A stretch of DNA of 64,000 nt. It comes from Planctomycetota bacterium (GTDB taxonomy: Bacteria; Planctomycetota; Planctomycetia; Gemmatales; Gemmataceae). The stretch is taken from positions 1 through 64,000 of the forward strand of contig JACPPF010000071.1 of NCBI GenBank assembly GCA_016191165.1, given 5' to 3'. The position numbers and the translations under genes are program-made. The notes under the pieces were generated by a model that saw nothing but the letters and a program-made list of their open reading frames with translations, was not told the DNA's origin and made no database searches. This document shows positions 1-64,000 of the stretch, one piece after another (the first letter of the stretch is position 1; each line of letters opens with the position of its first letter).

Positions 1-56
1 CTGCGGGGATCAGGCAAATCGGCAAGCACTTCAAGAAGGGAAAGCGGAGCCATCAT
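1..56 (-). CDS. ISAs1-like transposase, N-terminal fragment cut by window edge
   Basis: Reading leftward from the double ATG at 54-56/51-53 gives 18 codons that run off the window and contain SLLEVLADLPDPR. This resembles the opening of ISAs1/H-repeat transposases, where a short leader is followed by LLE-x-F-x-x-LxDPR. Only the start is present, so the catalytic domain cannot be checked. No terminal inverted repeat was recognised to its right. The call rests on one short motif and is tentative. Confidence 0.4.
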   Translation of the reverse strand, partial: MMAPLSLLEVLADLPDPR

Positions 57-171
57 GGCAATCTCCAATCCTAAGAAAGCGATTCCCCCTTCTACTTAAT
101 TCCTTCCGACCAACCAACCTCAATTGGCGAATTGCCCTGGGCGTACCACGTTTTCCAGCGCCAAACATCCC

Positions 172-199
172 TTGCCAGATCGCGCGATTCTGTTATAGC
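172..199 (+). promoter_or_regulatory. Possible sigma-70 promoter of the FHA gene
   Basis: TTGCCA at 172-177 and TATAGC at 194-199 are separated by 16 bases, 44 bases before the FHA start codon. The match to TTGACA/TATAAT is partial, so this is only a candidate. Confidence 0.3.
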
Positions 200-242
200 T
201 CTCGCGATTCCATGCCAGAAGGCAGTTTGCTGGAGACGGATC

Positions 243-677
243 ATGACCGAAAAGCGTGTCATCATCGGCCACGGGTCGCATTCGGCGCAAGGGCCGCACC
301 TGCCCATGCCGGCGGGCTTCGTGCCGCTGCGTCTGCGCGTCGAGGCAGAACGGGTGACCATCGAAGTGGCTTGTTCGCTGGCGGTGATCGGGCGTCACAC
401 CGACACGGACATTCGGCTCGCCTATCCGGATGTGAGCCGCCACCACTGCCAATTGAGATTTGAAGACGGACAATGGCGTGTCCAGGATCTGAACAGTGTC
501 AACGGTATCCGTGTAAACAACGTGCCCACCGCCCAGGCCACGCTGTATGCGGGCGACCTGTTGCGCGTGGGTTGTGTGCCCCTTCTCGTGCTCTCGGCGA
601 CTCCGGTGCGATTGACAAAGTCGCAGGCAGAACAGAACGACAAGCTAAGACAAATCGCGGAAGTGTTGCCGGATTGA
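243..677 (+). CDS. FHA domain protein
   Basis: A 144-residue cytosolic protein made almost entirely of a forkhead-associated domain, which binds phosphothreonine peptides. The diagnostic run is visible at about residues 50-95: the strand VIGRHTDTDIRL, then PDVSRHHCQL (the S-R-H-H of the phosphopeptide site), then VQDLNSVNGIRVNN (the S-x-N-G turn). A longer in-frame start at 132 exists, but the ATG at 243 directly precedes the conserved region and is preferred. The C-terminus is a short charged tail with no kinase or membrane part. No protein kinase gene is next to it, so its partner is unknown. Confidence 0.85.
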   Translation: MTEKRVIIGHGSHSAQGPHLPMPAGFVPLRLRVEAERVTIEVACSLAVIGRHTDTDIRLAYPDVSRHHCQLRFEDGQWRVQDLNSVNGIRVNNVPTAQATLYAGDLLRVGCVPLLVLSATPVRLTKSQAEQNDKLRQIAEVLPD

Positions 678-704
678 CTTTTCCAGGGCGCCCCTTCAAC
701 CAAC

Positions 705-754
705 CCCACCCGTCAGCGTGGGGACAGCGCGAACCCCACGCTGGCGCGTGGGGC
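705..754. repeat. Palindromic intergenic repeat, CCCCACGC family
   Basis: Contains CCCCAC...GTGGGG arms and the unit CCCCACGCTGGCGCGTGGGG. It lies between the stop codons of the convergent FHA and response-regulator genes. The same family recurs at 56230-56340. It could act as a bidirectional terminator or be a REP-like element. Confidence 0.6.
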
Positions 755-784
755 TGAAAGTTGGCGCACCCAACCTCGAAAGAG

Positions 785-2206
785 CTATCCCGCGTAGCGC
801 TGCTGTTGCTGCTCTTCTTCCTGCCACTGATTGAGCTTGTTGTAAAGCGTCTTCAAGACGATTCCCAGTTCTCCCGCGGCGGTGACCTTGTTACCCTGGT
901 GTTTGTCGAGAACGCGTAGGATATGTTCCTTTTCGACCTCTTTGAGCGTTCGGGGTTGCAACGGAGCAGCCGTGGGTAACGTCACTTCGGAGATCGGGAA
1001 GCTAATTGTCGCCGGCTCGGACTGAAGCATGTGATAGGGCAGATGCTCCGGCGTAATTGATTCGCCGCCGGCGAGGATGTAAGCGCGTTCCATGACGTTG
1101 GCCAGTTCGCGGACATTGCCGGGCCAGGGGTATTCGAGCAGTGCGTCAATCGCCTCGGGCGTGAGCAGGGCCGCGACCTGGTCGATAGGCCGGCGCGCCG
1201 CTCGCGCCAGCAGATGCCTTGCCAGTTCGGGTAGGTCCTGGGGGCGTTCGCGCAGGGGCGGCAGGCGAATCTCGAAGGTGTTGACGCGGAAGTAAAGGTC
1301 CTCACGGAACTCGTCGCCCTTGATCATCTCGCGTAAATCGCGATTGGTAGCGCAGATCACGCGCACGTCCACGCGGAAAGGCTCGGTATCGCCCACGCGG
1401 CGGATTTCGCCGGATTCCAGAAACCGCAGCAGCTTCACCTGGATGTTCTTGTTCAGTTCACCAACTTCGTCGAGAAATAGCGTGCCGCCGTTGGCAACTT
1501 CAAACAGACCCTTGTGGTCGCGGTCGGCGCCGGTGAAGGCGCCCTTGCGATGGCCGAACAGCTCGCTTTCGACCAGGTTTTCGGAAAGCGCGCCGCAGTT
1601 GACTGGCACGAAGGGCTGCTCGGTTCGTTTGCTGTTCTGGAAGATCGTGCGTGCCGCCAGTTCTTTGCCCGTTCCCGTTTCACCGAGAATCATCACGGTC
1701 GAATCGGTCGGCGCGATCGTACAGATGAGCCGATGCACGCTGGTCATGATCGACGATTTTCCAACCATGACGCTCGGCCCCTCGGCGGCCTGGACGCGTG
1801 TTTGCAGGGCGAGATTCTTGTGTTTGAGTTCGCGTTTTTCGACAGCCTTGCGCAGGATGGTTTCAATCTGCGCCATCTTGCAAGGTTTGGTGATATAGTC
1901 GAAGGCGCCAAGCCGAACCGCGTCGATGGCCGTCTCGACGCTGGCGTGGCCTGTCATGATGATGACCTCGGTGTCGGGCGAAACCTGCCTGATCTGTTCG
2001 AGGACCTCAATGCCGCTGAGGCCGGGCATGCGCAAATCGAGAATGGCGGCATCAAAGACGGCCTTTTCGAGCGCCTTGATCGCTGACTTGCCGTCGGGGC
2101 ACACGGTGACTTCGTGTCCCAGGCGCGGCAGCTCGGTTCGCATGACTTCCTGCAGCGAGCGTTCGTCGTCGGCGAACAAAATGCGGAGGGGTTGATGCGA
2201 CGCCAA
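785..2206 (-). CDS. NtrC-family sigma-54-dependent response regulator
   Basis: A 473-residue cytosolic regulator with the three usual parts. A receiver domain (about 8-125) has the phosphoacceptor Asp in ILDLRMPG. An AAA+ ATPase domain (about 145-380) shows Walker A GETGTGKE, the sigma-54 contact loop GAFTGA and Walker B GGTLFLDEVGE. A Fis-type helix-turn-helix closes the protein (HQGNKVTAAGELGI). The start is TTG at 2206, placed by AAGGAG eight bases upstream. The histidine kinase gene lies upstream on the same strand and is the likely partner. Proteins of this type activate promoters read by sigma-54 RNA polymerase; the target genes cannot be seen here. Confidence 0.93.
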   Translation of the reverse strand: MASHQPLRILFADDERSLQEVMRTELPRLGHEVTVCPDGKSAIKALEKAVFDAAILDLRMPGLSGIEVLEQIRQVSPDTEVIIMTGHASVETAIDAVRLGAFDYITKPCKMAQIETILRKAVEKRELKHKNLALQTRVQAAEGPSVMVGKSSIMTSVHRLICTIAPTDSTVMILGETGTGKELAARTIFQNSKRTEQPFVPVNCGALSENLVESELFGHRKGAFTGADRDHKGLFEVANGGTLFLDEVGELNKNIQVKLLRFLESGEIRRVGDTEPFRVDVRVICATNRDLREMIKGDEFREDLYFRVNTFEIRLPPLRERPQDLPELARHLLARAARRPIDQVAALLTPEAIDALLEYPWPGNVRELANVMERAYILAGGESITPEHLPYHMLQSEPATISFPISEVTLPTAAPLQPRTLKEVEKEHILRVLDKHQGNKVTAAGELGIVLKTLYNKLNQWQEEEQQQQRYAG

Positions 2207-2345
2207 GAGCTTTCTCCTTTGTCTGCCTCTGGGAAGCCGATCCCTGGCTTCGTTTCACCGGTCCAACTCCAACGATGTGCGTCCTGATGCGGCGTGTGGT
2301 TCCGAGATACGCTACATGAAGAACTTTTACAAGAGCAACCGGGGA

Positions 2346-2517
2346 AAACAAAATCCGAAATCCGAAAATCGAAATCCGAAGCAAAATCGAAACGCGAAAT
2401 CCGAAAATCAAAAAGCCGATGCGAGGGCGAAGATCGCAATCAGGGGGACGTCCACGGTTTTTCTTCTTTGAAATTCGGATTTGTTTCGGATTTCGACATT
2501 TGAATTTCGGATTTTGC
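2346..2517. repeat. AT-rich AAATCCGAAA repeat cluster with inverted copies
   Basis: The 342-base gap between the kinase and regulator genes is AT-rich. It holds several direct copies of (A)AATCCGAAA at 2350-2406 and inverted copies (TTTCGGATTT, AATTCGGATTT) at 2471-2516, so the two halves could fold on each other. I see no open reading frame that fits the neighbourhood. It may be a transcribed hairpin between the two genes or an old mobile element. Confidence 0.6.
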
Positions 2518-2548
2518 GAAAACCGGAACGCCTGGCAACCGCAACAAG

Positions 2549-4192
2549 TTAGGCGGCCTTGACGTTGCGCTTGGCGGAGCTGAGTTTGAGAAACTCCTCG
2601 ACGGGGTCCTGCACTTCTTGCCCGGTTTCCGCAGTCTGGGCCGGCGGCTCGATGGGTAGCCGGACGCGGAAGGTGCTGCCCGTGCCCGGGCCTTCGCTGG
2701 CGGCCTCGATATCGCCGCCGTGCGAGCTGATGATGCGATGCGTGATCGACAACCCCAGGCCAGTTCCCTTGCCCGTGCGGCTGCGCGTGAAGAACGGCTC
2801 GAAGATGTTTTCGAGAACGTCCGGCGTCATGCCGCAGCCGGTGTCCTTGAAAAACACCTCCACTTGACCGTCGCTGATCCGGGCGGTAATGACGACCTGG
2901 CCGCCGTCGTCCATGTTTTCAAGAGCGTTGATGACGAGATTGAGAAAAACCTGCTTGATCTCCTGACCGTTGACCCAGGCGAATAGTGGGCCGGTCGGCC
3001 GAAAGTCGATTTTCTTCCCCTGGCCACTTTGCAGGTGCTTGACCATGTCGAGCACGCCTTGAATGACTTCGACGAGGTCGGTGCGTTCGCGCGTCCGTTC
3101 GCCGCCCCGGCTGTAGGCGAGAAGCTTTTGCGTGATTTCCTTGCAACGGAACGCCTCTTCCTGAATCATTTTGAGGTATTTGACAATGGTGTCTTTTTCT
3201 TCAACTCCAACCCGGGCCGTCTGAAGCAACACCGCCAGTCGGCTTTCAAGGGCTTCGCTGGAAAACGCGATGCTGGCGAGCGGATTGTTGATTTCGTGCG
3301 CGACCCCCGCGGCCAGGAAGCCGACGCCGGCCAAGCGTTCGGAGCGTACGAGCTGGCGACTACGTTCATTGACCTGCTGGGCAAGGTTTTCGTACATGGC
3401 GCGAAGCTTTTGCGTCATCTCGTTATAAGATCGTGCCAGGTCCTCGATTTCGTCGCCCGAATGAATTTCGATCTGATGCTGAAAGTCGCCGCGCGCGACA
3501 CGGCTGACGCCCTGCTCGAGATCGCGAATCGGTTGAGCGACCCAGCGGTAAAAGAAACGCAACAGGCCCGTCATCACCAGGATCGCCAGGATGCCCGTGG
3601 TGATGAGGAGCATGATGCTCTTGCGCGCTTCCTGCTTGGTGACGGCAATGCGCGAGTCGAGCACGAAGGTAATCTTGCCGATCAGGTCGTTGACTTCGGT
3701 TTCCAGGTTGCGGATGCCGATTTTGACAGGGGAGCGCTCGTCGAGGATGTCGATCTGATCGCCACCTGGGGCGAAGGTCGGATCGGTGTCGGCCCGAAGC
3801 AGGTCGTTTTGGAGCTTGGTTAGCGCCTTCGCCAAAAGCTTGACGTGATCCTGCTCGTCCTTGCCGCCATCCGGCGCCCGATTGCGATCCAGGGTTTCCT
3901 TGAGTTTGAGGTCGTAATCGTGCAGGGCCTCTTCGATCTTGGGAATCTGCGCCTGAATGAGCCGGGCTCGCTGCGGCAGGTCGGCGTCGGCGTAGGGGCC
4001 GGGTAGGCGCAAGATTTTTTCTCTGACCTTGCCTGCCAGCTCAAGCTCCTTGAGCTTGCTTTCACAGGTGCTCATGGCGGAACGATAGGACGTGAGACCC
4101 CAAAGGGTCCCGCCCAGCAGCAGCGCCATGATTGCGACCACCAGGCTCAGCCCGAGCATGAGCTTGTGGCGGATGCGCCAGGTACAGGCCAA
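2549..4192 (-). CDS. Membrane sensor histidine kinase with HAMP domain (NtrB/ZraS-like)
   Basis: A 547-residue inner-membrane kinase. A first membrane helix (about 10-32) is followed by a periplasmic region of about 150 residues, a second helix (LITTGILAILVMTGLL), a HAMP linker, a HisKA domain with the phosphoacceptor His in AGVAHEINNPLASIAFSS, and a HATPase_c domain with N box NLVINALEN, DTGCGM and GKGTGLGLSI. The start is chosen as TTG at 4192 because GGAGG sits seven bases before it; an in-frame codon at 4243 has no such site and would add a charged tail before the helix. It is encoded directly upstream of the NtrC-type regulator, so the two probably form one signalling system. The signal is unknown. 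Confidence 0.92.
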   Translation of the reverse strand: MACTWRIRHKLMLGLSLVVAIMALLLGGTLWGLTSYRSAMSTCESKLKELELAGKVREKILRLPGPYADADLPQRARLIQAQIPKIEEALHDYDLKLKETLDRNRAPDGGKDEQDHVKLLAKALTKLQNDLLRADTDPTFAPGGDQIDILDERSPVKIGIRNLETEVNDLIGKITFVLDSRIAVTKQEARKSIMLLITTGILAILVMTGLLRFFYRWVAQPIRDLEQGVSRVARGDFQHQIEIHSGDEIEDLARSYNEMTQKLRAMYENLAQQVNERSRQLVRSERLAGVGFLAAGVAHEINNPLASIAFSSEALESRLAVLLQTARVGVEEKDTIVKYLKMIQEEAFRCKEITQKLLAYSRGGERTRERTDLVEVIQGVLDMVKHLQSGQGKKIDFRPTGPLFAWVNGQEIKQVFLNLVINALENMDDGGQVVITARISDGQVEVFFKDTGCGMTPDVLENIFEPFFTRSRTGKGTGLGLSITHRIISSHGGDIEAASEGPGTGSTFRVRLPIEPPAQTAETGQEVQDPVEEFLKLSSAKRNVKAA

Positions 4193-4355
4193 GACACGAC
4201 CTCCTTGTCGGCGGCCCAGATCGAGCGGGTGCAAGCCTCGCACCCCAAAAAACGATGGAACGTGGGGGACTCTACCAGAAGAAAGGGATGTTTTGGAGAG
4301 CAGTTTTCCGAATTTGTTGTGTGAAAGTCAGTCAAATTGGGCAAGATCCGTCCGA

Positions 4356-4407
4356 GCCTGAAGCGTACGCGAACGTGAAAATGCCGCACTTCGCTCACGC
4401 TTCAGGC
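4356..4407. repeat. Palindromic intergenic repeat, GCCTGAAGCG family
   Basis: GCCTGAAGCG at the left end is mirrored by CGCTTCAGGC at the right end, with GCGAACG / TTCGCTC inside. Two relatives occur at 12961-13010 and 51549-51596. It lies between the kinase start and the esterase stop. Confidence 0.65.
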
Positions 4408-4415
4408 CCGTTTGG

Positions 4416-5516
4416 TCACCGCCCTGGCGGACAGTTCGCGTCACACGCGCCGGGCGCATACGGCGCGATTTGCGGCGCCAGCCAGCGGATGGCCGAGGGA
4501 AGGAACTTCATCGCCGTCAGCCCGTCGTGGTGGCCGTCCGGCTCAAACGCCACCGCCACGCCAATGCGCCGGTGTTTGGCAAAATACAAAAAGCTTTCGA
4601 CCTGGGCATCGATGTTATACTCATCGCGCCCCGCGTAACCGACGAACATCGACAGGTCGCCGTTTCGCAGTCCCGTCTTGAGCATCAACTCCAGCGGGTT
4701 GTTGGCCGAGATGCCCAGCAGGGCGTCATCGCCTACGCCAAAGACCGGCTGAATGGTGTCCCCCATCTTGATCTTGAAGGCGCCGCCGTAGTTGGCGATG
4801 ATTTCATTCGGGTTGTCAAACCCGGTGCGCCAGCCCCAGCGGCGCGGGTCGAACTTGGCGCGCGGGTTGCCATCCACGTCGGCCCAGCGCGTGTTCAGCG
4901 GCGGATGCAACCCGATCACGATGCCGAACGCATTGCGATGCCGCATGCCCAGGTTAAACGCGGAGAAGCCGCCCATCGAGACGCCGGCCAAGACGTGCGC
5001 GTTGCGTTCGGGGCGAATCGGATAGCGCTGACAAACGAAGTCCCACATGTCCCCCAGCACGAAGTCTTCGTAGGGGCCAGCGTTGGAGTTGAGGAAGAAA
5101 CTTCCCGGCTTGCCCAGACAGCCACGGCCGTCCAGCGAACCGTCCGGCGCGACCACGATGCACGGCGGCAGCTTGCCGCAGGCCATCGCCTCGTCGAGCT
5201 TGGGCACAAAGCGCAAGAAGGTCCGCTCGTCCAGCGTGAACGGGTGGAGGTAGATGATGATCGGATAGCGCTCATTCCGGTTGTAGCCCGGCGGCAGGTA
5301 GATATAGAGATCGCGCCATTGGTGCAACGAACGCGACCACATTCGGTTGTCGTGGCCGTGATTGCGCGTATGGTCCACGACGCGACCTTTGAGCCGACGG
5401 CCAATCTGAATGAACTCGGTTTCATCCTTGCCCTTGGCCTCCTGGCTCCGAACCGATGTCAAGGCGCCGACACCGAGCGCCCCGACGACGACCAGACAAC
5501 AGATATAACGCTTCAT
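4416..5516 (-). CDS. Secreted esterase, alpha/beta hydrolase of the esterase D type
   Basis: A 366-residue protein with a signal peptide (MKRYICCLVVVGALGVGALT) and a fold typical of PF00756 esterases, which hydrolyse esters such as acyl-carbohydrates. The nucleophile elbow is GVSMGGFS, preceded by the oxyanion region IIIYLHPF; the catalytic His is probably in PDGHHDG near the C-terminus. The start at 5516 is supported by GAGGAAAGG and the signal peptide; the longer frame to 5681 reads across the divergent promoter region. The six cysteines suggest an extracytoplasmic location. It is divergent from the pterin dehydratase gene. Substrate is not inferable. Confidence 0.82.
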   Translation of the reverse strand: MKRYICCLVVVGALGVGALTSVRSQEAKGKDETEFIQIGRRLKGRVVDHTRNHGHDNRMWSRSLHQWRDLYIYLPPGYNRNERYPIIIYLHPFTLDERTFLRFVPKLDEAMACGKLPPCIVVAPDGSLDGRGCLGKPGSFFLNSNAGPYEDFVLGDMWDFVCQRYPIRPERNAHVLAGVSMGGFSAFNLGMRHRNAFGIVIGLHPPLNTRWADVDGNPRAKFDPRRWGWRTGFDNPNEIIANYGGAFKIKMGDTIQPVFGVGDDALLGISANNPLELMLKTGLRNGDLSMFVGYAGRDEYNIDAQVESFLYFAKHRRIGVAVAFEPDGHHDGLTAMKFLPSAIRWLAPQIAPYAPGACDANCPPGR

Positions 5517-5758
5517 GACCTTTCCTCGGCGGGTGGGAAAGAAGTAAGGATCGAACGCGTTGAAACGGGAATGACGATTCTCCCACCTTTCCTTCGACAC
5601 CGCGACGCCGCCAACTCCGGGGTGACCACGCAAAATCGGCAAAACCGCTCCAGGTCGTGGAAGACTTTGCGGCTTGCACAATCGCCCCCGGATTGGCGAT
5701 AATGACGGGGGAACTGAGGTTTGCCCGAACTGCCCAAGTTCAAGAAGGAGAGTCCATA

Positions 5759-6166
5759 ATGGTCGCCGCCGCCGATTTGACGAAAAAGCGCTGCGTCGCG
5801 TGCGAATCCGGGGTCCCTGCCCTTTCGGCGGACGAAGTGAAACGTTTGCTTCCGGCCGTGCCCGCGTGGAGCCTGACGGCCGACGACAAACGCATTCGCC
5901 GCGAGTGGCGCGTGCGGGATTTCGTCACCGCGCTCGAATTCTTCCAGCGCGTCGGCCAGATTGCGGAGGAGGAAGATCACCACCCGGACCTGCATCTGGT
6001 CGGCTACCGCAACGTCGCCATCGAAATCTGGACTCACGCCGTTGGCGGTCTCACGGAGAACGATTTCATCCTTGCCGCCAAGATCGACCAGCTGCCGGTA
6101 GCTTTGAAGGAAGCCCAGGGCTTCGGCACGCTCAGCCCTGGGCTTGGCGCGCCAACCTCTTCCTGA
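5759..6166 (+). CDS. phhB: Pterin-4a-carbinolamine dehydratase
   Basis: A 135-residue member of the PCD/DCoH family, which dehydrates 4a-hydroxytetrahydropterin. The active-site signature is clear: EDHHPDLHLVGYRNVAIEIW followed by THAVGGLTENDFILAAKID. The N-terminus has an extra CVACE-type segment of about 30 residues (KKRCVACESGVPALSADEV), which is common in bacterial members. The start at 5759 has AAGGAG nine bases before it; the frame is open back to 5657 without support. No aromatic amino acid hydroxylase is nearby, so its role here may be in another pterin pathway; folE and moaA occur further along the window. Confidence 0.9.
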   Translation: MVAAADLTKKRCVACESGVPALSADEVKRLLPAVPAWSLTADDKRIRREWRVRDFVTALEFFQRVGQIAEEEDHHPDLHLVGYRNVAIEIWTHAVGGLTENDFILAAKIDQLPVALKEAQGFGTLSPGLGAPTSS

Positions 6167-6211
6167 TTTAATTGGCACGGCAGGGACACCCGACTCAAGG
6201 AGGATATCGTC

Positions 6212-7063
6212 ATGGCCGCCAACACCGTTCGCATTGGCAACGTCGTTTGTGGATCGGGCCAACCGCTGTTCTGGATCGCCGGACCGTGCGTCATCGAAAC
6301 ACACGACCTCACGCTCTGGATCGCAGACCAACTCGCGGCGATGGCGGATCGCCTCAAGATTCCGCTCATCTTCAAGGCTTCGTTCGATAAGGCGAATCGC
6401 ACGTCCGGCAAATCGTTTCGCGGGCCTGGTTTGCACGAGGGACTCAAGACCCTTGACATGGTGAAGCAAAAAACCGGCCTGCCCGTCACGACCGACATTC
6501 ACGAAATCCCCCACGCCGAGCCGGTCGCCCAGGTGTGTGATGTCTTGCAAATTCCCGCCTTTCTCGCCCGGCAGACCGATCTAATCTTTGCCGCGGGTAA
6601 AACCGGGAAGCCCGTCAACGTGAAAAAGGGGCAGTTCATGGCCCCCTGGGATATGAAAAACGTCGTCAGCAAAATGGCAGAGGTCGGCAACCATCAACTC
6701 CTGCTCACCGAGCGCGGCTCCACGTTTGGCTATGGGCAGCTCGTCAACGACATGCGAGCGATTCCGATGATGCAGGAATTCGGTTGCCCCGTGATCTTTG
6801 ACGCCACTCACAGCGTACAGAAACCAGCAGGCAAAGGAGATCGCTCTGACGGCGAACGCCGCATGGTTCCCTTTTTGGCGAAGGCCGCGGTTGCCTGCGG
6901 TTGCGATGGCGTGTTTTTGGAAACCCATCCGCGACCGGATGAGGCCCTCAGCGACGGCCCCAATATGATTTCGCTGGACGACCTGCCCGCCCTGATCGCG
7001 TGCTGTGAGCGCATCCGCGCTGCCCTGGGACCCGAAAACGTAAGCGACGGACCGACCAAATAG
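6212..7063 (+). CDS. kdsA: 3-deoxy-8-phosphooctulonate synthase
   Basis: A 283-residue cytosolic aldolase that condenses phosphoenolpyruvate with arabinose 5-phosphate, the committed step toward Kdo of lipopolysaccharide. Family landmarks are IAGPCVIE near the start, [33 protein letters not shown] and [13 protein letters not shown]. The length is normal. AAGGAGG lies ahead of the ATG. It follows the pterin dehydratase by 45 bases on the same strand and may share its transcript. Presence of kdsA agrees with a Gram-negative envelope. Confidence 0.96.
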
Positions 7064-7075
7064 GCGACAATCATC

Positions 7076-9265
7076 ATGAGACGGTTTCTTTTTTTGTTTG
7101 CGATTTTCACCCCAATTGCGCTCGTCAGTCTGAATGGGTGCAATCGCCCCCCCAAGATCAAAGTTGAGGAAAAGAGCCCAAGCGCTGCGGCGACTACAAA
7201 TATCTGGCGGCATTTCCTCGATTCCGTTCGCTATCCCGACAACCCGCGCGAAAGCGATGATTGGCGCCGGTTTCGCGATGGGGTTCGCCAGCTCGACGGC
7301 CACTTCGCCAAGGCGGACGTCGTCAATGGTCTGATCCTCACAAAAGAAGATCGAAGGTTTCTGCAAACGAACGTTGGCCTCGACAATGCCGAGCTGGCGG
7401 AAATCGAATCGCTGTCCGCGCGAAGTGCCGACGCTCACTATTTGGACGAGTGTTTTCTGCTGCGCGATGCCGCCCGCACGCTGGAAAATCAATACCTTAC
7501 CGTGCCCGAACAGGCTCACCTCTGCTTCCGCTGGGTGATGCGCAACATGTTGCCCCATGAACAGCAAGACTCAAATACGCCTCCCGCCTTTGCCCTGAGA
7601 CGTGGCACGGGCAGCGCGATGGAACGCGCGCTGGTGTTCCTCGCGCTCCTTCGGCAACTCGACATTGAAGGCTGTTTGATCGTCGCGCCCAATGGCAATG
7701 CCCCGCAATTCCTGGTGGCCGCTCTGGACCGAAAAACACGCGCCACCGGCAAGAAGGATGAAATCGTGCTGGACCCGGCCGCGTCCAGGCTTTATCTCTT
7801 TGATCCGCGGCTTGGCCTGGCGGTCCTCGGCAAAGACGGCAAATCGGTCGTCACGCTGAAGGAGGCGATTGTAGACGCCACCTTGTTGAAGCCGCACGCC
7901 ATCACGCCAGAGCGAGCGAAGAAACTGGAGGCCTGGATCGTCTGCCCACTCTACGCACTGGCGCCGCGGATGCTCGAGATGCAGCGCGGCGTGCGTGGCG
8001 CGGGCGGGGGTCTGACCCTTTACTTGAATCCTCGCGAATTGAAAACCGAACTCGAGACAATCTCCGGCCTGCCCACCGGAGTCTGGAAGACGAGCGTCTC
8101 GTTCCCCACCAGGGATTCGCAATTTCACCGCGCGACGACCTGCCCGACGCGCTGGCTGCGTGATTTCTTGCCCAAGGCGGAAGGCGGCCTTGACGATGGC
8201 GCTCCCAAACGAACCGAGGTATTCGAATTCCTGCGCTATCCGTTTGAAGACGCGATGGTGAACTACGCTCGCATCGCGTTGACCTCGGAGATTCTGCCAG
8301 AAAGTGTGTACCTGTCGCTGCAATACATCACGCGTGAACTCTTTCAGAAATATGCCGTGCAACCGCGCGAGCTGTTTCTTCATGGCCAGTACGATCCGAT
8401 GAAACGTCGCCAGGAACGGCTGCAAATCTTCGTCAAAAGCGAGGCCCTGGCGGGCTTGACCCAGGATCCCATCTTTCACAAGGAACGCATTGCCTGGGTG
8501 CAAAAAGTTCGCAATCTCAACGCCAACATACCGGCCAATCCCGGCCAGCAAGCGAAACAGCGCCAGGCCATGCAGGCCATCTGGATGGAAGACGCTTTCT
8601 TGCGCTGGATGCTCGAGACCGACAGCGAGACCCAGCTGGACCGCGCGGACAAGAAATCCGTAATGACCAAGATCGTCGCTTTCGGCATGCTTGAATCCCT
8701 GGACTTTGAGCTGGCTCGTGTTCGCGCCGGCCTTGGCCACGAGGAGGCCGACCGGGCGCAGGCCAACCTGGAATCGCAGCAAAAACCCAGCGCGCAGGCA
8801 AAGCAACGCGCCCGCCAGGCCTGGGAGGTTGCCCGCAGCTCCTGGGCCAACTTCTATCTGCATCGCATCGCCATCAAACCGCTGATCGAGCGCCAGCTCA
8901 TCCAGCTCTCCCAGGTGCCCCGGCTCGAAGTTCGACTGAGCTTGCTCGAAAAGGCTCATCTCGATTTGCACCGCTATTTCCACGCCAGAATTCAGCTGGC
9001 CGAATGCATCGCCATTCTCGACGGGGCCAAGGAGGCGAAGACCGAGCTTGACAGCACGCGCGCGGAAATTGAGGCCTTCGAAAAGAGCGGACAATTCCAG
9101 ACGCAGATCAAGAACTTGAGCACCAAGGTTCCGTCCAATCCGGAAATCCAGCGCGTCGTTCAAGGCCGGCTCGACCTGCTTGGCCGCTGCTGGAGTCAAG
9201 ACGGCAGCTACGCTTGGCTCAAAAAGCAAATCGTCCAGCGCGTCGCGCGTCTCGCCATGCCGTGA
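7076..9265 (+). CDS. Large lipoprotein with transglutaminase-like segment
   Basis: A 729-residue protein that starts with a lipoprotein signal; the lipobox is SLNGC, with Cys near residue 22. Residues about 130-200 resemble a transglutaminase-like fold (VPEQAHLCFRWVMRNML, then GSAMERALVFLALLRQLDIE), the pattern usually carrying Cys-His-Asp. The expected Cys is not at its usual place, so catalysis is doubtful. The rest is charged and helical, with no family I recognise. It begins 12 bases after kdsA. Large lipoproteins of this kind are common in planctomycete genomes (established). Function unknown. Confidence 0.75.
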   Translation: MRRFLFLFAIFTPIALVSLNGCNRPPKIKVEEKSPSAAATTNIWRHFLDSVRYPDNPRESDDWRRFRDGVRQLDGHFAKADVVNGLILTKEDRRFLQTNVGLDNAELAEIESLSARSADAHYLDECFLLRDAARTLENQYLTVPEQAHLCFRWVMRNMLPHEQQDSNTPPAFALRRGTGSAMERALVFLALLRQLDIEGCLIVAPNGNAPQFLVAALDRKTRATGKKDEIVLDPAASRLYLFDPRLGLAVLGKDGKSVVTLKEAIVDATLLKPHAITPERAKKLEAWIVCPLYALAPRMLEMQRGVRGAGGGLTLYLNPRELKTELETISGLPTGVWKTSVSFPTRDSQFHRATTCPTRWLRDFLPKAEGGLDDGAPKRTEVFEFLRYPFEDAMVNYARIALTSEILPESVYLSLQYITRELFQKYAVQPRELFLHGQYDPMKRRQERLQIFVKSEALAGLTQDPIFHKERIAWVQKVRNLNANIPANPGQQAKQRQAMQAIWMEDAFLRWMLETDSETQLDRADKKSVMTKIVAFGMLESLDFELARVRAGLGHEEADRAQANLESQQKPSAQAKQRARQAWEVARSSWANFYLHRIAIKPLIERQLIQLSQVPRLEVRLSLLEKAHLDLHRYFHARIQLAECIAILDGAKEAKTELDSTRAEIEAFEKSGQFQTQIKNLSTKVPSNPEIQRVVQGRLDLLGRCWSQDGSYAWLKKQIVQRVARLAMP

Positions 9266-9330
9266 TCGGGGGTTTGTGGCGGACCATGATGGGTTCGCAT
9301 GGCATTGCGCACACGAAACCGCACGCGGGG

Positions 9331-9378
9331 TTGTGCCGAAACTTGCACAATTGACATTAACTCCCGGTCAGGTAGGAT
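9331..9378 (+). promoter_or_regulatory. Promoter of the Rieske/cytochrome operon with an overlapping inverted repeat
   Basis: A -35 box TTGACA at 9351-9356 and a -10-like TAGGAT at 9373-9378 are 16 bases apart, about 50 bases before the Rieske start. Directly upstream is an inverted repeat, TTGTGC (9331-9336) and GCACAA (9345-9350), whose arms match those of the Rex operator at 18017-18036 but with 8 instead of 6 bases between them. The promoter call is moderately supported; the operator idea is weak. Confidence 0.5.
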
Positions 9379-9427
9379 AAATTCGTTCGTTAATCCCGCC
9401 TTTTCTTCCTGCCGGAGAATTCCCACC

Positions 9428-10069
9428 ATGGCCGAAGACAACAATCGGCGTTCCTTCCTAGGCTGGCTCACGGTTGGTATCGGCGGCATCTTTTCGGTGT
9501 TTCTGGGCGTGCCGGTCGTTGCCTATGTCATTGACCCGCGTCATCGCAAGGGTCCCAAGAGCGCCATGAAACTGGTGGAGGGGGTCAAGCTCAACGAGCT
9601 GGCGCCTGGCGGGACGCCCCTGCAAGGCGTCGTCCGCGACACCCGCACCGATGGCTGGACGCTTTACCCCAACGACGTCATCGGCCGGGTCTGGCTGGTC
9701 CAGGTCGGTGCTCGCCCTGACCTCTCGACGCCAGAAAAACTTGCCGAGTTCAACGCCAGAACCACTGCGGAAAAGGCGTCGTATCTTTTTGTCTTCACGA
9801 CGAAGTGTCCCCACCTCGGCTGCTTTGTAAACTTGAACGGCGCGGGCAATGGCTTCGCGTGCCCGTGCCACTCCGCCACATTTAACCTCGACGGGCAGCG
9901 TGCCGCCGCAGGCAATCCCGCTCAGCGCGGCATGGACACGCTCGCCTGGGAAATCGACGCCGACGATCCCGAACTCAATCGCATCAAGGTGATTTTCAAG
10001 AGCTACGAAGCGAACAACGCCGAAAAGATTCCGCTGGGCGGCGGCGACAAGGAAACGCCGAACCTTTGA
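9428..10069 (+). CDS. Rieske iron-sulfur protein of a cytochrome bc-type complex
   Basis: A 213-residue protein carrying a twin-arginine-like start (NNRRSFLGWL) and one membrane anchor (about 11-36). The Rieske [2Fe-2S] ligands are C127-P-H129 and C145-P-C147-H148, and C132 and C147 are placed to form the family disulfide. The protein takes electrons from quinol at the cytochrome b site and passes them to a c-type haem. The start at 9428 is preceded by GGAGAATTCCCACC. The cytochrome b gene follows after 81 bases, so the two are probably co-transcribed. The stretch between anchor and cluster (PGGTPLQGVVRDTRTD) is longer than in small Rieske proteins. Confidence 0.93.
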   Translation: MAEDNNRRSFLGWLTVGIGGIFSVFLGVPVVAYVIDPRHRKGPKSAMKLVEGVKLNELAPGGTPLQGVVRDTRTDGWTLYPNDVIGRVWLVQVGARPDLSTPEKLAEFNARTTAEKASYLFVFTTKCPHLGCFVNLNGAGNGFACPCHSATFNLDGQRAAAGNPAQRGMDTLAWEIDADDPELNRIKVIFKSYEANNAEKIPLGGGDKETPNL

Positions 10070-10150
10070 CACCCTCCCTCCCCGCACGGGTCGCCGTGCC
10101 GCGCGCCGGCGCACTCTCGTAAGAACTCCCACTCCTCGTTTCAGAAGGAA

Positions 10151-12274
10151 ATGAGCATGTTTGCCTGGTTGGATCACCGCACCGGACTCAAGAACCTGCT
10201 TGCCTTGATGTTGCTGGAAGGCGTCCCGGGTGGAGCCAGATGGCGTTATGTCTGGGGCAGTTGCCTGGCGTTCGTCTTCAGCATTCAACTCGTCACCGGC
10301 TTGATGCTGATGACCGCCTATAGTCCCTCAAGTTCTCAGGCCTGGGCCAGTGTTCATTTCATTCAATACCAGATGGATTTCGGCTGGCTGATCCGCGGCC
10401 TGCACCATTTCGGCTCTCAGACGATGGTGGTGTTGATCGCCCTGCACATGTTGCAAGTCGTGATCGCCGGCGCCCACCTGCCGCCGCGCGAGGTCAACTG
10501 GTGGCTCGGCATCGGGCTGCTGAGCGTGACGTTCGGCCTGAGTCTGACGGGCTATTTGTTGCCGTGGGACCAGAAGGGATTCTGGGCGACCGACGTGGCC
10601 ACCAACATCGCGGGTTCCTTGCCGATGTTTGGCGCGGACGTCAAGCAACAGGCGGTGGGCGGGCCTGATTCGGGGAACCATACGCTGACGCGATTTTACG
10701 CCTTACACGTCGGCATCTTGCCGTTGTCGCTGATTGTGTTGCTCATCGCGCACATCACCATCTTTCGCCGGCATGGCGTGACTTCCAAGGAAAACCAGGA
10801 TGGCCTGGTCACGAGCCCACAGAACGAGCACGCTCCCGGCAGCGAGCCGTTCTGGCCGCGGCAGGCGTTTTATGACCTGATCGCCTGCATGTTCATTTTC
10901 GGCCTGATGCTGACCGCGGTGCTTTACGGGTTCGCGCACCCGGTGACGCCGCCCGCCGCGGAGGAGGGCGCGGAACCAGGCCTTTACGACCGTATCGCCC
11001 GCTGGGGGGTCGAGGGCAAAGGCGCCGAACTGGACGCTGCCGCCGATCGCGATACCGCCGGCTACCCCGCCCGGCCCGAATGGTATTTCCTGTTCCTCTT
11101 CCAGCTCCTCAAGTATTTCCCAGGCGATTACGCCATTTTTGGTACCGTCATCATACCTAATGGCGCCATGCTGCTGCTCTTCCTGCTGCCCCTGTTCGGC
11201 ATCGGGTCGCTGCGAAAGGTCGGCCACTTCTTCGGCATCCTTGTCATGGTGACGCTCGTCGTGATGGCCGGGCTTCTCACGCTCAAGGCGCTCGACGACG
11301 ATCGGCCCGAGGGCGTCCTGTGGGGAATTCTGAAAAACAAGGACGACGAGAAAGCGAAAAAAGCCGCCGAGGACTTCCAGCACAAGGTCCACGCCGCGGA
11401 GATCCTCGCCCGGCGCGCATGTCAGCTCGCCATGGAAGGGTCGCCCGTCGAGGGCGGGCATTTCCTGATTCGCAACGATCCCTACATCACCGGACAGAAG
11501 CTCTTCAAGGAAAAATGCGCGAGTTGCCATAACTTCACGCGCCAACCGTTTGAGAAGGAAGAATACCCCTTTGAAAGCATGACCGACGGCAAAACCGCGA
11601 GCGACCTGGGCGACTTCGGGCGCCCGGAGTGGGTAGCCGGCCTGTTGAAAAACCCGCTGGACAAGCACTTTTTCGGGCGCGTCACGGAGCCAGGCAAGGA
11701 CGACAAGGGCAAAGTGGTCCCGCAGCCTGTCTTTGACGGCATGAAGGGCTGGCGCGATGACATCGACTCGGTTCGCGTGGATGAAAAATGGAAGCCCGAA
11801 AAAATCGCCGCGCAAGAAAAGGAATTTGCGTTGATCGCGAAATGGCTCGCCGACCAGGCCGGCCCCAAAGAGAAACGAGACGACGCGGGCCAGGCCGCCT
11901 TCTTCAACAAGGCCAACAAGTGCTCCGGCTGCCACATGGTCGAGAAGAAGGAAAAAGACGGCGCCAAAATTGTCTTCGTGAAAAAAGGGGGGAAAACCGG
12001 ACCGGACCTGACAGGCTACGGTTCGGCCGAGTGGATTCGCGCGATGATCATGAGCCCAGGACACAAAAGCCGCTACGGCAAGGCGAACCGAATGCCGGCG
12101 TTCCGCAATCCGGATGGCGCCGGCAGTGAGCTGTCGCTCCAGGAATTCCGGGAAACCAACAAGGACATGCCGCCCAGCATGGTGTCGCCCCTTACGGACA
12201 TCGATCGTGAAATGATCATTCGCTGGATCCGCCGCGACTATCGCCCCGTTTACGGCGGCAGCCCAATCCGCTAG
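10151..12274 (+). CDS. Cytochrome b fused to two c-type haem-binding segments
   Basis: A 707-residue membrane protein. Residues 1-210 are a cytochrome b core with two bis-His haems: LHHFG and ALHML give the first pair of ligands, YALHVG and IAHIT the second. The second pair is 15 residues apart, as in cytochrome b6. A C-terminal cytochrome b/subunit IV part follows with the quinol-site motif PEWYFLF. After the last helix (GILVMVTLVVMAGLLTL) comes a soluble tail with C456-A-S-C459-H460 and C591-S-G-C594-H595, two covalent haem sites. Both halves of cytochrome b plus the electron acceptor are thus on one chain. It sits between the Rieske gene and two small c-type cytochromes, so this is a quinol-oxidising bc-type complex (inference). 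Confidence 0.92.
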   Translation: MSMFAWLDHRTGLKNLLALMLLEGVPGGARWRYVWGSCLAFVFSIQLVTGLMLMTAYSPSSSQAWASVHFIQYQMDFGWLIRGLHHFGSQTMVVLIALHMLQVVIAGAHLPPREVNWWLGIGLLSVTFGLSLTGYLLPWDQKGFWATDVATNIAGSLPMFGADVKQQAVGGPDSGNHTLTRFYALHVGILPLSLIVLLIAHITIFRRHGVTSKENQDGLVTSPQNEHAPGSEPFWPRQAFYDLIACMFIFGLMLTAVLYGFAHPVTPPAAEEGAEPGLYDRIARWGVEGKGAELDAAADRDTAGYPARPEWYFLFLFQLLKYFPGDYAIFGTVIIPNGAMLLLFLLPLFGIGSLRKVGHFFGILVMVTLVVMAGLLTLKALDDDRPEGVLWGILKNKDDEKAKKAAEDFQHKVHAAEILARRACQLAMEGSPVEGGHFLIRNDPYITGQKLFKEKCASCHNFTRQPFEKEEYPFESMTDGKTASDLGDFGRPEWVAGLLKNPLDKHFFGRVTEPGKDDKGKVVPQPVFDGMKGWRDDIDSVRVDEKWKPEKIAAQEKEFALIAKWLADQAGPKEKRDDAGQAAFFNKANKCSGCHMVEKKEKDGAKIVFVKKGGKTGPDLTGYGSAEWIRAMIMSPGHKSRYGKANRMPAFRNPDGAGSELSLQEFRETNKDMPPSMVSPLTDIDREMIIRWIRRDYRPVYGGSPIR

Positions 12275-12341
12275 AAAATTCCGTGCCTCGATCGGTCGAG
12301 GCAGGCAGGCAACGTTTCTTTTGCTACAGGAGAGAATAGAC

Positions 12342-12932
12342 ATGAACATCAAGCTTCGATTCATGCTCGCGGGTGTCGCTTTCATGGCAGCGCTCGGTTT
12401 CACCTATGCGTCCTTGCCGATCGCGGCAGCGGGCGACAAGGTTGGCGCTGCCGTGAAAAAAATCGGCGTCCTGATCAAGAAGGGAGACAACGCCGGGGCG
12501 TCCAAAGATGCCTCCGCGGCTGCCAAGAACATTGAGGAGCTTGCCGACCTCATGCACATGTTCCGCCCACGCAGCAAGGGAGGCCTGGGGGTCGGCGAGA
12601 AGCCGCTGCCCAACAAGGCGAAGGATGGCATCGAAGTGATGCTGCGCGACCTGGCCCGCGATGTGCCCTCCAACATCGGGAAACAGGCCGAGGCTCTCGA
12701 AATCACCGGCTACTGGATCGCGGCCATGGCCGACCTGACGCACGCCAAGGCCCCCAAGAAAAACCTGGGCAAGAAGACGATCAAGGCCTGGAACGATTAC
12801 ACCACGGACATGCGCGTCGCCGGCCTCGCCTTCGCCAAGGCCGCCGCGGGCAAGGGCGGCCAGGAAATCAAGACCGCCGCCGCCAAGGTCAACGCAAGCT
12901 GCAATAACTGTCATTCGATTTTCAAGGAGTAA
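12342..12932 (+). CDS. Periplasmic c-type cytochrome with C-terminal CNNCH
   Basis: A 196-residue exported protein. The signal peptide is at 1-31 (MLAGVAFMAALGFTYASLPIAAAG) and a single haem-binding site, CNNCH, lies eight residues from the end, followed by SIFKE. A haem motif at the C-terminus of a helical domain is the arrangement of class II cytochromes (cytochrome c prime-like), and this protein is compatible with that. The start at 12342 has ACAGGAGAG before it. It shares ADLMH and CHSIFKE with the gene at 13058, so the two are duplicates. It follows the cytochrome b gene by 67 bases and may carry electrons from that complex. Confidence 0.8.
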   Translation: MNIKLRFMLAGVAFMAALGFTYASLPIAAAGDKVGAAVKKIGVLIKKGDNAGASKDASAAAKNIEELADLMHMFRPRSKGGLGVGEKPLPNKAKDGIEVMLRDLARDVPSNIGKQAEALEITGYWIAAMADLTHAKAPKKNLGKKTIKAWNDYTTDMRVAGLAFAKAAAGKGGQEIKTAAAKVNASCNNCHSIFKE

Positions 12933-12960
12933 CCGCCCTCCCCTGCTTGCGCACGATCGG

Positions 12961-13010
12961 AGCCTGAAGCGTTGGCGAAGGTGCACATTCCTTCGCTCAT
13001 GCGTCAGGCT
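12961..13010. repeat. Palindromic intergenic repeat, GCCTGAAGCG family
   Basis: GCCTGAAGCG...GCGAAGG is mirrored by CCTTCGC...GCGTCAGGC. It separates the two cytochrome genes, both on the plus strand, where it could make a hairpin in the shared transcript. Confidence 0.6.
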
Positions 13011-13057
13011 TCGACCTGGCCGGGCGTATCACCGCACCTTTTCCCCAGGGGCGAAAC

Positions 13058-13594
13058 ATGAACGCAAAGCTTCAGAAAGGCTTCGTAGGTGTCACGATCA
13101 TTTTGATCGGCGCCCTGGTCCTCGGTTCGGGGGCGTCGCCCGCGCAAAGCGAGACCGATCACAAGAAAGCCATCCAGCAAATCGCCGACGCCATAAAGAA
13201 TGGCAAGGGCGTTGTCGCCAAAAAACTTGCCGCCAAGGCCGCGGCCGATGTCAAGGATTTGGCGGACTTGATGCACCTCTATCGTCCCGAAAAAAGGGGC
13301 GGCTTCGGATTGGAGATCGGCCTACGACAACTTGTAAAAATGCCCAATGCCAAAATTGGCGCCAAGTTTGGTTCACTGTCCGCGGCGATGGCGGAAGTCA
13401 TCCTCGCCAAGGCGCCCATCGCGGGGCCAAAGGGCAAGAACCCAAAGGCCTGGGCGGGGTTCGCTCAGAGGCTTCGCAACGCCAGCACGGACCTTGAACA
13501 AGCGGCCAGGAAGAAAAACGCCAAGGCAATCCAGGCCGCCGCGGTTCAGATCAACGACGCTTGCGTCGGGTGCCATTCCATCTTCAAGGAATAG
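13058..13594 (+). CDS. Periplasmic c-type cytochrome, paralogue of the preceding gene
   Basis: A 178-residue exported protein with a signal peptide (about 1-30) and one haem site, CVGCH, followed by SIFKE at the very end. It aligns with the 12342 protein over the whole mature region: AADVKDLADLMHLYRP matches AKNIEELADLMHMFRP, and both have ILAKAP/LTHAKAP before the last helix. This supports a tandem duplication followed by divergence. Class II cytochrome c-like topology. No strong ribosome-binding site is seen at 13058 (AGGGGCGAAAC). Probable electron carrier for the bc-type complex. Confidence 0.8.
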   Translation: MNAKLQKGFVGVTIILIGALVLGSGASPAQSETDHKKAIQQIADAIKNGKGVVAKKLAAKAAADVKDLADLMHLYRPEKRGGFGLEIGLRQLVKMPNAKIGAKFGSLSAAMAEVILAKAPIAGPKGKNPKAWAGFAQRLRNASTDLEQAARKKNAKAIQAAAVQINDACVGCHSIFKE

Positions 13595-13664
13595 CCTCCT
13601 GTTCCCGCCTGCATCGCAAGCAAAGAGGAGCCAGGAATCCCCTGCTTGCGCTGCCGGTTGGTTG

Positions 13665-14495
13665 TTATGCCTTCATCGCAGCCAAGAAAGCGATTGCCCG
13701 CCGCGCCGTCTCCACCGCGTCATGGCTGTGCCGGCTCAATTCGACGTGGACGCCACCCTGATAATCGATTTCCCGTAGTGCGGCGAGTATCGGCGGAAAA
13801 TCCATCTCGCCTGTGCCGAACAACAGGTGATCGTGAACGCCACGTCTCATGTCCTCGATATGCACGTTCCAGAGTGCGTCCTTCCAGTGTCGAATGTGCT
13901 CGGCAATCGGCAATTCCCCCTGGCAATGCAGATGGCCGACATCAAGCGTCAATCCGAAATTCGGGTGATTGACCAGCGCATGCAGTTTCGCGAATTTCGC
14001 CATCGTGTCGATGAACATTCCCGGCTCCGGCTCGAACGCCAGCCTGACATTTCGCTTCGCGGCCTGGTCGCAGATCAGGTTGCATTCCTTTTGCAGGCGG
14101 GTCCAACTTTCCTGGGGGCTCGACGTTGCATCTGGTGCCCCAGACCAAAAACTGACCGCATCCGCTCCAAGGAAACAGGCGATCTCCACCGCGCGCATCA
14201 GGAAGTCACGCCGTCGATCCCGTTCGCTTTGCTGTTCGCTCAGGAGTGTCGGTTGATGCTTTCGGCGCGGGTCGAGCAAAAACCTCGCGCCCGTCTCGAT
14301 AACGCAACTCAACCCCAGGCGCTGAAGCAAATCGCGCACGTGGGCACATCGCGAGGGAACGTCGGGGTCGAACGGATTCAGGGCAAACTGATCGAGCGTG
14401 ATGGCCACCGATTGATAACCAAGCTCGGCCAAAATGTGCAGGGCATCGTCGAGCCGATGGTGCGCGAAGCCATTGGTGTTGTAGCCAAGTCTCAT
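13665..14495 (-). CDS. Sugar phosphate isomerase/epimerase-like TIM barrel
   Basis: A 276-residue member of the xylose-isomerase-like TIM-barrel superfamily (PF01261). Metal and catalytic residues sit where expected: LAFEPEPG (Glu), LTLDVGHLHCQGE (Asp and His), VHIEDM (His) and VHVELSRHSHD (Glu). The start ATG at 14495 overlaps the stop codon of the NifU-domain gene as TGATG, so translation is probably coupled; the longer frame to 14795 reads through that gene and is rejected. The opening GYNTNGFAHHRLDDALHIL resembles members found in eboABCDE-type metabolite clusters, but no other ebo gene is here. Substrate unknown. Confidence 0.8.
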   Translation of the reverse strand: MRLGYNTNGFAHHRLDDALHILAELGYQSVAITLDQFALNPFDPDVPSRCAHVRDLLQRLGLSCVIETGARFLLDPRRKHQPTLLSEQQSERDRRRDFLMRAVEIACFLGADAVSFWSGAPDATSSPQESWTRLQKECNLICDQAAKRNVRLAFEPEPGMFIDTMAKFAKLHALVNHPNFGLTLDVGHLHCQGELPIAEHIRHWKDALWNVHIEDMRRGVHDHLLFGTGEMDFPPILAALREIDYQGGVHVELSRHSHDAVETARRAIAFLAAMKA

Positions 14496-14731
14496 CACGG
14501 CACCGCCTCGATGTAAGCCACCTCGGGGACGTGCTTGCGCAGTTCCTCCTCGATGCCGTTGACAACGAGCATGATGGAGCTGGGGCAATTGCCGCACACT
14601 CCCCCTAAGCGGATGCGGGCAACGCCGTCGGCAACATCGAGCACTTCGAGGGCCGTGCCGTCCATTTCCAGGGCGGGGCCGACGTGAGTGGCGAGCGCGG
14701 CGGCGACGCGGTCTTTGAGGGTTGCGGACAT
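14495..14731 (-). CDS. NifU C-terminal domain (Nfu-type) iron-sulfur scaffold
   Basis: A 78-residue cytosolic protein that is just the Nfu domain. The cluster-binding motif is GGVCGNCPSS, and MDGTALEVLDV and GIEEELRKHVPEV flank it as in the family. Such proteins assemble [4Fe-4S] clusters and deliver them to target enzymes. It overlaps the TIM-barrel gene by one base, an unusual partner. The stop codon of the Nudix/beta-lactamase gene lies about 70 bases upstream. Confidence 0.9.
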   Translation of the reverse strand: MSATLKDRVAAALATHVGPALEMDGTALEVLDVADGVARIRLGGVCGNCPSSIMLVVNGIEEELRKHVPEVAYIEAVP

Positions 14732-14783
14732 CGGATAATGGCTCCTGTTCTAAGAACATCGGGCGAGCACGCCGTGGCGATCC

Positions 14784-14807
14784 CCGCTCGCCCAAGGCGA
14801 GCGGCTA
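14784..14807. repeat. Hairpin repeat, CCGCTCGCC...GGCGAGCGGCTAA family
   Basis: A nine-base perfect stem (CCGCTCGCC/GGCGAGCGG) with a three-base loop, followed by CTAAG. The stop codon TAG of the minus-strand Nudix gene (14805-14807) is inside the conserved flank. Similar GCGGCTA elements occur at 49274 and 54647. Confidence 0.6.
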
Positions 14808-16277
14808 AGCTTGCCAACGTTCTGCATCGGCCGGGTGGGCCCGGCCTTCCGCTTGTAGCTTCAACAAGCCGGCCAACACCTGGGCGCGGGCGAAGCGCAT
14901 CAGCGGCTCCGGCGTGCCGCGATACATCTGCTGCGTGAGCTCGTCGATGCCGATCGGACCAGAACCCAGCGCTTCCAATAGTTGCGTCTCGCGTTTCACC
15001 CGATGCGCAAGCGCGGCATCGATAACCTCGATGAGGCGAGCGCTGACGTTGCCGTGCGAGGGCAAAAGCAGTCTCGCCGGCAACTCGCGCAATCGCCTCA
15101 GTGATTTCAAATAATCTCCCAGATGCCCGTCCGGCGGGGCAATCACCATCGACGACAGCGTCGAGATCATGTCCCCCGCGAACAAGAGCCGATAGAACGG
15201 CTCGAAAAACGCCAGATGCCCCGACGCATGACCCGGAGTAAACAGTGCTTCCAAACGCCACGGTCCGGCGTGGGCTGGGCTAGGCCCCAAATCGAGCCGG
15301 TCGCCATCGTTAAGAAATCGCTGCACGTCAACGAGGCTGGCCAATTTTTCGGCCGTGCGAGCGTGAGCCCAGATCGGTATTCGATAACGGCGCGCGCAAG
15401 CCTCGGCCGCGCCGATGTGATCGGGATGATGATGCGTCAACACAATGGCGGTCGGCGGTTGCCCCGCGTCGATCACGTCGAATAGTCGCTGCTGCTCCGC
15501 AGGTTCATGACATCCCGGATCGATCAGATAGCGTGGCCCACTGCCGACCAGGTAGGCATTCGTGTAGTTGCTCGGCGGCAAGGCGACGGTTTTGAGGGGG
15601 ATCAACTGGACATCAGGAGCGAACAAGATCGGATGAATCGCCCCGCGCGCCAGGTTCTCAAACAGCGGGCCCAGCAATGCCGGCGCGTCCCCTATCGGTC
15701 GGTCACCCAGGCCCATGAGCGACATCGCGCTGGGCGGCGTCAGCAGAACTTCGCTTCGCCGCCAGCGGCCGAGTAGGTCGGCGCTGTCCAGCCATTCGCC
15801 GCGCTCCAGTTCCCCGGGCCAGATGGTTGCCTCCTGTCCATTCGGAAGATGAGCGACGAAGAACGTGGTAGCGTATCGCAACTGGGCGAAGGCCGGCGTC
15901 GTGATTTCGCCAACGCATGCAAAATCGCCGGGACGGATGGTCAGGCTTCGCTGAGCCAGGAATTGCTCAAACGCCAGATGTTCGTCAAGAATCGCCTTTC
16001 GGCAGCGGGACATTTCGTCGTCGATGCGAGGGAATTGGCCATCGGGCGTGCGTGCAACCAGGACGCCGGTTTCCTCGAACAATTCCCGGCAGGCGGCCAG
16101 GCGGCGCGCGGGCAAGGCGTCCGTATCGGCCGCTTCCGTCTCGGTGAGCTTGCCGCCTGGAAACGCCCAGAAGCCGCCGAAGAAACGAAGCTGGCTGCCG
16201 CGCAGAATGGCATAGATCGAACGCGACCCGGGGTCACGTGTCAGCATCACACTGGCAGCAGGCGTGATGGTGCTCAC
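14805..16277 (-). CDS. Nudix hydrolase fused to a metallo-beta-lactamase-fold hydrolase
   Basis: A 490-residue two-domain protein. Residues 1-200 form a Nudix domain; the Nudix box begins at GGKLTETE and reaches RELFEETGVL, with a longer insert than usual between Gly and Arg. Residues 215-490 form a metallo-beta-lactamase fold of the LACTB2 kind: THHHPDHIG metal site, HASGH, FAGDMIS and SHGN, plus a C-terminal winged-helix-like region. The start is GTG at 16277, overlapping the upstream response-regulator stop as GTGA, so the two are translationally coupled. Nudix domains hydrolyse nucleoside diphosphate derivatives such as CoA esters; the natural substrate is unknown. Confidence 0.88.
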   Translation of the reverse strand: MSTITPAASVMLTRDPGSRSIYAILRGSQLRFFGGFWAFPGGKLTETEAADTDALPARRLAACRELFEETGVLVARTPDGQFPRIDDEMSRCRKAILDEHLAFEQFLAQRSLTIRPGDFACVGEITTPAFAQLRYATTFFVAHLPNGQEATIWPGELERGEWLDSADLLGRWRRSEVLLTPPSAMSLMGLGDRPIGDAPALLGPLFENLARGAIHPILFAPDVQLIPLKTVALPPSNYTNAYLVGSGPRYLIDPGCHEPAEQQRLFDVIDAGQPPTAIVLTHHHPDHIGAAEACARRYRIPIWAHARTAEKLASLVDVQRFLNDGDRLDLGPSPAHAGPWRLEALFTPGHASGHLAFFEPFYRLLFAGDMISTLSSMVIAPPDGHLGDYLKSLRRLRELPARLLLPSHGNVSARLIEVIDAALAHRVKRETQLLEALGSGPIGIDELTQQMYRGTPEPLMRFARAQVLAGLLKLQAEGRAHPADAERWQA

Positions 16278-16675
16278 GGTGATTTCTCGGATTCCGTTTC
16301 CGCCGGAGCCGGGTTGAGGCCGCGCTCCACCGCTTCGAGGAGGCGTTCCATCGCGAACGGTTTGCGAATGTAGTCGATGACACCGAGGTACTCGGCGTAG
16401 GCCTTGTGGCGGCTCCCCTCGTTGGCGGTGATCATGATGATGGGCGGCGCGTCCTTCTTGTCGCGGAAATGTTCGAGGACGGGGTAGCCGCCCTTGCGCG
16501 GCATCATCATGTCGAGGATGACGAGATCGGGGCGTTGCTGGTAGATGACGTTCTGCCCCTGCTGTCCGTCGCGTGCCTGAAGGACCTTGTGCCCGTGCGT
16601 TTCGAGGACGGCGCGGATGCCGTCGCTGAGTTCGTAGTCGTCGTCAACGATCAGGATGACTTTTTGCTCGGCCAT
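16274..16675 (-). CDS. Single-domain response regulator
   Basis: A 133-residue receiver domain without an output domain. The acidic pair is IVDDDYE, the phosphoacceptor Asp is in DLVILDMMMPRKGG, the conserved Thr is in IIMITAN and the Lys is in YIRKPF. ATG at 16675 is preferred over GTG at 16681 because GGGGAG lies seven bases before it. Its stop overlaps the start of the Nudix/beta-lactamase fusion by four bases. Stand-alone receivers act through protein contacts; its partner is not visible. Confidence 0.9.
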   Translation of the reverse strand: MAEQKVILIVDDDYELSDGIRAVLETHGHKVLQARDGQQGQNVIYQQRPDLVILDMMMPRKGGYPVLEHFRDKKDAPPIIMITANEGSRHKAYAEYLGVIDYIRKPFAMERLLEAVERGLNPAPAETESEKSP

Positions 16676-16769
16676 GCTCACTCTCCCCGGGGCGATCCCT
16701 GGCGTTTCACCTTCAATCTAACAGGCGCGAGCATGACCCGCAATCGAACTTGTCATTTTTTCAACCACG

Positions 16770-16842
16770 CCCAGGGGTGAGCGGAGCGAACCCCTGGGAT
16801 TGTTTTTTTTGATTCCAGGGTTTCGCGGCGCTCACCCCTGGG
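16770..16842. repeat. Two palindromic repeats of the CCCAGGGGTGAGC family around a T8 run
   Basis: Copy one (16770-16798) is CCCAGGGGTGAGCG...CGAACCCCTGGG; copy two (about 16814-16842) is its mirror-oriented relative, and TTTTTTTT (16802-16809) lies between them. The stop codon of the TPR gene (GGGTGA, ending at 16832) is part of copy two. Relatives are at 46223, 46733 and 55126. Confidence 0.65.
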
Positions 16843-17161
16843 CTTCGTCCATGCTTTGCAACAACTCCATCATTTCACCAGCGGCGTGTTGATTGCCCAC
16901 CCTTTGCGCCACGGGAATGCCGGCTTGCAAGATCGCCCTTGCCTCGGCCGTTCGATTGAGCCGTTGCAGCGTGCGCCCGGCCTGGTGATACGCGGGCGCA
17001 TAGTCCGACCTCAACGCGATCAGCTCATGAAAACAGCGCACCGCAGCCAGGTCGTCGCCAGCGCTCGCGTGCTCCATCGCGAGCATGTAACGAAGCTCCA
17101 CATCGTTCGGCATCTCGGCCAGCATCGCCTCGATCTGTTCGCGTCGGCTCGTTGCGCTCAT
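16832..17161 (-). CDS. Small tetratricopeptide-repeat protein
   Basis: A 109-residue protein with two to three TPR-like helical pairs: DVELRYMLAMEHASAGDDLAAVRCF, SDYAPAYHQAGRTLQRLNRTAEA and a final helix. The start at 17161 follows GAGGTCCGG; the track to 17308 has no support. TPRs mediate protein contacts; no enzyme motif is present. Its last codons and stop are formed by a CCCAGGGGTGA repeat, so its C-terminal end (EAQG) may have been set by the repeat. It lies downstream of the glycosyltransferase gene on the same strand. Confidence 0.75.
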   Translation of the reverse strand: MSATSRREQIEAMLAEMPNDVELRYMLAMEHASAGDDLAAVRCFHELIALRSDYAPAYHQAGRTLQRLNRTAEARAILQAGIPVAQRVGNQHAAGEMMELLQSMDEAQG

Positions 17162-17279
17162 CCGGACCTCGCACCACTCCGCCAGCTGGCTGCGCAGGCA
17201 AGGGTTCCCGATTCGCTGCCCCTGCCCTCGCTGCGGGCTGATCATGGAATTGTTCCTGACGGCGCTCAGTATAGTCTTG

Positions 17280-17978
17280 TCAAACCGAATCGACGAGGCC
17301 GCGGGCACCCACCTCGGACTCGGCCATCAAACGCTCGACGCGCGGCGCCCCGGGATCGATCCCGGCGCGACGCATTGCGCGAATGTGCCCTCGCATCATC
17401 GCCCAGTCCTGCTCCGTATCGACGTCGTACCACACCGGCAGAATCGCGAGGCTGACCGACTCACCAGTCACCTGCTGCACCGTTTTCTCCAGCACGCTGG
17501 CGCTGCTCCAGGGGATGTCAACAAAAAGAGGTTCATGCATTTGCTTCATGCCGACGAGATAATAACCGCCATCCTGCGCGGGCCCGAGGACCACATCATG
17601 GGTGGCAAGCAATTGAAATGCCGTTTCGATGTAAGCAATTGGCAGCGTTGGACTGTCGGAACCAACAGCAATGGCGTGGGTATTGGCATCGTGGTGGGCC
17701 GACGAAAAAAAATGCCGCAACCGCTGGCCTAGATCCCCTGCCGATTGGACCTGCAATCGGTAACGATCCTGGCCAGCCTTCGCGAAAAAACCGCCGGCCG
17801 ATTCTGGCCAATAGACGAGAACGCATTCCGCATCGACGCTCGCGAATCGATCGAGTGAATCGTGTAGAAACGCCACCGCCACGCGCTCAGCCCATGCGGC
17901 CGAGGTGGTTTGGGCAAGCCTGGTCTTGGAATGTCCCGCGATCGGCTGCTTTGCGAAAACGCCCAGAACTCGCCTCAT
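17280..17978 (-). CDS. TIGR04282-type glycosyltransferase (DUF2064)
   Basis: A 232-residue protein related to the glycosyltransferases annotated in arsenosugar biosynthesis (TIGR04282). Landmarks are VFAKQPIAGHSKTRLA at the N-terminus (nucleotide-binding loop), AVGSDSPTLP (DxD-like) and LGPAQDGGYYLVGM, ending in WYDVDTEQDW. The start at 17978 fits the family N-terminus; the frame to 18035 runs into the Rex operator. It is divergent from rex, and the operator lies between them, so it may also respond to Rex. No radical SAM or methyltransferase of an arsenosugar cluster is adjacent. Confidence 0.85.
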   Translation of the reverse strand: MRRVLGVFAKQPIAGHSKTRLAQTTSAAWAERVAVAFLHDSLDRFASVDAECVLVYWPESAGGFFAKAGQDRYRLQVQSAGDLGQRLRHFFSSAHHDANTHAIAVGSDSPTLPIAYIETAFQLLATHDVVLGPAQDGGYYLVGMKQMHEPLFVDIPWSSASVLEKTVQQVTGESVSLAILPVWYDVDTEQDWAMMRGHIRAMRRAGIDPGAPRVERLMAESEVGARGLVDSV

Positions 17979-18016
17979 TGTAAATTCCCGCCTTGAGTTG
18001 GTTGCCAATACGCAAC

Positions 18017-18036
18017 ATTGTGCAAAAGTGCACAAT
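18017..18036. promoter_or_regulatory. Rex operator
   Basis: ATTGTGCAAAAGTGCACAAT is a perfect eight-base inverted repeat with a four-base centre. It fits the published Rex consensus TTGTGAANNNNTTCACAA at every position except one symmetric A-to-C change. It lies 39 bases before the glycosyltransferase start and 86 bases before the rex start, so it can control either or both. Confidence 0.8.
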
Positions 18037-18121
18037 CCTTCTTGAACCGGTCGAATCCACGGGTTAGAATTCAGGAGAGGGGATCGACACGACCGGTTGA
18101 CTCTCCACCAGGAATCGGACC

Positions 18122-18811
18122 ATGAGCAAGCACGACGCTACACCAGAGGCCAATGGCGCCGCCGGGGAACCGAGGCTTTCACGGGCCAGCGTCCAGCGGT
18201 TCAGTCTTTACCTTCGACATCTGGAGCGCTGGAAAAAAGAGGGCCTGGAAGTCGTATCCAGCAGCCAGCTGGGGGATGCTCTGGGAATCAACGACGCCCA
18301 GGTCCGCAAAGATCTCGCCTACCTCGGCAATCTCGGCCAGCCTGGCATTGGTTACTATACGCAGGAACTTATCAGCGCACTTCGCTACCGGCTGGGGGTC
18401 GACCACACCTGGAATGCGGTCCTCGTGGGGGTCGGGAACCTGGCGCGCGCCCTTTTGCGCTATGGCGGTTTCGCGCAACAGGGTTTCCGCTTTGTCGGCC
18501 TGTTCGATGCCGATCCACAAAAAGTGGGACAAAAGATCGACGGACTCCAGATTCACTCACCGGAAAAATTGGCCGCGGTCATCGCGGCGGAAAGGGTTGA
18601 TCTGGCCGTGGTCGCCGTGCCGGCGGCCGAGGCGCAACAGGTCGCGGACGCTTTGGTCGCCGCCGGCATCAAGGGCATCCTGAATTTCGCGCCGACGTTG
18701 CTCCGCGTGCCGACCCACGTAAGTCTAATCGCCGTCGATCTCGCGGTGCAGCTGGAACAACTTGCTTTTCTGGTTCACCTCGCGCAGCAGGAATCGACCG
18801 ACGCGCGTTGA
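18122..18811 (+). CDS. rex: Redox-sensing transcriptional repressor Rex
   Basis: A 229-residue repressor. An N-terminal winged helix (about 18-95) contains RLSRASVQRFSLYLRHLE and the recognition helix region NDAQVRKDLAYLG, and the C-terminal part is a Rossmann domain with GVGNLARALL and VGLFDADPQKVG, which reads the NADH/NAD+ ratio. Known Rex proteins release DNA when NADH rises and control fermentation and respiratory genes. The start at 18122 has AGGAATCGGACC before it. A Rex operator lies 86 bases upstream, so autoregulation is likely. Confidence 0.95.
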   Translation: MSKHDATPEANGAAGEPRLSRASVQRFSLYLRHLERWKKEGLEVVSSSQLGDALGINDAQVRKDLAYLGNLGQPGIGYYTQELISALRYRLGVDHTWNAVLVGVGNLARALLRYGGFAQQGFRFVGLFDADPQKVGQKIDGLQIHSPEKLAAVIAAERVDLAVVAVPAAEAQQVADALVAAGIKGILNFAPTLLRVPTHVSLIAVDLAVQLEQLAFLVHLAQQESTDAR

Positions 18812-18923
18812 CAACGGCTGATATCTCGCGTTAAATACCCCAGCGCCGCGGTATTGCGAAGGCCGCTCGCAATGTGTGTTCAACGACGCATCCATTCCCG
18901 ATGTGAAAGAAACAAGGTGAAAT

Positions 18924-19025
18924 ATGAAGTTGCGCAAGGTCGCTGTCCGCAAACAACAAAAGAAGCAAAAGCGTCAAGTCGAGCAAGCAGCCAGGATCGC
19001 TCTGCTGCTTAACAAGAAAAAGTAG
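18924..19025 (+). CDS. 33-residue basic peptide
   Basis: The frame begins MKLRKVAVRKQQKKQ and ends LLLNKKK. Thirteen of 33 residues are Lys or Arg, suggesting a nucleic-acid or ribosome contact. AAGGTG lies eight bases before the ATG. It lies after rex on the same strand with a 112-base gap. I recognise no family, and short lysine-rich frames arise by chance, so this is tentative. Confidence 0.4.
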   Translation: MKLRKVAVRKQQKKQKRQVEQAARIALLLNKKK

Positions 19026-19214
19026 GATTGGACCGACGACAGGATTCCGTCGCCCTCAACCGAATGCGGCAATGCCAGTCACGGCGATTTCTCAAGCGAT
19101 CGGCCGTGACTTTCTATCCGCAAGGTAGCGGGATTCGTTGGAATTCCGTCAGGCATTGGCTGAATTCTCACGAATTCCGCTGCGCTGCGTACCGTCACCG
19201 AGATTTGCCGGTTT

Positions 19215-20540
19215 CTATACCCTCGCGAGGATCTCGGAAAACTCGCCCGCGTTGTCGGCGAACGAGCGGACCGGGATGTCGTAGCGGTGGAGCATGGTGA
19301 CAAAAAGATCGCCGAGCGGGCGTTCGTTTTGCTGTTTGATGAAGCGTCCGTGCCGCAGGCCGAGGTTTCGGCCCCCCGCGAGGATGGTGGGATAGTTGCG
19401 AGCGTTGTGGGTGGTGCTGGTGCCGCTGCCGAAGAGAGCCATGGTGTTGTCGAGGAGTCGATCGTTCCCTTCGCGGATCGCCCCGAGACGTCCCAGGAAG
19501 TAGGCGAACTGTTCAGCGAGGTAGCGGTCGTACCGGGCCCAGGGCCCCAATGGGCCGTGACTCAGGCCGTGATGGCCGCCGCCGAAACCGAGAATCGAGG
19601 GGAAACGGTCGCAGATGCCGACGCCGTCTTCGGCACACATCTGGTAGGCGGCAACGCGCGTCGTATCGGTCTCGAATGCAAGAACGATCAGATTGAGCAT
19701 GGTGCGGATGTAGTCGGTCGGTCCGCGCGGCGAGACGTCGAGGTTAATCGCCCCGCGATTGACCTGCGGCAGCGCCCGGCCGAGCCAGGCCTCGGAACGA
19801 ACCAGGCGGCTTTCTACCTCGCTGAGCGATTGCAGGAATTCGTCGAGCCGTTGCTGATCGGGTCGGCCGAGGTTGTTGCGCAGCGAACGCGAATCCTCCA
19901 GAAGGAAATCGACGCGGCGGCGCCCCGAGGCCAAGGCCCGCGCCCGCGCGGCGCGGTCGCCTGCGGTGGGCGGTTCGAAGAGGCGCTCGAAAATTCGCCG
20001 CGGCACCGACTCGGCGGGGATGGCGCGACCCTGCGAGTCAAACGAGATCGTGGTCGATCGGCTCTTGGTCCCGACGCCGCCGTGACTCGAAAGAACCAGC
20101 GAGGGAATGCGCGTCGCCGAGCCGAAGCGGCGCGCGATCGCCTGATCAATCGAAATCGAGTTTTGCAAATTGACGCGGATGTCGGCTCCGGTGAGCCAGA
20201 CGTCCACCGTGTTGTGGCCAACGAGCAATCGGCTGGTGGGATGCGACAGGCCGCCGAAGATGGTCATGTCCCGGCGATGCGGCGCCAGCGGTTCGAGGGA
20301 ACGCGTCAGACGGTAATTGGCGCCGTCGGTGTGCGGGAACCAGTGCCAGTCCTGGAATTCCGGTCGGTTGCGTCCGGGGAGCGCGACGCCGTTGCCGAAA
20401 AAGATGGCGCAAAAGCGCTTGGGCCGGGCCGCGGCCGGCTGATTGCCATGCGCCATGGCTTCGAGCCAGGGCAAGGTCAGCGAGAGCCCGGCGCCACGGA
20501 GGAAGGTTCGTCGATCGAGATGCCAGGAGGCTTTAGGCAT
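19215..20540 (-). CDS. DUF1552 secreted protein
   Basis: A 441-residue protein of the DUF1552 family, which is characteristic of planctomycetes and relatives. It has a twin-arginine signal (DRRTFLRGAGLSLTLPWLEA) and the family features PKRFCAIFFGNGV, LSHPTSRLLVGHN and GGGHHGLSHG. These proteins are usually encoded beside a DUF1587/1592/1588/1585 cytochrome-like gene, as here at 21432, and the pair is presumed to work together in the periplasm; the reaction is not known. Here the two are separated by a HEPN-type cassette. Its C-terminal part resembles sulfatase-like folds (VTMLHRYDIPV), a weak resemblance. Confidence 0.92.
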   Translation of the reverse strand: MPKASWHLDRRTFLRGAGLSLTLPWLEAMAHGNQPAAARPKRFCAIFFGNGVALPGRNRPEFQDWHWFPHTDGANYRLTRSLEPLAPHRRDMTIFGGLSHPTSRLLVGHNTVDVWLTGADIRVNLQNSISIDQAIARRFGSATRIPSLVLSSHGGVGTKSRSTTISFDSQGRAIPAESVPRRIFERLFEPPTAGDRAARARALASGRRRVDFLLEDSRSLRNNLGRPDQQRLDEFLQSLSEVESRLVRSEAWLGRALPQVNRGAINLDVSPRGPTDYIRTMLNLIVLAFETDTTRVAAYQMCAEDGVGICDRFPSILGFGGGHHGLSHGPLGPWARYDRYLAEQFAYFLGRLGAIREGNDRLLDNTMALFGSGTSTTHNARNYPTILAGGRNLGLRHGRFIKQQNERPLGDLFVTMLHRYDIPVRSFADNAGEFSEILARV

Positions 20541-20582
20541 GGCGGGGTGCCTTTATGATCCGTTAGAGACGTCACCGGTTTG

Positions 20583-21095
20583 TCAATTCTTTCCAGGCCC
20601 ACAAGCACGCCAGAAAAACCGTTTATCGTCAGAGTCTGGCAAGTCGGAAAACCCTGTAACCGCTTTTTTGGCCTGCTCGATCAGCGGCAGGATCTCGTTG
20701 CGTTTGAATCGCTCATTTCGATCATATTCGGCCAGATGGCGTTTTTCTTGCAACTCCGCAAACGCCTGACCAATCAACCGAATCGGCGCCTGGACGAAAT
20801 ACTTCCCCTTCGTATCACGCGGCAACCCTTTGATGACAGCGTCCCTCAAGGTACCTCCGGCGAAACTCACGCATGCCAGTTTCATTGTGGTATGCACAAA
20901 AGCCCGGCCCAGTGCGTGCCGATAGACCGATGGACCATGTTGGGTTCCGAATACGCAACGGCACGATCCATCCACCAGGTAATGAAAAACCCCATAATAA
21001 GTGGACGACACGGCACGGCGAAGATTCACCTGCTTTGGCCTTCTGATGTCCACACGAGCCAACATTTCGGCCTGTGCAAACAGGTCTTCATGCAT
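20583..21095 (-). CDS. HEPN-like protein, second gene of a two-gene cassette
   Basis: A 170-residue cytosolic helical protein. The stretch RRAVSSTYYGVFHYLVD and the later LQEKRHLAEYD match the helices of a HEPN-like family that begins with an L-A-R...RPKQ leader (here LARVDIRRPKQVNLRRAVS). HEPN proteins often act as RNases in toxin-antitoxin and defence pairs, but the classical R-x(4-6)-H motif is not clear here. The start at 21095 has AGGAATAGCC before it and lies two bases after the partner's stop. The pair is transcribed in the same direction as its DUF1592 and DUF1552 neighbours. Activity is unproven. Confidence 0.72.
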   Translation of the reverse strand: MHEDLFAQAEMLARVDIRRPKQVNLRRAVSSTYYGVFHYLVDGSCRCVFGTQHGPSVYRHALGRAFVHTTMKLACVSFAGGTLRDAVIKGLPRDTKGKYFVQAPIRLIGQAFAELQEKRHLAEYDRNERFKRNEILPLIEQAKKAVTGFSDLPDSDDKRFFWRACGPGKN

Positions 21096-21097
21096 GG

Positions 21098-21391
21098 CTA
21101 TTCCTCATCCGTTTCGATAAGGTCGCTTGGCTTGGCGAAAAATTTATAAGGAAAGAGCTTTATGCCATTCTTCAACAAATTATCGTGGATGGCGAGCTTA
21201 AACTCGCCAACTTCTTCGCCCGTTACCCTTTCAATTTCGGTCGATTCATCGAGGACCACCGTAATTCGCAACGCCGGGTCGCCGGTCCAGTCCGTATAGT
21301 CCTCGGCGTCGATCTTGAGTATGCGCAACGACCGTGGAGTTTGCAAGGTCTTGAGATCGAGTGCGTCGCGGATGTCAACCGTAAGCGGCAT
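21098..21391 (-). CDS. Partner of the HEPN-like protein, unknown family
   Basis: A 97-residue acidic protein with alternating strands (LRILKIDAEDYTDW, LRITVVLDEST). I do not recognise a named family. Genes like it are commonly found beside HEPN-like genes (recollection, not checked), so an antitoxin or regulator role is plausible. The start at 21391 is an ATG inside the frame that opens at 21463; the longer form would overlap the DUF1592 stop region. Only two bases separate it from the HEPN gene, so the two are one transcriptional unit. Confidence 0.65.
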   Translation of the reverse strand: MPLTVDIRDALDLKTLQTPRSLRILKIDAEDYTDWTGDPALRITVVLDESTEIERVTGEEVGEFKLAIHDNLLKNGIKLFPYKFFAKPSDLIETDEE

Positions 21392-21431
21392 GGCGCGGCT
21401 CCGTAAAAAGGAAGGTTCTCCCCCCATTATA

Positions 21432-23963
21432 TCACTTCGACAGAAACGGTTCACTTGCCGCAATCAGCTCGACGAGCGCCAGCAAACGATCGCCTCGCTG
21501 GCGCAAGGTCGGGACGAGGGCGTCAGCCGCCGCGATGTCGCCGAGCGTGAGTGAGCGACCCAGGGCGTAAGCCATCACCTTGCGCAGCAGCGCGCGCCGA
21601 AAAGCGTCGGACTTCGAGCGGAGTAGTTCATTTTGCAATTCGCGCATGCCGTTGACCGTGACGCCGCCTGGCAATTCGGCCTTCGCTTCGACCGGGTGCG
21701 ACGTCCGGCGCTTGCGTAGTGATGCGCCGACACCGTCGCGCATCCAGTTGCCAACGGCGTCGTATTCCTCGAACGCGATGCCCCAGGGATCAATCTTGCG
21801 ATGGCATCCCATGCACGCGGCGCTATTGCGATGGACGGCGAGCGCCTGAGGGATGGTCAGATTCCTCACCTTCGGAGCCTTGCGATCCAACTCCGGCACA
21901 TTCGGCGGCGGGGGCGGCGGCGTCTCGTCGAACAGATTTTTGAGCAGCCACATGCCGCGCTTGATCGGGTGGCCATCTTTACCATCCGATAGGCCTGTGA
22001 GGACGCTGGCATGGGTCAAGACGCCGCCGCGGTGGTGGGCTTCGTTTAGCTTGACCTTGCGAAATTGGGGCCCCGTCACGCCCGCGATGCCGTAATGCGT
22101 TGCCAGCGTTTCGTTGAGGCACGTGAAGTCGGAGGCGAGGAACCGGAAGATGCTCATGTCGCCGCGCAAGACCTCGCCGAAAAAGTGGATCGTCTCCAGC
22201 CGCATCGCCGCCGCGAGCTGGTCGTCGAAGCCCGGGTAGCTGCTCTTGCTGACCGTCACCCGTTGCAGGCGATCAAGCTCCAGCCATTGCTCGGCAAACT
22301 GCTCGATGAACAACCAGGCCCGGGGGTCTTGAATCATGCGGCGAATCTGCGCGGCCCGGACGGCGGGTTCGCGCAACTTCCGCTGGTCGGCGAGGCGAAT
22401 GAGCTCCTCGTCGGGCATGGTGCTCCACAAGAAATAGGCGAGCCGCGCCGCGGCTTCATGATCGGTCAGCGGCTCCTTGGTTCCACCCGTGCGGCTCACG
22501 GGCAGGCCGAGAAATCGCGGCGAACTCAACACCACGCCAAGCGTATCTCTCAAGCTTTCTTCCAAAGTATCGGTGTTCGCGCGTGCCTTCGCCCAGTATT
22601 TCATCAAGCGATCGAGTTCAGTCGGGGAGATCGGCCCGCGATAGGCGCGAGAAGCAAAGCGGCGCACGACTTCCCGAGCGTACGCCGGCTCGGGCATCTT
22701 CCCTTTGGCGAACAGAATGTTGGTATGGGTCACGGGAGGCCAAATCTCGAAAAACGGGGTTTCGACCTCGATCCATTCGATCTTCATCCGCGGCGGCGTC
22801 GCTTCGCCCTTGATCACCTTGGCCGAATTCCACGCCGCTACCAGCGCCGAGTTTCTGTCGTTCAGCGGCCCCGAATTCGGGACCGAGACGTTCTCCATCC
22901 GAACCCGAAATTCATACGTGCGGTAATCGGTGTGATCAATGACGATCGGCTCGCCAAGGGTTGTCAACTCGACGCCGTGAAAGTTCGTCGAACCCACGGC
23001 GACCGTCAATACGGGCAAGCGGACGGCGTTCTTCTCCTCGCCGTGCGCGATGCGCGCGGCCCGGACCTTGATTCTTGTTTCGCCCTTGCGAAATGCTTGA
23101 TGAAATCCAAAGGCGTAACAGCGTTCCGGCATCTGCACAGCAGCCTCGCCAAAGCGCCGGATTGCCGAGGGCGCCAGGGTTCCGTCCCAGATCTTGTTTT
23201 TGTCCTTGTCCTTGTCCCGATTTGGCAACGACATGTTCCAGATCCGGAACGCTTTACCCTTCTTGGTCACGTATTCAAAGGACTCACCCGGTCGACCTTC
23301 CGGCCTGGGCAGCGGAGTCACCTCATACTTGGCGTGCTTCTCGCCCACGGAAAGGCGATAGCGATGGACCATCGGCGGCGGGCCCGTCACGATCGCCTCC
23401 GCGAGCGCTTCATCCGCGATTTGCAGGTAGGTCTCATATTGAAGCGGCGACATCCGGAGCGTTTCGCCGTCGTTTTGGAAGCCGTCCTTCGATCGCCCAT
23501 CCTCCGGAAGCCGCTTGCCGAATTCGATCGGCAGGCCGAGCAGATATTGCATCGTCCGCTCATACTCGCGGCGAGTCAGACGGCGGAAGTGCGTGGCCTG
23601 GTTTTTCGCGATGGCGGCGCGGCGGCGCTCCTGGGCGAGCCAGGCCGTCATCAAATCGCGGTCCTCTTTCTTGAGGACTGGCGCCTTCGCCGGAGGCATG
23701 TCCCCGAAATTGAGCCGATCGTGAACCTCACGCCAAGGATCACCGTCCTTGCCCTTGACGAGATCGGGGTCGAGCTTGTCAATCCGCAATTTCCCCTTGG
23801 CCGTCTCGGAACCGTGACAGCCGTAACAGTGCTTCTTGAAGAGCGGAGCCACGCGGGCGAAGGGAATGACCTCGTTCGCACGAACCGCCCCCGGTCCGAC
23901 CCCCACGAACAAGGCGGCGAACGCGACAATCGGTCCACACGCAAATGGGTGAAATACGGCCAT
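21432..23963 (-). CDS. DUF1587/1592/1588/1585 cytochrome-like protein
   Basis: An 843-residue secreted protein. A signal peptide (MAVFHPFACGPIV...) is followed by a haem c site, CYGCHG (about residue 46), of the planctomycete cytochrome C kind. Then come a DUF1587 segment (THFRRLTRREYERTMQYLLG), a DUF1592 part (AARLAYFLWSTMPDEELIRLA), a DUF1588 part (HRGGVLTHASVLTGLSDG), a second haem-like site CMGCHRKIDPWG and a DUF1585 end. Start ATG at 23963 is preferred over TTG at 24005 because it puts the signal peptide at the front. Together with the DUF1552 protein this family forms a planctomycete pair of unknown function. Confidence 0.9.
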   Translation of the reverse strand: MAVFHPFACGPIVAFAALFVGVGPGAVRANEVIPFARVAPLFKKHCYGCHGSETAKGKLRIDKLDPDLVKGKDGDPWREVHDRLNFGDMPPAKAPVLKKEDRDLMTAWLAQERRRAAIAKNQATHFRRLTRREYERTMQYLLGLPIEFGKRLPEDGRSKDGFQNDGETLRMSPLQYETYLQIADEALAEAIVTGPPPMVHRYRLSVGEKHAKYEVTPLPRPEGRPGESFEYVTKKGKAFRIWNMSLPNRDKDKDKNKIWDGTLAPSAIRRFGEAAVQMPERCYAFGFHQAFRKGETRIKVRAARIAHGEEKNAVRLPVLTVAVGSTNFHGVELTTLGEPIVIDHTDYRTYEFRVRMENVSVPNSGPLNDRNSALVAAWNSAKVIKGEATPPRMKIEWIEVETPFFEIWPPVTHTNILFAKGKMPEPAYAREVVRRFASRAYRGPISPTELDRLMKYWAKARANTDTLEESLRDTLGVVLSSPRFLGLPVSRTGGTKEPLTDHEAAARLAYFLWSTMPDEELIRLADQRKLREPAVRAAQIRRMIQDPRAWLFIEQFAEQWLELDRLQRVTVSKSSYPGFDDQLAAAMRLETIHFFGEVLRGDMSIFRFLASDFTCLNETLATHYGIAGVTGPQFRKVKLNEAHHRGGVLTHASVLTGLSDGKDGHPIKRGMWLLKNLFDETPPPPPPNVPELDRKAPKVRNLTIPQALAVHRNSAACMGCHRKIDPWGIAFEEYDAVGNWMRDGVGASLRKRRTSHPVEAKAELPGGVTVNGMRELQNELLRSKSDAFRRALLRKVMAYALGRSLTLGDIAAADALVPTLRQRGDRLLALVELIAASEPFLSK

Positions 23964-24345
23964 GTCAAGGTGATCTCGAATTTGTGTCGGCAGGCAAGAA
24001 TCCAACGTCCAGGCGATCCCAGGTAGTTGGATCGACGGATCGCGAAACGGCCATCGCTTGGGGGGAGAGTACGTGATTGATCATATTGCAACCGGCGATA
24101 AAACGCAATTCAAAAGTCTGCGGCGGACGGCGATTGCGGTCATGCGGCCTCTGGCAGAAGCGACCGCAAGTGGGGCGGTTTCATCGCTGGTCGTGGATGT
24201 ACCGTTCGGACCGCGACAACGAGCTCCGGTGTTGAGCCGCTTCCCCGAATCCCCGGCCAGGACTTCGGGGATCGCCGTTTGGTGTTTGCGACGATACAAT
24301 GGGTCCAGTCTCACGAGTATTCAAACCTAGTCAGGAAAGATCATC
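23964..24345. other. Non-coding gap of 382 bases
   Basis: It separates the divergent DUF1592 gene and the small basic protein. It holds no credible gene. A short hairpin-like CCCCGAA...TTCGGGG lies near 24245-24270. Promoters for both genes must lie here, but none was convincing. Confidence 0.5.
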
Positions 24346-24513
24346 ATGGGTGAACGTCAATCGGAGTTGCGGCGCAGGCGATCGCGCGCGAAGAAAATGG
24401 CGAAACTCAAGGCGCGCCTGGCCAAGGCCAAGACCAACAACGATAAGGATCAGGCCCTCAAAAAGATTCACCGCATCAGCCCGTGGTGGAAAGCGCCCGT
24501 TGCCGCCAGCTAG
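24346..24513 (+). CDS. Small basic protein resembling DUF6800
   Basis: A 55-residue protein beginning MGERQSELRRRRSRAKKMAK and ending HRISPWWKAPVAAS, very rich in Arg and Lys up front. The MGER-x-SE-x-RRRR opening matches my recollection of DUF6800, a short planctomycete-specific family of unknown function. A weak AGGAAAG lies 10 bases before the ATG. It may bind RNA or DNA, judged only from composition. Confidence 0.6.
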   Translation: MGERQSELRRRRSRAKKMAKLKARLAKAKTNNDKDQALKKIHRISPWWKAPVAAS

Positions 24514-24629
24514 TGGTTCGGCGCTGCTGTTATGACCCGGAACCATTGGTGGCGGCCTCGTTGAGGATATTTCCATCGCCAACGCTTTCGGCTCGTTGGA
24601 GGTGGCGCGACCGGAACCCAGGGTATCCC

Positions 24630-25313
24630 ATGCAACTGCCCGCGACATGGACCGAGTTGCTGGGACAGGAGACAGCGACGTCGTACTTCAACACGCTTCG
24701 TCGGTTTGTCATGGCCGAGCGATCGGTTGGCGAGGTTTTCCCGCCCGCCGATCAAGTTTTTACCGCCCTGGAGTTGACGCCGCCCGGCGCGGTACGGGTG
24801 GTGATCCTGGGGCAGGATCCATACCACGATGTCGGCCAGGCGCACGGCCTGGCGTTCTCGGTTTTGCCGCCTGTCAAGGCGCCCGCGTCCCTGCGCAATG
24901 TTTTCAAGGAACTGCACGCCGATCTGGGATGCGCGCCGCCGCGGCACGGTTGCCTGATCCCCTGGGCCAAACAGGGCGTGCTGTTGCTCAACACCGTGCT
25001 CACGGTTCGGGCCCATAAGCCGAATTCACATCGCGGCCAGGGCTGGGAAACTTTCACGGATACGCTCATCACCCGACTAAGTAACAGGCCGTATCCGATC
25101 ATTTTCGTATTGTGGGGCAAGCCGGCACAGGCCAAGAAAAAACAGATTGACGTTAGCCGGCACATCGTCCTCGAAGCGGCGCACCCGTCGCCCCTGTCGG
25201 CTCACAACGGCTTCTTCGGCAGCCGGCCGTTTTCCGCGATCAATCGAATTCTCTGCGAATGGAATCAAGCCGAGATCGACTGGGCGATTCCCGATGCCCT
25301 CGAGGTTCCGTAG
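24630..25313 (+). CDS. ung: Uracil-DNA glycosylase, family 1
   Basis: A 227-residue DNA repair enzyme that removes uracil from DNA. Family 1 motifs are intact: GQDPYHDVGQAHGLAFS (catalytic Asp in the first, water-activating), LLLNTVLTV, FVLWGKPAQ and HPSPLSAHNGFFGSRPFS (the leucine loop). The length is that of Escherichia coli Ung. The chosen start at 24630 puts LPATWTELLGQE at the front as in the family; the frame opens at 24483. tpiA follows 62 bases later. Confidence 0.96.
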   Translation: MQLPATWTELLGQETATSYFNTLRRFVMAERSVGEVFPPADQVFTALELTPPGAVRVVILGQDPYHDVGQAHGLAFSVLPPVKAPASLRNVFKELHADLGCAPPRHGCLIPWAKQGVLLLNTVLTVRAHKPNSHRGQGWETFTDTLITRLSNRPYPIIFVLWGKPAQAKKKQIDVSRHIVLEAAHPSPLSAHNGFFGSRPFSAINRILCEWNQAEIDWAIPDALEVP

Positions 25314-25375
25314 GATTCGTTTAGCGTTCGCGGGACATTCTCGGCCGCTTCACGAATTTGCGAGGAATCAAGCTC

Positions 25376-26134
25376 ATGCGCAAGAAATTCATCGCGGGCA
25401 ACTGGAAGATGAACACGAGTGGCATCGACGGCGAGTTACTGGCTGCGGGCGTGGTCAACGGAGTGGCGGACGAGACACGCGTTACCGTTGCCGTCTGCCC
25501 GCCATTTCCGTTTTTGGCCCGCATCGCCCAGGTCGTCAAGGGCACGCCGGTCGCACTCGGGGCGCAGAATTGCTATCCGAAAGCTAATGGCGCTTTTACC
25601 GGCGAAATCAGCCCGGGCATGTTGATTGACGTCGGCTGTCAATACGTCATTGTGGGGCACAGCGAGCGCAGGCAAATCTTCAAGGAGTCCGACGCCTTCA
25701 TCAATCAAAAAATCCACGCCGCCCTCGGGGCTGGACTTCGCGTAATCCTCTGCATCGGTGAAACGCTCGACGAACGCCAATCCAATCGCACCGAAGCCGT
25801 GCTTGATGCCCAGTTGACGGGCTCGCTGGCGAACGTCACCGCTGAATTGTTGAGGAACGTGGTTCTCGCCTACGAACCAGTCTGGGCAATCGGCACTGGC
25901 GTCAACGCGACGCCACAGCAGGCCCAGGACGCTCATGCGTTCGTGCGTAAGCGAGTCGGCCAGCTGTGCGGGGCCGCGGCTGCTCAGGCGATCGTCATTC
26001 AATATGGCGGCAGCGTCAAGCCCGACAACGCAGCGACGCTGCTAGGCCAGCCGGACGTGGACGGCGCTCTCGTCGGCGGCGCAAGTCTGAAGGCGGACGA
26101 TTTTCTCGAGATCGTCCGCGCGGGCATCCAATAG
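25376..26134 (+). CDS. tpiA: Triosephosphate isomerase
   Basis: A 252-residue glycolytic enzyme interconverting dihydroxyacetone phosphate and glyceraldehyde 3-phosphate. Landmarks are GNWKMN (Lys), VIVGHSERR (His), AYEPVWAIGTG (catalytic Glu) and IQYGGSVKPDNA (phosphate grip). The start at 25376 has GAGGAAT 10 bases upstream and matches the family N-terminus. It lies between ung and rplY. The usual secG is not next to it. Confidence 0.97.
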   Translation: MRKKFIAGNWKMNTSGIDGELLAAGVVNGVADETRVTVAVCPPFPFLARIAQVVKGTPVALGAQNCYPKANGAFTGEISPGMLIDVGCQYVIVGHSERRQIFKESDAFINQKIHAALGAGLRVILCIGETLDERQSNRTEAVLDAQLTGSLANVTAELLRNVVLAYEPVWAIGTGVNATPQQAQDAHAFVRKRVGQLCGAAAAQAIVIQYGGSVKPDNAATLLGQPDVDGALVGGASLKADDFLEIVRAGIQ

Positions 26135-26308
26135 GCCGTTTGCGGTTCGACGTTCGCGCGGCGCCATACGAACGCGAAGCCGCGCAAGGAACAATTTTGT
26201 CGCTGCCCCCCTTGTAACCTCCCCGCGTTTTCAAATAATAGCTTTTCCGCCGAGGCGATTGAAAGGTGGGGATGCTGTCCCCTTGATAAGTCGTTGTTGA
26301 GGAAAATC

Positions 26309-26965
26309 ATGGCTGTTGCATACGTTTTGGAAGTTCAAGAGCGCTCCAAGTCCGGCACCAACGCCGCCAAACAAGTGCGAAAAAAAGGACTGGTCCCCGC
26401 CGTCATCTACGGGAAGGGCGAGGTGACCGAGTCGCTATCGGTTCCCGCGGATTTGCTGAACAAGGCCATCCGCCAGGGTGTCCGAATCTTTGACGTAACC
26501 AAGGGCGGCGCCATGCAGAAGGCCCTGTTGCGTGAGGTTCAGTGGGACCCGCTCGGGCACGATGTCCTTCACGCCGATTTCTATCGCGTCTCCGCCGACG
26601 AAAAAATCACCCTTGAGGTCAAGGTCGAGTTGCGCGGCACCTCTCCCGGTGTTACGGGCGGCGGGGTGCTCGTGCAACAGATTCACAGCCTTTCGGTCGA
26701 ATGCCTCATTGTCAACATTCCCGAATCGATCCGTGTTTTGATTAATGATTTGCAGATCGATCAGGCCATCCACGTCAAAGACTTGCAGCTGCCCGAGGGG
26801 GTGGCTGTGATGAACGATCCGGAAGCGATTGTGGTTCAGGTGTCGCAGAAGGTTATTGAGGAAGAAGCCCCTGCCGCCGCACCGCTGGCTGGCGAACAAG
26901 CGGAACCGGAGGTCATCGCCCGCGCCAAGCCGGAAGAGGAAGAGGCCGACGAGAAAAAGAAGTAA
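26309..26965 (+). CDS. rplY: 50S ribosomal protein L25, CTC form
   Basis: A 218-residue two-domain bL25, of the general stress (CTC) type, binding 5S rRNA. N-terminal part: AVAYVLEVQERSKSGTNAAK and the GLVPAVIYGKG turn; C-terminal beta domain ends in an acidic tail. The start is ATG at 26309 with TTGAGGA before it. The pth gene follows 65 bases later, a common bacterial arrangement. Confidence 0.95.
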   Translation: MAVAYVLEVQERSKSGTNAAKQVRKKGLVPAVIYGKGEVTESLSVPADLLNKAIRQGVRIFDVTKGGAMQKALLREVQWDPLGHDVLHADFYRVSADEKITLEVKVELRGTSPGVTGGGVLVQQIHSLSVECLIVNIPESIRVLINDLQIDQAIHVKDLQLPEGVAVMNDPEAIVVQVSQKVIEEEAPAAAPLAGEQAEPEVIARAKPEEEEADEKKK

Positions 26966-27030
26966 CTCGCATCGGGTGCGGGGCACGTTGGAAAGACGTA
27001 TCGGCGCGCAGATGGTCCGGGAGCCTGCTG

Positions 27031-27591
27031 ATGAAACTGGTGGTGGGCCTGGGCAACCCTGGCAAACGCTACGACGGCACACGCCACAACGTAGGCTTTG
27101 CCGTGGTGGACGCCCTCGCGTCCGCGCCGGATGTGCAGAGTTTTCAGGATCGCTTCGACGCCGATGTTGCTGAATGGCACGACGCCGGCGAAAAGATCCT
27201 GCTGATGAAGCCGCAAACGTTCATGAACCTGAGCGGTCGATCCGTTCGCCAGGCGGTCGATTTTTATCAGATGGAACTGACCGACCTTCTGATCGTGTGC
27301 GACGATATGGCTCTGCCGCTTGGCAAGCTGCGTTTTCGAGCCAGAGGTACGCACGGGGGGCATAACGGGTTGCGCGACATTCAGCAGCACCTGGGCACCA
27401 CGGATTACGCTCGCCTGCGCATCGGCGTGGAGGCGCCGGACAAGGAAAAGGACGCCGTCGATCACGTGCTCGGCAAGTTCAAACCGAGCGAGAGGCCGGT
27501 TGTCGCCGATGCGATTTCCCTCGCCGCCCAGGGCGTTGCCATGTGGGTTGGGCAGGGTATCCAAAAGTGCATGAATCAGTATAACGCATAG
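27031..27591 (+). CDS. pth: Peptidyl-tRNA hydrolase
   Basis: A 186-residue enzyme that recycles peptidyl-tRNA. Family residues present: GLGNPGKRYDGTRHNVGF (catalytic His), KPQTFMNLSG (Asn), VCDDMALPLG (Asp) and GGHNGLRDI. Length is normal. It follows rplY and precedes rpsF, the usual neighbourhood. Confidence 0.97.
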   Translation: MKLVVGLGNPGKRYDGTRHNVGFAVVDALASAPDVQSFQDRFDADVAEWHDAGEKILLMKPQTFMNLSGRSVRQAVDFYQMELTDLLIVCDDMALPLGKLRFRARGTHGGHNGLRDIQQHLGTTDYARLRIGVEAPDKEKDAVDHVLGKFKPSERPVVADAISLAAQGVAMWVGQGIQKCMNQYNA

Positions 27592-27601
27592 TTCACGGTT
27601 G

Positions 27602-27619
27602 CGGGCGACCTTTCGCCCG
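27602..27619 (+). promoter_or_regulatory. Hairpin in the rpsF leader
   Basis: CGGGCGACCTTTCGCCCG folds into a perfect seven-base stem with a four-base loop, 22 bases before the rpsF start. Bacterial rpsF leaders often contain a structure bound by the S6:S18 pair. The diagnostic CCG bulge is not obvious, so this could also be a plain hairpin. Confidence 0.35.
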
Positions 27620-27641
27620 GCCTGACAGGGGAAGATTTTTC

Positions 27642-28085
27642 ATGGCTGCGAATGTTTACGAGTGCATGTTCATCCTCGATTCTTCCAAGGTCGCTGGCAA
27701 TCTCGATGCCGCTGACAAACAGATCCGCGCGACCCTGGAAAAGCACAACGCCGAGGTCCTGGTGGGCCGGCTCTGGGATGAGCGGAAATTCGCCTATCCG
27801 ATCAAGAAACAAAAGAAGGGGATTTATTACCTCACCTACTTTTCCTCGGAAGGCAAGAACCTGGTGCCGATCGAGAACGACTTCTCGCTCAACGAGACGA
27901 TTCTCAGGCTCATGATTCTAAAAATCCATCCGAAACTTGTGGAGACCATGCTCAAACTCGCCACCGGCGAACACGCTGCGGCGTTGCACAATATGCAAGA
28001 GGATGCAACAGGGGATGATGGCGTGCCGGTCGATTTGGGCGTCAACGACGGGCCTGGCCAGCGCCGCGGGCGACGCCACGATTAA
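27642..28085 (+). CDS. rpsF: 30S ribosomal protein S6
   Basis: A 147-residue protein of the small subunit platform. NVYECMFILDSSKVAG opens the fold and DERKFAYPIKKQKKGIYYL carries the rRNA/S18 contact surface; the family end is followed by an acidic extension (GDDGVPVDLGVNDG) of about 40 residues. GGGGAAG precedes the ATG. It heads the rpsF-ssb-rplI-dnaB group. Confidence 0.95.
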   Translation: MAANVYECMFILDSSKVAGNLDAADKQIRATLEKHNAEVLVGRLWDERKFAYPIKKQKKGIYYLTYFSSEGKNLVPIENDFSLNETILRLMILKIHPKLVETMLKLATGEHAAALHNMQEDATGDDGVPVDLGVNDGPGQRRGRRHD

Positions 28086-28183
28086 CGACGCGATGCTTTC
28101 GGGATACTCCAATACAATAACTAAACCGTGTTTGGCGTCGCATTGTCAATCCAGGCATCCAAACCTCAGACGGAGAAAGCACC

Positions 28184-28690
28184 ATGGCGAACCTCAACAA
28201 GGTCATGTTGATCGGTCGTCTGACCCGCGACCCGGAAGTGCGCATGTTCTCCAATGGCGGCAAGGTCGCGAATTTCGGCTTCGCCGTCAACAATCGGCGC
28301 AAGAATCCACAAAGCGGCCAATGGGAGGACGAGCCGGTTTTCCTAGATTGCGAAGCATTCAACCGCGGTGAAACGGGCAAGACGGCCGACTTGATCGAGC
28401 AATACCTGCGGAAAGGCTATCAAGCCTACATTGAAGGCCACCTGAAACTCGACCAGTGGAATGACAAGACATCGGGGGAAAAACGCTCGAGGTTGAAGAT
28501 CGTGGTTGACAACGTCCAGTTTCTCGAACCGCGTCGTGATGGCGGTTCGGGCGATGGCCAGCGAAGTTCCGCCCCGCGCCGCTCGGACGCACCGCCCCCT
28601 CCGGCGGATTACGATTCGGGACCGGACATGGGCGAGCCCCCCATGAATCCGCCCCCGCCCGCCAAGGGCGAGCAGGACATTCCGTTTTAA
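28184..28690 (+). CDS. ssb: Single-stranded DNA-binding protein
   Basis: A 168-residue OB-fold protein that coats single-stranded DNA. NLNKVMLIGRLTRDPEVR starts the fold, a flexible Pro/Ser-rich linker follows and the C-terminal tip GEQDIPF is the docking peptide for repair and replication partners. The start is 28184, preceded by GGAGAAAGCACC. It is 98 bases downstream of rpsF in the same order as in many bacteria, but rpsR does not follow. Confidence 0.97.
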   Translation: MANLNKVMLIGRLTRDPEVRMFSNGGKVANFGFAVNNRRKNPQSGQWEDEPVFLDCEAFNRGETGKTADLIEQYLRKGYQAYIEGHLKLDQWNDKTSGEKRSRLKIVVDNVQFLEPRRDGGSGDGQRSSAPRRSDAPPPPADYDSGPDMGEPPMNPPPPAKGEQDIPF

Positions 28691-28705
28691 AGAGATTGGC
28701 GAACT

Positions 28706-28770
28706 GAGCCGCGTGAGCGGCCGGGTCATTTATGTATTAATTTCAATCGGCCCGTTACGCGGCACGGCTC
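28706..28770. repeat. Palindromic intergenic repeat, GAGCCGCG family
   Basis: GAGCCGCGTGAGCGGCC is mirrored by CGGCCCGTTACGCGGCACGGCTC. It lies between ssb and rplI where rpsR is often found. A relative lies at 63151-63210. Confidence 0.6.
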
Positions 28771-28816
28771 GCCACGAAATTCGTTTTTAAAGAGTCTTGT
28801 TCTCAGGAATCCTCCA

Positions 28817-29329
28817 ATGCCTCCCAAACGACGCAATCAGGTTCTCAAGGGCAATCACGGCGGCATGCAACTCTTGCTCACCGAAGACGTTCCCCACCTG
28901 GGCCAGCAGGGCGATCTCGTCGAGGTCAAGATGGGGTATGGCCGCAACTATCTCCTGCCTCAAGGGCTGGCGACCGTACCCACGCAGCACAACCTCAAAC
29001 TTTTGGATTTGCACAAGAAGCGAGTCAACCAGGCGCGCGAGTCAAAAATCGCCGACCTCAAAGCGATGGCCGACCAAATCGCTCGCGTCCCCCAGCTGAC
29101 CATCGAAGCCAACGCCAACGAAGAAGGACATCTTTATGGCTCGGTAGGCGAGGCCGACATTTCAAAAACCCTCAAAGGCAAGAACCTCAAGGTTGAGACC
29201 GAAATGGTCAGGCTCGAAGGCATGATCAAGCAGTGTGGCCTCTACGAAGTCGATCTGAATCTCGGCTACGACATCACCGCCAAGGTCAAGGTCATGGTCG
29301 TGCCGCAGCAACAGCCTGAGAAAAAATAG
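28817..29329 (+). CDS. rplI: 50S ribosomal protein L9
   Basis: A 170-residue L9 with its N-terminal domain (QLLLTEDVPHLGQQGDLVEVK, GYGRNYLLPQGLA), long helix and C-terminal domain (ANEEGHLYGSV). Most bacterial L9 proteins begin at the residue equivalent to Met17 here (ATG at 28865), so 16 basic residues (MPPKRRNQVLKGNHGG) precede the canonical start. AGGAAT before 28817 supports the longer form. The next gene is dnaB. Confidence 0.94.
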   Translation: MPPKRRNQVLKGNHGGMQLLLTEDVPHLGQQGDLVEVKMGYGRNYLLPQGLATVPTQHNLKLLDLHKKRVNQARESKIADLKAMADQIARVPQLTIEANANEEGHLYGSVGEADISKTLKGKNLKVETEMVRLEGMIKQCGLYEVDLNLGYDITAKVKVMVVPQQQPEKK

Positions 29330-29350
29330 CGGACTGAATCGCTATAATTA

Positions 29351-29407
29351 CCAGCCCCGAGCTCGAGCGAAGGGGGGAATGATCCCCGCGCTCGCGCTCG
29401 GGGCTGG
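29351..29407. repeat. Palindromic intergenic repeat, CCAGCCCCGAGC family
   Basis: CCAGCCCCGAGC...GCTCGGGGCTGG arms with CGAGCGAAGGGGG and CCCCGCGCTCGCG inside. It ends 20 bases before dnaB. A second copy lies at 52101-52196. Confidence 0.65.
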
Positions 29408-29427
29408 TCAATTTAGGAGCCCCGGTC

Positions 29428-30792
29428 ATGTATCCAGACCCATCCGTCACGGACCGACTTCCGCCGCACAACCGCGATGCGGAACGCAGCCTCCTGGGAT
29501 CCATGCTGCGCGATAACCTCATCATTCCCGAGGCCGTCAACCTCGTCAAGGCGGAGCATTTTTACGTCTTCGGCCATCAGAAAATCTATGAAGCCATCAC
29601 GAAGCTCAACGACGACGACGGCAAGCCAGCCGATATCGTCACGGTTGCCGAGTGGCTGTCGCAGGCCAAGCTCATGGACGACGTGGGCGGGCATGGCTAC
29701 CTGATCGAACTGTTCGACGCCGCTCCGAGTGCCGCGCATTATCGGCAGTACGCGGAGATCATTCGCGAGAAGGCGATCGTCCGCAACCTGATCCACGCCT
29801 GCACCGATTTGCAGGCCGAGGCGTACGATCAAGCGTTGAAGCCGACTGAATTGCTCGACTCCGCGGAACGGCGCATTCTTGAAATCGCCGAGATGGGCAT
29901 CACGGGCGATACCGTGACGTTGCATGACGCCATCCAGGAGGCGTGGCATCGGCTCGATCAACGCAAGAAAAAAGGCGAGAACGAATTCAGCGGCATCCCC
30001 ACCGGCTTTCTCGATCTGGATAACCTCACCGCTGGTTTTCAGAACAATGAACTCATCGTCCTCGCGGCCCGGCCCAGCGTTGGCAAGACCGCGTTCGCGC
30101 TCAACATCGCCCGGCACGTGGTCGTCGAAGAAGGCCTGCCCGTGTTGTTCGTGAGCCTCGAACAGGCGCGCGTGGAATTGGCCGAACGCCTGTTATGCTG
30201 TCAAGCTCGGGTTGACAGCCACCGCTTGCGCCGCGGGCACCTTGGGGCCGACGACATCGACAAGATCCACGACGCGGGCGGGATCCTGAGCGAATCGAAG
30301 CTTTTCATCGACGATACCCCCGGCCAAAGCATGCTCCGCATTGCCGCCAATGCCAGACGCCTGAAGAAACGCCACGACCTTCGGCTCGTGATCATCGATT
30401 ACCTCCAGCTCATCGACCCGGACGATCGCCGCGAAAGCCGGCAGGAACAGGTTGCGGGCATTTCACGCCGCTTGAAATTCCTAGCCCGCGAGTTGAAAGT
30501 GCCGGTCGTCGCGCTCGCCCAGGTCAATCGCAGCTCGGAAGATCGGCAAGACCACCGCCCGCGTTTGAGCGACTTGCGCGAATCCGGCGCCATCGAGCAA
30601 GACGCCGACACCGTGATGATGCTGCATCGCCCCGACTACCACGAACCTGGCCAGCAAGAGGGCCTGGTCGAGGTCATCGTCGCCAAACAGCGCAATGGCC
30701 CCACGGGTGATGTGTCGCTGATGTACGTCAAGCAGTACATGCGATTCGAGAACTTCGCGGTCGAGCACTCGAGCAGCTTCGCCGGCGTCTAG
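29428..30792 (+). CDS. dnaB: Replicative DNA helicase DnaB
   Basis: A 454-residue ring helicase. The N-terminal domain has PPHNRDAERSLLGSMLRD, the RecA-type core has Walker A ARPSVGKTAFA, LFVSLEQ (usually LEM), VIIDYLQLI (Walker B) and SDLRESGAIEQDAD (arginine finger region). Length agrees with the family and no intein is present. The start is the ATG at 29428 with TTTAGGAGCCCC before it. It follows rplI. Confidence 0.96.
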   Translation: MYPDPSVTDRLPPHNRDAERSLLGSMLRDNLIIPEAVNLVKAEHFYVFGHQKIYEAITKLNDDDGKPADIVTVAEWLSQAKLMDDVGGHGYLIELFDAAPSAAHYRQYAEIIREKAIVRNLIHACTDLQAEAYDQALKPTELLDSAERRILEIAEMGITGDTVTLHDAIQEAWHRLDQRKKKGENEFSGIPTGFLDLDNLTAGFQNNELIVLAARPSVGKTAFALNIARHVVVEEGLPVLFVSLEQARVELAERLLCCQARVDSHRLRRGHLGADDIDKIHDAGGILSESKLFIDDTPGQSMLRIAANARRLKKRHDLRLVIIDYLQLIDPDDRRESRQEQVAGISRRLKFLARELKVPVVALAQVNRSSEDRQDHRPRLSDLRESGAIEQDADTVMMLHRPDYHEPGQQEGLVEVIVAKQRNGPTGDVSLMYVKQYMRFENFAVEHSSSFAGV

Positions 30793-30897
30793 TGCCGCTC
30801 GCCAGGCGCTGCGCGAACGCTACGCCGCAAGCGGCGGACTCCTGTTGTCAAAACGCGCTTGCTCCGGTTACAATCAACGCGAATTCGAGGAGGGACC

Positions 30898-31374
30898 ATG
30901 TTCCGCGTCGGTATCGGTCATGACACGCATCGCCTCGGCGAAGGCCGCCCGCTCATCCTCGGCGGCCTGCGCATCGAGCATCCGCGCGGCCTGATCGGGC
31001 ACAGCGATGCCGACGTGGTGCTCCACGCCTTGACCGACGCCTTGCTCGGCGCCGCGGGGCTGGGCGACATCGGCGACGCGTTTCCCGATACGGATCAGAA
31101 ATACAAGGATTGCGACTCGCGTTTCTTCGTCGATGAAACCTTGAAACGCTTGCGCGAAAATGGCTGGCGCGTCGGCAACATCGATTTGACGATCTTCGCT
31201 CAGGAACCAAAGCTCGGCCCGATCAAGGCTCGCATGCGCGAACACCTGGCCGCGATGCTGGGTCTTTCCGTGGATGCCGTCAACGTGAAGGCAAAGACCG
31301 GCGAAAAGGTCGGCGCGATCGGACGAGCGGAGGCGATTGGCTGTCAGGTGATAGCGTTGCTCGAATCTAAATAG
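30898..31374 (+). CDS. ispF: 2-C-methyl-D-erythritol 2,4-cyclodiphosphate synthase
   Basis: A 158-residue enzyme of the non-mevalonate isoprenoid pathway. The metal and substrate motifs GIGHDTHRL, IEHPRGLIGHSDADVVLHALTDA and LGDIGDAFPDTD are complete, and the tail has VKAKTGEKVGAIGR. The start at 30898 follows GAGGAGGGACC. The stop codon TAG (31372-31374) is the first three bases of the palindromic repeat that follows. cysS comes next. Confidence 0.97.
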   Translation: MFRVGIGHDTHRLGEGRPLILGGLRIEHPRGLIGHSDADVVLHALTDALLGAAGLGDIGDAFPDTDQKYKDCDSRFFVDETLKRLRENGWRVGNIDLTIFAQEPKLGPIKARMREHLAAMLGLSVDAVNVKAKTGEKVGAIGRAEAIGCQVIALLESK

Positions 31375-31428
31375 CCCGCCATTTATGGCGGGTATGGGGG
31401 CGTCGGACCCGCCATGAATGGCGGGCTA
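31372..31428. repeat. Palindromic intergenic repeat, TAGCCCGCCAT family
   Basis: TAGCCCGCCATTTATGGCGGG at the left and CCCGCCATGAATGGCGGGCTA at the right are mirror copies with a short centre. The left arm contains the ispF stop codon; the right arm ends 18 bases before the cysS start. Confidence 0.65.
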
Positions 31429-31446
31429 TATCGTCGAGGTTTTCGG

Positions 31447-32988
31447 ATGGACCACAATCTACGCGTCTACAACACGCTGACCAAGCAAAAGGAGCCGTTC
31501 AAGACGGTCGTGCCGGGCAAGGTCAGCATGTACGTGTGCGGGCCGACCGTTTACAAGCCGAGCCATCTGGGGCACATGGTCGGGCCGGTGATCTTCGATA
31601 CCGTCAAGCGCTATCTGACTTACCTGGGCTACGACGTCAAGTTCGTCGTCAATATCACCGACGTGGACGACAAGCTTATCGTCGAGGCGCCAAAGCAAGG
31701 CCTCAGCGTTTCGGAATTGGCAGAACGTGTTACCAAAGACTACGTCGAAAACCTCAAGAAACTCAACGTCACCGGCATCGACGAGATGCCGCGGGCCACG
31801 CATTACATTCCCGCGATCATCGAGATCATTCAGGGCCTGATCGACAAGGGCTACGCTTATCCCGCCGCGGGCGATGTCTACTTCGACGTGACCAAGGACG
31901 ACGATTACGGCAAGCTGTGCAACCGCGATCCGGAGCAACTCGAAGCCGGCGCTCGCATCGAGGTCTCGGACAAGAAACGCAGCCCCGGCGATTTCGCCCT
32001 GTGGAAATCCGCCAAACCCGGCGAACCTGCGTGGGACAGCCCGTGGGGCAAAGGCCGGCCTGGCTGGCATATCGAATGCTCCGCGATGTCGATGAAGCTC
32101 CTCGGCAAAACGCTCGACATCCACGGCGGCGGGCTCGACCTGCAATTCCCGCACCACGAAAACGAGCTCGCCCAATCCGAATCGTACAATGGCTGCACCT
32201 TCGTCAATTACTGGATGCACAACGGCCTCATGCGCATTCATTCGCAAGCAACCAAGATCAAGGACGCGCCGAGTGGTCCCCTTTCCCCTGTCGGGAGCGG
32301 GATCGGGGGTGAGGGGCAACCTCAGAAGATGTCGAAAAGCCTGGGCAACGAGATCGTCGTTTCCGAGATCTTCAAACGCCATCAACCCGAGACGCTGCGG
32401 TTCTTTCTGCTCGCGACGCATTATCGCCGACCCATCGACTACAGCGAGGAACGCCTGGAGGAAGTGCGCCGCGGCTTGGACAGCTTTTACCGTTTTTTTG
32501 AACGATTGGAGCGCGTGGCGAAAAGGAGTTTTTACGCCTTTCCATCGCCGCCGAGGGACGATGGCGGGGGGGAGTTCGCCGAGTTTCGCAAACGCTTTCT
32601 CGAACACATGGACGACGATTTCAATACCGGCGGCGCTGTTGGCGTGTTGTACGAGTTACTGTCCGCCCTCAATCGTTTTGCGGACCTGAAGCAACTGGAA
32701 GCCGGCAAGGCGACGGGCGATGACGTGAAAGCATTCGAGCAGGGCGTCGTCTACCTCAAGGAACTGAGCGGACTCCTCGGTGTGTTTTCCTCGGCGCCGG
32801 AGAAACCGAAGGCGGACCACGCGAGCCAAAAACTCGTCGTCGGCCTGATGCAATTGCTGATCGATCTACGCGCCGAGGCGCGCAAGGCGAAAAATTTCGC
32901 CCTTGGCGATCAGATTCGCAAACGCCTGGGCGAACTCGGCGTCACCCTTGAGGACCGCCCGGGCGGCACGGATTGGCGAAAGGATTGA
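31447..32988 (+). CDS. cysS: Cysteinyl-tRNA synthetase with an in-frame repeat insertion
   Basis: A 513-residue class I synthetase charging tRNA-Cys. HIGH-type motif is PSHLGHMVG after YVCGPTVYKP (zinc Cys), HIECSAMSMKLLG, HHENELAQSE and the KMSKSLGN loop are present. Residues about 271-300, just before KMSKS, are longer than in Escherichia coli and include an SGPLSPVGSGIGGEGQPQ stretch encoded by a 40-base palindromic repeat (see repeat at 32277). The start at 31447 follows TCGAGGTTTTCGG. Function is probably kept because the reading frame is open and all motifs are intact. Confidence 0.95.
   Translation: MDHNLRVYNTLTKQKEPFKTVVPGKVSMYVCGPTVYKPSHLGHMVGPVIFDTVKRYLTYLGYDVKFVVNITDVDDKLIVEAPKQGLSVSELAERVTKDYVENLKKLNVTGIDEMPRATHYIPAIIEIIQGLIDKGYAYPAAGDVYFDVTKDDDYGKLCNRDPEQLEAGARIEVSDKKRSPGDFALWKSAKPGEPAWDSPWGKGRPGWHIECSAMSMKLLGKTLDIHGGGLDLQFPHHENELAQSESYNGCTFVNYWMHNGLMRIHSQATKIKDAPSGPLSPVGSGIGGEGQPQKMSKSLGNEIVVSEIFKRHQPETLRFFLLATHYRRPIDYSEERLEEVRRGLDSFYRFFERLERVAKRSFYAFPSPPRDDGGGEFAEFRKRFLEHMDDDFNTGGAVGVLYELLSALNRFADLKQLEAGKATGDDVKAFEQGVVYLKELSGLLGVFSSAPEKPKADHASQKLVVGLMQLLIDLRAEARKAKNFALGDQIRKRLGELGVTLEDRPGGTDWRKD
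32277..32316. repeat. Palindromic repeat inserted in frame inside cysS
   Basis: A 40-base stretch, TCCCCTTTCCCC...GGGGGTGAGGGG, nearly the same as one at 61819-61858 within the acetamidase gene. It has a fold-back centre and encodes roughly residues 277-290 of CysS. Such Gly/Pro/Ser-rich insertions (LTPNPSP-T-GGEG type) are widespread and look like a mobile repeat that uses an open frame. Confidence 0.8.
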
Positions 32989-33004
32989 CGATCCCCCCGT
33001 CTTC

Positions 33005-33058
33005 GTTTAGCCCCCGCATTGCGCAGTCGTGCGTGTAGGCGTCGGGCGGGCGCTAAAC
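33005..33058. repeat. Palindromic intergenic repeat, GTTTAGCCCCCG family
   Basis: GTTTAGCCCCCGC is mirrored by GGGCGGGCGCTAAAC across about 25 bases. It sits between the cysS stop and ruvC start. Confidence 0.55.
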
Positions 33059-33080
33059 GGGGATGGGAATCATTCCCATC

Positions 33081-33584
33081 ATGACCACATCCCGCCGCAT
33101 CCTGGGCATCGACCCCGGCCTGGCCATCACCGGCTACGGCGTGCTGGAATTCTCGCCGTTGCGTCCCGTCCTTTGTGAGGCCGGCATCCTCCGCACCGCA
33201 GACGACGATGCGATCGATATGGCAGACAAGGTCCTTTCCGTGTACAAAGGTGTAGTGGAGGTGATTGCGCAATTTGGCCCGGAGGCGATGGCCGTTGAAC
33301 AACTATACGCCCACTATGATCATCCGCGTACCGCCATCCTAATGGGCCATGCCCGTGGCGTGATCTTTCTCGCGGCGGCGCAGGCGAACATTCCCGTCGT
33401 CAGCTACGCTTCCACACAGGTGAAAAAGATCATCACGGGCAATGGCCGAGCGTCCAAGGAGCAGATCCAGCGAACAATCCAGAACGAACTCGGGCTGGCG
33501 ACGTTGCCCGACCCGCCGGATGTCGCCGACGCGCTGGCCGTGGCGCTTTGCCATTATTATCAAAACAAGTTGCATGCCTTATGA
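33081..33584 (+). CDS. ruvC: Holliday junction endonuclease RuvC
   Basis: A 167-residue nuclease that resolves Holliday junctions. The catalytic acids are visible: RILGIDPGLAITGYGV (Asp), AVEQLYAHYDHPRT (Glu) and DPPDVADALAVALCH (two Asp). ATG at 33081 is chosen; an in-frame ATG at 33063 is also possible since neither has a clean ribosome-binding site. The stop overlaps the ruvA start as ATGA, so translation is coupled. Confidence 0.95.
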   Translation: MTTSRRILGIDPGLAITGYGVLEFSPLRPVLCEAGILRTADDDAIDMADKVLSVYKGVVEVIAQFGPEAMAVEQLYAHYDHPRTAILMGHARGVIFLAAAQANIPVVSYASTQVKKIITGNGRASKEQIQRTIQNELGLATLPDPPDVADALAVALCHYYQNKLHAL

Positions 33585-34213
33585 TCACGAAAATGACCGG
33601 CCTTGTGAATCGCGTGCTCGATGAGGAAGTCCGCCTCCAGGTCGGCGCGCTCGAATACCAGGTGTTGGTCCCCGAATTCATTCGTCGCGCCGTCCAGCAT
33701 CAACTCGGGCAGGAAATCACCCTATACACGAATCATTATTTTGAAGGCAATCCAGCGCATGGCCGGATGGTGCCGCGGCTGATCGGCTTTCTCGCCGAGG
33801 CAGAGCAGGAGTTTTTCGACCTGTTCTGCACGGTGGACAAGGTCGGCGTGCGCAAGGCGATGAAGGCGTTCGTGCGGCCCATCAAAGAGATCGCCGACGC
33901 GATCCAGCGGCAGGACAGCAAGTGGCTGACCACGCTGCCGGGAATTGGCGGCGCGACGGCAGAGCAGATCGTCGCCACGCTGCGCCGCAAGGTGACGAAG
34001 TACGCCCTGATGGCAGGCCCAAACCACGCCGGCGTTTCGACCAGTCACCCAAGCGCCGTTGACGGCAATGTGCTGGAGGACGCCTATCAAGCGCTCCTGA
34101 GCGTTGGGCACGGCCCCCAGGAAGCACGTGATCGGCTCGATAAGGCGCTCGCGGATGCCAAGAACTTCAAGAGCGTTGAAGAGGTGTTGCTGGCGATCTA
34201 TCAGCAGAAATAA
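33581..34213 (+). CDS. ruvA: Holliday junction branch migration protein RuvA
   Basis: A 210-residue DNA-binding subunit. The N-terminal OB-fold (MITKMTGLVNRVLDEEVRL), helix-hairpin-helix segments (LTTLPGIGGATAEQIVATLRRK) and a C-terminal domain that contacts RuvB are present. It starts inside the last codons of ruvC. The frame opens at 33548 but the conserved MITK start at 33581 is preferred. Confidence 0.95.
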   Translation: MITKMTGLVNRVLDEEVRLQVGALEYQVLVPEFIRRAVQHQLGQEITLYTNHYFEGNPAHGRMVPRLIGFLAEAEQEFFDLFCTVDKVGVRKAMKAFVRPIKEIADAIQRQDSKWLTTLPGIGGATAEQIVATLRRKVTKYALMAGPNHAGVSTSHPSAVDGNVLEDAYQALLSVGHGPQEARDRLDKALADAKNFKSVEEVLLAIYQQK

Positions 34214-34294
34214 TTGCCACGCCCGCAGCCGACAGGCTGCGGGATGCTTTCGCGGTTCCCACCGCCGTTCGGCTATGAGGGTCAAGGGAGGGTC

Positions 34295-35329
34295 ATGGCA
34301 CGGCAACCGATTGTTCAAGGCGGGGGCGGTCCCGGCGATGACGACCAGCATCGCAATGCCGCCCTGCGCCCGCGCTGGCTGCGCGAGGTCATCGGTCAGC
34401 AATCGGTCAAGCAGCGGCTGGAAATCCTGCTCCGGGCGGCGAAAAAGCTGGCGGAGCCGATGTCGCACATGCTTTTCGACGGCCCGCCCGGCCTGGGCAA
34501 GACCACCTTCGCCACCGTCCTGCCCAATGAACTGGGTACGACGATTCAGATGACGAGCGGCCCCGCATTGACCAAGCCCGCGGACATGCTGCCGTTCTTG
34601 ACCAACGTGACCGACGGTTCGATCCTGTTCATCGATGAAATTCATCGCATGCCGCGCGTGGTGGAAGAGTTCATCTACCCGGCCATGGAGGACTTTCGGG
34701 TCGATATCGTGCTGGGCGAAGGCATGAGTGCCCGGACGATCTCGATGCCTCTGAAGCGTTTCACGCTGATCGGGGCCACGACACGCAGCGGAATGTTGTC
34801 CTCGCCGATGCGCGATCGTTTCAAGATCCATGAGCATCTGGATTATTACACGGTCGATGAATTGGCGCAGATCGTGACAATTAACTCAAGCAAACTGAAT
34901 ACGGTCATCGCCCCGGACGCGGCCCTGGAAATTGCGGGTCGCAGCCGGGGGACACCGCGAATCGCCAACTCACGGTTGTGGTGGGCGCGCAGTTTCGCGG
35001 CCAGCGAGCGGGACGGGACCATCGACCTTGCGACTGCCAGGGCGGCGCTGGCGATGGCGGAAGTGGACCAACTCGGGCTGGACAAGCAGGACCGCCGATA
35101 CCTGGAAACGATCATCCATGTTTTCGCGGGCGGGCCAACCGGGGTCGAGGCGATGGCCGCCACCATGAACTTGCCTGCCGATACCCTGAGTGATGAGATC
35201 GAGCCCTATCTGTTGCGCGAGCAAATGATCGTCCGTACGCCACGCGGTCGAATGGCGACCCGCAAGGCCTATGAGCATCTTGGCAGGCCGTGGGACAAGG
35301 AATCGGATCAGGGGCTTTTATTCGATTGA
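34295..35329 (+). CDS. ruvB: Holliday junction branch migration ATPase RuvB
   Basis: A 344-residue AAA+ motor. Walker A GPPGLGKTTFA, Walker B ILFIDEIHR, sensor IGATTRSGMLSSPMRDRF and a winged helix (PYLLREQMIVRTPRGRMAT) are all present. The start at 34295 has AAGGGAGG eight bases upstream and matches the family N-terminus. It completes the ruvC-ruvA-ruvB operon. Confidence 0.97.
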   Translation: MARQPIVQGGGGPGDDDQHRNAALRPRWLREVIGQQSVKQRLEILLRAAKKLAEPMSHMLFDGPPGLGKTTFATVLPNELGTTIQMTSGPALTKPADMLPFLTNVTDGSILFIDEIHRMPRVVEEFIYPAMEDFRVDIVLGEGMSARTISMPLKRFTLIGATTRSGMLSSPMRDRFKIHEHLDYYTVDELAQIVTINSSKLNTVIAPDAALEIAGRSRGTPRIANSRLWWARSFAASERDGTIDLATARAALAMAEVDQLGLDKQDRRYLETIIHVFAGGPTGVEAMAATMNLPADTLSDEIEPYLLREQMIVRTPRGRMATRKAYEHLGRPWDKESDQGLLFD

Positions 35330-35661
35330 GGTTTTCCTATCATATTCAACGAATCCCGGAATCGATCTGGTTGTTCGGGTTTGCAAGCCGTTAGCGGGCT
35401 AGGTTTTCCAGCCTGACGGGGCGGAGTTTTCAGGTTTTGGCGAATACCCACCTGATATAAACAAATTTACACTATGGATCTCAAAAAGATTTTCACACTT
35501 CTAGCCGATTCTATCCGATTTAGCTAGATTAACAAAATCAACGCTGTGTTCTTGGACTCTTGGCGTTACAGCGGTTGTGGGAGTTACGCAAGAAAAAGGA
35601 TGCTCTTGGTGGTCCCTGACCGCATGGAGATATGTTTACCCGTAATGGAGAGCGGCCCTGG
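35330..35661. other. Non-coding gap of 332 bases
   Basis: A locally AT-rich stretch (about 35440-35540) between ruvB and the hypothetical gene. I see no gene, palindrome or convincing promoter here. Confidence 0.5.
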
Positions 35662-36165
35662 ATGTCACGCACCTTGATCCTCCTTTTCCGTCGGGATCCC
35701 TCAAGGGATCATCAAACCGAGAAGGCCGATTTTGTGGGGTATCAGCCCCTTTGGCCGGACGGTAGACCAGTCGCCATCGGACTGGATGCCTTCTGCAAGC
35801 ACGGCCAACGCCTGCTGGGCCTGAACCGGCACCTGGCTGGTTGCGAGCAAAAACAGATCAAACTCGTCTGTCTGCCGCTCTCCGGGCGCGATGATCAGCT
35901 GAACCGAATCCCAGGATATCGGGTCCGCCGGTTCTTTTTGTTGCGCACCGGCAAGATCGGACGTATCCATTTCATGGACGGCACCCCGACCGTGGCAACG
36001 TTTGAACTCGGCGGCGATGAGCCGCGCGTCATTCACTGGATTGGCCTGGACACCCTGGCCGACGGCGAGACTCTCTGGTTCGACCTGGCCGCCGTCGAGG
36101 TGGACACGGCGGTCACTAGCTCCCCGCCTGTCGCCCGCCCCCGTTTGCAGGCAGTCGCGGTTTAA
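35662..36165 (+). CDS. Hypothetical protein, 167 residues
   Basis: No recognised family. It starts MSRTLILLFRRDPSRDHQTE and is basic at first and acidic later (EVDTAVTSSPP). It holds one pair of cysteines (FCKHG, AGCEQ) and a central YRVRRFFLLRTGKIGRIHF strand region. GGAGAG lies 10 bases upstream of the ATG at 35662. It is alone on the plus strand between ruvB and the convergent moaA. Confidence 0.55.
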   Translation: MSRTLILLFRRDPSRDHQTEKADFVGYQPLWPDGRPVAIGLDAFCKHGQRLLGLNRHLAGCEQKQIKLVCLPLSGRDDQLNRIPGYRVRRFFLLRTGKIGRIHFMDGTPTVATFELGGDEPRVIHWIGLDTLADGETLWFDLAAVEVDTAVTSSPPVARPRLQAVAV

Positions 36166-36233
36166 TACCTCGGTTGGCTGGAAGCGCAAGCGACGGAGAA
36201 TTCACTCGCCCGTCGAGTGCGCTTCTCCCCTGC

Positions 36234-37250
36234 CTACCCCCCGATCGCGTGCATGGTCCGTTGCGGCTTCACGAACCGAGCGGTATTGATTTCGTGCCCT
36301 TCCCATTTCCGCCAAATGTTTTCACGTACGAGCGCGGCAATTTCGCTGGTCGCGGCGCCGCCACGCAAGAGCGGCTTCAAATCGACTTCGTCCAGAGCGA
36401 ACAGACAATTTCTGAGTTTTCCCTCGGCCGTCAAGCGCACGCGATTGCAAGTCATGCAGAACGGGCGTGAAACCGAGGCGATAATGCCTACGCGGCCGGC
36501 GCCATCAAGGTAATTGAACTCCATGGCCGGGGCCTTGGGATCGTAGTTCGTGGCCGGCACGAGCGGCGCGACGTGGGTTTCGATCTGCTCCAGGATTTCA
36601 TGGGCGAAGTAAACCTTTTCACGTTCCCAGTTATCGGCGCCAATTGGCATGTATTCGATGAAGCGCATCTCCAGGCCATGCTCGCGCGCGAAACGCGCCA
36701 GCGGCACGACCTCGCCATCGGAGATGCCGCGGATGGTGACGGCATTGATCTTCACGGGATCGAAGCCAGCCTTCTTGGCGGCATGAATGCCCGCGAGAAC
36801 CTTTTCAAGGCCATCGCGCCGCGCCAGCTGACGAAAGCGATCCGGATCGAGCGCGTCGAGACTGATGTTGATGCGGCGCAAACCCGCGTCGAAAAGCGAC
36901 TGGGCCATGGGCGCGAGCAGAATGCCGTTGGTCGTCAGGCCGATGTCCTTGATGCCCGGAACTTCACGCAACATCGCAATCAAACGGGCCAAATCGCGGC
37001 GCAGCAGCGGTTCGCCGCCGGTCAGGCGAATCTTGTCGATGCCCAGCGGAGCGACAATTTCGACAAAGCGATGGATCTCCTCGAAAGTGAGCAACTCCTT
37101 TTTGTCCATGAACACGACGTCTTCGGCCATGCAGTAAGTGCAGCGCAGGTTGCACCGGTCCGTCACACTGATGCGCAAGTTGTTATGGATACGCCCGAAC
37201 GTGTCGCTGAGCGGACCGTCAAGCGTTGGCAAACTAACGAGGTCGTTCAT
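36234..37250 (-). CDS. moaA: GTP 3',8-cyclase MoaA
   Basis: A 338-residue radical SAM enzyme that starts molybdenum cofactor biosynthesis from GTP. The radical SAM motif is CNLRCTYC preceded by ISVTDR (C-x3-C-x2-C), then RLTGGEPLLRRDL; the second cluster ligands are in CMTCNRVRL and NCLFAL; the C-terminal AIGG pair is present. The start is at 37250. moaE and moaD follow the same direction upstream, so this is a moa cluster, interrupted by no other gene up to the GlcD-GlcF fusion. Confidence 0.96.
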   Translation of the reverse strand: MNDLVSLPTLDGPLSDTFGRIHNNLRISVTDRCNLRCTYCMAEDVVFMDKKELLTFEEIHRFVEIVAPLGIDKIRLTGGEPLLRRDLARLIAMLREVPGIKDIGLTTNGILLAPMAQSLFDAGLRRINISLDALDPDRFRQLARRDGLEKVLAGIHAAKKAGFDPVKINAVTIRGISDGEVVPLARFAREHGLEMRFIEYMPIGADNWEREKVYFAHEILEQIETHVAPLVPATNYDPKAPAMEFNYLDGAGRVGIIASVSRPFCMTCNRVRLTAEGKLRNCLFALDEVDLKPLLRGGAATSEIAALVRENIWRKWEGHEINTARFVKPQRTMHAIGG

Positions 37251-37298
37251 GGTTTCTTTTCGTTGAAAGCCCAGGGACGGCCGTCCCCGCAGTCTCGT

Positions 37299-37712
37299 TC
37301 AGGCGCCCGGATGCACCCATTCGGTGGAGCCATCGGCCCAGTTTTCCTTCTTCCAGATCGGCACCAGTTCCTTGAGCCGATCGATGGCGTGGCGGCAGGC
37401 GTCGAACGCCTGGGCGCGATGCGGACAGCTAATCGCCACCGCGACGCTGACGTCGCCGACCTCCAGATGCCCAAGCCGATGTTCGAGGATCAACTCGCCC
37501 ACGGGCCAGCGCTGGCGCGTCTCGGCTTCGATCTCGGCCATCTTTTTTTCGGCCATGGCCGGATAGGCATCATAATCAAGCGCGACGGTCACGCGCTCGC
37601 CAGTAAGGTCACGCACGGTCCCCAGAAAGAGGACCACCGCCCCGCAGTGGCGCCGGCGAACCTCCTCGGTCAAGGCATGACCGTCAATTACATCGCGCGT
37701 CAAGCGAATCAT
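37299..37712 (-). CDS. moaE: Molybdopterin synthase large subunit MoaE
   Basis: A 137-residue subunit that inserts sulfur into precursor Z together with MoaD. Signature parts are GAVVLFLGTVRD, LDYDAYPAMAEKKM, LEHRLGHLEVGDVSVAVAI, PHRAQAFDACRHAID and IWKKE (catalytic Lys). The start at 37712 fits the family; the frame opens at 37787. It lies between moaA and moaD. Confidence 0.95.
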   Translation of the reverse strand: MIRLTRDVIDGHALTEEVRRRHCGAVVLFLGTVRDLTGERVTVALDYDAYPAMAEKKMAEIEAETRQRWPVGELILEHRLGHLEVGDVSVAVAISCPHRAQAFDACRHAIDRLKELVPIWKKENWADGSTEWVHPGA

Positions 37713-37793
37713 GTTGGCTTCCGTCTTCGTTTGGCGTTCGCGCGGTGCCCATTGAAGCCTTGCGTGCGCCCGCTTGAGACCCATCACGCCATC

Positions 37794-38027
37794 TTACCCC
37801 CCACTGACCGGAGGCAAAAGGGCAACCTCGGCGCCGGCCGGAATCGGCGTCAAATCGTCCGCGAATTCATTATTGACCGCAAGGGCCGATTTTTCCACCA
37901 GGCCGCTCAAGTGGCGATAGCGCTCCTTCAAGCGAGCGCGCACCTCCCCCACGGTTGCGGCCGACTCGATGTCAATCCAATCCGCGCCAACCAAATCGCG
38001 GGCGCGGGCAAAAAGCAACACCTTCAT
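37794..38027 (-). CDS. moaD: Molybdopterin synthase sulfur carrier MoaD
   Basis: A 77-residue ubiquitin-like protein ending in the diagnostic Gly-Gly (ALLPPVSGG), which carries the thiocarboxylate. The start ATG at 38027 overlaps the stop codon of the GlcD-GlcF gene as TGATG. The wider frame to 38525 is a shadow of that gene. MoaE follows 81 bases later. Confidence 0.92.
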   Translation of the reverse strand: MKVLLFARARDLVGADWIDIESAATVGEVRARLKERYRHLSGLVEKSALAVNNEFADDLTPIPAGAEVALLPPVSGG

Positions 38028-40954
38028 CACAACACCAATTCCTTGAGCGGCTCGCGCAGCCGATCGGCAACCTCGGGCATCAAACCATAGGCCAGTGCCA
38101 GGTATTGGACCGGATGCAGCGTTCGCTTGCCGGCGCCATCCTCCATTTGCACCCGGCAACTGCTGCATTCGGTCGATCCGAACAGATGGCGCGGTCGTTG
38201 CAACTCCGTCAACATCGCCGCGCCGGCTTGCCGGGAAAGCTGATAGTTGGCCGATTTCAAACCAAAGGTCCCCGCCATGCCGGAGCAACCGACGTCGATG
38301 GTGCTCACGCGAATTTGCGGGATCAACTTGAGGAGTTGCGGGCCCGCCACGCTTGATTTGAGCGCCTTGACGTGGCAGGGCACATGGTGGCCCAGGCTGA
38401 TAGCGATCGGCTTGAAATCCGTACGAAGCCGGCCCTGCTGATGGAGCCCGAGGAGGAAACAGGTCAACTCGACCGCGCGCTCGGCGACGATGCGGGCGTC
38501 GTCGTCGGCCTGGAGGTCCACGCAATCCTCTTTCAGCATGAGGGCGGCGCTCGGCTCGGAACAGACGATCGGCCAGCCGGCGCGGGCGGGTTCGACCAGC
38601 GAGCGAAGGTTTCGTTGAGTGATTTCCCTCGCGGTTTCGATGTCGCCATGCACGAGAGCTTCCATACCGCTGCTGCCTTGGGACGGCGGAATGAACACGT
38701 CATAACCCTGATGGTGCAGAACGGCCACCGTCGCCTCCGCAATCTGCGGCTCGACATAGTTGGCATACAGATCGACGAAGTACGTCACGACCGGTTTCGC
38801 GCCATTCGGCTTGCCCGTCCAGCCGCGCCGCTTGGCTCGCGCCATGAAGGATCGGGCCGCCATTCTCGGCAGGCGGCGCTCGCGGGACAGCCCAAATAGC
38901 TTGTCGAGAAACCAGCGGGAAGCTCGGCCACGAAGGGAAAGGTTGGCCAGGAAGGAAATGGCACTGCCCAGGCGTAGGGCCTGTTCCATCTGGGCGAAGA
39001 ACCAATCGCCGCGACTCAGCCCGTGCTCGGCGACGTTGGCTGCCTTCGCCTCCAGCATGAGCCTGGGAATGTTGAGATGAGCCGGGCACTCCAGCGCGCA
39101 CATCTTGCATTGAACGCACAGGTTGGCCACCGCGCGCACTGCCTCGGAGTTGAGTTGCAGGCCATTCGCCTGATGCTGCAGAAGGTCGCGCAAAAGGTTT
39201 GCCTTGGCGCGCGGCGTCGCCGCCTCGTCATGCTGGGCGCGAAAGATGGGGCACATGCGCTGCCCGGGTAATTCGGTGCGGCACTGGCCGCAGCCATTGC
39301 AATGATTCGTTTCCAACGCCAGGCTCTCAGGCTGCCAGTTAAGCGCCAGCGGCATGGCAACTCTTTCCGCGACCGCCGCGCCGCGCAGGGTTCGGGTATC
39401 CGGATTGGGGTCGGGATCGACGATCTTGCCCGGGTTGAAGACGTTCTTGGGGTCGAAGATCGCCTTGACCTGGCGCATGACAGGGTAAAGCGCGCCGACC
39501 TGCCTGGCGACCCAGGGCGTCCGCGCCAGGCCCGTGCCGTGCTGGCTGCTGACGGTCCCGCCCAGCTCAATCGCCAGGGAATGCACCATTTCCGCGATGG
39601 CCCAGAGTCGCGACACCTCCTCCGGCTTCTGCAAATCCAAAAACGGCCTGACGTGGACCTGGCCGGCGCCGGCGTGGACGAGGAAACTTGCCGTCGTTTC
39701 GTGTTCTTGCAAGATATCCTGTGCACGCCGGAGGTACTCATGCAAAACATCCGGAGGAACGCCAACGTCCTCGATGCACGCAACTGGTTGTGCGCCGCCC
39801 CGCCTGCCGTACAGACTGGGCAACGCGATTTCGCGAATCTGCCAGACCGCGGCCAGGTGATCCGAATCGATTGCGAGTGTGGTTTGAATTACCGACGAGT
39901 CCTGGTGCATTCGGTTGCAAAGGCCCTGGGCCGGCCGATGAGCCTCCTCGGATGATTCGGCTTCAAATTCAATGAAGAGGACCGCTTCTGCCGCCGGCGA
40001 GATCAGAGTGCTTCCTTCCACCCCATCGGCGCCGCGCGCGAGCGTGAGCAAGCGGCGATCGATCAGTTCACACGCCACCGGTCCAGTTTCGAGGACGGTC
40101 GGCACCAGGGCGACCGCTCGCTGCACGCTTGTGACATTGATTAGAACTAGACAGCGACCGGTCGGGACAGGGACCGTATTCAACGTCATTTCCGTGAACA
40201 GGGCCAGGGTTCCCTCCGAGCCGATCAGCAAACGAGGTAAATCCAGATTGGCTGGTCGAAGGACTCCGTCGAGTTGGTAGCCAAGGCGATCAAATGGCGC
40301 GCGCCTCCTGGCAGCGGCGATCTGTTCCTGGCTTTGTTCCAGGAGTACGTTGAGAGCGACACCGATGTCATGAAGATGCGAGGCCTCCGCCGGCTCGATT
40401 TGAATGTCGTAGCTTCGCGTGAGCGCAACGGCATCACCGTTGTCGAGAACGGCGCGCACCGCCTGGACGTGATCCCGGGTCGTGCCGTAGCGGATGGCCC
40501 GAGCCCCGGATGCATTCGTGGCGAGCATTCCACCCAGGGTGCACACGGCGCCGCTGGCCGGGTCAGGGGCGAATCGTCGCCCCGTCTCCGCCAGCCGGGA
40601 ATTCAGCGCGGCATGGGTGACGCCCGGTTGCACGCGAGCCGTGTCCGAGCCGACGTGGACGATTCCGCGAAAATACTTGCTGAGATCGACGATTAACCCA
40701 GGCCCAAGCGATTCGCCCGCCAAACCCGTGCCGGCGCCACGCGCGATCAAGGGAATGCCGTTCGCCTGCGCGTAGCGAACGAGCAGGCATGCGTCCTCCT
40801 CGTCGCGCGGCGCCGCCACGCCGATCGGCTTGACCTGAAAAATACTCGCGTCCGTGCTGTAGAGACGGCGCGTGATCTCGTCGAAGCGCAGGTCGCCGCG
40901 AAAGAAGCCGTGCAAATCATCTTGAAGGCGACGCAGTTCCACGAGATTGCCCAC
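38027..40954 (-). CDS. FAD-linked oxidase fused to an iron-sulfur, CCG-domain protein (GlcD-GlcF type)
   Basis: A 975-residue fusion. Residues about 45-470 are an FAD_binding_4 plus FAD-oxidase_C module: VAAPRDEEDACLLVRYAQ, PLIARGAGTGLAGES, GGMLATNASGARAIRYGT and HGTGLARTPWV. From about 540 there is a ferredoxin-type part with CNGCGQC...MCP and CVQCKMCALECP, which bind two [4Fe-4S] clusters, then a cysteine-rich CCG-like tail. The reaction is probably oxidation of D-lactate, glycolate or another 2-hydroxyacid with electrons going to the quinone pool. The start is GTG at 40954. Placed head-on to moaD by overlap; D-lactate dehydrogenase 2 and glycolate oxidase are both possible. Confidence 0.92.
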   Translation of the reverse strand: MGNLVELRRLQDDLHGFFRGDLRFDEITRRLYSTDASIFQVKPIGVAAPRDEEDACLLVRYAQANGIPLIARGAGTGLAGESLGPGLIVDLSKYFRGIVHVGSDTARVQPGVTHAALNSRLAETGRRFAPDPASGAVCTLGGMLATNASGARAIRYGTTRDHVQAVRAVLDNGDAVALTRSYDIQIEPAEASHLHDIGVALNVLLEQSQEQIAAARRRAPFDRLGYQLDGVLRPANLDLPRLLIGSEGTLALFTEMTLNTVPVPTGRCLVLINVTSVQRAVALVPTVLETGPVACELIDRRLLTLARGADGVEGSTLISPAAEAVLFIEFEAESSEEAHRPAQGLCNRMHQDSSVIQTTLAIDSDHLAAVWQIREIALPSLYGRRGGAQPVACIEDVGVPPDVLHEYLRRAQDILQEHETTASFLVHAGAGQVHVRPFLDLQKPEEVSRLWAIAEMVHSLAIELGGTVSSQHGTGLARTPWVARQVGALYPVMRQVKAIFDPKNVFNPGKIVDPDPNPDTRTLRGAAVAERVAMPLALNWQPESLALETNHCNGCGQCRTELPGQRMCPIFRAQHDEAATPRAKANLLRDLLQHQANGLQLNSEAVRAVANLCVQCKMCALECPAHLNIPRLMLEAKAANVAEHGLSRGDWFFAQMEQALRLGSAISFLANLSLRGRASRWFLDKLFGLSRERRLPRMAARSFMARAKRRGWTGKPNGAKPVVTYFVDLYANYVEPQIAEATVAVLHHQGYDVFIPPSQGSSGMEALVHGDIETAREITQRNLRSLVEPARAGWPIVCSEPSAALMLKEDCVDLQADDDARIVAERAVELTCFLLGLHQQGRLRTDFKPIAISLGHHVPCHVKALKSSVAGPQLLKLIPQIRVSTIDVGCSGMAGTFGLKSANYQLSRQAGAAMLTELQRPRHLFGSTECSSCRVQMEDGAGKRTLHPVQYLALAYGLMPEVADRLREPLKELVL

Positions 40955-40963
40955 AAAAGGTCG

Positions 40964-41425
40964 CTAGGGTTTTTCCGACTTGAGGCGTTCTTGCCGGATT
41001 TTCTCCTGACGATAACGTTCAGCGAGGGTGATTTCAAACGGCAAGTGCGCCTGGGTCGGCGCGGCGCCGCGATAATGCGCGTTGCAGCGATAACAGACGA
41101 TCACGTCTCCGACCATGAGATACATGATGCCGTCAATGAACGCGGAACCGATCAGGAACGCCCAGGACCACCATTTCTCATACGAGTAATAGGTCACCGT
41201 GGACAAGACAAGCGCGACGACCAGGATCGTCATGCCAAGCCAGTGTGGGAAGTCCTTTTGTTTGTAGAGTTCATGATTGCCACAAACGCCACACGTCGGG
41301 ATTAGGGGTTCGGTTGCCATGAGGCGCATGCGATGATCGCACGCCGGACACTGCCAGTCCGCAGCCAGGCTGGCCTGGGCGGTCGCGATGCGCCCGCACG
41401 TTGGACAGGGGAAGGTTACGTTCAC
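40964..41425 (-). CDS. Membrane-anchored zinc-ribbon protein
   Basis: A 153-residue protein with three Cys pairs of the zinc-ribbon kind (CPTCG, CPACD, CGVCG) in the first 55 residues, then two membrane helices (LGMTILVVALVLSTVTYY and WAFLIGSAFIDGIMYLMVG), and a last CYRC near an acidic, basic tail. GTG at 41425 is preferred over TTG at 41452, with AGAGGG nine bases upstream. I recognise no named family. It lies nine bases upstream of the GlcD-GlcF gene and 16 bases after the membrane protein gene. Confidence 0.7.
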   Translation of the reverse strand: MNVTFPCPTCGRIATAQASLAADWQCPACDHRMRLMATEPLIPTCGVCGNHELYKQKDFPHWLGMTILVVALVLSTVTYYSYEKWWSWAFLIGSAFIDGIMYLMVGDVIVCYRCNAHYRGAAPTQAHLPFEITLAERYRQEKIRQERLKSEKP

Positions 41426-41441
41426 GTCCCAAAACCCTCTT

Positions 41442-42191
41442 TCACAGGACAAAGCCTGTTCTCTCGACCAGAAGTTGGCTCGTCAACTCCCCGATTAAAC
41501 AAAGGATGACCACGACATACAAGATACCCGTCGCCGATTGGGTGGACCTGATGCGTACGGTTTCCCACGCCATCCAGGCGAGGATCAAGGGCGCGAACAG
41601 GCCAAGGATCCAGCGGACCGGAAGCCACAGCAACAAATCCGAATCCATGCTGGCCAAACTGTGCGTCGCGGTCCATTCCCAAAGTCCGAAGCAAGCCAGC
41701 CCGATCCGCAACAGCACCGCCACCGCAATTGCGCAAAGCAAACCGTAGAGCGGCGCAAGCGACATGGCAGGCGAAATGAGATAGGAATGTCCCATCAACA
41801 TGGCGGTCATCGCGCTGCCGACGACGAGAGCGGACAGCACGTCGTCCACAATGCGCTGCGGCGAGTCGCCAGCTCCGCGTTGCAGGATGCCCCCATAAAT
41901 CAAACAGGCTGCCAGAGCCACGGGCACGAGGAAGACCGTCGCCTGTCCGCCCGGCGCTTCGTCAAGATGCCAGACGATTGAGCCCATCACGCAACCCAGA
42001 ACGCCCCCGCCGAACAGCAGCCACCAGAAGGGCGTACCCTGTTCGTGAAAAAAAAGGCCAGCCACTGCCATCAGGCCCAGGGCTGTCAAGAAATGCACAC
42101 GGTAAAACCGCGGCGGGACCTGCGCCAACGTCAACAGGGGCAACATCAGCACCAGACCGGCCGCCAATCGCAGGCAGAACGAGGCAATCAT
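41442..42191 (-). CDS. Polytopic membrane protein, unknown function
   Basis: A 249-residue very hydrophobic protein with about eight membrane helices, such as LAAGLVLMLPLLTLA, FWWLLFGGGVLGCVMGS and ILYVVVILCLIGELTSQLL. Loops hold HLDEAPGG and SMDSDLLLWLP. No catalytic motif is recognised. It is part of the minus-strand group that ends with moaA. Confidence 0.65.
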   Translation of the reverse strand: MIASFCLRLAAGLVLMLPLLTLAQVPPRFYRVHFLTALGLMAVAGLFFHEQGTPFWWLLFGGGVLGCVMGSIVWHLDEAPGGQATVFLVPVALAACLIYGGILQRGAGDSPQRIVDDVLSALVVGSAMTAMLMGHSYLISPAMSLAPLYGLLCAIAVAVLLRIGLACFGLWEWTATHSLASMDSDLLLWLPVRWILGLFAPLILAWMAWETVRIRSTQSATGILYVVVILCLIGELTSQLLVERTGFVL

Positions 42192-42315
42192 GAGAACCAG
42201 GTTTCAAGGCGCGGATTGCAGATTCCGTAATGCGAACTTTATCCCGCCGGTCTACGGGTGGCGGGCCAAAGCCCGACCCAAAAAAAAGCCATTCCCTGAG
42301 TCGGAATCTCGCAAG

Positions 42316-42942
42316 CTATTGTGCCTGAATGAGAGCCATGAATTCCGACCGTGTGGCCGGATGAGTCTGAAACACACCGCGCATCGCACTGGTCGTACAT
42401 TTGCTGTCAGCTTTGCGAATGCCGCGAATCGACATGCAGGTATGTGACGCCTCGATCACCACGCCGACACCGCGCGCGTCCAGTTCGCGCATGACCAGAT
42501 CGGCGAGTTCCTCGGTCATGCGTTCCTGCACCTGTGGCCTGCGGGACAAGATTTCCACAACGCGCGCCAGCTTGCTCAGGCCCACGATTTTGCCGTTCGG
42601 GAGATAGGCGACGTGCGCCTTGCCAAAAAACGGCAGCAGATGGTGCTCACACATGCTTTCGAAGCCGATGTTCTTCACGAGCACCATTTCGTCGTACTTT
42701 TCAGTGAACGTTTTCCGCAAGACGACCGTGGCGTCCGTGCGCAGACCGGCGAACATTTCCTGATACATGCGCGCCACCCGCTCGGGCGTTTCGCTCAGGC
42801 CCTCCCGATCCGGATCCTCGCCGATGGACAGCAGGATTTCGCGCACCGCCGCGGCAATGCGTGGCAGATCAACGGGAGCGCGAGCGCCGCGTTCCTGCTT
42901 TTTCTTGCGGGAAACCGAGTTGGAATGTGTTTCGTTGTTCAT
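42316..42942 (-). CDS. folE: GTP cyclohydrolase I
   Basis: A 208-residue enzyme opening the folate and tetrahydropterin pathway from GTP. Zinc and active-site parts are [51 protein letters not shown] and TMRGVF-like SAMRGVFQT. The first 20 residues ([18 protein letters not shown]) are a basic tail. It lies in the same strand as moaA, and the window also has phhB. Confidence 0.95.
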
Positions 42943-43047
42943 CCGCTCGCCTTGCAGGGCACCGTCGCTGGGAAAATACTGCCGTTATTCTATGTAAATC
43001 TCTAAAACACGGCGCTCGGCAAAGAGCCCATACCTCGGGCCGGATGC

Positions 43048-43290
43048 CTAAATCTCCTTTGGCTTCCTTGATTCCTTGTATTGGCCCCTCTCTTGTTTTC
43101 TTTTATCCGCGAGCTTCTTGCGATGGGCCTCGTCGGCCTTTTTTTTGTTCCAGAGTATCCACGCACCGAGCAGACCAATCACCACGCCAAACAGGACCAT
43201 CCCCAGGCAGATACCCAACGCCACAAGATCGCCAGTAAAAAGATCCCCGAAGAATTCCCCGAAACCTCGGGCGACGAAGCGGCGTTTCAT
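43048..43290 (-). CDS. Small membrane protein with a basic tail
   Basis: An 80-residue protein with one helix (LGICLGMVLFGVVIGLLGAWIL) followed by a Lys/Arg-rich tail with predicted coiled coil (NKKKADEAHRKKLADKRK). No family recognised. Its 5' end lies 104 bases after the activator gene's stop; both are read on the minus strand. Confidence 0.6.
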   Translation of the reverse strand: MKRRFVARGFGEFFGDLFTGDLVALGICLGMVLFGVVIGLLGAWILWNKKKADEAHRKKLADKRKQERGQYKESRKPKEI

Positions 43291-43394
43291 GGCAATCTGC
43301 CCCTCCAGTTTTCAAGGGAGTTTCGGTTTTGGCGATGCTGCTGGGTTCCTGGGCAAAGCCGGGTGAAGGACCGTCGGAACCAGCTTCGGCTTTT

Positions 43395-44456
43395 TCATTC
43401 ATCGCTGGCAACCAGCGGGCTTTTGAATTCGGCCAGCTTCTTGTGCAGCGTGTTGCGGTTGATGCCCAGGCGAGCGGACGCCTTGACGAGCACGTTGTCG
43501 CACAGCGGCAGCACCTGCTCTAAAAGCTCGCGCTCCAGACTGCGGATCAAGTGGTTGTAGAGATTTCCGTCCTCGGCCGGGATTTTTTGGATTGCAGTCC
43601 GCACGAGTTGCTGAACCATCGAGCCCAAATCGCCCGACCTGGCGTGTGCCGGCCGCATTCGGCAATCCTGCCCGGGCAGCATCAAATCGAATTGCAACGG
43701 CTGATTGTGCGACAGCACGACAGCGCGCTCGGCGCAGTTTTCAAGTTCGCGCACGTTGCCGGGCCAATCGTACTGCTTGAGCTTGTTCAGGATCGCGTCG
43801 GGAATTTCCGGCGGGTCGCGGCGGTTTTCCTCGCAATAACGCTCCAGAAAGAAACGCGCCAGGGCCGGGATGTCCTCGGTGCGTTCACGCAAGGGGGGCA
43901 GAAAGATGGGCACCACGTTCAGGCGATAAAAGAGGTCCTCGCGAAAACGGCCGGCCTCGATCTCGTCTTCCAGGCGCCGATTGGTTGCGCCGATTACGCG
44001 CGTATCGACGCGAATGGTTCGGCTTTCGCCGACGCGCTCGAATTCACGTTCTTGGAGCACACGCAGGAGTTTGACCTGCAGCTTGGCCGTCATGCTATTG
44101 ATTTCATCGAGGAAAATAGTGCCGTCGTGCGCCGCCTCGAATCGGCCAGTCTTGTTGTCCACGGCGCCCGTGAAGGCGCCTTTGACATGGCCAAACAACT
44201 CGCTTTCCAGGAGACCTTCCGTGAGCGCCCCGCAGTTGACACGCACGTAAGGCCCGTCCTCGCGCGGGCTAAGGCGGTGGATGTTCCGGGCGATGACCTC
44301 CTTGCCGGTACCCGTTTCTCCCAAAAGCAAGACGCTGGCGCGCGATTTCGCCACCAGGCGAGTCAGACGATAAACCGCACGCATCGCCGGGCTGTCGCCG
44401 ACCACGCCCGGTAACGGCGCATCAATCGCCTCCTTGGACCCGTGCAATGCTGCCAT
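43395..44456 (-). CDS. Sigma-54-dependent activator without receiver domain
   Basis: A 353-residue protein with an AAA+ domain (Walker [12 protein letters not shown], the GAFTGA loop, Walker [11 protein letters not shown]) and a Fis-like helix-turn-helix ([16 protein letters not shown]). There is no N-terminal receiver, PAS or GAF domain, so it would be controlled by expression level or by protein contacts, like PspF-type activators. ATG at 44456 is preferred over GTG at 44492. A likely sigma-70 promoter lies just upstream. The activator needs sigma-54 RNA polymerase; targets are unknown. Confidence 0.9.
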
Positions 44457-44504
44457 CGATTTTCGCGCCTCGGTGTCCGGGAATTTGATCACCTACCAGG
44501 CTCA

Positions 44505-44534
44505 ATTATACCAATTTCCGTGGTTTTGGCGCAA
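44505..44534 (-). promoter_or_regulatory. Candidate sigma-70 promoter of the sigma-54 activator gene
   Basis: On the minus strand TTGCGC (44534-44529) and TATAAT (44510-44505) are 18 bases apart. The -10 matches the consensus fully. The transcript would begin about 40 bases before the ATG at 44456. Confidence 0.5.
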
Positions 44535-44846
44535 GGTTGGCAGAATAAAGACTCTCCAAAGCCAACAAACGCCCACTTAATGGGCATTTCAAGTACAAAC
44601 GTGTGGCGATCATACCATGAAAAATGAAACTGATTCCTTAATCCGATCAGCCTAATATAATGGCGGTAACCGCACGCAATACTGGCATCCGAACTTGATG
44701 ACCGAAGCCTCGCCTGGGCCCGTGCGCGTTTTCATCGTTGCCGTTGGATCTGCTTCCAGTTGCTTTAAGGGAATTGTAGGGTGGCTATCCGTGGCCCGAA
44801 ATAACGAGTCAACCTGGGGCCATGGACCCCACGATGGCCGCGGGGT
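44535..44846. other. Non-coding gap between the activator and the propeller gene
   Basis: No gene is evident. A small palindrome, GCCCACTTAATGGGC (44570-44584), and a plus-strand TATAAT (44656-44661) without a good -35 are the only features I see. Confidence 0.45.
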
Positions 44847-46205
44847 TCACTTTTTCTGCGAAATCAACTCCAGGCAAACCAGCCGTTCCTCGCCGCGCAC
44901 ATACAGCAGGCCGTGCGACAGGATCGGTGCGGCCCAGCAGGGGTATTGCAACAGGGCTTTGTCTGTTTTCGGGTCCTTCAACTCCACGGACGAAACCTCG
45001 TCGAACTTTTTGGGGTTCACTTTCAGTAGCCGCAGGGTCCCGTCCTCGCAAAGGCAGATGAAATGGCCGTCCACCATGAGGAGTGAGGAGCGCGTGAGTC
45101 GGGGTTCGCTCCACATCACCTTGCCAGTGGCGAAGTCGATGCAGCGCAAGTCGGCGCCAGCCGTGTGTCGGCCGGAACAACCGTAGAGGAAGCCCTCTTG
45201 AACGATCGGCGTCATCCAGTGGATGGCCATGCTTTTCTTGAACTTTTTGGATTCTTCGCGGAGCACCTCATAACCGCCCGGCTTGATTTTCAGAAGCGCG
45301 CTGCCGGGGCCGTAGCATTCGGAGATGAAGACCTGGTCGCCGAGGACGACGGGGTTGGCTGCGTTGACGCTTTCGACGTCCTCGCTACGGAACGGGAAAC
45401 GGAAATCGATTTTGCCGGTGTTGGGCTCAAACGCCAGGAGCCCGCCGCGGGCGAAAACGAAGCAGTAGCGGCGTTTGTGGATCGTGGCGAGAACGGGGCT
45501 GGAGTAGCTGGCGAGGTCGTTGCCGATCTTGTACGCGACCTTGCCGGTCAACTTGTCAAACGCGACGACGGCGCTGCCGTTGGACTTGAGCGTTTGATCG
45601 AAAAGATTGCGTTGCAAACTCCCTGGCGGACTACCGCCGACCTGAGCGATGAGCAGGTTGCCCTCGATGACCGGCGTGCTGCCGACGCCGAAGAAGTTCT
45701 GGATGACGTTGAACTCCTTGTTGGCGTTTATTTTCCACACGAGTTTTCCCGTATCAGCCTTGAGGCAATGGATCATCCCCTCGACGCCGTAGGTGTAGAC
45801 GTGATCGCCATCAAGGATCGGGCTACAGCGCGGGCCGTTGTTGTACCCGAAGGCGTCCTTGTAGATGGAGGGGTATTCGAAATCCCAGATGCGTTCGCCG
45901 GTTTTGGCGTTCATGCAGGTGAGGCGAACGAATTTGCTGTCCTGAAAGTCGTCGGGCTTTTTGGGAACGCGGTCGAAATGATAGAGCCTACCCTTGGCGA
46001 TGGTCGGCATGCCGTAGCCGGGGCCGACTTCCTTGTGCCAGACGATTTTCGGCCCGGCCTTGGGCCAGGGGGTAACGATGCCCTTTTCCGTGGAAACGCT
46101 GGTCCCCAATGGGCCGAGAAAGCGTGGCCAATCGCTTCCTTGACCAGCGGCGAGGGAGGGGAAGAAAAAGAGACACGCGTAGGCCAGCGCTTTTGATGGC
46201 TTCAT
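44847..46205 (-). CDS. Secreted PQQ-like beta-propeller protein
   Basis: A 452-residue protein with a signal peptide (MKPSKALAYACLFFFPSLAAGQG) and a propeller of the outer membrane assembly/PQQ type: DWPRFLGPLGTSVSTEKG, GERIWDFEYPS, GKLVWKINANKEF and GKVAYKIGNDLASY are repeat-like blades. PQQ dehydrogenase active-site residues are not seen, so it is probably a protein-binding propeller. The DWPRF-x-GP motif near the mature N-terminus is typical of planctomycete members. The start at 46205 follows GGAGAC. Confidence 0.85.
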   Translation of the reverse strand: MKPSKALAYACLFFFPSLAAGQGSDWPRFLGPLGTSVSTEKGIVTPWPKAGPKIVWHKEVGPGYGMPTIAKGRLYHFDRVPKKPDDFQDSKFVRLTCMNAKTGERIWDFEYPSIYKDAFGYNNGPRCSPILDGDHVYTYGVEGMIHCLKADTGKLVWKINANKEFNVIQNFFGVGSTPVIEGNLLIAQVGGSPPGSLQRNLFDQTLKSNGSAVVAFDKLTGKVAYKIGNDLASYSSPVLATIHKRRYCFVFARGGLLAFEPNTGKIDFRFPFRSEDVESVNAANPVVLGDQVFISECYGPGSALLKIKPGGYEVLREESKKFKKSMAIHWMTPIVQEGFLYGCSGRHTAGADLRCIDFATGKVMWSEPRLTRSSLLMVDGHFICLCEDGTLRLLKVNPKKFDEVSSVELKDPKTDKALLQYPCWAAPILSHGLLYVRGEERLVCLELISQKK

Positions 46206-46222
46206 CTTGGATTTGTCTCCAT

Positions 46223-46252
46223 CCCATGGGTTCGTGGCACTCACCCTTGGGC
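46223..46252. repeat. Palindromic repeat, CCCAGGGGTGAGC family
   Basis: CCCATGGG...CACTCACCCTTGGG between the rpiB stop and the propeller gene start. It is an imperfect relative of the copies at 16770, 46733 and 55126. Confidence 0.5.
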
Positions 46253-46253
46253 T

Positions 46254-46706
46254 TCACTTGCCGCATTGCTCCGCTTCGATCTTGGCAATTTTTTCAACGC
46301 GCCGCAAATGGCGTCCACCTTCGAATGGGGTATCGAGCCAGATGCGGATCATCTGGGTCATCTGGTCCTCACCAAGCAGGTCGGCAGAGAGACACAGAAC
46401 GTTGGCGTCGTTATGGCGGCGGCTGGTCTCGGCGGTGAGCACGTCCTGGCAGGCCGCGGCGCGGACGCCATGAACCTTGTTGGCTGCGATACACATGCCG
46501 ATGCCCGTGCCGCAGATCAACAGGCCGCGTTCGTATTCGCGTTTCCCGACACGTGTGGCAACTTCGAAGGCGTAGTCGGGGTAGTCCACGCTTTCGGCGC
46601 CGTCGGAGCCGACGTCGAGCACGTCGTGTCCTAGCGAGTGAAGCATATCCACCACGCGTCGCTTGATCTCCACGCCGCGATGATCGCTGCCGATGACGAT
46701 TTTCAT
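46254..46706 (-). CDS. rpiB: Ribose 5-phosphate isomerase B
   Basis: A 150-residue pentose phosphate enzyme. Family parts: MKIVIGSDHRGVEIK, DVGSDGAESVDYPDYA (catalytic loop), LLICGTGIGMCIAANKVHGVRAA (catalytic Cys) and ARRHNDANVLCLS-like RRHNDANVLCL. The start at 46706 matches the family. It lies directly after the Sua5-phosphatase fusion, 67 bases away, on the same strand. Confidence 0.96.
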   Translation of the reverse strand: MKIVIGSDHRGVEIKRRVVDMLHSLGHDVLDVGSDGAESVDYPDYAFEVATRVGKREYERGLLICGTGIGMCIAANKVHGVRAAACQDVLTAETSRRHNDANVLCLSADLLGEDQMTQMIRIWLDTPFEGGRHLRRVEKIAKIEAEQCGK

Positions 46707-46732
46707 AGGCGTTTGATCTCCGATCCGGCGAT

Positions 46733-46762
46733 CCCAGGGGTTCGCTGTGCTCACCCCAGGGT
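46733..46762. repeat. Palindromic repeat, CCCAGGGGTGAGC family
   Basis: CCCAGGGGTTCGC...GCTCACCCCAGGG in the 67-base gap between the fusion gene and rpiB. Confidence 0.6.
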
Positions 46763-46773
46763 TTGGCCGCGGT

Positions 46774-47859
46774 TCAAGACTCCAGGATTTCAGGCAGCCG
46801 CAGCTGCAAGCACGCAGTTATTTGCTGGGCGCAGGTACGGTAATCCACCAAGGGGCCGCCGATCGGGTCGGCGATGTCTTCGTGATACGGCGAGAGCATC
46901 CTGGGTACGGGGAATCCACTGTTTGGAACGCTCAGGAGCGAATACCAATGGCTGCTCGTCATGGTAAAAACATGATCGGCCCACTGGAGCATCTCCAGGG
47001 TCACCATCGCGCTTTGATGCCCAGACAGGTCAGCGCCCAATTCCTCGGCAACTTGCACCGCCTCGGCACTGGCCGTCACTCCCATCATTGCAGCGAGGCC
47101 GGCGGATTGCACCAAAAATCCGTGGCTTTTCAGATCGGCTTGGGGACAGCCGATTCGGTCTGCCAGCAATTTGGTGCAAAGGGCCTGTGCCATCGGACTG
47201 CGGCAAGTATTTCCGGTGCAGATAAACAGGATTCGGCACAGCAGCAATTCGCTGAGCACGTCGCGAGCCAGGGCCCCCTCACGTTCGAGTTTGCAGTGCC
47301 GCCCCTCCACATGGACGACACTGGGGAGATTGGCGAACTGGGTATTTCCAGCGTCGATGACCAAATCCTCTCCTTCACCAATCGCCTGGGCCGCCGCCGC
47401 CGCAGATGAGCAGTTCGGGAGCGAGACCGTAACGAGTGGCAGCTCGGTTCGGGCCAGTTCGTCCCAGACAGCATGATTGGGCCAGCGTAGTGCAAGTCGG
47501 TCATCCCGGGCAACCATGGCCTGGGTTGACGCTGGCAGCCGCATCCACAGACCAGCGCGGTATCTGGCATCCGCGCGCAACAGGTAGGGGCCAGGTCCGA
47601 GTTTTCGAATCAGGCGTACACTTGCTCCGCGTGCGAGCGGCAGCCAATCCATCAGGGCAGGTTGACTCGTGAAGACGATGGCCGGTAAACCACCTGCCGG
47701 CACGACGGAGGCCAGCCGTTGAATCGCCCGCGGATGCAAGGGCGAGGCGACGAATTCGTAGGTCGATTCCGACGGCAAGACAACGCACCCCCCTTGAGCC
47801 AAATGCGCACGCACCTGGTCGCTGGATTCGTTCGGTTGCCACGCCGTGATCAAGGCCAT
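46774..47859 (-). CDS. Sua5/YrdC-like domain fused to a low-molecular-weight phosphatase
   Basis: A 361-residue fusion. Residues 1-200 resemble Sua5/YrdC (RAHLAQGGCVVLPSESTYEFVASP), which makes threonylcarbamoyl-AMP for tRNA modification. Residues about 207-361 are an LMW phosphatase with the loop CTGNTCRSPMAQA and acid loop MLSPYHEDIADPIGG. The fifth loop residue is Thr, as in Bacillus YwlE, a protein arginine phosphatase, and not Ile as in tyrosine phosphatases. In Bacillus sua5, ywlE and rpiB (ywlF) are neighbours; here the first two are fused and rpiB follows. YrdC lacks the full KRP pattern at its start, so its activity is uncertain. Confidence 0.88.
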   Translation of the reverse strand: MALITAWQPNESSDQVRAHLAQGGCVVLPSESTYEFVASPLHPRAIQRLASVVPAGGLPAIVFTSQPALMDWLPLARGASVRLIRKLGPGPYLLRADARYRAGLWMRLPASTQAMVARDDRLALRWPNHAVWDELARTELPLVTVSLPNCSSAAAAAQAIGEGEDLVIDAGNTQFANLPSVVHVEGRHCKLEREGALARDVLSELLLCRILFICTGNTCRSPMAQALCTKLLADRIGCPQADLKSHGFLVQSAGLAAMMGVTASAEAVQVAEELGADLSGHQSAMVTLEMLQWADHVFTMTSSHWYSLLSVPNSGFPVPRMLSPYHEDIADPIGGPLVDYRTCAQQITACLQLRLPEILES

Positions 47860-48153
47860 TCGTAGGGTCGGCGAAGGAAAGTTTCGCAGCGAACAAACTG
47901 CATTCGGCTGCCCGGGAATGGTGTATTGTTATCAAGAACCCCCGGGAGGACAAGCCGCGACATCAGATGTCCAGGTACTTCGACGGGCGCACATGGGTTT
48001 TGCACTTCCTAATCTACCACCGACGTGGTAACCTACCCACGGTGACAATTCGGTGGTCGCCCATTCGCCTTGACCGGTTTGCTTTGAGAATCTATACCTC
48101 GCAACTCAGGCGAAAAGGCTGATCGCCGCGCGCCTGTACACGGAGGAAAACCG

Positions 48154-48945
48154 ATGCAAATCCCGGAGGGGGCCTGCCGCTGGACTCTCACCCTGGCCGT
48201 CACCGCGGTCATGTCCGCTTGCTTCCTCGCACCGGCGGAATGCCAGACCGCCAACCCAAACGAGCGTGAGGTGAAGTCGCTGCCGTCGAAATTCGACAAG
48301 TCGGGCGTTTGGGCCATGAACTTCCGTTTCAAGGATCCTCGCATCACGGTTGTCAAACTTCCAACGCGTGGCAATCGAATTTGCTGGTATCTCTGGTATC
48401 AAGTCACCAACTACACAGCCAAGCCCGAGGAAATTTCCCCTTACTTCGAGTTAGTGACGCTCGATAATCCGGGCATTTATCGCGACGAGATCCTTATCAC
48501 GGCCGAGGAAAAGATCCGCAAACTGGAAGATCCGACCGGTTACCAGGATATCAAGAACACCGTGTTGATTTCGAAGTTTGCCATCCCGCGTTCCAAGCCG
48601 CCTGATGAGGCGTTTCCGAAGCGGGTGACGGGCGTTGCCATCTGGGACGCTGGCCCGGCCGACCCGAAGAAACGCGATCCAAAGTACAAGGAGTTGAGCG
48701 ACACGACCCATTTCAGCATTTTCATCCGCGGCCTGTCCAACGGCTTCGTGGAGGTAGACGCCCCCGCGCCGGGGTTGCCGCCCATCACGCAGTACAAGAC
48801 GTTGCAACTCAACTTCAAGCGCAAGGGAGATCGATTTTCCACCGATTCGCGGGACATTGAATTTGTCACGCCGCCCCAGTGGATTTATCGTTCGGCTTCT
48901 CGTACAATTTCCAACGCCAAGAAAAATGGCGATGACAAGAAGTGA
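48154..48945 (+). CDS. Secreted protein of unknown function
   Basis: A 263-residue exported protein with a signal peptide (about 1-30) and a beta-rich region ([30 protein letters not shown]). No catalytic motif is recognised. The C-terminus is a basic tail ([11 protein letters not shown]). I recall similar proteins across planctomycetes, with no assigned role. rpmA starts 40 bases after its stop and may be co-transcribed. Confidence 0.65.
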
Positions 48946-48985
48946 AATCAATACCCAAAAAAACGGGTTGCACGAGGTAATCGAC

Positions 48986-49252
48986 ATGGCTCATAAAAAG
49001 GGACAAGGCTCCAGCCGAAACGGTCGCGATTCCAATTCCCAGCGACTCGGCGTCAAGGTATACGGCGGACAAACGGTTCGCGCTGGTAGCATCATCGTTC
49101 GCCAGCGCGGAACCAAATTCCATCCGGGGCGCAACGTCGGCATCGGCCGCGATGATACGCTGTTCGCCCTTGCCGACGGCATCGTCCACTTTGAGCAAGG
49201 CGGCCGGCGCGTCGCGGTCAAGGCGGCCGCCGCGCCACCCGAGGTCAATTAA
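48986..49252 (+). CDS. rpmA: 50S ribosomal protein L27
   Basis: An 88-residue L27 starting [16 protein letters not shown], with [28 protein letters not shown]. The N-terminus lacks the cleavable extension found in Firmicutes. ATG at 48986 is preferred over the open frame from 48857. rplU, the usual upstream neighbour, is absent here. Its last eight bases overlap the end of the convergent methyltransferase gene. Confidence 0.96.
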
Positions 49253-50099
49253 CTTCGCCACGTGCGTCTGGCACGCGGGCCAAAGGCCCGCGGCTAAACT
49301 GGGATTGGTTCCGGTTGCTCACGTCCACCACCTCGCGAAACGACCGGATGTGCTCGGGCGTCGTTCCGCAACATCCGCCAATCATCGCAATGCCTTCCGC
49401 CAAAAGTCGGGGCAGCTCAGCTGCCATCGGCGCTGGCGTGCGCGGGTATTCCCACCCATCTGCCGTTTGTGTTGGCGTACCAGCGTTCGGGCGCATGAAC
49501 ACCGGCAGGTCACAGGCGTCGTGATAGCGACGCACGATTTCAACCATGTCGGACAGGTCAATCTCTTTGCCACAGTTTGCCCCGACCGCACAAGCGCCAA
49601 CCGCTTTGGCCACGCGGGCGCATTCCTCGGGAGTTGAGCCGTCGAACGTCCGGACCGTCTCGTTAGCAGCCCGCACAAAAGTGAACGAAACCAGGAGCGG
49701 CAGGTCCGAGTTGTCTCGCGCGTGCGCGACCTCAGCAAGCGCGTCGAACGAAGTCCAGGTTTCCAGCAACAGGCCATCGGCGCCGCGATTCACACGCCAG
49801 ATTTGCCAGGCGATTTCGCGCGTCAGGTTATCGATCGGCCCCACATCGCCGAGCACGAAATACGGCCTGGCATAGGGCAATCGGGCCAACTCCCGGGCGG
49901 CGCGCCAGACCTCCTGCGTGGCCGGATTGGCCTGAAACGTATTCGTGAGCAACACCTCCGCGCCGGCATCGAGGTAGGCGCGATGCACGGCTCGGACCGT
50001 CGCCGAATCGGATCGATTGACACTTTGCAACTGCGTTCCCATCGCGCCGTCCATGAGGAGCACCCGGCCCGAACGCAACATGTCGGTAAATCGGTTCAT
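49245..50099 (-). CDS. Homocysteine S-methyltransferase family protein
   Basis: A 284-residue protein of the Pfam S-methyl_trans fold. It has [12 protein letters not shown] near the start, [15 protein letters not shown] (first Cys of the zinc site) and [12 protein letters not shown] (Cys-Cys). The three Cys ligands bind zinc and activate the homocysteine thiol. It corresponds to the N-terminal part of MetH or to stand-alone BHMT-like enzymes; methyl donor is unknown. It overlaps the rpmA stop by eight bases in convergent orientation. Confidence 0.88.
49274..49296. repeat. Hairpin repeat inside the methyltransferase gene end, CGCGGGCC...GGCCCGCGGCTAA
   Basis: An eight-base perfect stem with a three-base loop (CGCGGGCC/AAA/GGCCCGCG) followed by GCTA. 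It lies inside the last codons of the minus-strand gene. Related hairpins are at 14784 and 54647. Confidence 0.55.
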
Positions 50100-50152
50100 G
50101 GCGCATTCATCACTTGGCCGCGGCGCTTCCCCCGCGAGAATCGATCGCGTTT

Positions 50153-50566
50153 TCAGCGTTCAACAAACGAATCAAAAACGCGAACCTTTTTCCAGTTCTG
50201 CTTGTTCTCGTCGATGAACTGCTGGTGCCGTTTCGCAACCTGGTACTTTTCCTGAGCCGCCAAATCCTTGAACACGATGTGCAGGGCCACGTCGAATTCC
50301 AGGTCGTTGACCTTGCGTTTGAGCGACTCCACCAGCACGCCCGCGGCAAAGAACACCTCGCCGTCGTGGCCGCTCAGGTATTTCTTGCAGGCCGCAACGA
50401 GCTTCTTCTTGGCCGCGGGCGAGTTATCCTTGAGAGAAAAGTAAACATCATGGGAGAGCAGAGGCCCCGATTTTTCCTGGGCAGGCGACGAGTTTCCGGT
50501 GCGCCAGTCGGCGCCCAGCGTGAAAGCAATCAGGGTCAGCGAGCCGAACAACAGGGTACGACGCAT
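50153..50566 (-). CDS. Exported Dabb-domain protein
   Basis: A 137-residue protein with a signal peptide (MRRTLLFGSLTLIAFTLGAD) and a stress-responsive A/B barrel (Dabb): HDVYFSLKDNSPAAKKKLVAACK, EFDVALHIVFKDLAAQEKYQ and FIDENKQNWKKVRVFDS. Such domains make dimeric barrels, some of them enzymes of small-molecule metabolism. GGAGGATCAACC precedes the start. No neighbour suggests a substrate. Confidence 0.8.
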   Translation of the reverse strand: MRRTLLFGSLTLIAFTLGADWRTGNSSPAQEKSGPLLSHDVYFSLKDNSPAAKKKLVAACKKYLSGHDGEVFFAAGVLVESLKRKVNDLEFDVALHIVFKDLAAQEKYQVAKRHQQFIDENKQNWKKVRVFDSFVER

Positions 50567-50646
50567 GGTTGATCCTCCGGTTGATTATTCAGGGCGTTAC
50601 AATCTTATTTACGCGCCAGGCCAAAGGCGAACCGTCCACTCGTTGT

Positions 50647-51534
50647 TCATTTCAGTGTCAACGAAAACTCCTCCGCGGTGCGAAAGCAGCGGCTCTCCAG
50701 GTCGTAGACGCGCCGCATGGCGCGTAGCGCGTTGCCCTCGATGAGGTATTCGCCATGCGACCAGATACCCTGCTGGGTGGCCGTGCCTGCGCAGATGACG
50801 GGGAACTTTGCCGCGCCGGCTTGTGGCAGATGATAGGGCGTATGTCGATGCCCATGCAGCCATAAACTCACCCCCCCTGCCCTGGCGATCTGAACGAGCG
50901 CATCGAGATCGCGCAACCCATGATGCCGCGGCTCGCGGCGCCCGGACGCCAGACAGACGGGATAGTGAACGACGAGAATCTTGACCGCGCCTGGCAACCC
51001 CGCGAGAAGCTGGGCGAGTCGTTCGAGTTGCGCGGCGCCGACTTGGCCGCCCGCATCCCACGGCCACCGATTTCCGGTCGCGGCATTGACGCCGATCAAC
51101 CAGATCGGACCGACCTGCCTCGCGAACGGATAGCGGTGTTCACCGATGCGCCGCCCTTCCTGCCAGGCGGCGAAATGCCGCTCGAACGCGCCCGAAGCCT
51201 CGGCGAAGCGTGTGCAATAATCGTGATTGCCCGGAACTGCCAGCCCGGGGATAGACAGATCGCCAACCCGGAGCAATTCCGCCGCCCGGCCGATTTCCGA
51301 CTCAAAGCCCAGCGCCGTCGCATCGCCGGAAAAAATCAGCTGATCGATGGGCCGAGCCCGCACGTCATCCATCAGCCGGGCGACAATATCATCCGCCAGC
51401 GCGAACCGCCGCGCCCGGCCGAACAGGCGATGATTGAGCCAGGACGTTCCACGCTTGCAGAACCAGTCGCGCCATGCCCAGTCCGAAAGTGAGGACGTCA
51501 GATGAATGTCGCTGAAATGGACGAGTCGGATCAT
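50647..51534 (-). CDS. Metallophosphoesterase
   Basis: A 295-residue calcineurin-like phosphoesterase. All metal motifs are present: HFSDIHL (D-x-H), FSGDATALG (GD), VPGNHDYC (GNHD), VVHYPV (H) and HGHRHTPYH (GH-x-H). Superfamily members hydrolyse cyclic nucleotides, phosphoprotein or UDP-sugar derivatives; which of these applies is unknown. Located between a palindromic repeat and the Dabb gene. Confidence 0.92.
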   Translation of the reverse strand: MIRLVHFSDIHLTSSLSDWAWRDWFCKRGTSWLNHRLFGRARRFALADDIVARLMDDVRARPIDQLIFSGDATALGFESEIGRAAELLRVGDLSIPGLAVPGNHDYCTRFAEASGAFERHFAAWQEGRRIGEHRYPFARQVGPIWLIGVNAATGNRWPWDAGGQVGAAQLERLAQLLAGLPGAVKILVVHYPVCLASGRREPRHHGLRDLDALVQIARAGGVSLWLHGHRHTPYHLPQAGAAKFPVICAGTATQQGIWSHGEYLIEGNALRAMRRVYDLESRCFRTAEEFSLTLK

Positions 51535-51548
51535 TCGGCGATCTCCGA

Positions 51549-51596
51549 GCCTGAAGCGCGAGCGAAGGATTCCCTAGCTTCGCTTACGCTTCAGGC
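51549..51596. repeat. Palindromic intergenic repeat, GCCTGAAGCG family
   Basis: GCCTGAAGCGCGAGCGAAGG is mirrored by GCTTCGCTTACGCTTCAGGC. Third copy of the family in the window. Confidence 0.65.
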
Positions 51597-51712
51597 ACGG
51601 AAGCGTCAATGCGCGGGTTGGTAGGCCGGCGCCGGGGCTGGCTGCCGTTTCGTTGATTCCTACAATGTTCGCATCCTCAGGAATTTGGTTGATCTAGCGA
51701 AGGGTTTTCACG

Positions 51713-52090
51713 ATGCCTAAAGTCACTTTCGTCAACGAAAAAACCGAGATCGAGATCCCCGCCGGCTCCAATCTGCGCGACGAAGCCAAGAAGGCCGGCA
51801 TTCAGATGCACCCCTGGATCTTCAAATATCCTGGCCTCAACTGCATGGGCAACGGCCTCTGCGCCACTTGCCGCGTGCTCGTCAAAAACGGCATGGAAAA
51901 CCTCACCCCCAAGGGCTTCATCGAGAAGCTCAGCCTGAACACGATTCACGCCTTCGAGTCGATCGGCCACGAGGACGAGATGCGCCTCGCGTGTCAATGC
52001 ACCGTCAACGGCGATTGCACCGTGGAGACCAAACCGCCGATGAACATCAGCGGCGAGGTTTTCTGGCAGAAGCCATATCCGAATAAGTAG
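51713..52090 (+). CDS. [2Fe-2S] ferredoxin
   Basis: A 125-residue plant/vertebrate-type ferredoxin. The cluster ligands are C-x5-C-x2-C in NCMGNGLCATCRV plus the later Cys in RLACQCTV. It begins MPKVTFVNEKTEIEIPAG as the family does and ends with a tail (ISGEVFWQKPYPNK) longer than usual. It transfers electrons; partner unknown. Ahead of the start is AGCGAAGGG. Confidence 0.92.
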   Translation: MPKVTFVNEKTEIEIPAGSNLRDEAKKAGIQMHPWIFKYPGLNCMGNGLCATCRVLVKNGMENLTPKGFIEKLSLNTIHAFESIGHEDEMRLACQCTVNGDCTVETKPPMNISGEVFWQKPYPNK

Positions 52091-52100
52091 GGATGCCCTA

Positions 52101-52196
52101 CCAGCCCCGAGCGCCAGCGAGGGGGTAGCGTAGCATTCCCCAACTGACATTTTCTTCGAGGCATCCCGCCGTCCCCTCGCTCGGGCTCGGGGCTGG
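52101..52196. repeat. Palindromic intergenic repeat, CCAGCCCCGAGC family
   Basis: CCAGCCCCGAGC at 52101 and GCTCGGGGCTGG ending 52196, with a long centre. Second copy of the 29351 family. Confidence 0.6.
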
Positions 52197-52372
52197 TAAA
52201 TTAGGCCTTTGCGCCGTTGCCGACTGACCTTGCATTTTTCTCGCCAATTCTTTACCGTTCACCCGTGCCTGAAATGCGTCGCCGCGTCAGGATGAAGCGG
52301 CGACCTGCTGGCCGGGCACGGTGATGTCCCGCGCCGCGCATTTTCTCCAATTTGTCAAGCAAGGACGCTTGC

Positions 52373-54040
52373 ATGTTGCGACTCATCTCCGCCTCGCTAA
52401 CCGCCCTCATCGCCATCACGCTCGTCGGCGCCACGCCGCCGGACGATACTTTATTCAAGCAGCTTGCCGTGCAGCGCGCCATGAGCGTCGCCCGCGCGCG
52501 CTTGAGCGAGATGAAGGCGAATTTGGCGGTCGAGGTGCTGGAGGAAAACCTGCCCAAAGTCGAGGGAAGCCCGCAATACCTCGTGCTGTTGCGCGAAGCC
52601 TATCGCGCTCACATCCGCGATCTCTACCTCGCGGGCCGACCGGACCTGGCGCGGCGTTACTGGGAGCGGCTGTGCATTCTCGACCCCAGCGCCCTCAACG
52701 ATGTCGCCCTGCGTCCGCAAGCCGACGCGCCGCCGCGCAAGTTCGCACAAGAGCCCGCGAAGAAATGGCCGACCTTTCCTGACTTCAAGGGGTTCAGCCT
52801 GCCCAACCCGTTCGCGAAAAAGCAGGAAACGAAACCCAAATCGGTGGCCCGGGCGCAGATCGGGGAAGCCAGTATCGACGATCCCTTCGACCGCAAGAAC
52901 CAACGCACCATGCCGCTGGAGCGAGCCGACGCATCCGCGGCGAAAGGCAGCGTCGCGCGCGGCATCAAGAAATTCCAGCTCAAGGAATACGCCCAGGCGA
53001 AGCAATGCTTCGAGGAGGCGTTTCGCGCCGATCCAACCAGTTTGAACGCGAGCCGGGACATGTGGGCGTACTGCATCATCGATGGCGTGTCCAAAGCAAT
53101 GGAGCAGCCCGGCGTGCTGCCTGCGCAGTTGCCGACGCTGCAAAAACAAGTTGAAGGTGCGATCGAGATGGCCCCGGCCAAGGTGCTGGCGACAGGCCAA
53201 TCCCTTCTCAAGGAATTGAAAACGCGCGCGAACGCCGCTCCGCGCCCACCGCTCGTGACGGGCAATCTTGCCAAGGTTCGACGTCTGGGCCGAAACAAGG
53301 AAGGCTGGCAGGTCGTGGAAACCACGCACTTCCGCATCTTCCACAAGAACAGCGACGAATTCGCCGAGCGAGTTGGCGAGATCGCGGAGAGCACTCGCCT
53401 GGCCATGTTTCGCAAATGGTTCGGCATCGATGGCGTGGACTGGCAGCCGACCTGCGAATTGATCCTGCATCCCGACGTGAATGCCTACACGCAAATGACT
53501 GGAGCGCCGCGCAATACGCCCGGGCACTCCCGCATGGAAGTCGATAACGGCACCAAGCGAATCATCGCCCGCCGGATGGATCTTCGCTGCGATGTCCCCA
53601 ACATGCTGCAAACGGTCCTGCCCCACGAGGCGACCCACGTGGTGTTAGCGGGGATGTTCGGGCCGTTCGATTTACCGCGCTGGGCCGATGAGGGCATCGC
53701 CGTGCTGGCGGAACCGGATGAAAAGATTGAGCAGCATCGCCGCAACTTGCACAAGCACCATCAGGATGGGCTGCTGTTTGGCCTCAAGGAACTGATGAAG
53801 ATGGAGAACTACCCCGCGCCACGGCGAATCGGCGCGTTCTATGCTCAAAGTGTCGTGCTCGTCGAGTTCCTCACGCAACAGCGCGGGCCCAGGGTGTTCG
53901 CCGAGTTCGTCAAGGACGGCCTGCGCCAGGGCTATGAAAAATCGCTGGAGCGCCACTACAAGATGTCGTTTGCACAACTCGATCAACTCTGGCAGCGCCA
54001 GGTCATTAACAACAGCGAACGCGTGGCAGCCCGGCGATGA
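52373..54040 (+). CDS. Secreted TPR and metallopeptidase-like (peptidase MA) protein
   Basis: A 555-residue protein with a signal peptide (MLRLISASLTALIAITLVGA). The first half has TPR-like pairs (NLAVEVLEENLPK, IKKFQLKEYAQAKQCFEEAFRAD). In the second half the gluzincin motif is LPHEATHVVLAG (HExxH) followed by RWADEGIAVLAEP (third ligand Glu) — the peptidase MA layout. No transmembrane helix besides the signal. Role probably in periplasmic proteolysis, or a non-catalytic homologue. Confidence 0.8.
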   Translation: MLRLISASLTALIAITLVGATPPDDTLFKQLAVQRAMSVARARLSEMKANLAVEVLEENLPKVEGSPQYLVLLREAYRAHIRDLYLAGRPDLARRYWERLCILDPSALNDVALRPQADAPPRKFAQEPAKKWPTFPDFKGFSLPNPFAKKQETKPKSVARAQIGEASIDDPFDRKNQRTMPLERADASAAKGSVARGIKKFQLKEYAQAKQCFEEAFRADPTSLNASRDMWAYCIIDGVSKAMEQPGVLPAQLPTLQKQVEGAIEMAPAKVLATGQSLLKELKTRANAAPRPPLVTGNLAKVRRLGRNKEGWQVVETTHFRIFHKNSDEFAERVGEIAESTRLAMFRKWFGIDGVDWQPTCELILHPDVNAYTQMTGAPRNTPGHSRMEVDNGTKRIIARRMDLRCDVPNMLQTVLPHEATHVVLAGMFGPFDLPRWADEGIAVLAEPDEKIEQHRRNLHKHHQDGLLFGLKELMKMENYPAPRRIGAFYAQSVVLVEFLTQQRGPRVFAEFVKDGLRQGYEKSLERHYKMSFAQLDQLWQRQVINNSERVAARR

Positions 54041-54059
54041 GGCAGGCGACAACCAATCA

Positions 54060-54134
54060 GCGAGCCGCCGGGCTTGTCCCGGCGGGGAACCAGGCCGGAT
54101 CGGAATGAACCGCCGGGACAAGCCCGACGGCTCG
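54060..54134. repeat. Palindromic intergenic repeat, GCCGCCGGGCTTGTCCCGG family
   Basis: GAGCCGCCGGGCTTGTCCCG is mirrored by CGGGACAAGCCCGACGGCTC. A perfect 15-base core lies in each arm. It sits between convergent stop codons (peptidase and yraN). Confidence 0.65.
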
Positions 54135-54216
54135 CCGTGACCTTCACCAGCGGCTTGCCGTCACCTTCAACTGATAACAAGCCAAATCCTTCGTTTCATG
54201 TAACGCGGGACATTGC

Positions 54217-54627
54217 TCAACTAAACATCTGAAACCGGTCCGTCGCTTCAAACGCGCTGGGATAATGCTCGATGACCGGCTCCGTCTGGCTCGCGGGCCA
54301 GCTCACGGCCAACACGTCAATTCGCGCGGAATGCCCCAGCAGGTTCCGAGATTTGAGATAGAAAAGCGCGAGCCGGGTCAGGCGCTGTTGCTTTTGTTGA
54401 TCGACCGAAAGCGCCGGCCGCTTCGGGTCATTCGTTTCGGTGGAACGCACTTCAACGAAGACAACGGTCTCGCCGTCGAGCGCGATGATGTCGATTTCGC
54501 CCAAATCGCAGGAGAAATTGTGTTCGAGGATGCGCAAACCCAGGCGGCGCAGGTAAATGGCCGCGCTCTTCTCGGAGCGCGACCCGAACCAGCGCCGCCA
54601 CCAGGGATTTGCGGTGAAGGAGAACAC
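54217..54627 (-). CDS. YraN-family (UPF0102) putative nuclease-like protein
   Basis: A 136-residue protein of the UPF0102 family, which has an endonuclease-like core. Motifs: SEKSAAIYLRRLGLRILEHN, GEIDIIALDGETVVFVEVRSTE and DQQKQQRL. The start is GTG at 54627. Located at the end of the ffh-rpsP-trmD-rplS group, its usual place in bacteria. Its function is unknown. Confidence 0.9.
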   Translation of the reverse strand: MFSFTANPWWRRWFGSRSEKSAAIYLRRLGLRILEHNFSCDLGEIDIIALDGETVVFVEVRSTETNDPKRPALSVDQQKQQRLTRLALFYLKSRNLLGHSARIDVLAVSWPASQTEPVIEHYPSAFEATDRFQMFS

Positions 54628-54646
54628 GGGACGATGGCCGCCTTCG

Positions 54647-54668
54647 CGCGGGGAAAATCCCGCGGCTA
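54647..54668. repeat. Hairpin repeat, CGCGGG...CCCGCGGCTA family
   Basis: A six-base stem with an A-rich loop, then GCTACA. It lies in the gap between rplS and yraN. Relatives are at 14784 and 49274. Confidence 0.5.
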
Positions 54669-54678
54669 CAACAACGGG

Positions 54679-55089
54679 TCACTTGGTTTCCGGCGTCGGC
54701 GCGGCCTCGGGCGAGCCGGGCACGACGACCTTGACCTTCTTCTTGCGTTCCTTCAGGCGGGTCGCGCTCTTGCCGACGCGATCGCGCAAATAGTACAGCT
54801 TCGCCCGGCGGACCTTGCCGGAACGCTTCACTTCCACCTTGGCGATCTTCGGCGAGTTGAGCGGGAACGTGCGCTCGACGCCCTCGCCCTGCACGATGCG
54901 GCGGACGGTGAACATCTCGTTCATGCCCTCGCCCTTGCGGGAAATCACCAGGCCGGAAAACACCTGGGTGCGTTCCTTTTCGCCTTCGAGGATCTTCTGG
55001 TGGACATCGACGCTGTCGCCGATCTCGAATTCCGGGACCTCTTTTTTGAGGCCGGATTCCTCCACCAGGGCGATAAATCTATTCTTCAT
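54679..55089 (-). CDS. rplS: 50S ribosomal protein L19
   Basis: A 136-residue L19: [61 protein letters not shown]. Its C-terminal tail is Lys-rich and longer than in Escherichia coli. Same transcriptional group as trmD. Confidence 0.96.
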
Positions 55090-55125
55090 GGTTTCTCTCC
55101 CGAAATAAATTAACGTGATATCGAT

Positions 55126-55154
55126 CCCCAGGGTTCGCTGCGCTCACCCTGGGG
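55126..55154. repeat. Palindromic repeat, CCCCAGGGTTCGC...CACCCTGGGG family
   Basis: It lies between trmD and rplS. The trmD stop codon (GGGTGA on the minus strand) is within its right arm. Confidence 0.65.
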
Positions 55155-55812
55155 CCTTCTGGCTTTTTTTTTCGGATTGTTCGCGGCGCCAGGCCGCGAT
55201 GGCTTCATGGTCGCCGTTCAGCAAAACCTCCGGTACGGCCATGTCGCGAAAAACGCGTGGCCGGGTGTATTGCGGATACTCAAGCCGGCCGGGCAGGTTG
55301 TGCGATTCCTCAGCAAGGCTTCCCTCATCGCCCAGCACTCCGGGGACGTAACGGATAACGGTATCGATGACGACCATCGCAGGGACCTCGCCGCCGTTGC
55401 AGACGAAGTCGCCGATTGAAATCTCGCGCGGCTTCAGGCCGATGCGAATGCGTTCGTCGAAGCCCTCATACCGTCCGCACAGGAGCAGCAGCCGCTTTTG
55501 GGTCGCCAGTTCGCGAACAATTTCCTGCGTCAAGCGCTCGCCGCCCGGCGATAACAGAATCAGCTGGCCGGGTTCGGGGGCCTGGCCTCGGACACTCTCA
55601 ACCGCGTCAAAAACCGGTTCCGGCATGATGACCATCCCGGGCCCGCCGCCGTATGGGCGATCATCCACGCTTTTGTGCTTGCCCTTCGCCCAGTCCCGGA
55701 TATTCCACAGGCGAATCTCCACCAGGCCTCGCTGGATGGCCAGGTTGAGGAGACTCTGCGTGAAGTAGCCCTGGAAAAGGTCAGGGAAAAGCGTGAGGAC
55801 GTCGAATCGCAT
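55144..55812 (-). CDS. trmD: tRNA (guanine-N1)-methyltransferase
   Basis: A 222-residue SPOUT enzyme that methylates G37 of tRNAs. Motifs: MRFDVLTLFPDLF, DDRPYGGGPGMV, LLLCGRYEGFDERI and EISIGDFVCNGGE. The C-terminus is SEKKSQKAPG, with the last codons and stop encoded in a palindromic repeat. Normal length is about 240, so the repeat may have shortened the tail. rimM, the usual partner gene, is missing from this operon. Confidence 0.96.
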   Translation of the reverse strand: MRFDVLTLFPDLFQGYFTQSLLNLAIQRGLVEIRLWNIRDWAKGKHKSVDDRPYGGGPGMVIMPEPVFDAVESVRGQAPEPGQLILLSPGGERLTQEIVRELATQKRLLLLCGRYEGFDERIRIGLKPREISIGDFVCNGGEVPAMVVIDTVIRYVPGVLGDEGSLAEESHNLPGRLEYPQYTRPRVFRDMAVPEVLLNGDHEAIAAWRREQSEKKSQKAPG

Positions 55813-55855
55813 GGCGCAAGGTTTCCACCCACGGGGCTGTCACGCCGCAAGCGGC

Positions 55856-56161
55856 CTAACCCGGCGCAGGCTCCGGCGCGGGAGCCGTGGCTGGCGCGGC
55901 GGCCTTTTCCTCGAATTTCTTGAGGTGCTTGTCCAGCAGCGCCTGCACCTTTTCCGACGGCAGAGCGCCCACGCTCATCCAGTAACGGATGCGATCCGCC
56001 TTCAGGGCGAGCCGATTCTCCTTGTTCGTCACCATTGGGTCGTAGGCGCCAAGGTCCTCCAGCGTGCGGCCGTCGCGCGGCTGGCGGGAGTCGATGGCGA
56101 CAATGCGAAAATACGGGCGATGTTTGCGCCCCATCCTCTTCATGCGAATGCGAACTGCCAC
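55856..56161 (-). CDS. rpsP: 30S ribosomal protein S16
   Basis: A 101-residue S16 with VRIRMKRMGRKHRPYFRIVAIDSRQPRDGR, DLGAYDPM and an Ala/Pro-rich tail. The start is GTG at 56161, preceded by GAGAGGAAACCGAC. Between ffh and trmD as expected. Confidence 0.96.
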   Translation of the reverse strand: MAVRIRMKRMGRKHRPYFRIVAIDSRQPRDGRTLEDLGAYDPMVTNKENRLALKADRIRYWMSVGALPSEKVQALLDKHLKKFEEKAAAPATAPAPEPAPG

Positions 56162-56229
56162 GTCGGTTTCCTCTCGAAAAGCACGGAATATCGGGAATTC
56201 AATAGTGTATGAAAAAACGGGTCTTCAAC

Positions 56230-56340
56230 CAGCCCACGCGCTACGAGCCCCCACGCGCTACCAGCCCCACGCGCTACCAGCCCCACGCGCAAGCGTGGGG
56301 ATTAGGCTCCTACAACCCCACGCTAGCGCGTGGGGCTGGT
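56230..56340. repeat. Multi-copy CCAGCCCACGCGC / CCCCACGC palindromic repeats
   Basis: Several copies of AGCCCCCACGCGCTACC in tandem followed by GCGCAAGCGTGGGG and CCCCACGCTAGCGCGTGGGG. A longer relative of the element at 705. It fills the gap between rpsP and ffh. Confidence 0.65.
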
Positions 56341-56354
56341 AAGCAGGGAGGTAC

Positions 56355-57851
56355 TTATCTCCGCTTCTTGTCCTGCTTGCGTTTCTTCTTGCGTTCTTCG
56401 GCGCGCTCCTTGGGCGTCTTGCGATGGCCGGTGCCGATCTTTGTCTTCGGCAATCCCACCCCCGGATTCAACATGCCCGCCTTCCCCATGCCCATCAGCA
56501 TCTTCATGCGGTCGAAAATCGACATGTTAGCAATCTGGCGCATGATGGTACGAACCTGCGCGAACTGATTGAGAAACTGCTTGATATCATGCGGCTCCGT
56601 CCCGCTGCCCGCGGCGATGCGTCTTCGTCGGCTGAGATCGATGATGTCCGGGTTCTTGCGTTCGCCCTTGGTCATCGCGTCGATCATGCCCTGAATGCGT
56701 TTGACGGCGACATCTGGATCCTCGTCATCGGGGATCAACTCGCCCATGCCGGGCATGGCTTTCATGATGTCCTTCATGCCGCCCATCTTGGCCATCTGCG
56801 AGAACTGCTTGCGAAAGTCGTCGAGGTTGAAGTCGCCCTTTTCAAGTTTTTTCCGCTGGGCCTCGATTTCCTCGGCGGACAGGTCTGCCTGAACGCGCTG
56901 GACCTTTTCGATGATGGACCAGACGTCCCCCTGGCCCATGATGCGCTGGGCCATCCGTTCGGGGACGAATTCTTCCAGGGCGTTGAGCTTTTCGCCGACG
57001 CCCATGAACTTGATCGGGACCTTGGTGACCTCCTTGATGGACAGGGCCGCCCCGCCGCGGGCGTCGCCGTCGAGCTTGGTGAGAATGACACCGTTGAGGT
57101 CGAGCGCGTCGTTGAACGCCTTGGCGCTGTTGACCGCGTCCTGGCCGGTCATCGCGTCACAAACGAAAAAGACATCGTCGGGCCGCACGAGCCGGTCGAT
57201 CTGACGCAGCTCGTCCATCGGCATCTCGGCGATGTGCAGTCGGCCGGCGGTGTCGAGGATGATGACGTCATGGGAAGTGTTCTTGGCCTGGGCAACCGCG
57301 TTTTGGCATACGCTGACCGGGTTTGGCCCGCCGCCGCCGGGGACCGCTGCCCCCTCGGTGTAAACCTCGACGCCGATCTGCTCGCCGAGCGTTTTCAACT
57401 GTTCGATGGCGGCAGGGCGCTGCAAGTCGGCCGCGACCAACAGGGGCTTCTTGTTGAAGCGATCGCGCAGCATCAAGGCCAGCTTGCCGCACGTCGTGGT
57501 CTTGCCCGAACCTTGCAGGCCGCACAGCATCAGGATCGTGGGCCGATCCTTGGCGAAGTGAAACGCCGGTTCGGGCTTCTCGGCCTGGCCTTTCATCAAC
57601 AGGACGAGTTCCTGATAGATGATGTTGATGATCTGCTCGCTCGGGTCCAGTGCGCGCAGCACCTCCTGGCCGACCGCCTGCGCCTTGACCCGCTCGATGA
57701 ACTCGTTGGCGACGTTGAAGTTGACGTCCGCTTCGAGCAAGGCGGTGCGAACCTGGCGCAAGCCCTCCTGGACGTTGGCCTCGGTGATGCGGCCCTTGCC
57801 GCGCATATTCTTGATGGCATCTCCGATGCCGCGCATGATTCCTTCAAACAT
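56355..57851 (-). CDS. ffh: Signal recognition particle protein Ffh
   Basis: A 498-residue SRP54 GTPase. The N domain and G domain contain GLQGSGKTTTCGKLA (Walker A), DTAGRLHIAEMPM (G3), TKLDGDARGGAALS (G4-like) and GVGEKLNALEEFVPE; the Met-rich M domain (FDRMKMLMGMGKAGML) binds signal peptides and 4.5S RNA. Lysine-rich C-terminus. First gene of the operon with rpsP and trmD. Confidence 0.97.
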   Translation of the reverse strand: MFEGIMRGIGDAIKNMRGKGRITEANVQEGLRQVRTALLEADVNFNVANEFIERVKAQAVGQEVLRALDPSEQIINIIYQELVLLMKGQAEKPEPAFHFAKDRPTILMLCGLQGSGKTTTCGKLALMLRDRFNKKPLLVAADLQRPAAIEQLKTLGEQIGVEVYTEGAAVPGGGGPNPVSVCQNAVAQAKNTSHDVIILDTAGRLHIAEMPMDELRQIDRLVRPDDVFFVCDAMTGQDAVNSAKAFNDALDLNGVILTKLDGDARGGAALSIKEVTKVPIKFMGVGEKLNALEEFVPERMAQRIMGQGDVWSIIEKVQRVQADLSAEEIEAQRKKLEKGDFNLDDFRKQFSQMAKMGGMKDIMKAMPGMGELIPDDEDPDVAVKRIQGMIDAMTKGERKNPDIIDLSRRRRIAAGSGTEPHDIKQFLNQFAQVRTIMRQIANMSIFDRMKMLMGMGKAGMLNPGVGLPKTKIGTGHRKTPKERAEERKKKRKQDKKRR

Positions 57852-58086
57852 GTCTATCGCCCCAAATGGGTAGTGCGGATTTCGCGGGAATACCTGAACG
57901 CGAATTTCGTATTATAGTGTTTTGCTGTCCCCCCCACAACCGACGCCGCCGAACGGGAATCTCGCCGATGGTGTGGCTGTCCGAGCAGCTCACCGCCTGT
58001 TGCCCGCTTCCATTCGTCAACGAGTCTGCTATAACACAACGAGCGGCCTGCGAGGTCTTGCCGCTATTGTTTTCCGCGAGGCTGAC

Positions 58087-58587
58087 ATGAATTTTCAATT
58101 CGACATCGCTTCCAGCGCCAAGCCAGCTCCAACGGCCGTGCCTTTTCCGGTCGGGGATAATGTTCTGGATGTCCTCAAGCAAATCCTCGACGTCCAACGT
58201 GAGCAGTTGCAGCAGATCCTTGACGTGCAGCGCGAACACCTGCATCACGCCCGCATGTCCTCGCAAGAAAATCTGGCCCGCTGGCGCAACCTTTTGGCCC
58301 GCTGGCACGAACAGCAGCCGGAGTTCGCCGACCAGTGCAAGTCGGCGTATCCCGTTCTCGAAAAGGCGTACGTGCAGATGTTGAGCCGGATGACGCAGGA
58401 ATTGGCCGAACAAGACGACGACACTTTGGACAATGAGTTTGCGCTTCAGGAGTTTATTGACCGCTTCGGCATGAAGGTCGGGCAGATGAGCCACCTGTTG
58501 AGCGTGGTCGGTCCGCTTTCGGAGGCAGCCCATCAGCTGGACGAGATCAGAAAACACGAGGCCGAACAAAAGCAAGCCAAGGGCTGA
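58087..58587 (+). CDS. Coiled-coil protein with a tandem heptad repeat
   Basis: A 166-residue protein of unknown family. Two near-identical segments, QILDVQREQLQ and QILDVQREHLH (about residues 37-60), suggest a coiled coil that grew by duplication of 11 residues. The rest is helical with acidic patches (AEQDDDTLDNEF) and a basic end (RKHEAEQKQAKG). The ATG at 58087 follows the last palindrome-free gap; the frame opens at 57922. No enzymatic motif. Possibly structural. Confidence 0.6.
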   Translation: MNFQFDIASSAKPAPTAVPFPVGDNVLDVLKQILDVQREQLQQILDVQREHLHHARMSSQENLARWRNLLARWHEQQPEFADQCKSAYPVLEKAYVQMLSRMTQELAEQDDDTLDNEFALQEFIDRFGMKVGQMSHLLSVVGPLSEAAHQLDEIRKHEAEQKQAKG

Positions 58588-58613
58588 GTGAAGCAACGCC
58601 TGGGAAACCGTAT

Positions 58614-59021
58614 TCACCTATCCAGTTGATTTGCTCCACTCTTCGCGGGGTCGTAGGGTTCCAGCCACTGGATGATCTCGATCCGGTTGCCATCGGGATC
58701 ATAAACGAAAAAGCGGTCACAATTCGGGATGGGCGTCGTCTCCTCCACGGGCACCTCTTGTTCAAGAAAATAGGATCGCGCCGCCTGCGCGTTCGGTACG
58801 CGTAGCGCAAAATGGCGCGGACTGCGCGCATCCGGCGCGTCCTTTAGCAACAGATGAAGCTGCTGATTCCCGAGGTCGTACCACAACACCACGAATTCAA
58901 ACGTGCGCGGCTTCGCGATCTCCTTCAAGCCGAACACCTCCCCATAAAACCACCGGCTGCGCGCCAGGTCGGTGATGAGCACGGAAACGTGATCGATCAG
59001 AAAGCCGTGATTTTCCGCCAT
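58614..59021 (-). CDS. VOC superfamily (glyoxalase-like) protein
   Basis: A 135-residue protein of the glyoxalase/bleomycin-resistance/dioxygenase fold. Metal ligands are visible at DHVSVLITDL (His), ARSPRHFALRV (His) and PDGNRIEIIQW (Glu). Single VOC domain; may be a glyoxalase, isomerase or resistance protein. No operon partner. Confidence 0.88.
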   Translation of the reverse strand: MAENHGFLIDHVSVLITDLARSRWFYGEVFGLKEIAKPRTFEFVVLWYDLGNQQLHLLLKDAPDARSPRHFALRVPNAQAARSYFLEQEVPVEETTPIPNCDRFFVYDPDGNRIEIIQWLEPYDPAKSGANQLDR

Positions 59022-59225
59022 TTAGACCTCCGTAGGGGCAACCAGATAACCGGGACGGCGCGTCAGCAGTTCGCTCCCTCACCAGGCTTGCTAGTGGGGG
59101 ACCCGTCTCCCCTGCCGCTTGTGGGGCCCGGCTCGCTTCGGTGAGAATTCAAAAAAAATCGGCCCGCGCGCCCAGTCCGTGGGTACTTTATGGATAGACA
59201 AGGTCAGCGGGGAAGGAATGACGCC

Positions 59226-61205
59226 ATGACGCAATCCTCGAATGCCGCAGTCATGCGGCAAATCCGCATGATGGTGGCAACGCGGCCATCCGAGGAGGAA
59301 TCCGATTTCCACCTGCTCGCCCGTTTCTCGGCGGAGCGTGACGAAGCTGCATTCGCGGCTCTGGTGCATCGGCACGGTGGAATGGTCTTCGCCGTATGCC
59401 AGAGCGTACTGGGTCGACAGCACGACGCCGAGGACGTTTTCCAGGCGACGTTCCTGGTGCTCGCCCGGCAGGGCCATACCATTCGCAAACAGGAAGCGGT
59501 CGCCAGCTGGCTGCACCGGGTGGCCTATCGGCTGGCGCTCAAGGCCCGGCTGCAGGCGCGGCGGCGGCAGGCGCGGGAAAACGCCGTCGCCATTGCCGAC
59601 TCCGCGACATCCGCGATTGATGTCAATACGCGCGAGATGCGGGAAGTGGTGCATGAGGAGTTGAATCGCCTGCCCGAGAAATATCGGACCGCGATCCTCC
59701 TTTGTTACCTCGAGGGCAGAACTCGCGATGAAGCCGCCCAGCGACTCGGCGTCAGCCCTGGCGCGTTCAAGAAATGCCTGGAGCGGGGCCGAAATCTCCT
59801 GGGCAGCCGGCTCCTGGGACGCGGCCTTGCACCCGCCGCGCTCCTGGCCAATCTGCTGACTGAAATCCAGGCCGAGGCGGCCGTTTCCACTTCATTGACT
59901 CACGGCACCGCGCGGGCGGCCGTGGCTTTCGCCACGGGTTGCGGAACCAACGCTGCGACCACTACCGCCGCCCTGATGCTTGCCAACGGAGCGATTCGAA
60001 CCATGACGATTACCAAATTCGCCTGGACCCTACTCGCGCTAATCCTGGTGTGCGCCTCCGGCGCCGGGCTGGGCCTGGCAGCCTACCAGGGGTTCGCGGG
60101 TGATTTAACCAATCGGCCCCACGGGGTCATCGGCCTGCCAGGCGCCCAGGGGGAAAAGCCCGACCAGAAAACTCCAGGCAAGAAAACTGACCTGGAGCGC
60201 CTCATCGGCACCTGGCGCTTCGCCAGCGGCGCCGCCCGGGGCAAGGAAACGCCCAAGGAATTCATCGCCCTGGCTCGCCTCACCTTCACCAGGGACGGAA
60301 AGACCTTGATGACCATCACCGAAGAGACCAAGACCGGCCAGTTCAAAATCGTCGCGCCGGGCAAGATTGATCTCTCCCTGGGTGGCAACGACACCGTCAC
60401 CCCAGCGATCTACCGATTTGAAGGCGACAACCGCCTCATCCTCTGTGGCGGCGACGGCCCCAAGAGTGAGCGGCCTAGCCAATTCAAGGGAGACAAAGAC
60501 TCCACCCAAGTCTTGCTCATCCTCATCCGCGCCAAAACCGGCGAAGAAAAACCGACGAAGCAAGACCTCGCCAAGTTCAAGGGCGGACTCGCCCAGGTCC
60601 AGGAAGCCGCCGCTCGCGCTCAAAGCGCGAACAACCTCAAACAAATCGGCCTGGCAATGCACAACTACTTGGCTGTCTACAAGTCGTTTCCGCGCCACGC
60701 CATTTACAGCAAGGACGGCAAGACCCCGCTCCTGAGCTGGCGCGTGGCAATCCTGCCGTTCATTGAACAGGATAAGTTGTACAAGGAGTTCAAACTCGAC
60801 GAGGCCTGGAATAGTGCTCACAACAAGAAGCTGATCGCCAAGATGCCCAAGATCTACGAACCCCTCGGCGCAGGCAAGAAAGGGGTCGGCCTGACCCATT
60901 ACCAGGTCTTCACCGGTCTGAATACCATGTTCAACGGCGCCAAGGAGCTGGGGCCTCGCGACGTCACCGACGGCACCTCGAACACCATCCTGGCAATTGA
61001 AGCAAAGCAAGCGGTCGTGTGGTCGCAGCCCGCCGATCTGGTTCTGCCCAAGGATGAAACCAAACTACCGCCCCTGGGCGGGCTGTTCAAGGCGGGCATG
61101 CACGTCCTGATGGCCGACGGCTCGGTGCGGTTCCGTTCGGCAACAACGCCTGCCGCCACCATACGAGCCGCAGTGACGCCGGCGGGAAATGAACCTCCGG
61201 AATAA
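59226..61205 (+). CDS. ECF sigma factor fused through a membrane helix to TIGR03067-like and DUF1559-like regions
   Basis: A 659-residue protein. The N-terminus is an ECF sigma factor: region 2 (DEAAFAALVHRHGGMVFAVCQSV, HDAEDVFQATFLVLA), region 4 (LPEKYRTAILLCYLEGRTRDEAAQRLGV). Residues about 264-286 are a membrane helix (TITKFAWTLLALILVCASGA). Then a region like TIGR03067 (LIGTWRFASGAARGKETPKEF, about 325-430) and one like DUF1559 (NLKQIGLAMHNYLAVYKSFP and GLFKAGMHVLMADGSVRFRS, about 466-640) follow and should face the periplasm. The start at 59226 follows GGGGAAGGA. No anti-sigma gene is adjacent; sensing may occur within the one protein (inference). Confidence 0.9.
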   Translation: MTQSSNAAVMRQIRMMVATRPSEEESDFHLLARFSAERDEAAFAALVHRHGGMVFAVCQSVLGRQHDAEDVFQATFLVLARQGHTIRKQEAVASWLHRVAYRLALKARLQARRRQARENAVAIADSATSAIDVNTREMREVVHEELNRLPEKYRTAILLCYLEGRTRDEAAQRLGVSPGAFKKCLERGRNLLGSRLLGRGLAPAALLANLLTEIQAEAAVSTSLTHGTARAAVAFATGCGTNAATTTAALMLANGAIRTMTITKFAWTLLALILVCASGAGLGLAAYQGFAGDLTNRPHGVIGLPGAQGEKPDQKTPGKKTDLERLIGTWRFASGAARGKETPKEFIALARLTFTRDGKTLMTITEETKTGQFKIVAPGKIDLSLGGNDTVTPAIYRFEGDNRLILCGGDGPKSERPSQFKGDKDSTQVLLILIRAKTGEEKPTKQDLAKFKGGLAQVQEAAARAQSANNLKQIGLAMHNYLAVYKSFPRHAIYSKDGKTPLLSWRVAILPFIEQDKLYKEFKLDEAWNSAHNKKLIAKMPKIYEPLGAGKKGVGLTHYQVFTGLNTMFNGAKELGPRDVTDGTSNTILAIEAKQAVVWSQPADLVLPKDETKLPPLGGLFKAGMHVLMADGSVRFRSATTPAATIRAAVTPAGNEPPE

Positions 61206-61213
61206 CGGAACCT

Positions 61214-61244
61214 GCCGGCCAGTGCTGGCCTGGCCGGCTTTTTT
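61214..61244 (+). terminator. Rho-independent terminator after the ECF-fusion gene
   Basis: An eight-base perfect stem (GCCGGCCA/TGGCCGGC) with a nine-base loop is followed directly by TTTTTT (61239-61244), nine bases after the stop codon. Confidence 0.85.
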
Positions 61245-61276
61245 CAGGCATGAGTAAACCCGATCTGGGTCAATCT

Positions 61277-62296
61277 TCACCTCACCACGTATTTCTTGGG
61301 GATTTCAGCACCAGCAACATAGGCCAGCTTGCCAATCTTGCACATCTGATAAACATGGATGCGGAAATCGGGGCAGGTGCTCACCAGGCAGTAGGCGTCG
61401 GTCGCCGTAAAGCCGTGCTCGCTGATGAGCCAATCCATTAGGTGAAACGTCGCGGTCTCCACGGCGACCTCAAGCGGCTTGTTGGCGTGGATCGCGATCA
61501 GGGCGTCCGGTTTTTCTATGCGCATCCACGGGATCTTCTTCGCTTTGACGATGTCGAGCTTCACCTGGACCGTGGCTTTCGTCTCGGCGGCGGTGCCCGT
61601 GAACTCGGTGTCGCCCTGCGATGCGTGGACATCGCCGAGGTAGAAGAGAGCGCCGGGATGATGGATCGGCAGGAAAACCTTGTTGCCGACGGTCACATCG
61701 CGGATATCGAGATTGCCGCCCCATTCGCCTTGCCCGTCGAGACTCGTGGTGACTTCGCGGTCGGGGGCCACGCCGATGGTGCCGATGAAGGGCGTGATGG
61801 GCCAGGAGATTTCCTTTCTCCCCTCTCCCCCTGTGGGAGAGGGGTTGGGGGTGAGGGGGAAGTGAAGCGTGCCGTCGCGCATCGTTCCGGAAGGCCCGGG
61901 CGTGTGCTTGAAAATCTTGGTGGTGTAGTCGCTTGAAAGCTCGGGCCAGCGCGTCAAATCACCCGCGGGACCGCGACGTGGGCCGATGGCGATCCAGGAG
62001 TAGCTGTCCACGATGATTGATTCGAGCGTGACGACGAGCATATCGCCGCGCTCGGCCCCTTCGAGAAAGATCGGCCCGGCGATGGGGTTGGCCAGGGGCG
62101 GCGACTTGTCAAAGCCGGGCCGCTTGCCTGGGATCGCCTTGTCGGCTTCCGACTTGAAGTATCCGGTGCTGGCGTCGTAGGTTTCGAGTTCAAACACCTC
62201 GCCCGGCTTGACGCGCAGCAACGGGTCGTCGCGCCAGTCGAAGGCGTATTTGCGGGCGAGATCACGTGGAATGCGTTGCAAACGAATACCCCCCAT
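61277..62296 (-). CDS. Acetamidase/formamidase family protein with an in-frame repeat
   Basis: A 339-residue amidase of the FmdA_AmdA family, which hydrolyses formamide or acetamide. Typical segments: GGNLDIRDVTVGNKVFLPI, PGALFYLGDVHASQGDTEFTGTA and IHANKPLEVAVE. Residues about 147-160 (LTPNPSPTGGEGR) are encoded by a palindromic repeat, the same unit as in cysS. ATG at 62296 is chosen, 11 bases after the YoeB stop; TTG at 62332 would overlap it. The activity is likely kept because the insertion is in a surface loop (inference). Confidence 0.88.
   Translation of the reverse strand: MGGIRLQRIPRDLARKYAFDWRDDPLLRVKPGEVFELETYDASTGYFKSEADKAIPGKRPGFDKSPPLANPIAGPIFLEGAERGDMLVVTLESIIVDSYSWIAIGPRRGPAGDLTRWPELSSDYTTKIFKHTPGPSGTMRDGTLHFPLTPNPSPTGGEGRKEISWPITPFIGTIGVAPDREVTTSLDGQGEWGGNLDIRDVTVGNKVFLPIHHPGALFYLGDVHASQGDTEFTGTAAETKATVQVKLDIVKAKKIPWMRIEKPDALIAIHANKPLEVAVETATFHLMDWLISEHGFTATDAYCLVSTCPDFRIHVYQMCKIGKLAYVAGAEIPKKYVVR
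61819..61858. repeat. Palindromic repeat inserted in frame inside the acetamidase gene
   Basis: TCCCCTCTCCCC...GGGGGTGAGGGG, 40 bases, aligning along its length with 32277-32316. It encodes PLTPNPSPTGGEGR in the minus-strand gene. Confidence 0.85.
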
Positions 62297-62307
62297 CAAG
62301 TAGCTGC

Positions 62308-62568
62308 TCACTTGTCGTAGTGATACCGGCAAGCGATCCCAATCAATGTGTCTTCCGATACCGTGTAGACCAAACGGTGCTCATCGTTGATTCGACGTGA
62401 CCAGTATCCGGACAAGTCGCCCTTGAGCGGTTCCGGCTTGCCGACCCCTTCAAACGGCGGCCGGATAATGTCTTGCACAAGCTGATTGAGTCGCTTGAGA
62501 AGCTTGCGATCATGCTTGACAAACCACTGGTAGTCATCCCAGGCCGATGGCGTAATGGTCAGGTTCAT
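62308..62568 (-). CDS. yoeB: YoeB-type toxin of a type II toxin-antitoxin pair
   Basis: An 86-residue ribosome-dependent mRNA interferase. It begins WDDYQWFVKHDRKLLKRLNQL, then PFEGVGKPEPLKGDLSGYWSRRI and ends HRLVYTVSEDTLIGIACRYHYDK; the catalytic Glu, Arg and His-Tyr are retained. The start codon overlaps the antitoxin stop as ATGA. The protein looks intact. Confidence 0.92.
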   Translation of the reverse strand: MNLTITPSAWDDYQWFVKHDRKLLKRLNQLVQDIIRPPFEGVGKPEPLKGDLSGYWSRRINDEHRLVYTVSEDTLIGIACRYHYDK

Positions 62569-62820
62569 TCCGGAATCAACTCCCGTTGCCGGCCTTTACC
62601 TGCCTTCGCTTCCGCAACGGACCGCCGCAGATGAGCCGCATTGGCCGCGCTTGACAATTGATAGATCGTCTCCCGCCACGAATTGAATTCGTCCAGTGGC
62701 ATGACCACAACCTGGCCGCCCTCGTCCGTGACGACAATGCGGGGCTCCGCATCGGCAAGAACCTGTTCGACAAGTGCTTGTTAGATTCCGCTTGGCGTCT
62801 TTCAGCGTGATCGCTTGCAT
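62565..62820 (-). pseudogene. yefM: YefM/Phd-type antitoxin with a single-base frameshift
   Basis: Reading leftward from the ATG at 62820 gives MQAITLKDAKRNLT, after which one extra A (AA at 62779-62778 in place of A) shifts the frame. Removing it restores ALVEQVLADAEPRIVVTDEG and a typical YefM end that stops at 62565, overlapping the toxin start. The reconstructed protein has 84 residues. GAGGGG lies before the ATG. As read, no antitoxin of normal length is made. Confidence 0.82.
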
Positions 62821-62827
62821 GGCAAAC

Positions 62828-62945
62828 CCCTCGTTCGGGTGGTGGTACAGTTTGCCGTAGGTCAGGCTTTCCAGACTGACGTTTCGCGGCTTCTGTCAGG
62901 CAAGAATGCCTGACCTACCTCAAATTGTACCACTACCCTCGTTCG
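62828..62945. mobile_element. MITE-like element with 10-base flanking direct repeats
   Basis: CCCTCGTTCG occurs at 62828-62837 and again at 62936-62945. The 98 bases between them have imperfect inverted ends of about 28 bases (24 of 28 match) built around TGGTGGTACAGTTT and AAATTGTACCACTA, with GTAGGTCAGGC...GCCTGACCTAC inside. The right end of the left repeat is the antitoxin ribosome-binding site, so the insertion lies right in front of yefM. Confidence 0.7.
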
Positions 62946-63380
62946 CATGGGCTGCCAATCGTTCAGGGCTTCCGGCCGTAACCCAACGCTGCTGCCGTCG
63001 TGTGGTATTAACCTTTGTGTCTTTCGTTCATCCTACCACGGTGTGGGCGAGACGCCAGGTCCATTTTTGAACCAATCAACACTTCCTGGCGACTCCATCG
63101 CGTGTGAACGTGTTATCAACGGGGCACCGTTCCCCTGGCGAATCCGTTACGAGCCGCGACCGTGAGGGAGCCGGTTTACTTCGCCCCCGCTCCCTTACGG
63201 GCGCGGCTCGTTATCATCACAGCAGCGGTGCGTCCGCGCTGCGCTTGACGCACCCTGCCGCAACTTCGTAATCCCGCCGAACAGCCATCCTGACTCCTGT
63301 TAAGTGTACAAAATACCACATTGGCGATTTTCAAATTTCGACCGCTTCGCGGTAAAGTGTAAAGTAGTAAAGGTGTCAAG
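62946..63380. other. Non-coding gap between the TA locus and the FGE-type gene
   Basis: I see no gene. The region holds the palindromic repeat at 63151 and some pieces that look like remnants (CCTACCACGGTGTGGGCGAGACG). No strong promoter is recognised. Confidence 0.5.
63151..63210. repeat. Palindromic intergenic repeat, GAGCCGCG family
   Basis: GAGCCGCGACCGTGAGGGAG is mirrored by CTCCCTTACGGGCGCGGCTC. Second copy of the 28706 family. Confidence 0.65.
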
Positions 63381-64000
63381 CTATAAAGTCCTCGCAACAC
63401 GCAACCCGATGCCCCTGAGAAGGTTCGCCGGCCCACCCCTGCCACGGTTTGCGGAGCGAGCGAACCAGGGATTACCGTAGAACGACCCGCCACGCAGCAC
63501 GCGGCCATCTCCCGTCGTCGGCCCCTGCGGATCAACCTGCTCGCCGTCTGGATACACCGCATACCAGTCAGCGCACCATTCCCACACGTTGCCGTGCATG
63601 TCGTAGAGTCCCCAAGCGTTCGGGTAGGGCAGGCTGCCGACTGGGGTCGTCTTTTGCCGATTGACGCCTTTCTTTCCTTTGCCGTAGACGTAGTCGCCGG
63701 CGTAATTCGCTTGATCGGTCGAAATCGTGTCGCCAAAGTAGAACGGCGTCTTCGTACCGGCGCGGCAGGCGTATTCCCATTCCGCTTCCGTGGGCAGGCG
63801 AAAGCCCGTTCCTCCCAGGATCGTAACCTTCACGCCATCGATCTTGTAATACGGTTTTGCGCCTTCTTTCGCGCTCAGAGCGTTGCAGAAGTTCACCGCG
63901 TCAAACCAGGAGACCTGTTCGACCGGCAGGCTGTCGCCCTTGAAGTGACTGGGATTGGGATTCTCGGTCATGATGTCGCGCCATTGCGCCTGCGTTACCT
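63381..64000 (-). CDS. FGE/SUMF1-domain protein, C-terminal part
   Basis: The C-terminal 206 codons of a formylglycine-generating-enzyme-like domain, entering from the window end (codons VTQAQWRDI upstream of the Met at 63971 continue the frame). Landmarks: GDSLPVEQVSWFDAVNFCNAL, RLPTEAEWEYACRAGT, YDMHGNVWEWCADWY, RVLRGGSF and RSANRGR. In sulfatase activation the domain converts Cys to formylglycine; the two active-site Cys of true FGE are not seen here (CADWY only), so it may be a non-enzymatic binding domain. An N-terminal part lies outside the window. Confidence 0.9.
   Translation of the reverse strand, partial: VTQAQWRDIMTENPNPSHFKGDSLPVEQVSWFDAVNFCNALSAKEGAKPYYKIDGVKVTILGGTGFRLPTEAEWEYACRAGTKTPFYFGDTISTDQANYAGDYVYGKGKKGVNRQKTTPVGSLPYPNAWGLYDMHGNVWEWCADWYAVYPDGEQVDPQGPTTGDGRVLRGGSFYGNPWFARSANRGRGGPANLLRGIGLRVARTL

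Follow-up and report, generated by a model that had tools for sequence, protein, structure and literature searches.

How does a 40-base repeat come to lie in frame within the gene of an aminoacyl-tRNA synthetase, a few codons from its catalytic loop, and what does it mean for the enzyme? The question is raised by cysS, the essential gene for cysteinyl-tRNA synthetase (CysRS), in a stretch of 64,000 nucleotides from a Gemmataceae draft genome, here called the window. A sequence-only reading had taken the insert for a palindromic repeat of a mobile family that tolerates coding sequence. Here, the insert is compared with the CysRS of relatives, its family is followed through the genome and through 58 related genomes, and the ways in which the insert can be explained are weighed against each other.

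Results

The insert in cysS

The cysS product matches solved CysRS structures with E-values down to 2.1e-129. Its nearest named relatives are CysRS from Gemmataceae drafts, the best with 69% identity, and tblastn gives one match to it in its own genome, a 7.2-Mb draft in 183 contigs. A covariance model of the repeat family aligns with the cysS copy over its full length (positions 1-40, E 1.1e-10), so that the repeat stands exactly where the sequence-only reading had put it (Table 1). It encodes residues 277-290 of the enzyme, GPLSPVGSGIGGEG, which are followed by QPQ and then by KMSKS. The insert is thus, as had been claimed, Gly/Pro/Ser-rich and placed beside the catalytic loop, past the catalytic core and ahead of KMSKS. 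In an AlphaFold model built with 28 sequences (mean pLDDT 87.4), pLDDT drops below 50 only at residues 268-288, which cover most of the insert, and this stretch is predicted to be disordered.

That the repeat is palindromic holds for the family, which is of the hairpin type, but no longer for the cysS copy itself, which has lost part of the pairing: its ten-base arms, as judged by eye, have two mismatches and one wobble. The DNA fold of this copy is ordinary (z -1.1), and that of the second copy in the window, in an acetamidase/formamidase gene, has a z of -2.2. An Rfam search of the cysS region (31000-34000) gave nothing relevant, its one match being a weak microRNA match with E 0.48. The interval between ispF and cysS holds, in addition, a 23-base inverted repeat with 96% complementarity (31371-31429, AGCCCGCCAT...ATGGCGGGCT).

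The acetamidase copy lies on the same DNA strand as the cysS copy, and as its gene is on the minus strand it is read antisense, in another frame, as LTPNPSPTGGEG. At this site the gene has 39 nt more than the orthologs of five congeners out of five. One family model matches both copies, which bears out the earlier proposal that they are of the same family.

Table 1. Features of the window, with the evidence for each.
Feature	Position	Strand	Evidence
cysS, cysteinyl-tRNA synthetase, 513 aa	31447-32988	+	ORF; one tblastn match in own genome
Repeat copy (putative TM-like family), 40 bases, in frame in cysS	32277-32316	+	family-model match, 52.2 bits
KMSKS codons, residues 294-298, 3 residues past insert	32326-32340	+	sequence, translation
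Acetamidase/formamidase open frame, stop to stop, start codon not fixed	61280-62380	-	Pfam FmdA_AmdA, E 4.5e-28
Second window copy of the repeat, antisense to the acetamidase/formamidase gene	61819-61858	+	family model, 66.5 bits

The insert compared with the CysRS of relatives

The repeat is missing from CysRS in all six sampled congeners. The three closest have an empty site of the same length, with the loop KIKDAKPGDEEPQKMSKS or a near variant, and in comparison with these three the loop of the window, KIKDAPSGPLSPVGSGIGGEGQPQKMSKS, has a net gain of 33 nt with the frame kept. The remaining three have a short loop of another type, with KMAGS. A target loss of about 7 nt in cysS is therefore an estimate, in which the ancestral loop is taken from congeners of which three in six have the shorter loop type. 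Among 41 other CysRS, the search covered 38 (the loop pattern missed three), and none of these 38 has the repeat motif: their best stem match has at least 9 mismatches in the 27 stem bases, compared with 2 in the window. It follows from these absences that the cysS insert is not ancestral; it is young. An insert present in all planctomycete CysRS, which the sequence-only reading had named as the mark of an ancestral feature, is not what the alignment gives, while the length of the loop before KMSKS does vary across planctomycetes.

Two further observations concern the same protein. In the CysRS of G002, G003, G005 and many other Gemmataceae (L016, L019, L025-L030, L032, L035-L038), KMSKS is replaced by KMAGS, by which the second lysine of the class I signature is lost in an otherwise conserved CysRS, and close congeners differ in this respect. 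The congener alignments break at the loop, which had prompted the idea of a two-part history of CysRS; it was dropped, since the same three closest congeners are found for both halves (17 compared).

The repeat family and its known likenesses

A query of 61 bases around the cysS copy finds 49 places in the genome, itself included. The family model, built from the 27 of 35 copies that are of equal length (other loop lengths were misplaced in the alignment), finds at least 151. The consensus is TCCCCTCTCCCC-TTGC-GGGAGAGGGG-TC-GGGGGTGAGGGG, the length of the element is mostly 38, 40 or 41 bases, and conservation ends within a few bases of it on both sides, the 5' flank having a T-rich stretch. 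Stops are absent from five of the element's six frames, and the peptides these encode are rich in Pro, Gly and Ser. By its sequence the family would be able to form hairpins and, potentially, triplexes. Among the 59 genomes (this one and 58 relatives) it is found in 36, patchily and with from one to more than 100 copies in each. In G002 (L458-L487) most of the best matches are to a form of 45-47 bases whose first loop is longer, and these are mostly paired and extragenic.

The closest likeness in print is to TM-ECO, the PIT intrastrand triplex motif of E. coli, with the pattern CCCTCNCCC-N3-6-GGGNGAGGG-N3-GGGNGAGGG and one mismatch allowed; Holder et al. (2015, PMC4666352) place it always between genes in strain MG1655. 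Both families have a C-rich arm, a G-rich arm and a second G-rich arm, in the same order and with nearly the same letters, and both occur in many copies whose close pairs are inverted. They differ in that TM-ECO has nine triads per stem and the planctomycete family ten, and in that TM-ECO is intergenic in MG1655 whereas more than half of the sampled copies here appear to lie in genes (see below). The literal pattern, with a second loop of 3 nt, fits only 2 of 163 copies, a second loop of 3-6 nt brings this to 132, and a ten-triad form fits 127; hence the name TM-like, for what appears from its sequence to be a ten-triad relative of TM-ECO. The cysS copy fits neither the literal, the looser nor the ten-triad pattern.

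Other known systems share the habit of lying within genes. Rickettsia palindromic elements (RPE), as summarized in Di Nocera et al. (2013, PMC3733652), are short palindromic repeats that occur in frame in many proteins unrelated to one another, some of them essential; the same summary names tRNA synthetases and R. conorii DnaE among the carriers of intragenic REPs and Rickettsia elements, and gives R. conorii RPE sequences an end in CGTC. In-frame presence in many proteins with empty orthologs is found here also, but the host is a Gemmataceae planctomycete and the CGTC tag is lacking, the comparison with RPE being one of descriptions (PMC3733652). The GTAG/CGTC REPs described in that paper likewise occur in genes, those for tRNA synthetases among them, and form inverted dimers; they are mostly intergenic, whereas most of the isolated copies of the present family, 68 of 92, lie within genes. 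The flank profile of 148 copies shows neither a GTAG nor a CGTC tag, and the consensus ends in GGGTGAGGG(G). Close pairs of the BIME/REPIN type are present, 27 of 37 being inverted (+- arrangement). Target-site duplication of the MITE type does not rise above shuffles in 163 copies, the flank repeats having a mean of 1.29 versus 1.53.

Copies inside genes

To see how the copies are distributed with respect to genes, consider the 163 that were classed by the codon usage of their 210-nt flanks (all but five of 150 listed places were taken). The coding calls rest on codon usage and Pfam, and the codon score chose the right frame in 84% of the 147 segments of its own training set. In 92 copies both flanks are coding in one frame, which is open through the element, and in 4 the flanks are coding with the frame shifted; of the other 67, 37 have coding sequence on a single side and 20 have it on opposite strands, while 10 have none on either side. 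A same-frame case with a stop in the element is not found among the 163. Of 2332 random positions drawn from these loci, 55.5% are same-frame, which is the rate of the copies, and it follows that the copies show no avoidance of genes. The tolerance of coding sequence suspected by the sequence-only reading is therefore a genome-wide property. With retrained scores the same-frame copies number 91 of 157 and 91 of 158. The frame is kept in 91 of 95 cases against an expectation of one third (p 2e-38).

The coding copies are divided into 48 sense and 44 antisense, and all five stop-free frames are used, while the frame that reads TGA is used by none of the 92. Sense frame 0 is taken by 37 of them, more than the expected one in five (p 1e-5), and the excess may come from its Gly/Ser-rich peptide being the one that proteins tolerate best. 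Coding copies and the rest are alike in their number of mismatches (Mann-Whitney p 0.93), and among copies of the window's genome (G000) without stem mismatch 44 of 80 are in frame.

The occupancy of genes differs between lineages. For the other genomes the 30 best-scoring loci were classified in each, and for G000 nearly all. Within the genus, same-frame copies amount to 15 of 34 in G006 and 7 of 44 in G002. In three other genera they amount to 2 of 42 (G042), 1 of 19 (G022) and 0 of 62 (G034), or 0-5%, compared with 55-71% in the random-position controls. Outside the genus the family is thus mostly extragenic, as expected of REP. The difference in same-frame copies between G000 and G042, calculated from retrained-score counts, has a p of 3e-10.

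Host proteins and empty sites

Pfam was run on 40 of the 92 coding copies, picked mostly for higher codon scores. All 40 encoded proteins have a Pfam match, 39 of them above the curated cut-off, and in 25 of 40, counted by hand, the element lies inside the best stretch of an above-cut-off match. The latter hosts include DnaE, AspRS, GatB, TrpA, SelA, PurH, KdpA, an amidase, a ParA-like ATPase and two acyl-CoA dehydrogenases. Among the repeat-carrying frames, the large ones at L118 and L168 match the hydrazine synthase alpha middle domain with E about 1e-12.

For 22 genes, chosen as conserved, congener orthologs were sought and were found for 21, KdpA (L080) being the exception. TM-free orthologs exist for all 21, and when each genome is represented by its best ortholog, 81 of the 90 sites compared are TM-free. 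The motif is shared at the same place in the other 9, which concern TrpA, PdxA, a MiaB-like protein, an amidase, a polyprenyl synthase-like protein, an asparaginase, an Hsp70-like protein (in two genomes) and a lactate racemase-like protein. At the 13 sites where the TM-free orthologs agree on length, elements of 38-41 nt give net gains of 24-54 nt, all of them multiples of three; at L081, L181, L135, L142 and L126, where the TM-free orthologs differ in loop length, the alignment is loose. Aligned as DNA, ten sites (L057 poorly resolved) show that the element replaces or adds to a few bases. Filled and empty sites together with the absence of target-site duplication fit a course of events in which insertion ends are imprecise and frame is then selected for.

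At three of the sites, L234 (ParA), L258 (Lhr helicase) and L265 (xylose isomerase-like), the loops in question carry another insert peptide, REGEAPAEP and the like, in G006. This suggests that a second repeat family uses the same insertion-tolerant places.

Candidates for mobilisation

The filled and empty sites support the earlier description of the family as mobile, but no transposase tied to the repeat was found. The genome has 11 Y1_Tnp places; there is no repeat copy within 1.5 kb of the first 8 loci, and two others have one at about 1 kb. Over the 59 genomes the number of copies correlates with the number of Y1_Tnp (rho 0.46, p 2e-4), which may be explained by shared ancestry, and there are exceptions: G049 has 83 copies and no Y1_Tnp, and G035 has 11 Y1_Tnp and no copies. 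Candidate agents of dispersal are a Y1/RAYT-type transposase acting in trans and replication-linked copying of the folded strand.

The window also holds another palindromic family, ACCAGCCCC...GGGGCTGGT, in inverted pairs (29342-29416, 52095-52202, 56271-56345, 732-756). The peptide SPTRKRG, which this family may encode, precedes the Y1_Tnp frame in L454, the link being a guess. In L456 (163-480), tandem peptide repeats of the RRQAGKPDL type stand upstream of the Y1_Tnp domain in one open frame.

Discussion

The cysS insert is very probably a copy of a dispersed, hairpin-forming and potentially triplex-forming TM-like repeat of about 38-41 bp, whose dispersal is blind to genes and whose frame-keeping insertions survive. 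The repeat would be copied to new sites irrespective of genes, often at the net cost of a little target sequence. Insertions would persist only when the net change in length is a multiple of three and the site is a flexible loop. The element would suit such survival because five of its six frames are without stops and encode Pro/Gly/Ser-rich peptides. In CysRS, a loop before KMSKS that was already variable and disordered would have been lengthened, and the insert is probably near-neutral. No transposition event was seen. Two findings run counter to this account: the excess of one frame is not what a purely neutral history predicts, and the intragenic share is lower in the sampled loci of the congener G002 than in G000.

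The frame excess is also what speaks for an insert kept for its effect on the enzyme, for instance on the motion of the KMSKS loop, and likewise in the other hosts. Its place three residues before KMSKS and the sharing of TM at 9 of 90 ortholog sites point the same way. The use of all stop-free frames and both strands implies, however, that the copies have no common peptide, the hosts are unrelated, the CysRS stretch is predicted to be disordered and the fold of the cysS copy has decayed, so that such exaptation is unlikely. Less likely still is that the peptides are absent from the finished proteins, through RNA excision or ribosome bypass. Known bypassed elements are, like these, GC-rich hairpins, but excision would require neither that the frame be kept (92 versus 4) nor that frames with stops go unused.

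Natural length variation before KMSKS would agree with an old planctomycete loop whose likeness to the repeat is due to chance or GC-rich convergence. The full-length family match, the closest congeners without the repeat and its absence from every searched CysRS speak against this, and it is refuted for the sampled relatives; we regard it as highly improbable. We give as little credence to an artefact in which contigs were joined at the repeat. The genome is indeed a draft in many contigs, but at all 21 sites compared the two flanks align to a single congener gene, inserts of this kind are also present in congeners that were assembled separately, and the repeat is shorter than ordinary sequencing reads. 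Dispersal of the repeat irrespective of genes, with survival of in-frame copies, thus remains the preferred account.

No report of coding TM copies was found in the open-access literature, nor any mention of the repeat peptides; neither the coding insertion of a triplex-type family nor a genome in which such a family occupies genes at chance level was met with there. There is an even chance, in our estimate, that the following broader statement is right: in one lineage, a repeat that elsewhere is extragenic is now a general protein-insert element, which enters genes at the chance rate, in both orientations and in all stop-free frames, the loops in question being occupied in congeners by this family or by other repeat peptides. 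It would point to a dispersal of the repeat's own that is blind to genes, to ends imprecise enough for some insertions to survive in frame, and to a lasting supply of novel segments in core enzymes.

Intergenic copies make poor empty sites. With dozens of copies in conserved genes, a base-by-base alignment of occupied and empty sites between sibling genomes is possible, and insertion ends, target loss, strand and frame thereby become testable. Peptides of this kind will recur across unrelated annotated proteins, which is a warning for their interpretation. For the biology of the family, the findings indicate that a dispersed repeat can supply genes for a polymerase, a tRNA synthetase or an amidotransferase with an additional segment of about 13 residues.

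Follow-up and report, generated by a model that had tools for sequence, protein, structure and literature searches.

A membrane-tethered, ECF57-like sigma factor gene of a planctomycete probably encodes two nested in-frame proteins

Planctomycetes possess many sigma factors that are linked through a helix to outside domains and have no anti-sigma gene, which raises the question of how these regulators are controlled. One such gene lies within a 64,000-nt stretch of DNA from a Planctomycetota bacterium of the Gemmataceae, hereafter referred to as the window. It appears to code for an ECF57-like, membrane-tethered sigma factor and, probably, for two nested in-frame proteins, a reading to which we assign a probability of roughly 0.6. 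What is new about the gene is a putative internal start signal at the nucleotide level, not its domain architecture. This conserved start-like signal within the ORF had gone unnoticed in a sequence-only reading of the window.

Positions 59226 to 61205 of the plus strand form a single uninterrupted ORF of 659 codons. While an alternative in-frame ATG exists upstream, at 59190, the putative ribosome-binding site GGAAGGA and the alignment of homologs favour the start at 59226. The features of the full-length gene are as follows.

59211..59217, plus strand: GGAAGGA, the likely ribosome-binding site for the full-length protein, from sequence (anti-SD energy −7.0 kcal/mol)
59226..61205, plus strand: full-length ORF (659 aa), ECF sigma–linker–helix–TIGR03067–DUF1559
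59274..59813, plus strand: ECF sigma domain, residues ~17–196 (Pfam), with Cys58 and Cys160 inside
59814..60002, plus strand: hydrophobic linker, residues 197–259 (family alignment)
60018..60101, plus strand: predicted transmembrane helix, residues 265–292, N-in by the positive-inside rule
60183..60488, plus strand: TIGR03067 domain, a Planctomycetes domain (NCBIfam)
60600..61145, plus strand: DUF1559/SBP_bac_10 domain, including its H-X9-DG end and lacking the N-terminal prepilin helix (Pfam, NCBIfam)

Pfam placed Sigma70_r2 at residues 46–113 and Sigma70_r4_2 at residues 140–190, both above cut-off, and returned no match for sigma region 3; regions 2 and 4 without region 3 are the hallmark of an ECF (group 4 sigma-70) factor. 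The protein further matched TIGR02937 (73.9 bits), and a structure search related its sigma part to the solved structures of SigE and SigW. Behind the helix, TIGR03067 scored 45–46.9 bits (NCBIfam cut-off, 40.15), and DUF1559/SBP_bac_10, beginning at residue 459, reached 122.7 bits (Pfam cut-off, 23.3) and terminated in the H-X9-DG end described by TIGR04294 (NCBIfam). Pfam, NCBIfam and homologs hence confirm the earlier description of a complete ECF sigma factor continuing through one helix into TIGR03067 and DUF1559 within one ORF. AlphaFold modeled the N-terminal 300 residues with a pLDDT of 52.8, sigma4 alone being confident, and the C-terminal module with a pLDDT of 32.8; the latter matched none of the solved structures. 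Conservation of the linker (59814–60002; ~60 residues between sigma4 and helix) is moderate across the family. DUF1559 (SBP_bac_10) is otherwise known from prepilin-like Planctomycetes proteins, which share the globular domain and the H-X9-DG end. Unlike these, the window protein has no N_methyl match in Pfam and no visible N-terminal prepilin cleavage/methylation motif, and its anchor is the sigma-linked helix ~170 residues upstream.

The same-genus ortholog aligns with 54% identity across residues 22–655, and another genome of the family harbors two homologs (46% and 40%) spanning nearly the full length, plus a further one covering residues 8–574 at 36%. Because the ortholog and homologs span nearly the whole protein, the sigma–sensor fusion is not an assembly artefact. 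Third-position changes exceed second-position changes 2.25-fold in the sigma half and 2.8-fold in the DUF1559 half, implying protein-level selection on both. A wider scan of genome contigs returned no full-length relative. The bacterium's own genome contains a sigma-less paralog of the TIGR03067–DUF1559 module (L004), in which a zinc-ribbon-like N-terminus is followed by one helix, two TIGR03067 domains and DUF1559.

To place the protein within its family, we compared 67 relatives. The window protein has one helix only, 28 uncharged residues (265–292) preceded by the positively charged ...IRTMTITK; a helix was present in 66/67 relatives, and in 54/67 the stretch before it was more positively charged than the stretch after it. 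This charge asymmetry is consistent with an N-in/C-out orientation of the window protein and its relatives, and supports the earlier proposal that signal and promoter domains reside on one membrane-spanning polypeptide. The ECF factors detected in Tuwongella immobilis came from Triton- or SDS-soluble fractions (PMC8567305), consistent with membrane association. The C-terminal tails are swappable: TIGR03067 was found in 10, WD40 in 8 and DUF1559 in 6 of 64 relatives, the remainder being others or unrecognised.

A conserved cysteine in each of sigma2 and sigma4 is the reported mark of planctomycete ECF57 factors (PMC8999054). The window protein has both, and among 65 relatives Cys58 is conserved in 95% and Cys160 in 97%. 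Assigned by these signature cysteines, and not by a group-model score, it is classed as an ECF57-like planctomycete paralog. Like ECF57, it joins an ECF sigma factor to a long C-terminal extension, with no adjacent anti-sigma, and WD40-tailed members rank among its closest relatives. It differs in its module, TIGR03067–DUF1559 in place of the WD40-like extension (absent by Pfam), which is prevalent though not universal in ECF57; the published summary of the group mentions no internal start (PMC8999054). In phylum-wide relatives (L203–L231), the Cys160 position is often His or Arg, and the first cysteine is mostly kept.

The sigma–helix–extension layout is already known, from ECF57 with its C-terminal extensions, membrane-fused ECF52 and IutY (PMC8999054), and the window gene is a further example. 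ECF52 (SCO4117 of Streptomyces) and ECF48/ECF53 likewise join sigma to an extracytoplasmic domain by a membrane helix. These groups are described as having an anti-sigma-like zinc-finger domain that separates sigma from the helix, whereas a Pfam search of the window protein detected neither zf-HC2 nor any other anti-sigma family. IutY of Pseudomonas putida (ECF243) also fuses sigma to a membrane-spanning C-terminal part; there, unlike here, the fused part is the anti-sigma of an iron–siderophore system, and activation proceeds through proteolysis by Prc and RseP (PMC8999054).

The earlier statement that no anti-sigma factor is encoded nearby held: no anti-sigma-like gene adjoins 59226–61205, the neighbours being a VOC/glyoxalase-fold protein, a formamidase-family protein and a YoeB-type toxin. 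Around the same-genus ortholog, the sigma gene itself is all that matches the window. Genome G032 encodes a full-length homolog of the protein (L064) beside genes that share 62–80% identity with those at 36236–40954 of the window. Upstream of the YoeB-type toxin ORF (62308–62820, minus strand), an antitoxin-like gene appears to be in two pieces, its YefM-like start (MQAITLKDAKRNL) in one frame and its C-terminal part, also YefM-like (VMPLDEFNSWRETIYQLSS), in another; this reflects either a broken gene or a sequencing error.

Codon alignment of the family revealed AAGGAGT about 10 nt upstream of an in-frame ATG, just before the helix. In most relatives, a Shine-Dalgarno (SD)-like AAGGAG and an ATG are found at this place inside the sigma ORF. 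Codon 255, a glycine, is GGA in 34 of 38 genes (5.3 expected; p = 6e-24), which is the strongest synonymous bias among 232 column/residue classes tested; the next column reaches p = 6e-9, that is, 15 orders of magnitude weaker. The preference recurred in 57 held-out members (GGA in 28/36 vs a background of 15%, p = 1e-16), whose independence is incomplete as they share genomes with the first set. Anti-SD pairing of −6 kcal/mol or stronger was predicted ahead of 85% of family ATGs, against 18% of 434 in-frame ATGs elsewhere; the pairing also surpassed that of amino-acid-preserving shuffles (z = −4.3).

Further features accompany the motif. Codons −9 to −2 show synonymous A/T enrichment, confined to members with both SD and ATG. 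Predicted mRNA structure over codons −15 to +4 is 2.8 kcal/mol (8–10 SE) weaker than in amino-acid-preserving shuffles, with no clear change against shuffles at −60 to −16 and +15 to +44. The base at −1 is C in 77% of family ATGs, which resembles natural starts (53–64%) and not other ATGs (40%). As sequence signals, the SD, the A/T bias, the low structure and the C at −1 are the marks of a translation initiation region, and at the family level both SD and start codon are under nucleotide-level selection, as in same-frame internal starts.

The motif may have a purpose other than initiation: were the full-length tethered sigma factor the sole product, an SD-like element could slow the ribosome for sigma folding or for handover to SRP. 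Pausing at SD-like sites close to membrane helices has been suggested for E. coli, and the fixed position directly before the helix would suit it, as would a spacing that is long for initiation: nearer relatives mostly have 10 nt between SD and ATG, while the spacing at natural starts of these genomes has its peak at 6–9 nt, with 10 nt enriched only 2.3-fold. However, in a phylum-wide set, where 15/26 relatives carry the site, 11 of the 15 have spacings of 5–8 nt, attained through a shifted ATG or a shifted SD, which brings distant relatives to normal initiation spacing. Pausing, moreover, would not call for the ATG, the C at −1 or the weakened structure that the family shows. Twenty-four serine/threonine kinases (STPKs) from the same genome, each with a helix behind its kinase domain, have no SD–ATG site. 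We thus regard pausing as unlikely.

On the STPK control, a general feature of membrane helices was rejected as well. A rare-codon (GGA) or protein effect was rejected because the SD is also found shifted to other phases, where it encodes different amino acids (AGG GAG GTA, AAG GAG GTG, CAG GAG GTC, GAT GAG GTG). A programmed frameshift was likewise rejected on inspection: no conserved slippery sequence follows the motif, and the zero frame is open through the helix.

The site is missing in 60 of 148 relatives, and its presence showed no association with C-tail length (p = 0.48). SD and ATG were coupled by Fisher test (p = 4e-5; held-out set, p = 0.0026), a coupling that lost significance once corrected for the tree, in which independent pairs were few. 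In genome G001, of the same genus, an in-frame TAG interrupts a sigma relative (L139) in region 4. Past this stop, and in the same frame, follow GGAG, ATG and an intact exported-type protein, which we take to be DUF1501-like; the stop is possibly a sequencing error.

In the window gene, the corresponding features are the following.

59988..59991, plus strand: internal Shine-Dalgarno-like GGAG (codon 255 GGA plus the next base)
60003..60005, plus strand: putative internal start ATG, Met260 (family codon alignment and statistics)
60003..61205, plus strand: putative short product, 400 aa

Taken alone, the signal in this gene is modest. Its GGAG pairs with −5.8 kcal/mol, a strength equalled in 7.8% of shuffles, and the surrounding region has unusually little structure (p = 0.03); both other paralogs examined in the same genome have no SD. 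The putative short product begins MTITKFAWTLLALILVC, resembling the N-terminus of a signal peptide or anchor. As for the earlier view of the fusion as the only product, the fusion itself stood, and the family-wide evidence points to a second, sigma-less one.

How the sigma factor would leave the membrane bears on two more alternatives. According to the first, the protein is a one-component membrane sigma factor, freed like IutY and as proposed for ECF52 by regulated intramembrane proteolysis, with a site-1 cut outside and a site-2 cut within the helix, and the motif has no function today. The IutY precedent (PMC8999054), the single helix with its Gly-rich, helix-weakening residues and the several M50 genes of the site-2-protease family (seven such loci in the genome) are in line with this, yet M50 proteases are near-universal and hence little informative, and Pfam found no zinc anti-sigma domain. 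Above all, a functionless motif would not survive at synonymous sites that are saturated between paralogs of ~40% identity, which renders this alternative rather improbable as a whole. Its release step is compatible with a dual start and, given the seven M50-type loci, plausible. According to the second, signal peptidase would cut at the helix, an internal and cleavable signal sequence, and so split the outside module from a sigma–helix stub, leaving no stable fusion. Many members do have AxA-like sites after the helix (including ...HQALAADP), but their number (59/122) lies ~2 SD above that of shuffled segments (49.5 ± 4.5) and a relaxed form of the motif is not in excess, leaving this the case we deem very improbable.

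We therefore return to two nested products. The full-length protein is predicted to hold sigma in the cytoplasm, the helix in the inner membrane and TIGR03067–DUF1559 outside. Initiation at the internal SD and the ATG at 60003, which we infer, would yield a shorter protein with the same helix and outside module and without sigma, the helix becoming an N-terminal signal anchor or signal peptide. The outside module would most likely sense a cell-envelope signal, and the tethered sigma factor may work from the membrane or, more likely, be released by regulated proteolysis near the helix. The sigma-less form would have partners or ligands in common with the long form and would thereby set the ratio or threshold of the latter; alternatively, it may itself be the exported product.

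There is precedent for such an arrangement in the long and short isoforms of SpaO and in other bacterial genes with same-frame internal starts, where one ORF gives two in-frame products, the short one being the C-terminal part, and where, in SpaO, the short isoform can act together with the long one (PMC13059759). Translation was shown experimentally for SpaO, whereas the window gene is known from sequence signals. The literature searched contained no case of a sigma factor with a same-frame internal start.

Extended to the phylum, a tentative proposal and one we hold with less than even confidence, the conserved internal start before the helix would define a planctomycete-wide dual-coding class, in which a tethered sigma–sensor is accompanied by a sigma-less sensor copy that tunes or antagonises sigma, so that one gene would be regulator, sensor and its own modulator. 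For sigma factors of this kind, the conserved internal start offers a testable control point, namely the isoform ratio. If true, these genes carry annotations for a single product although they have two, and domain swapping would exchange exported modules behind a portable cassette of ribosome site and signal anchor.
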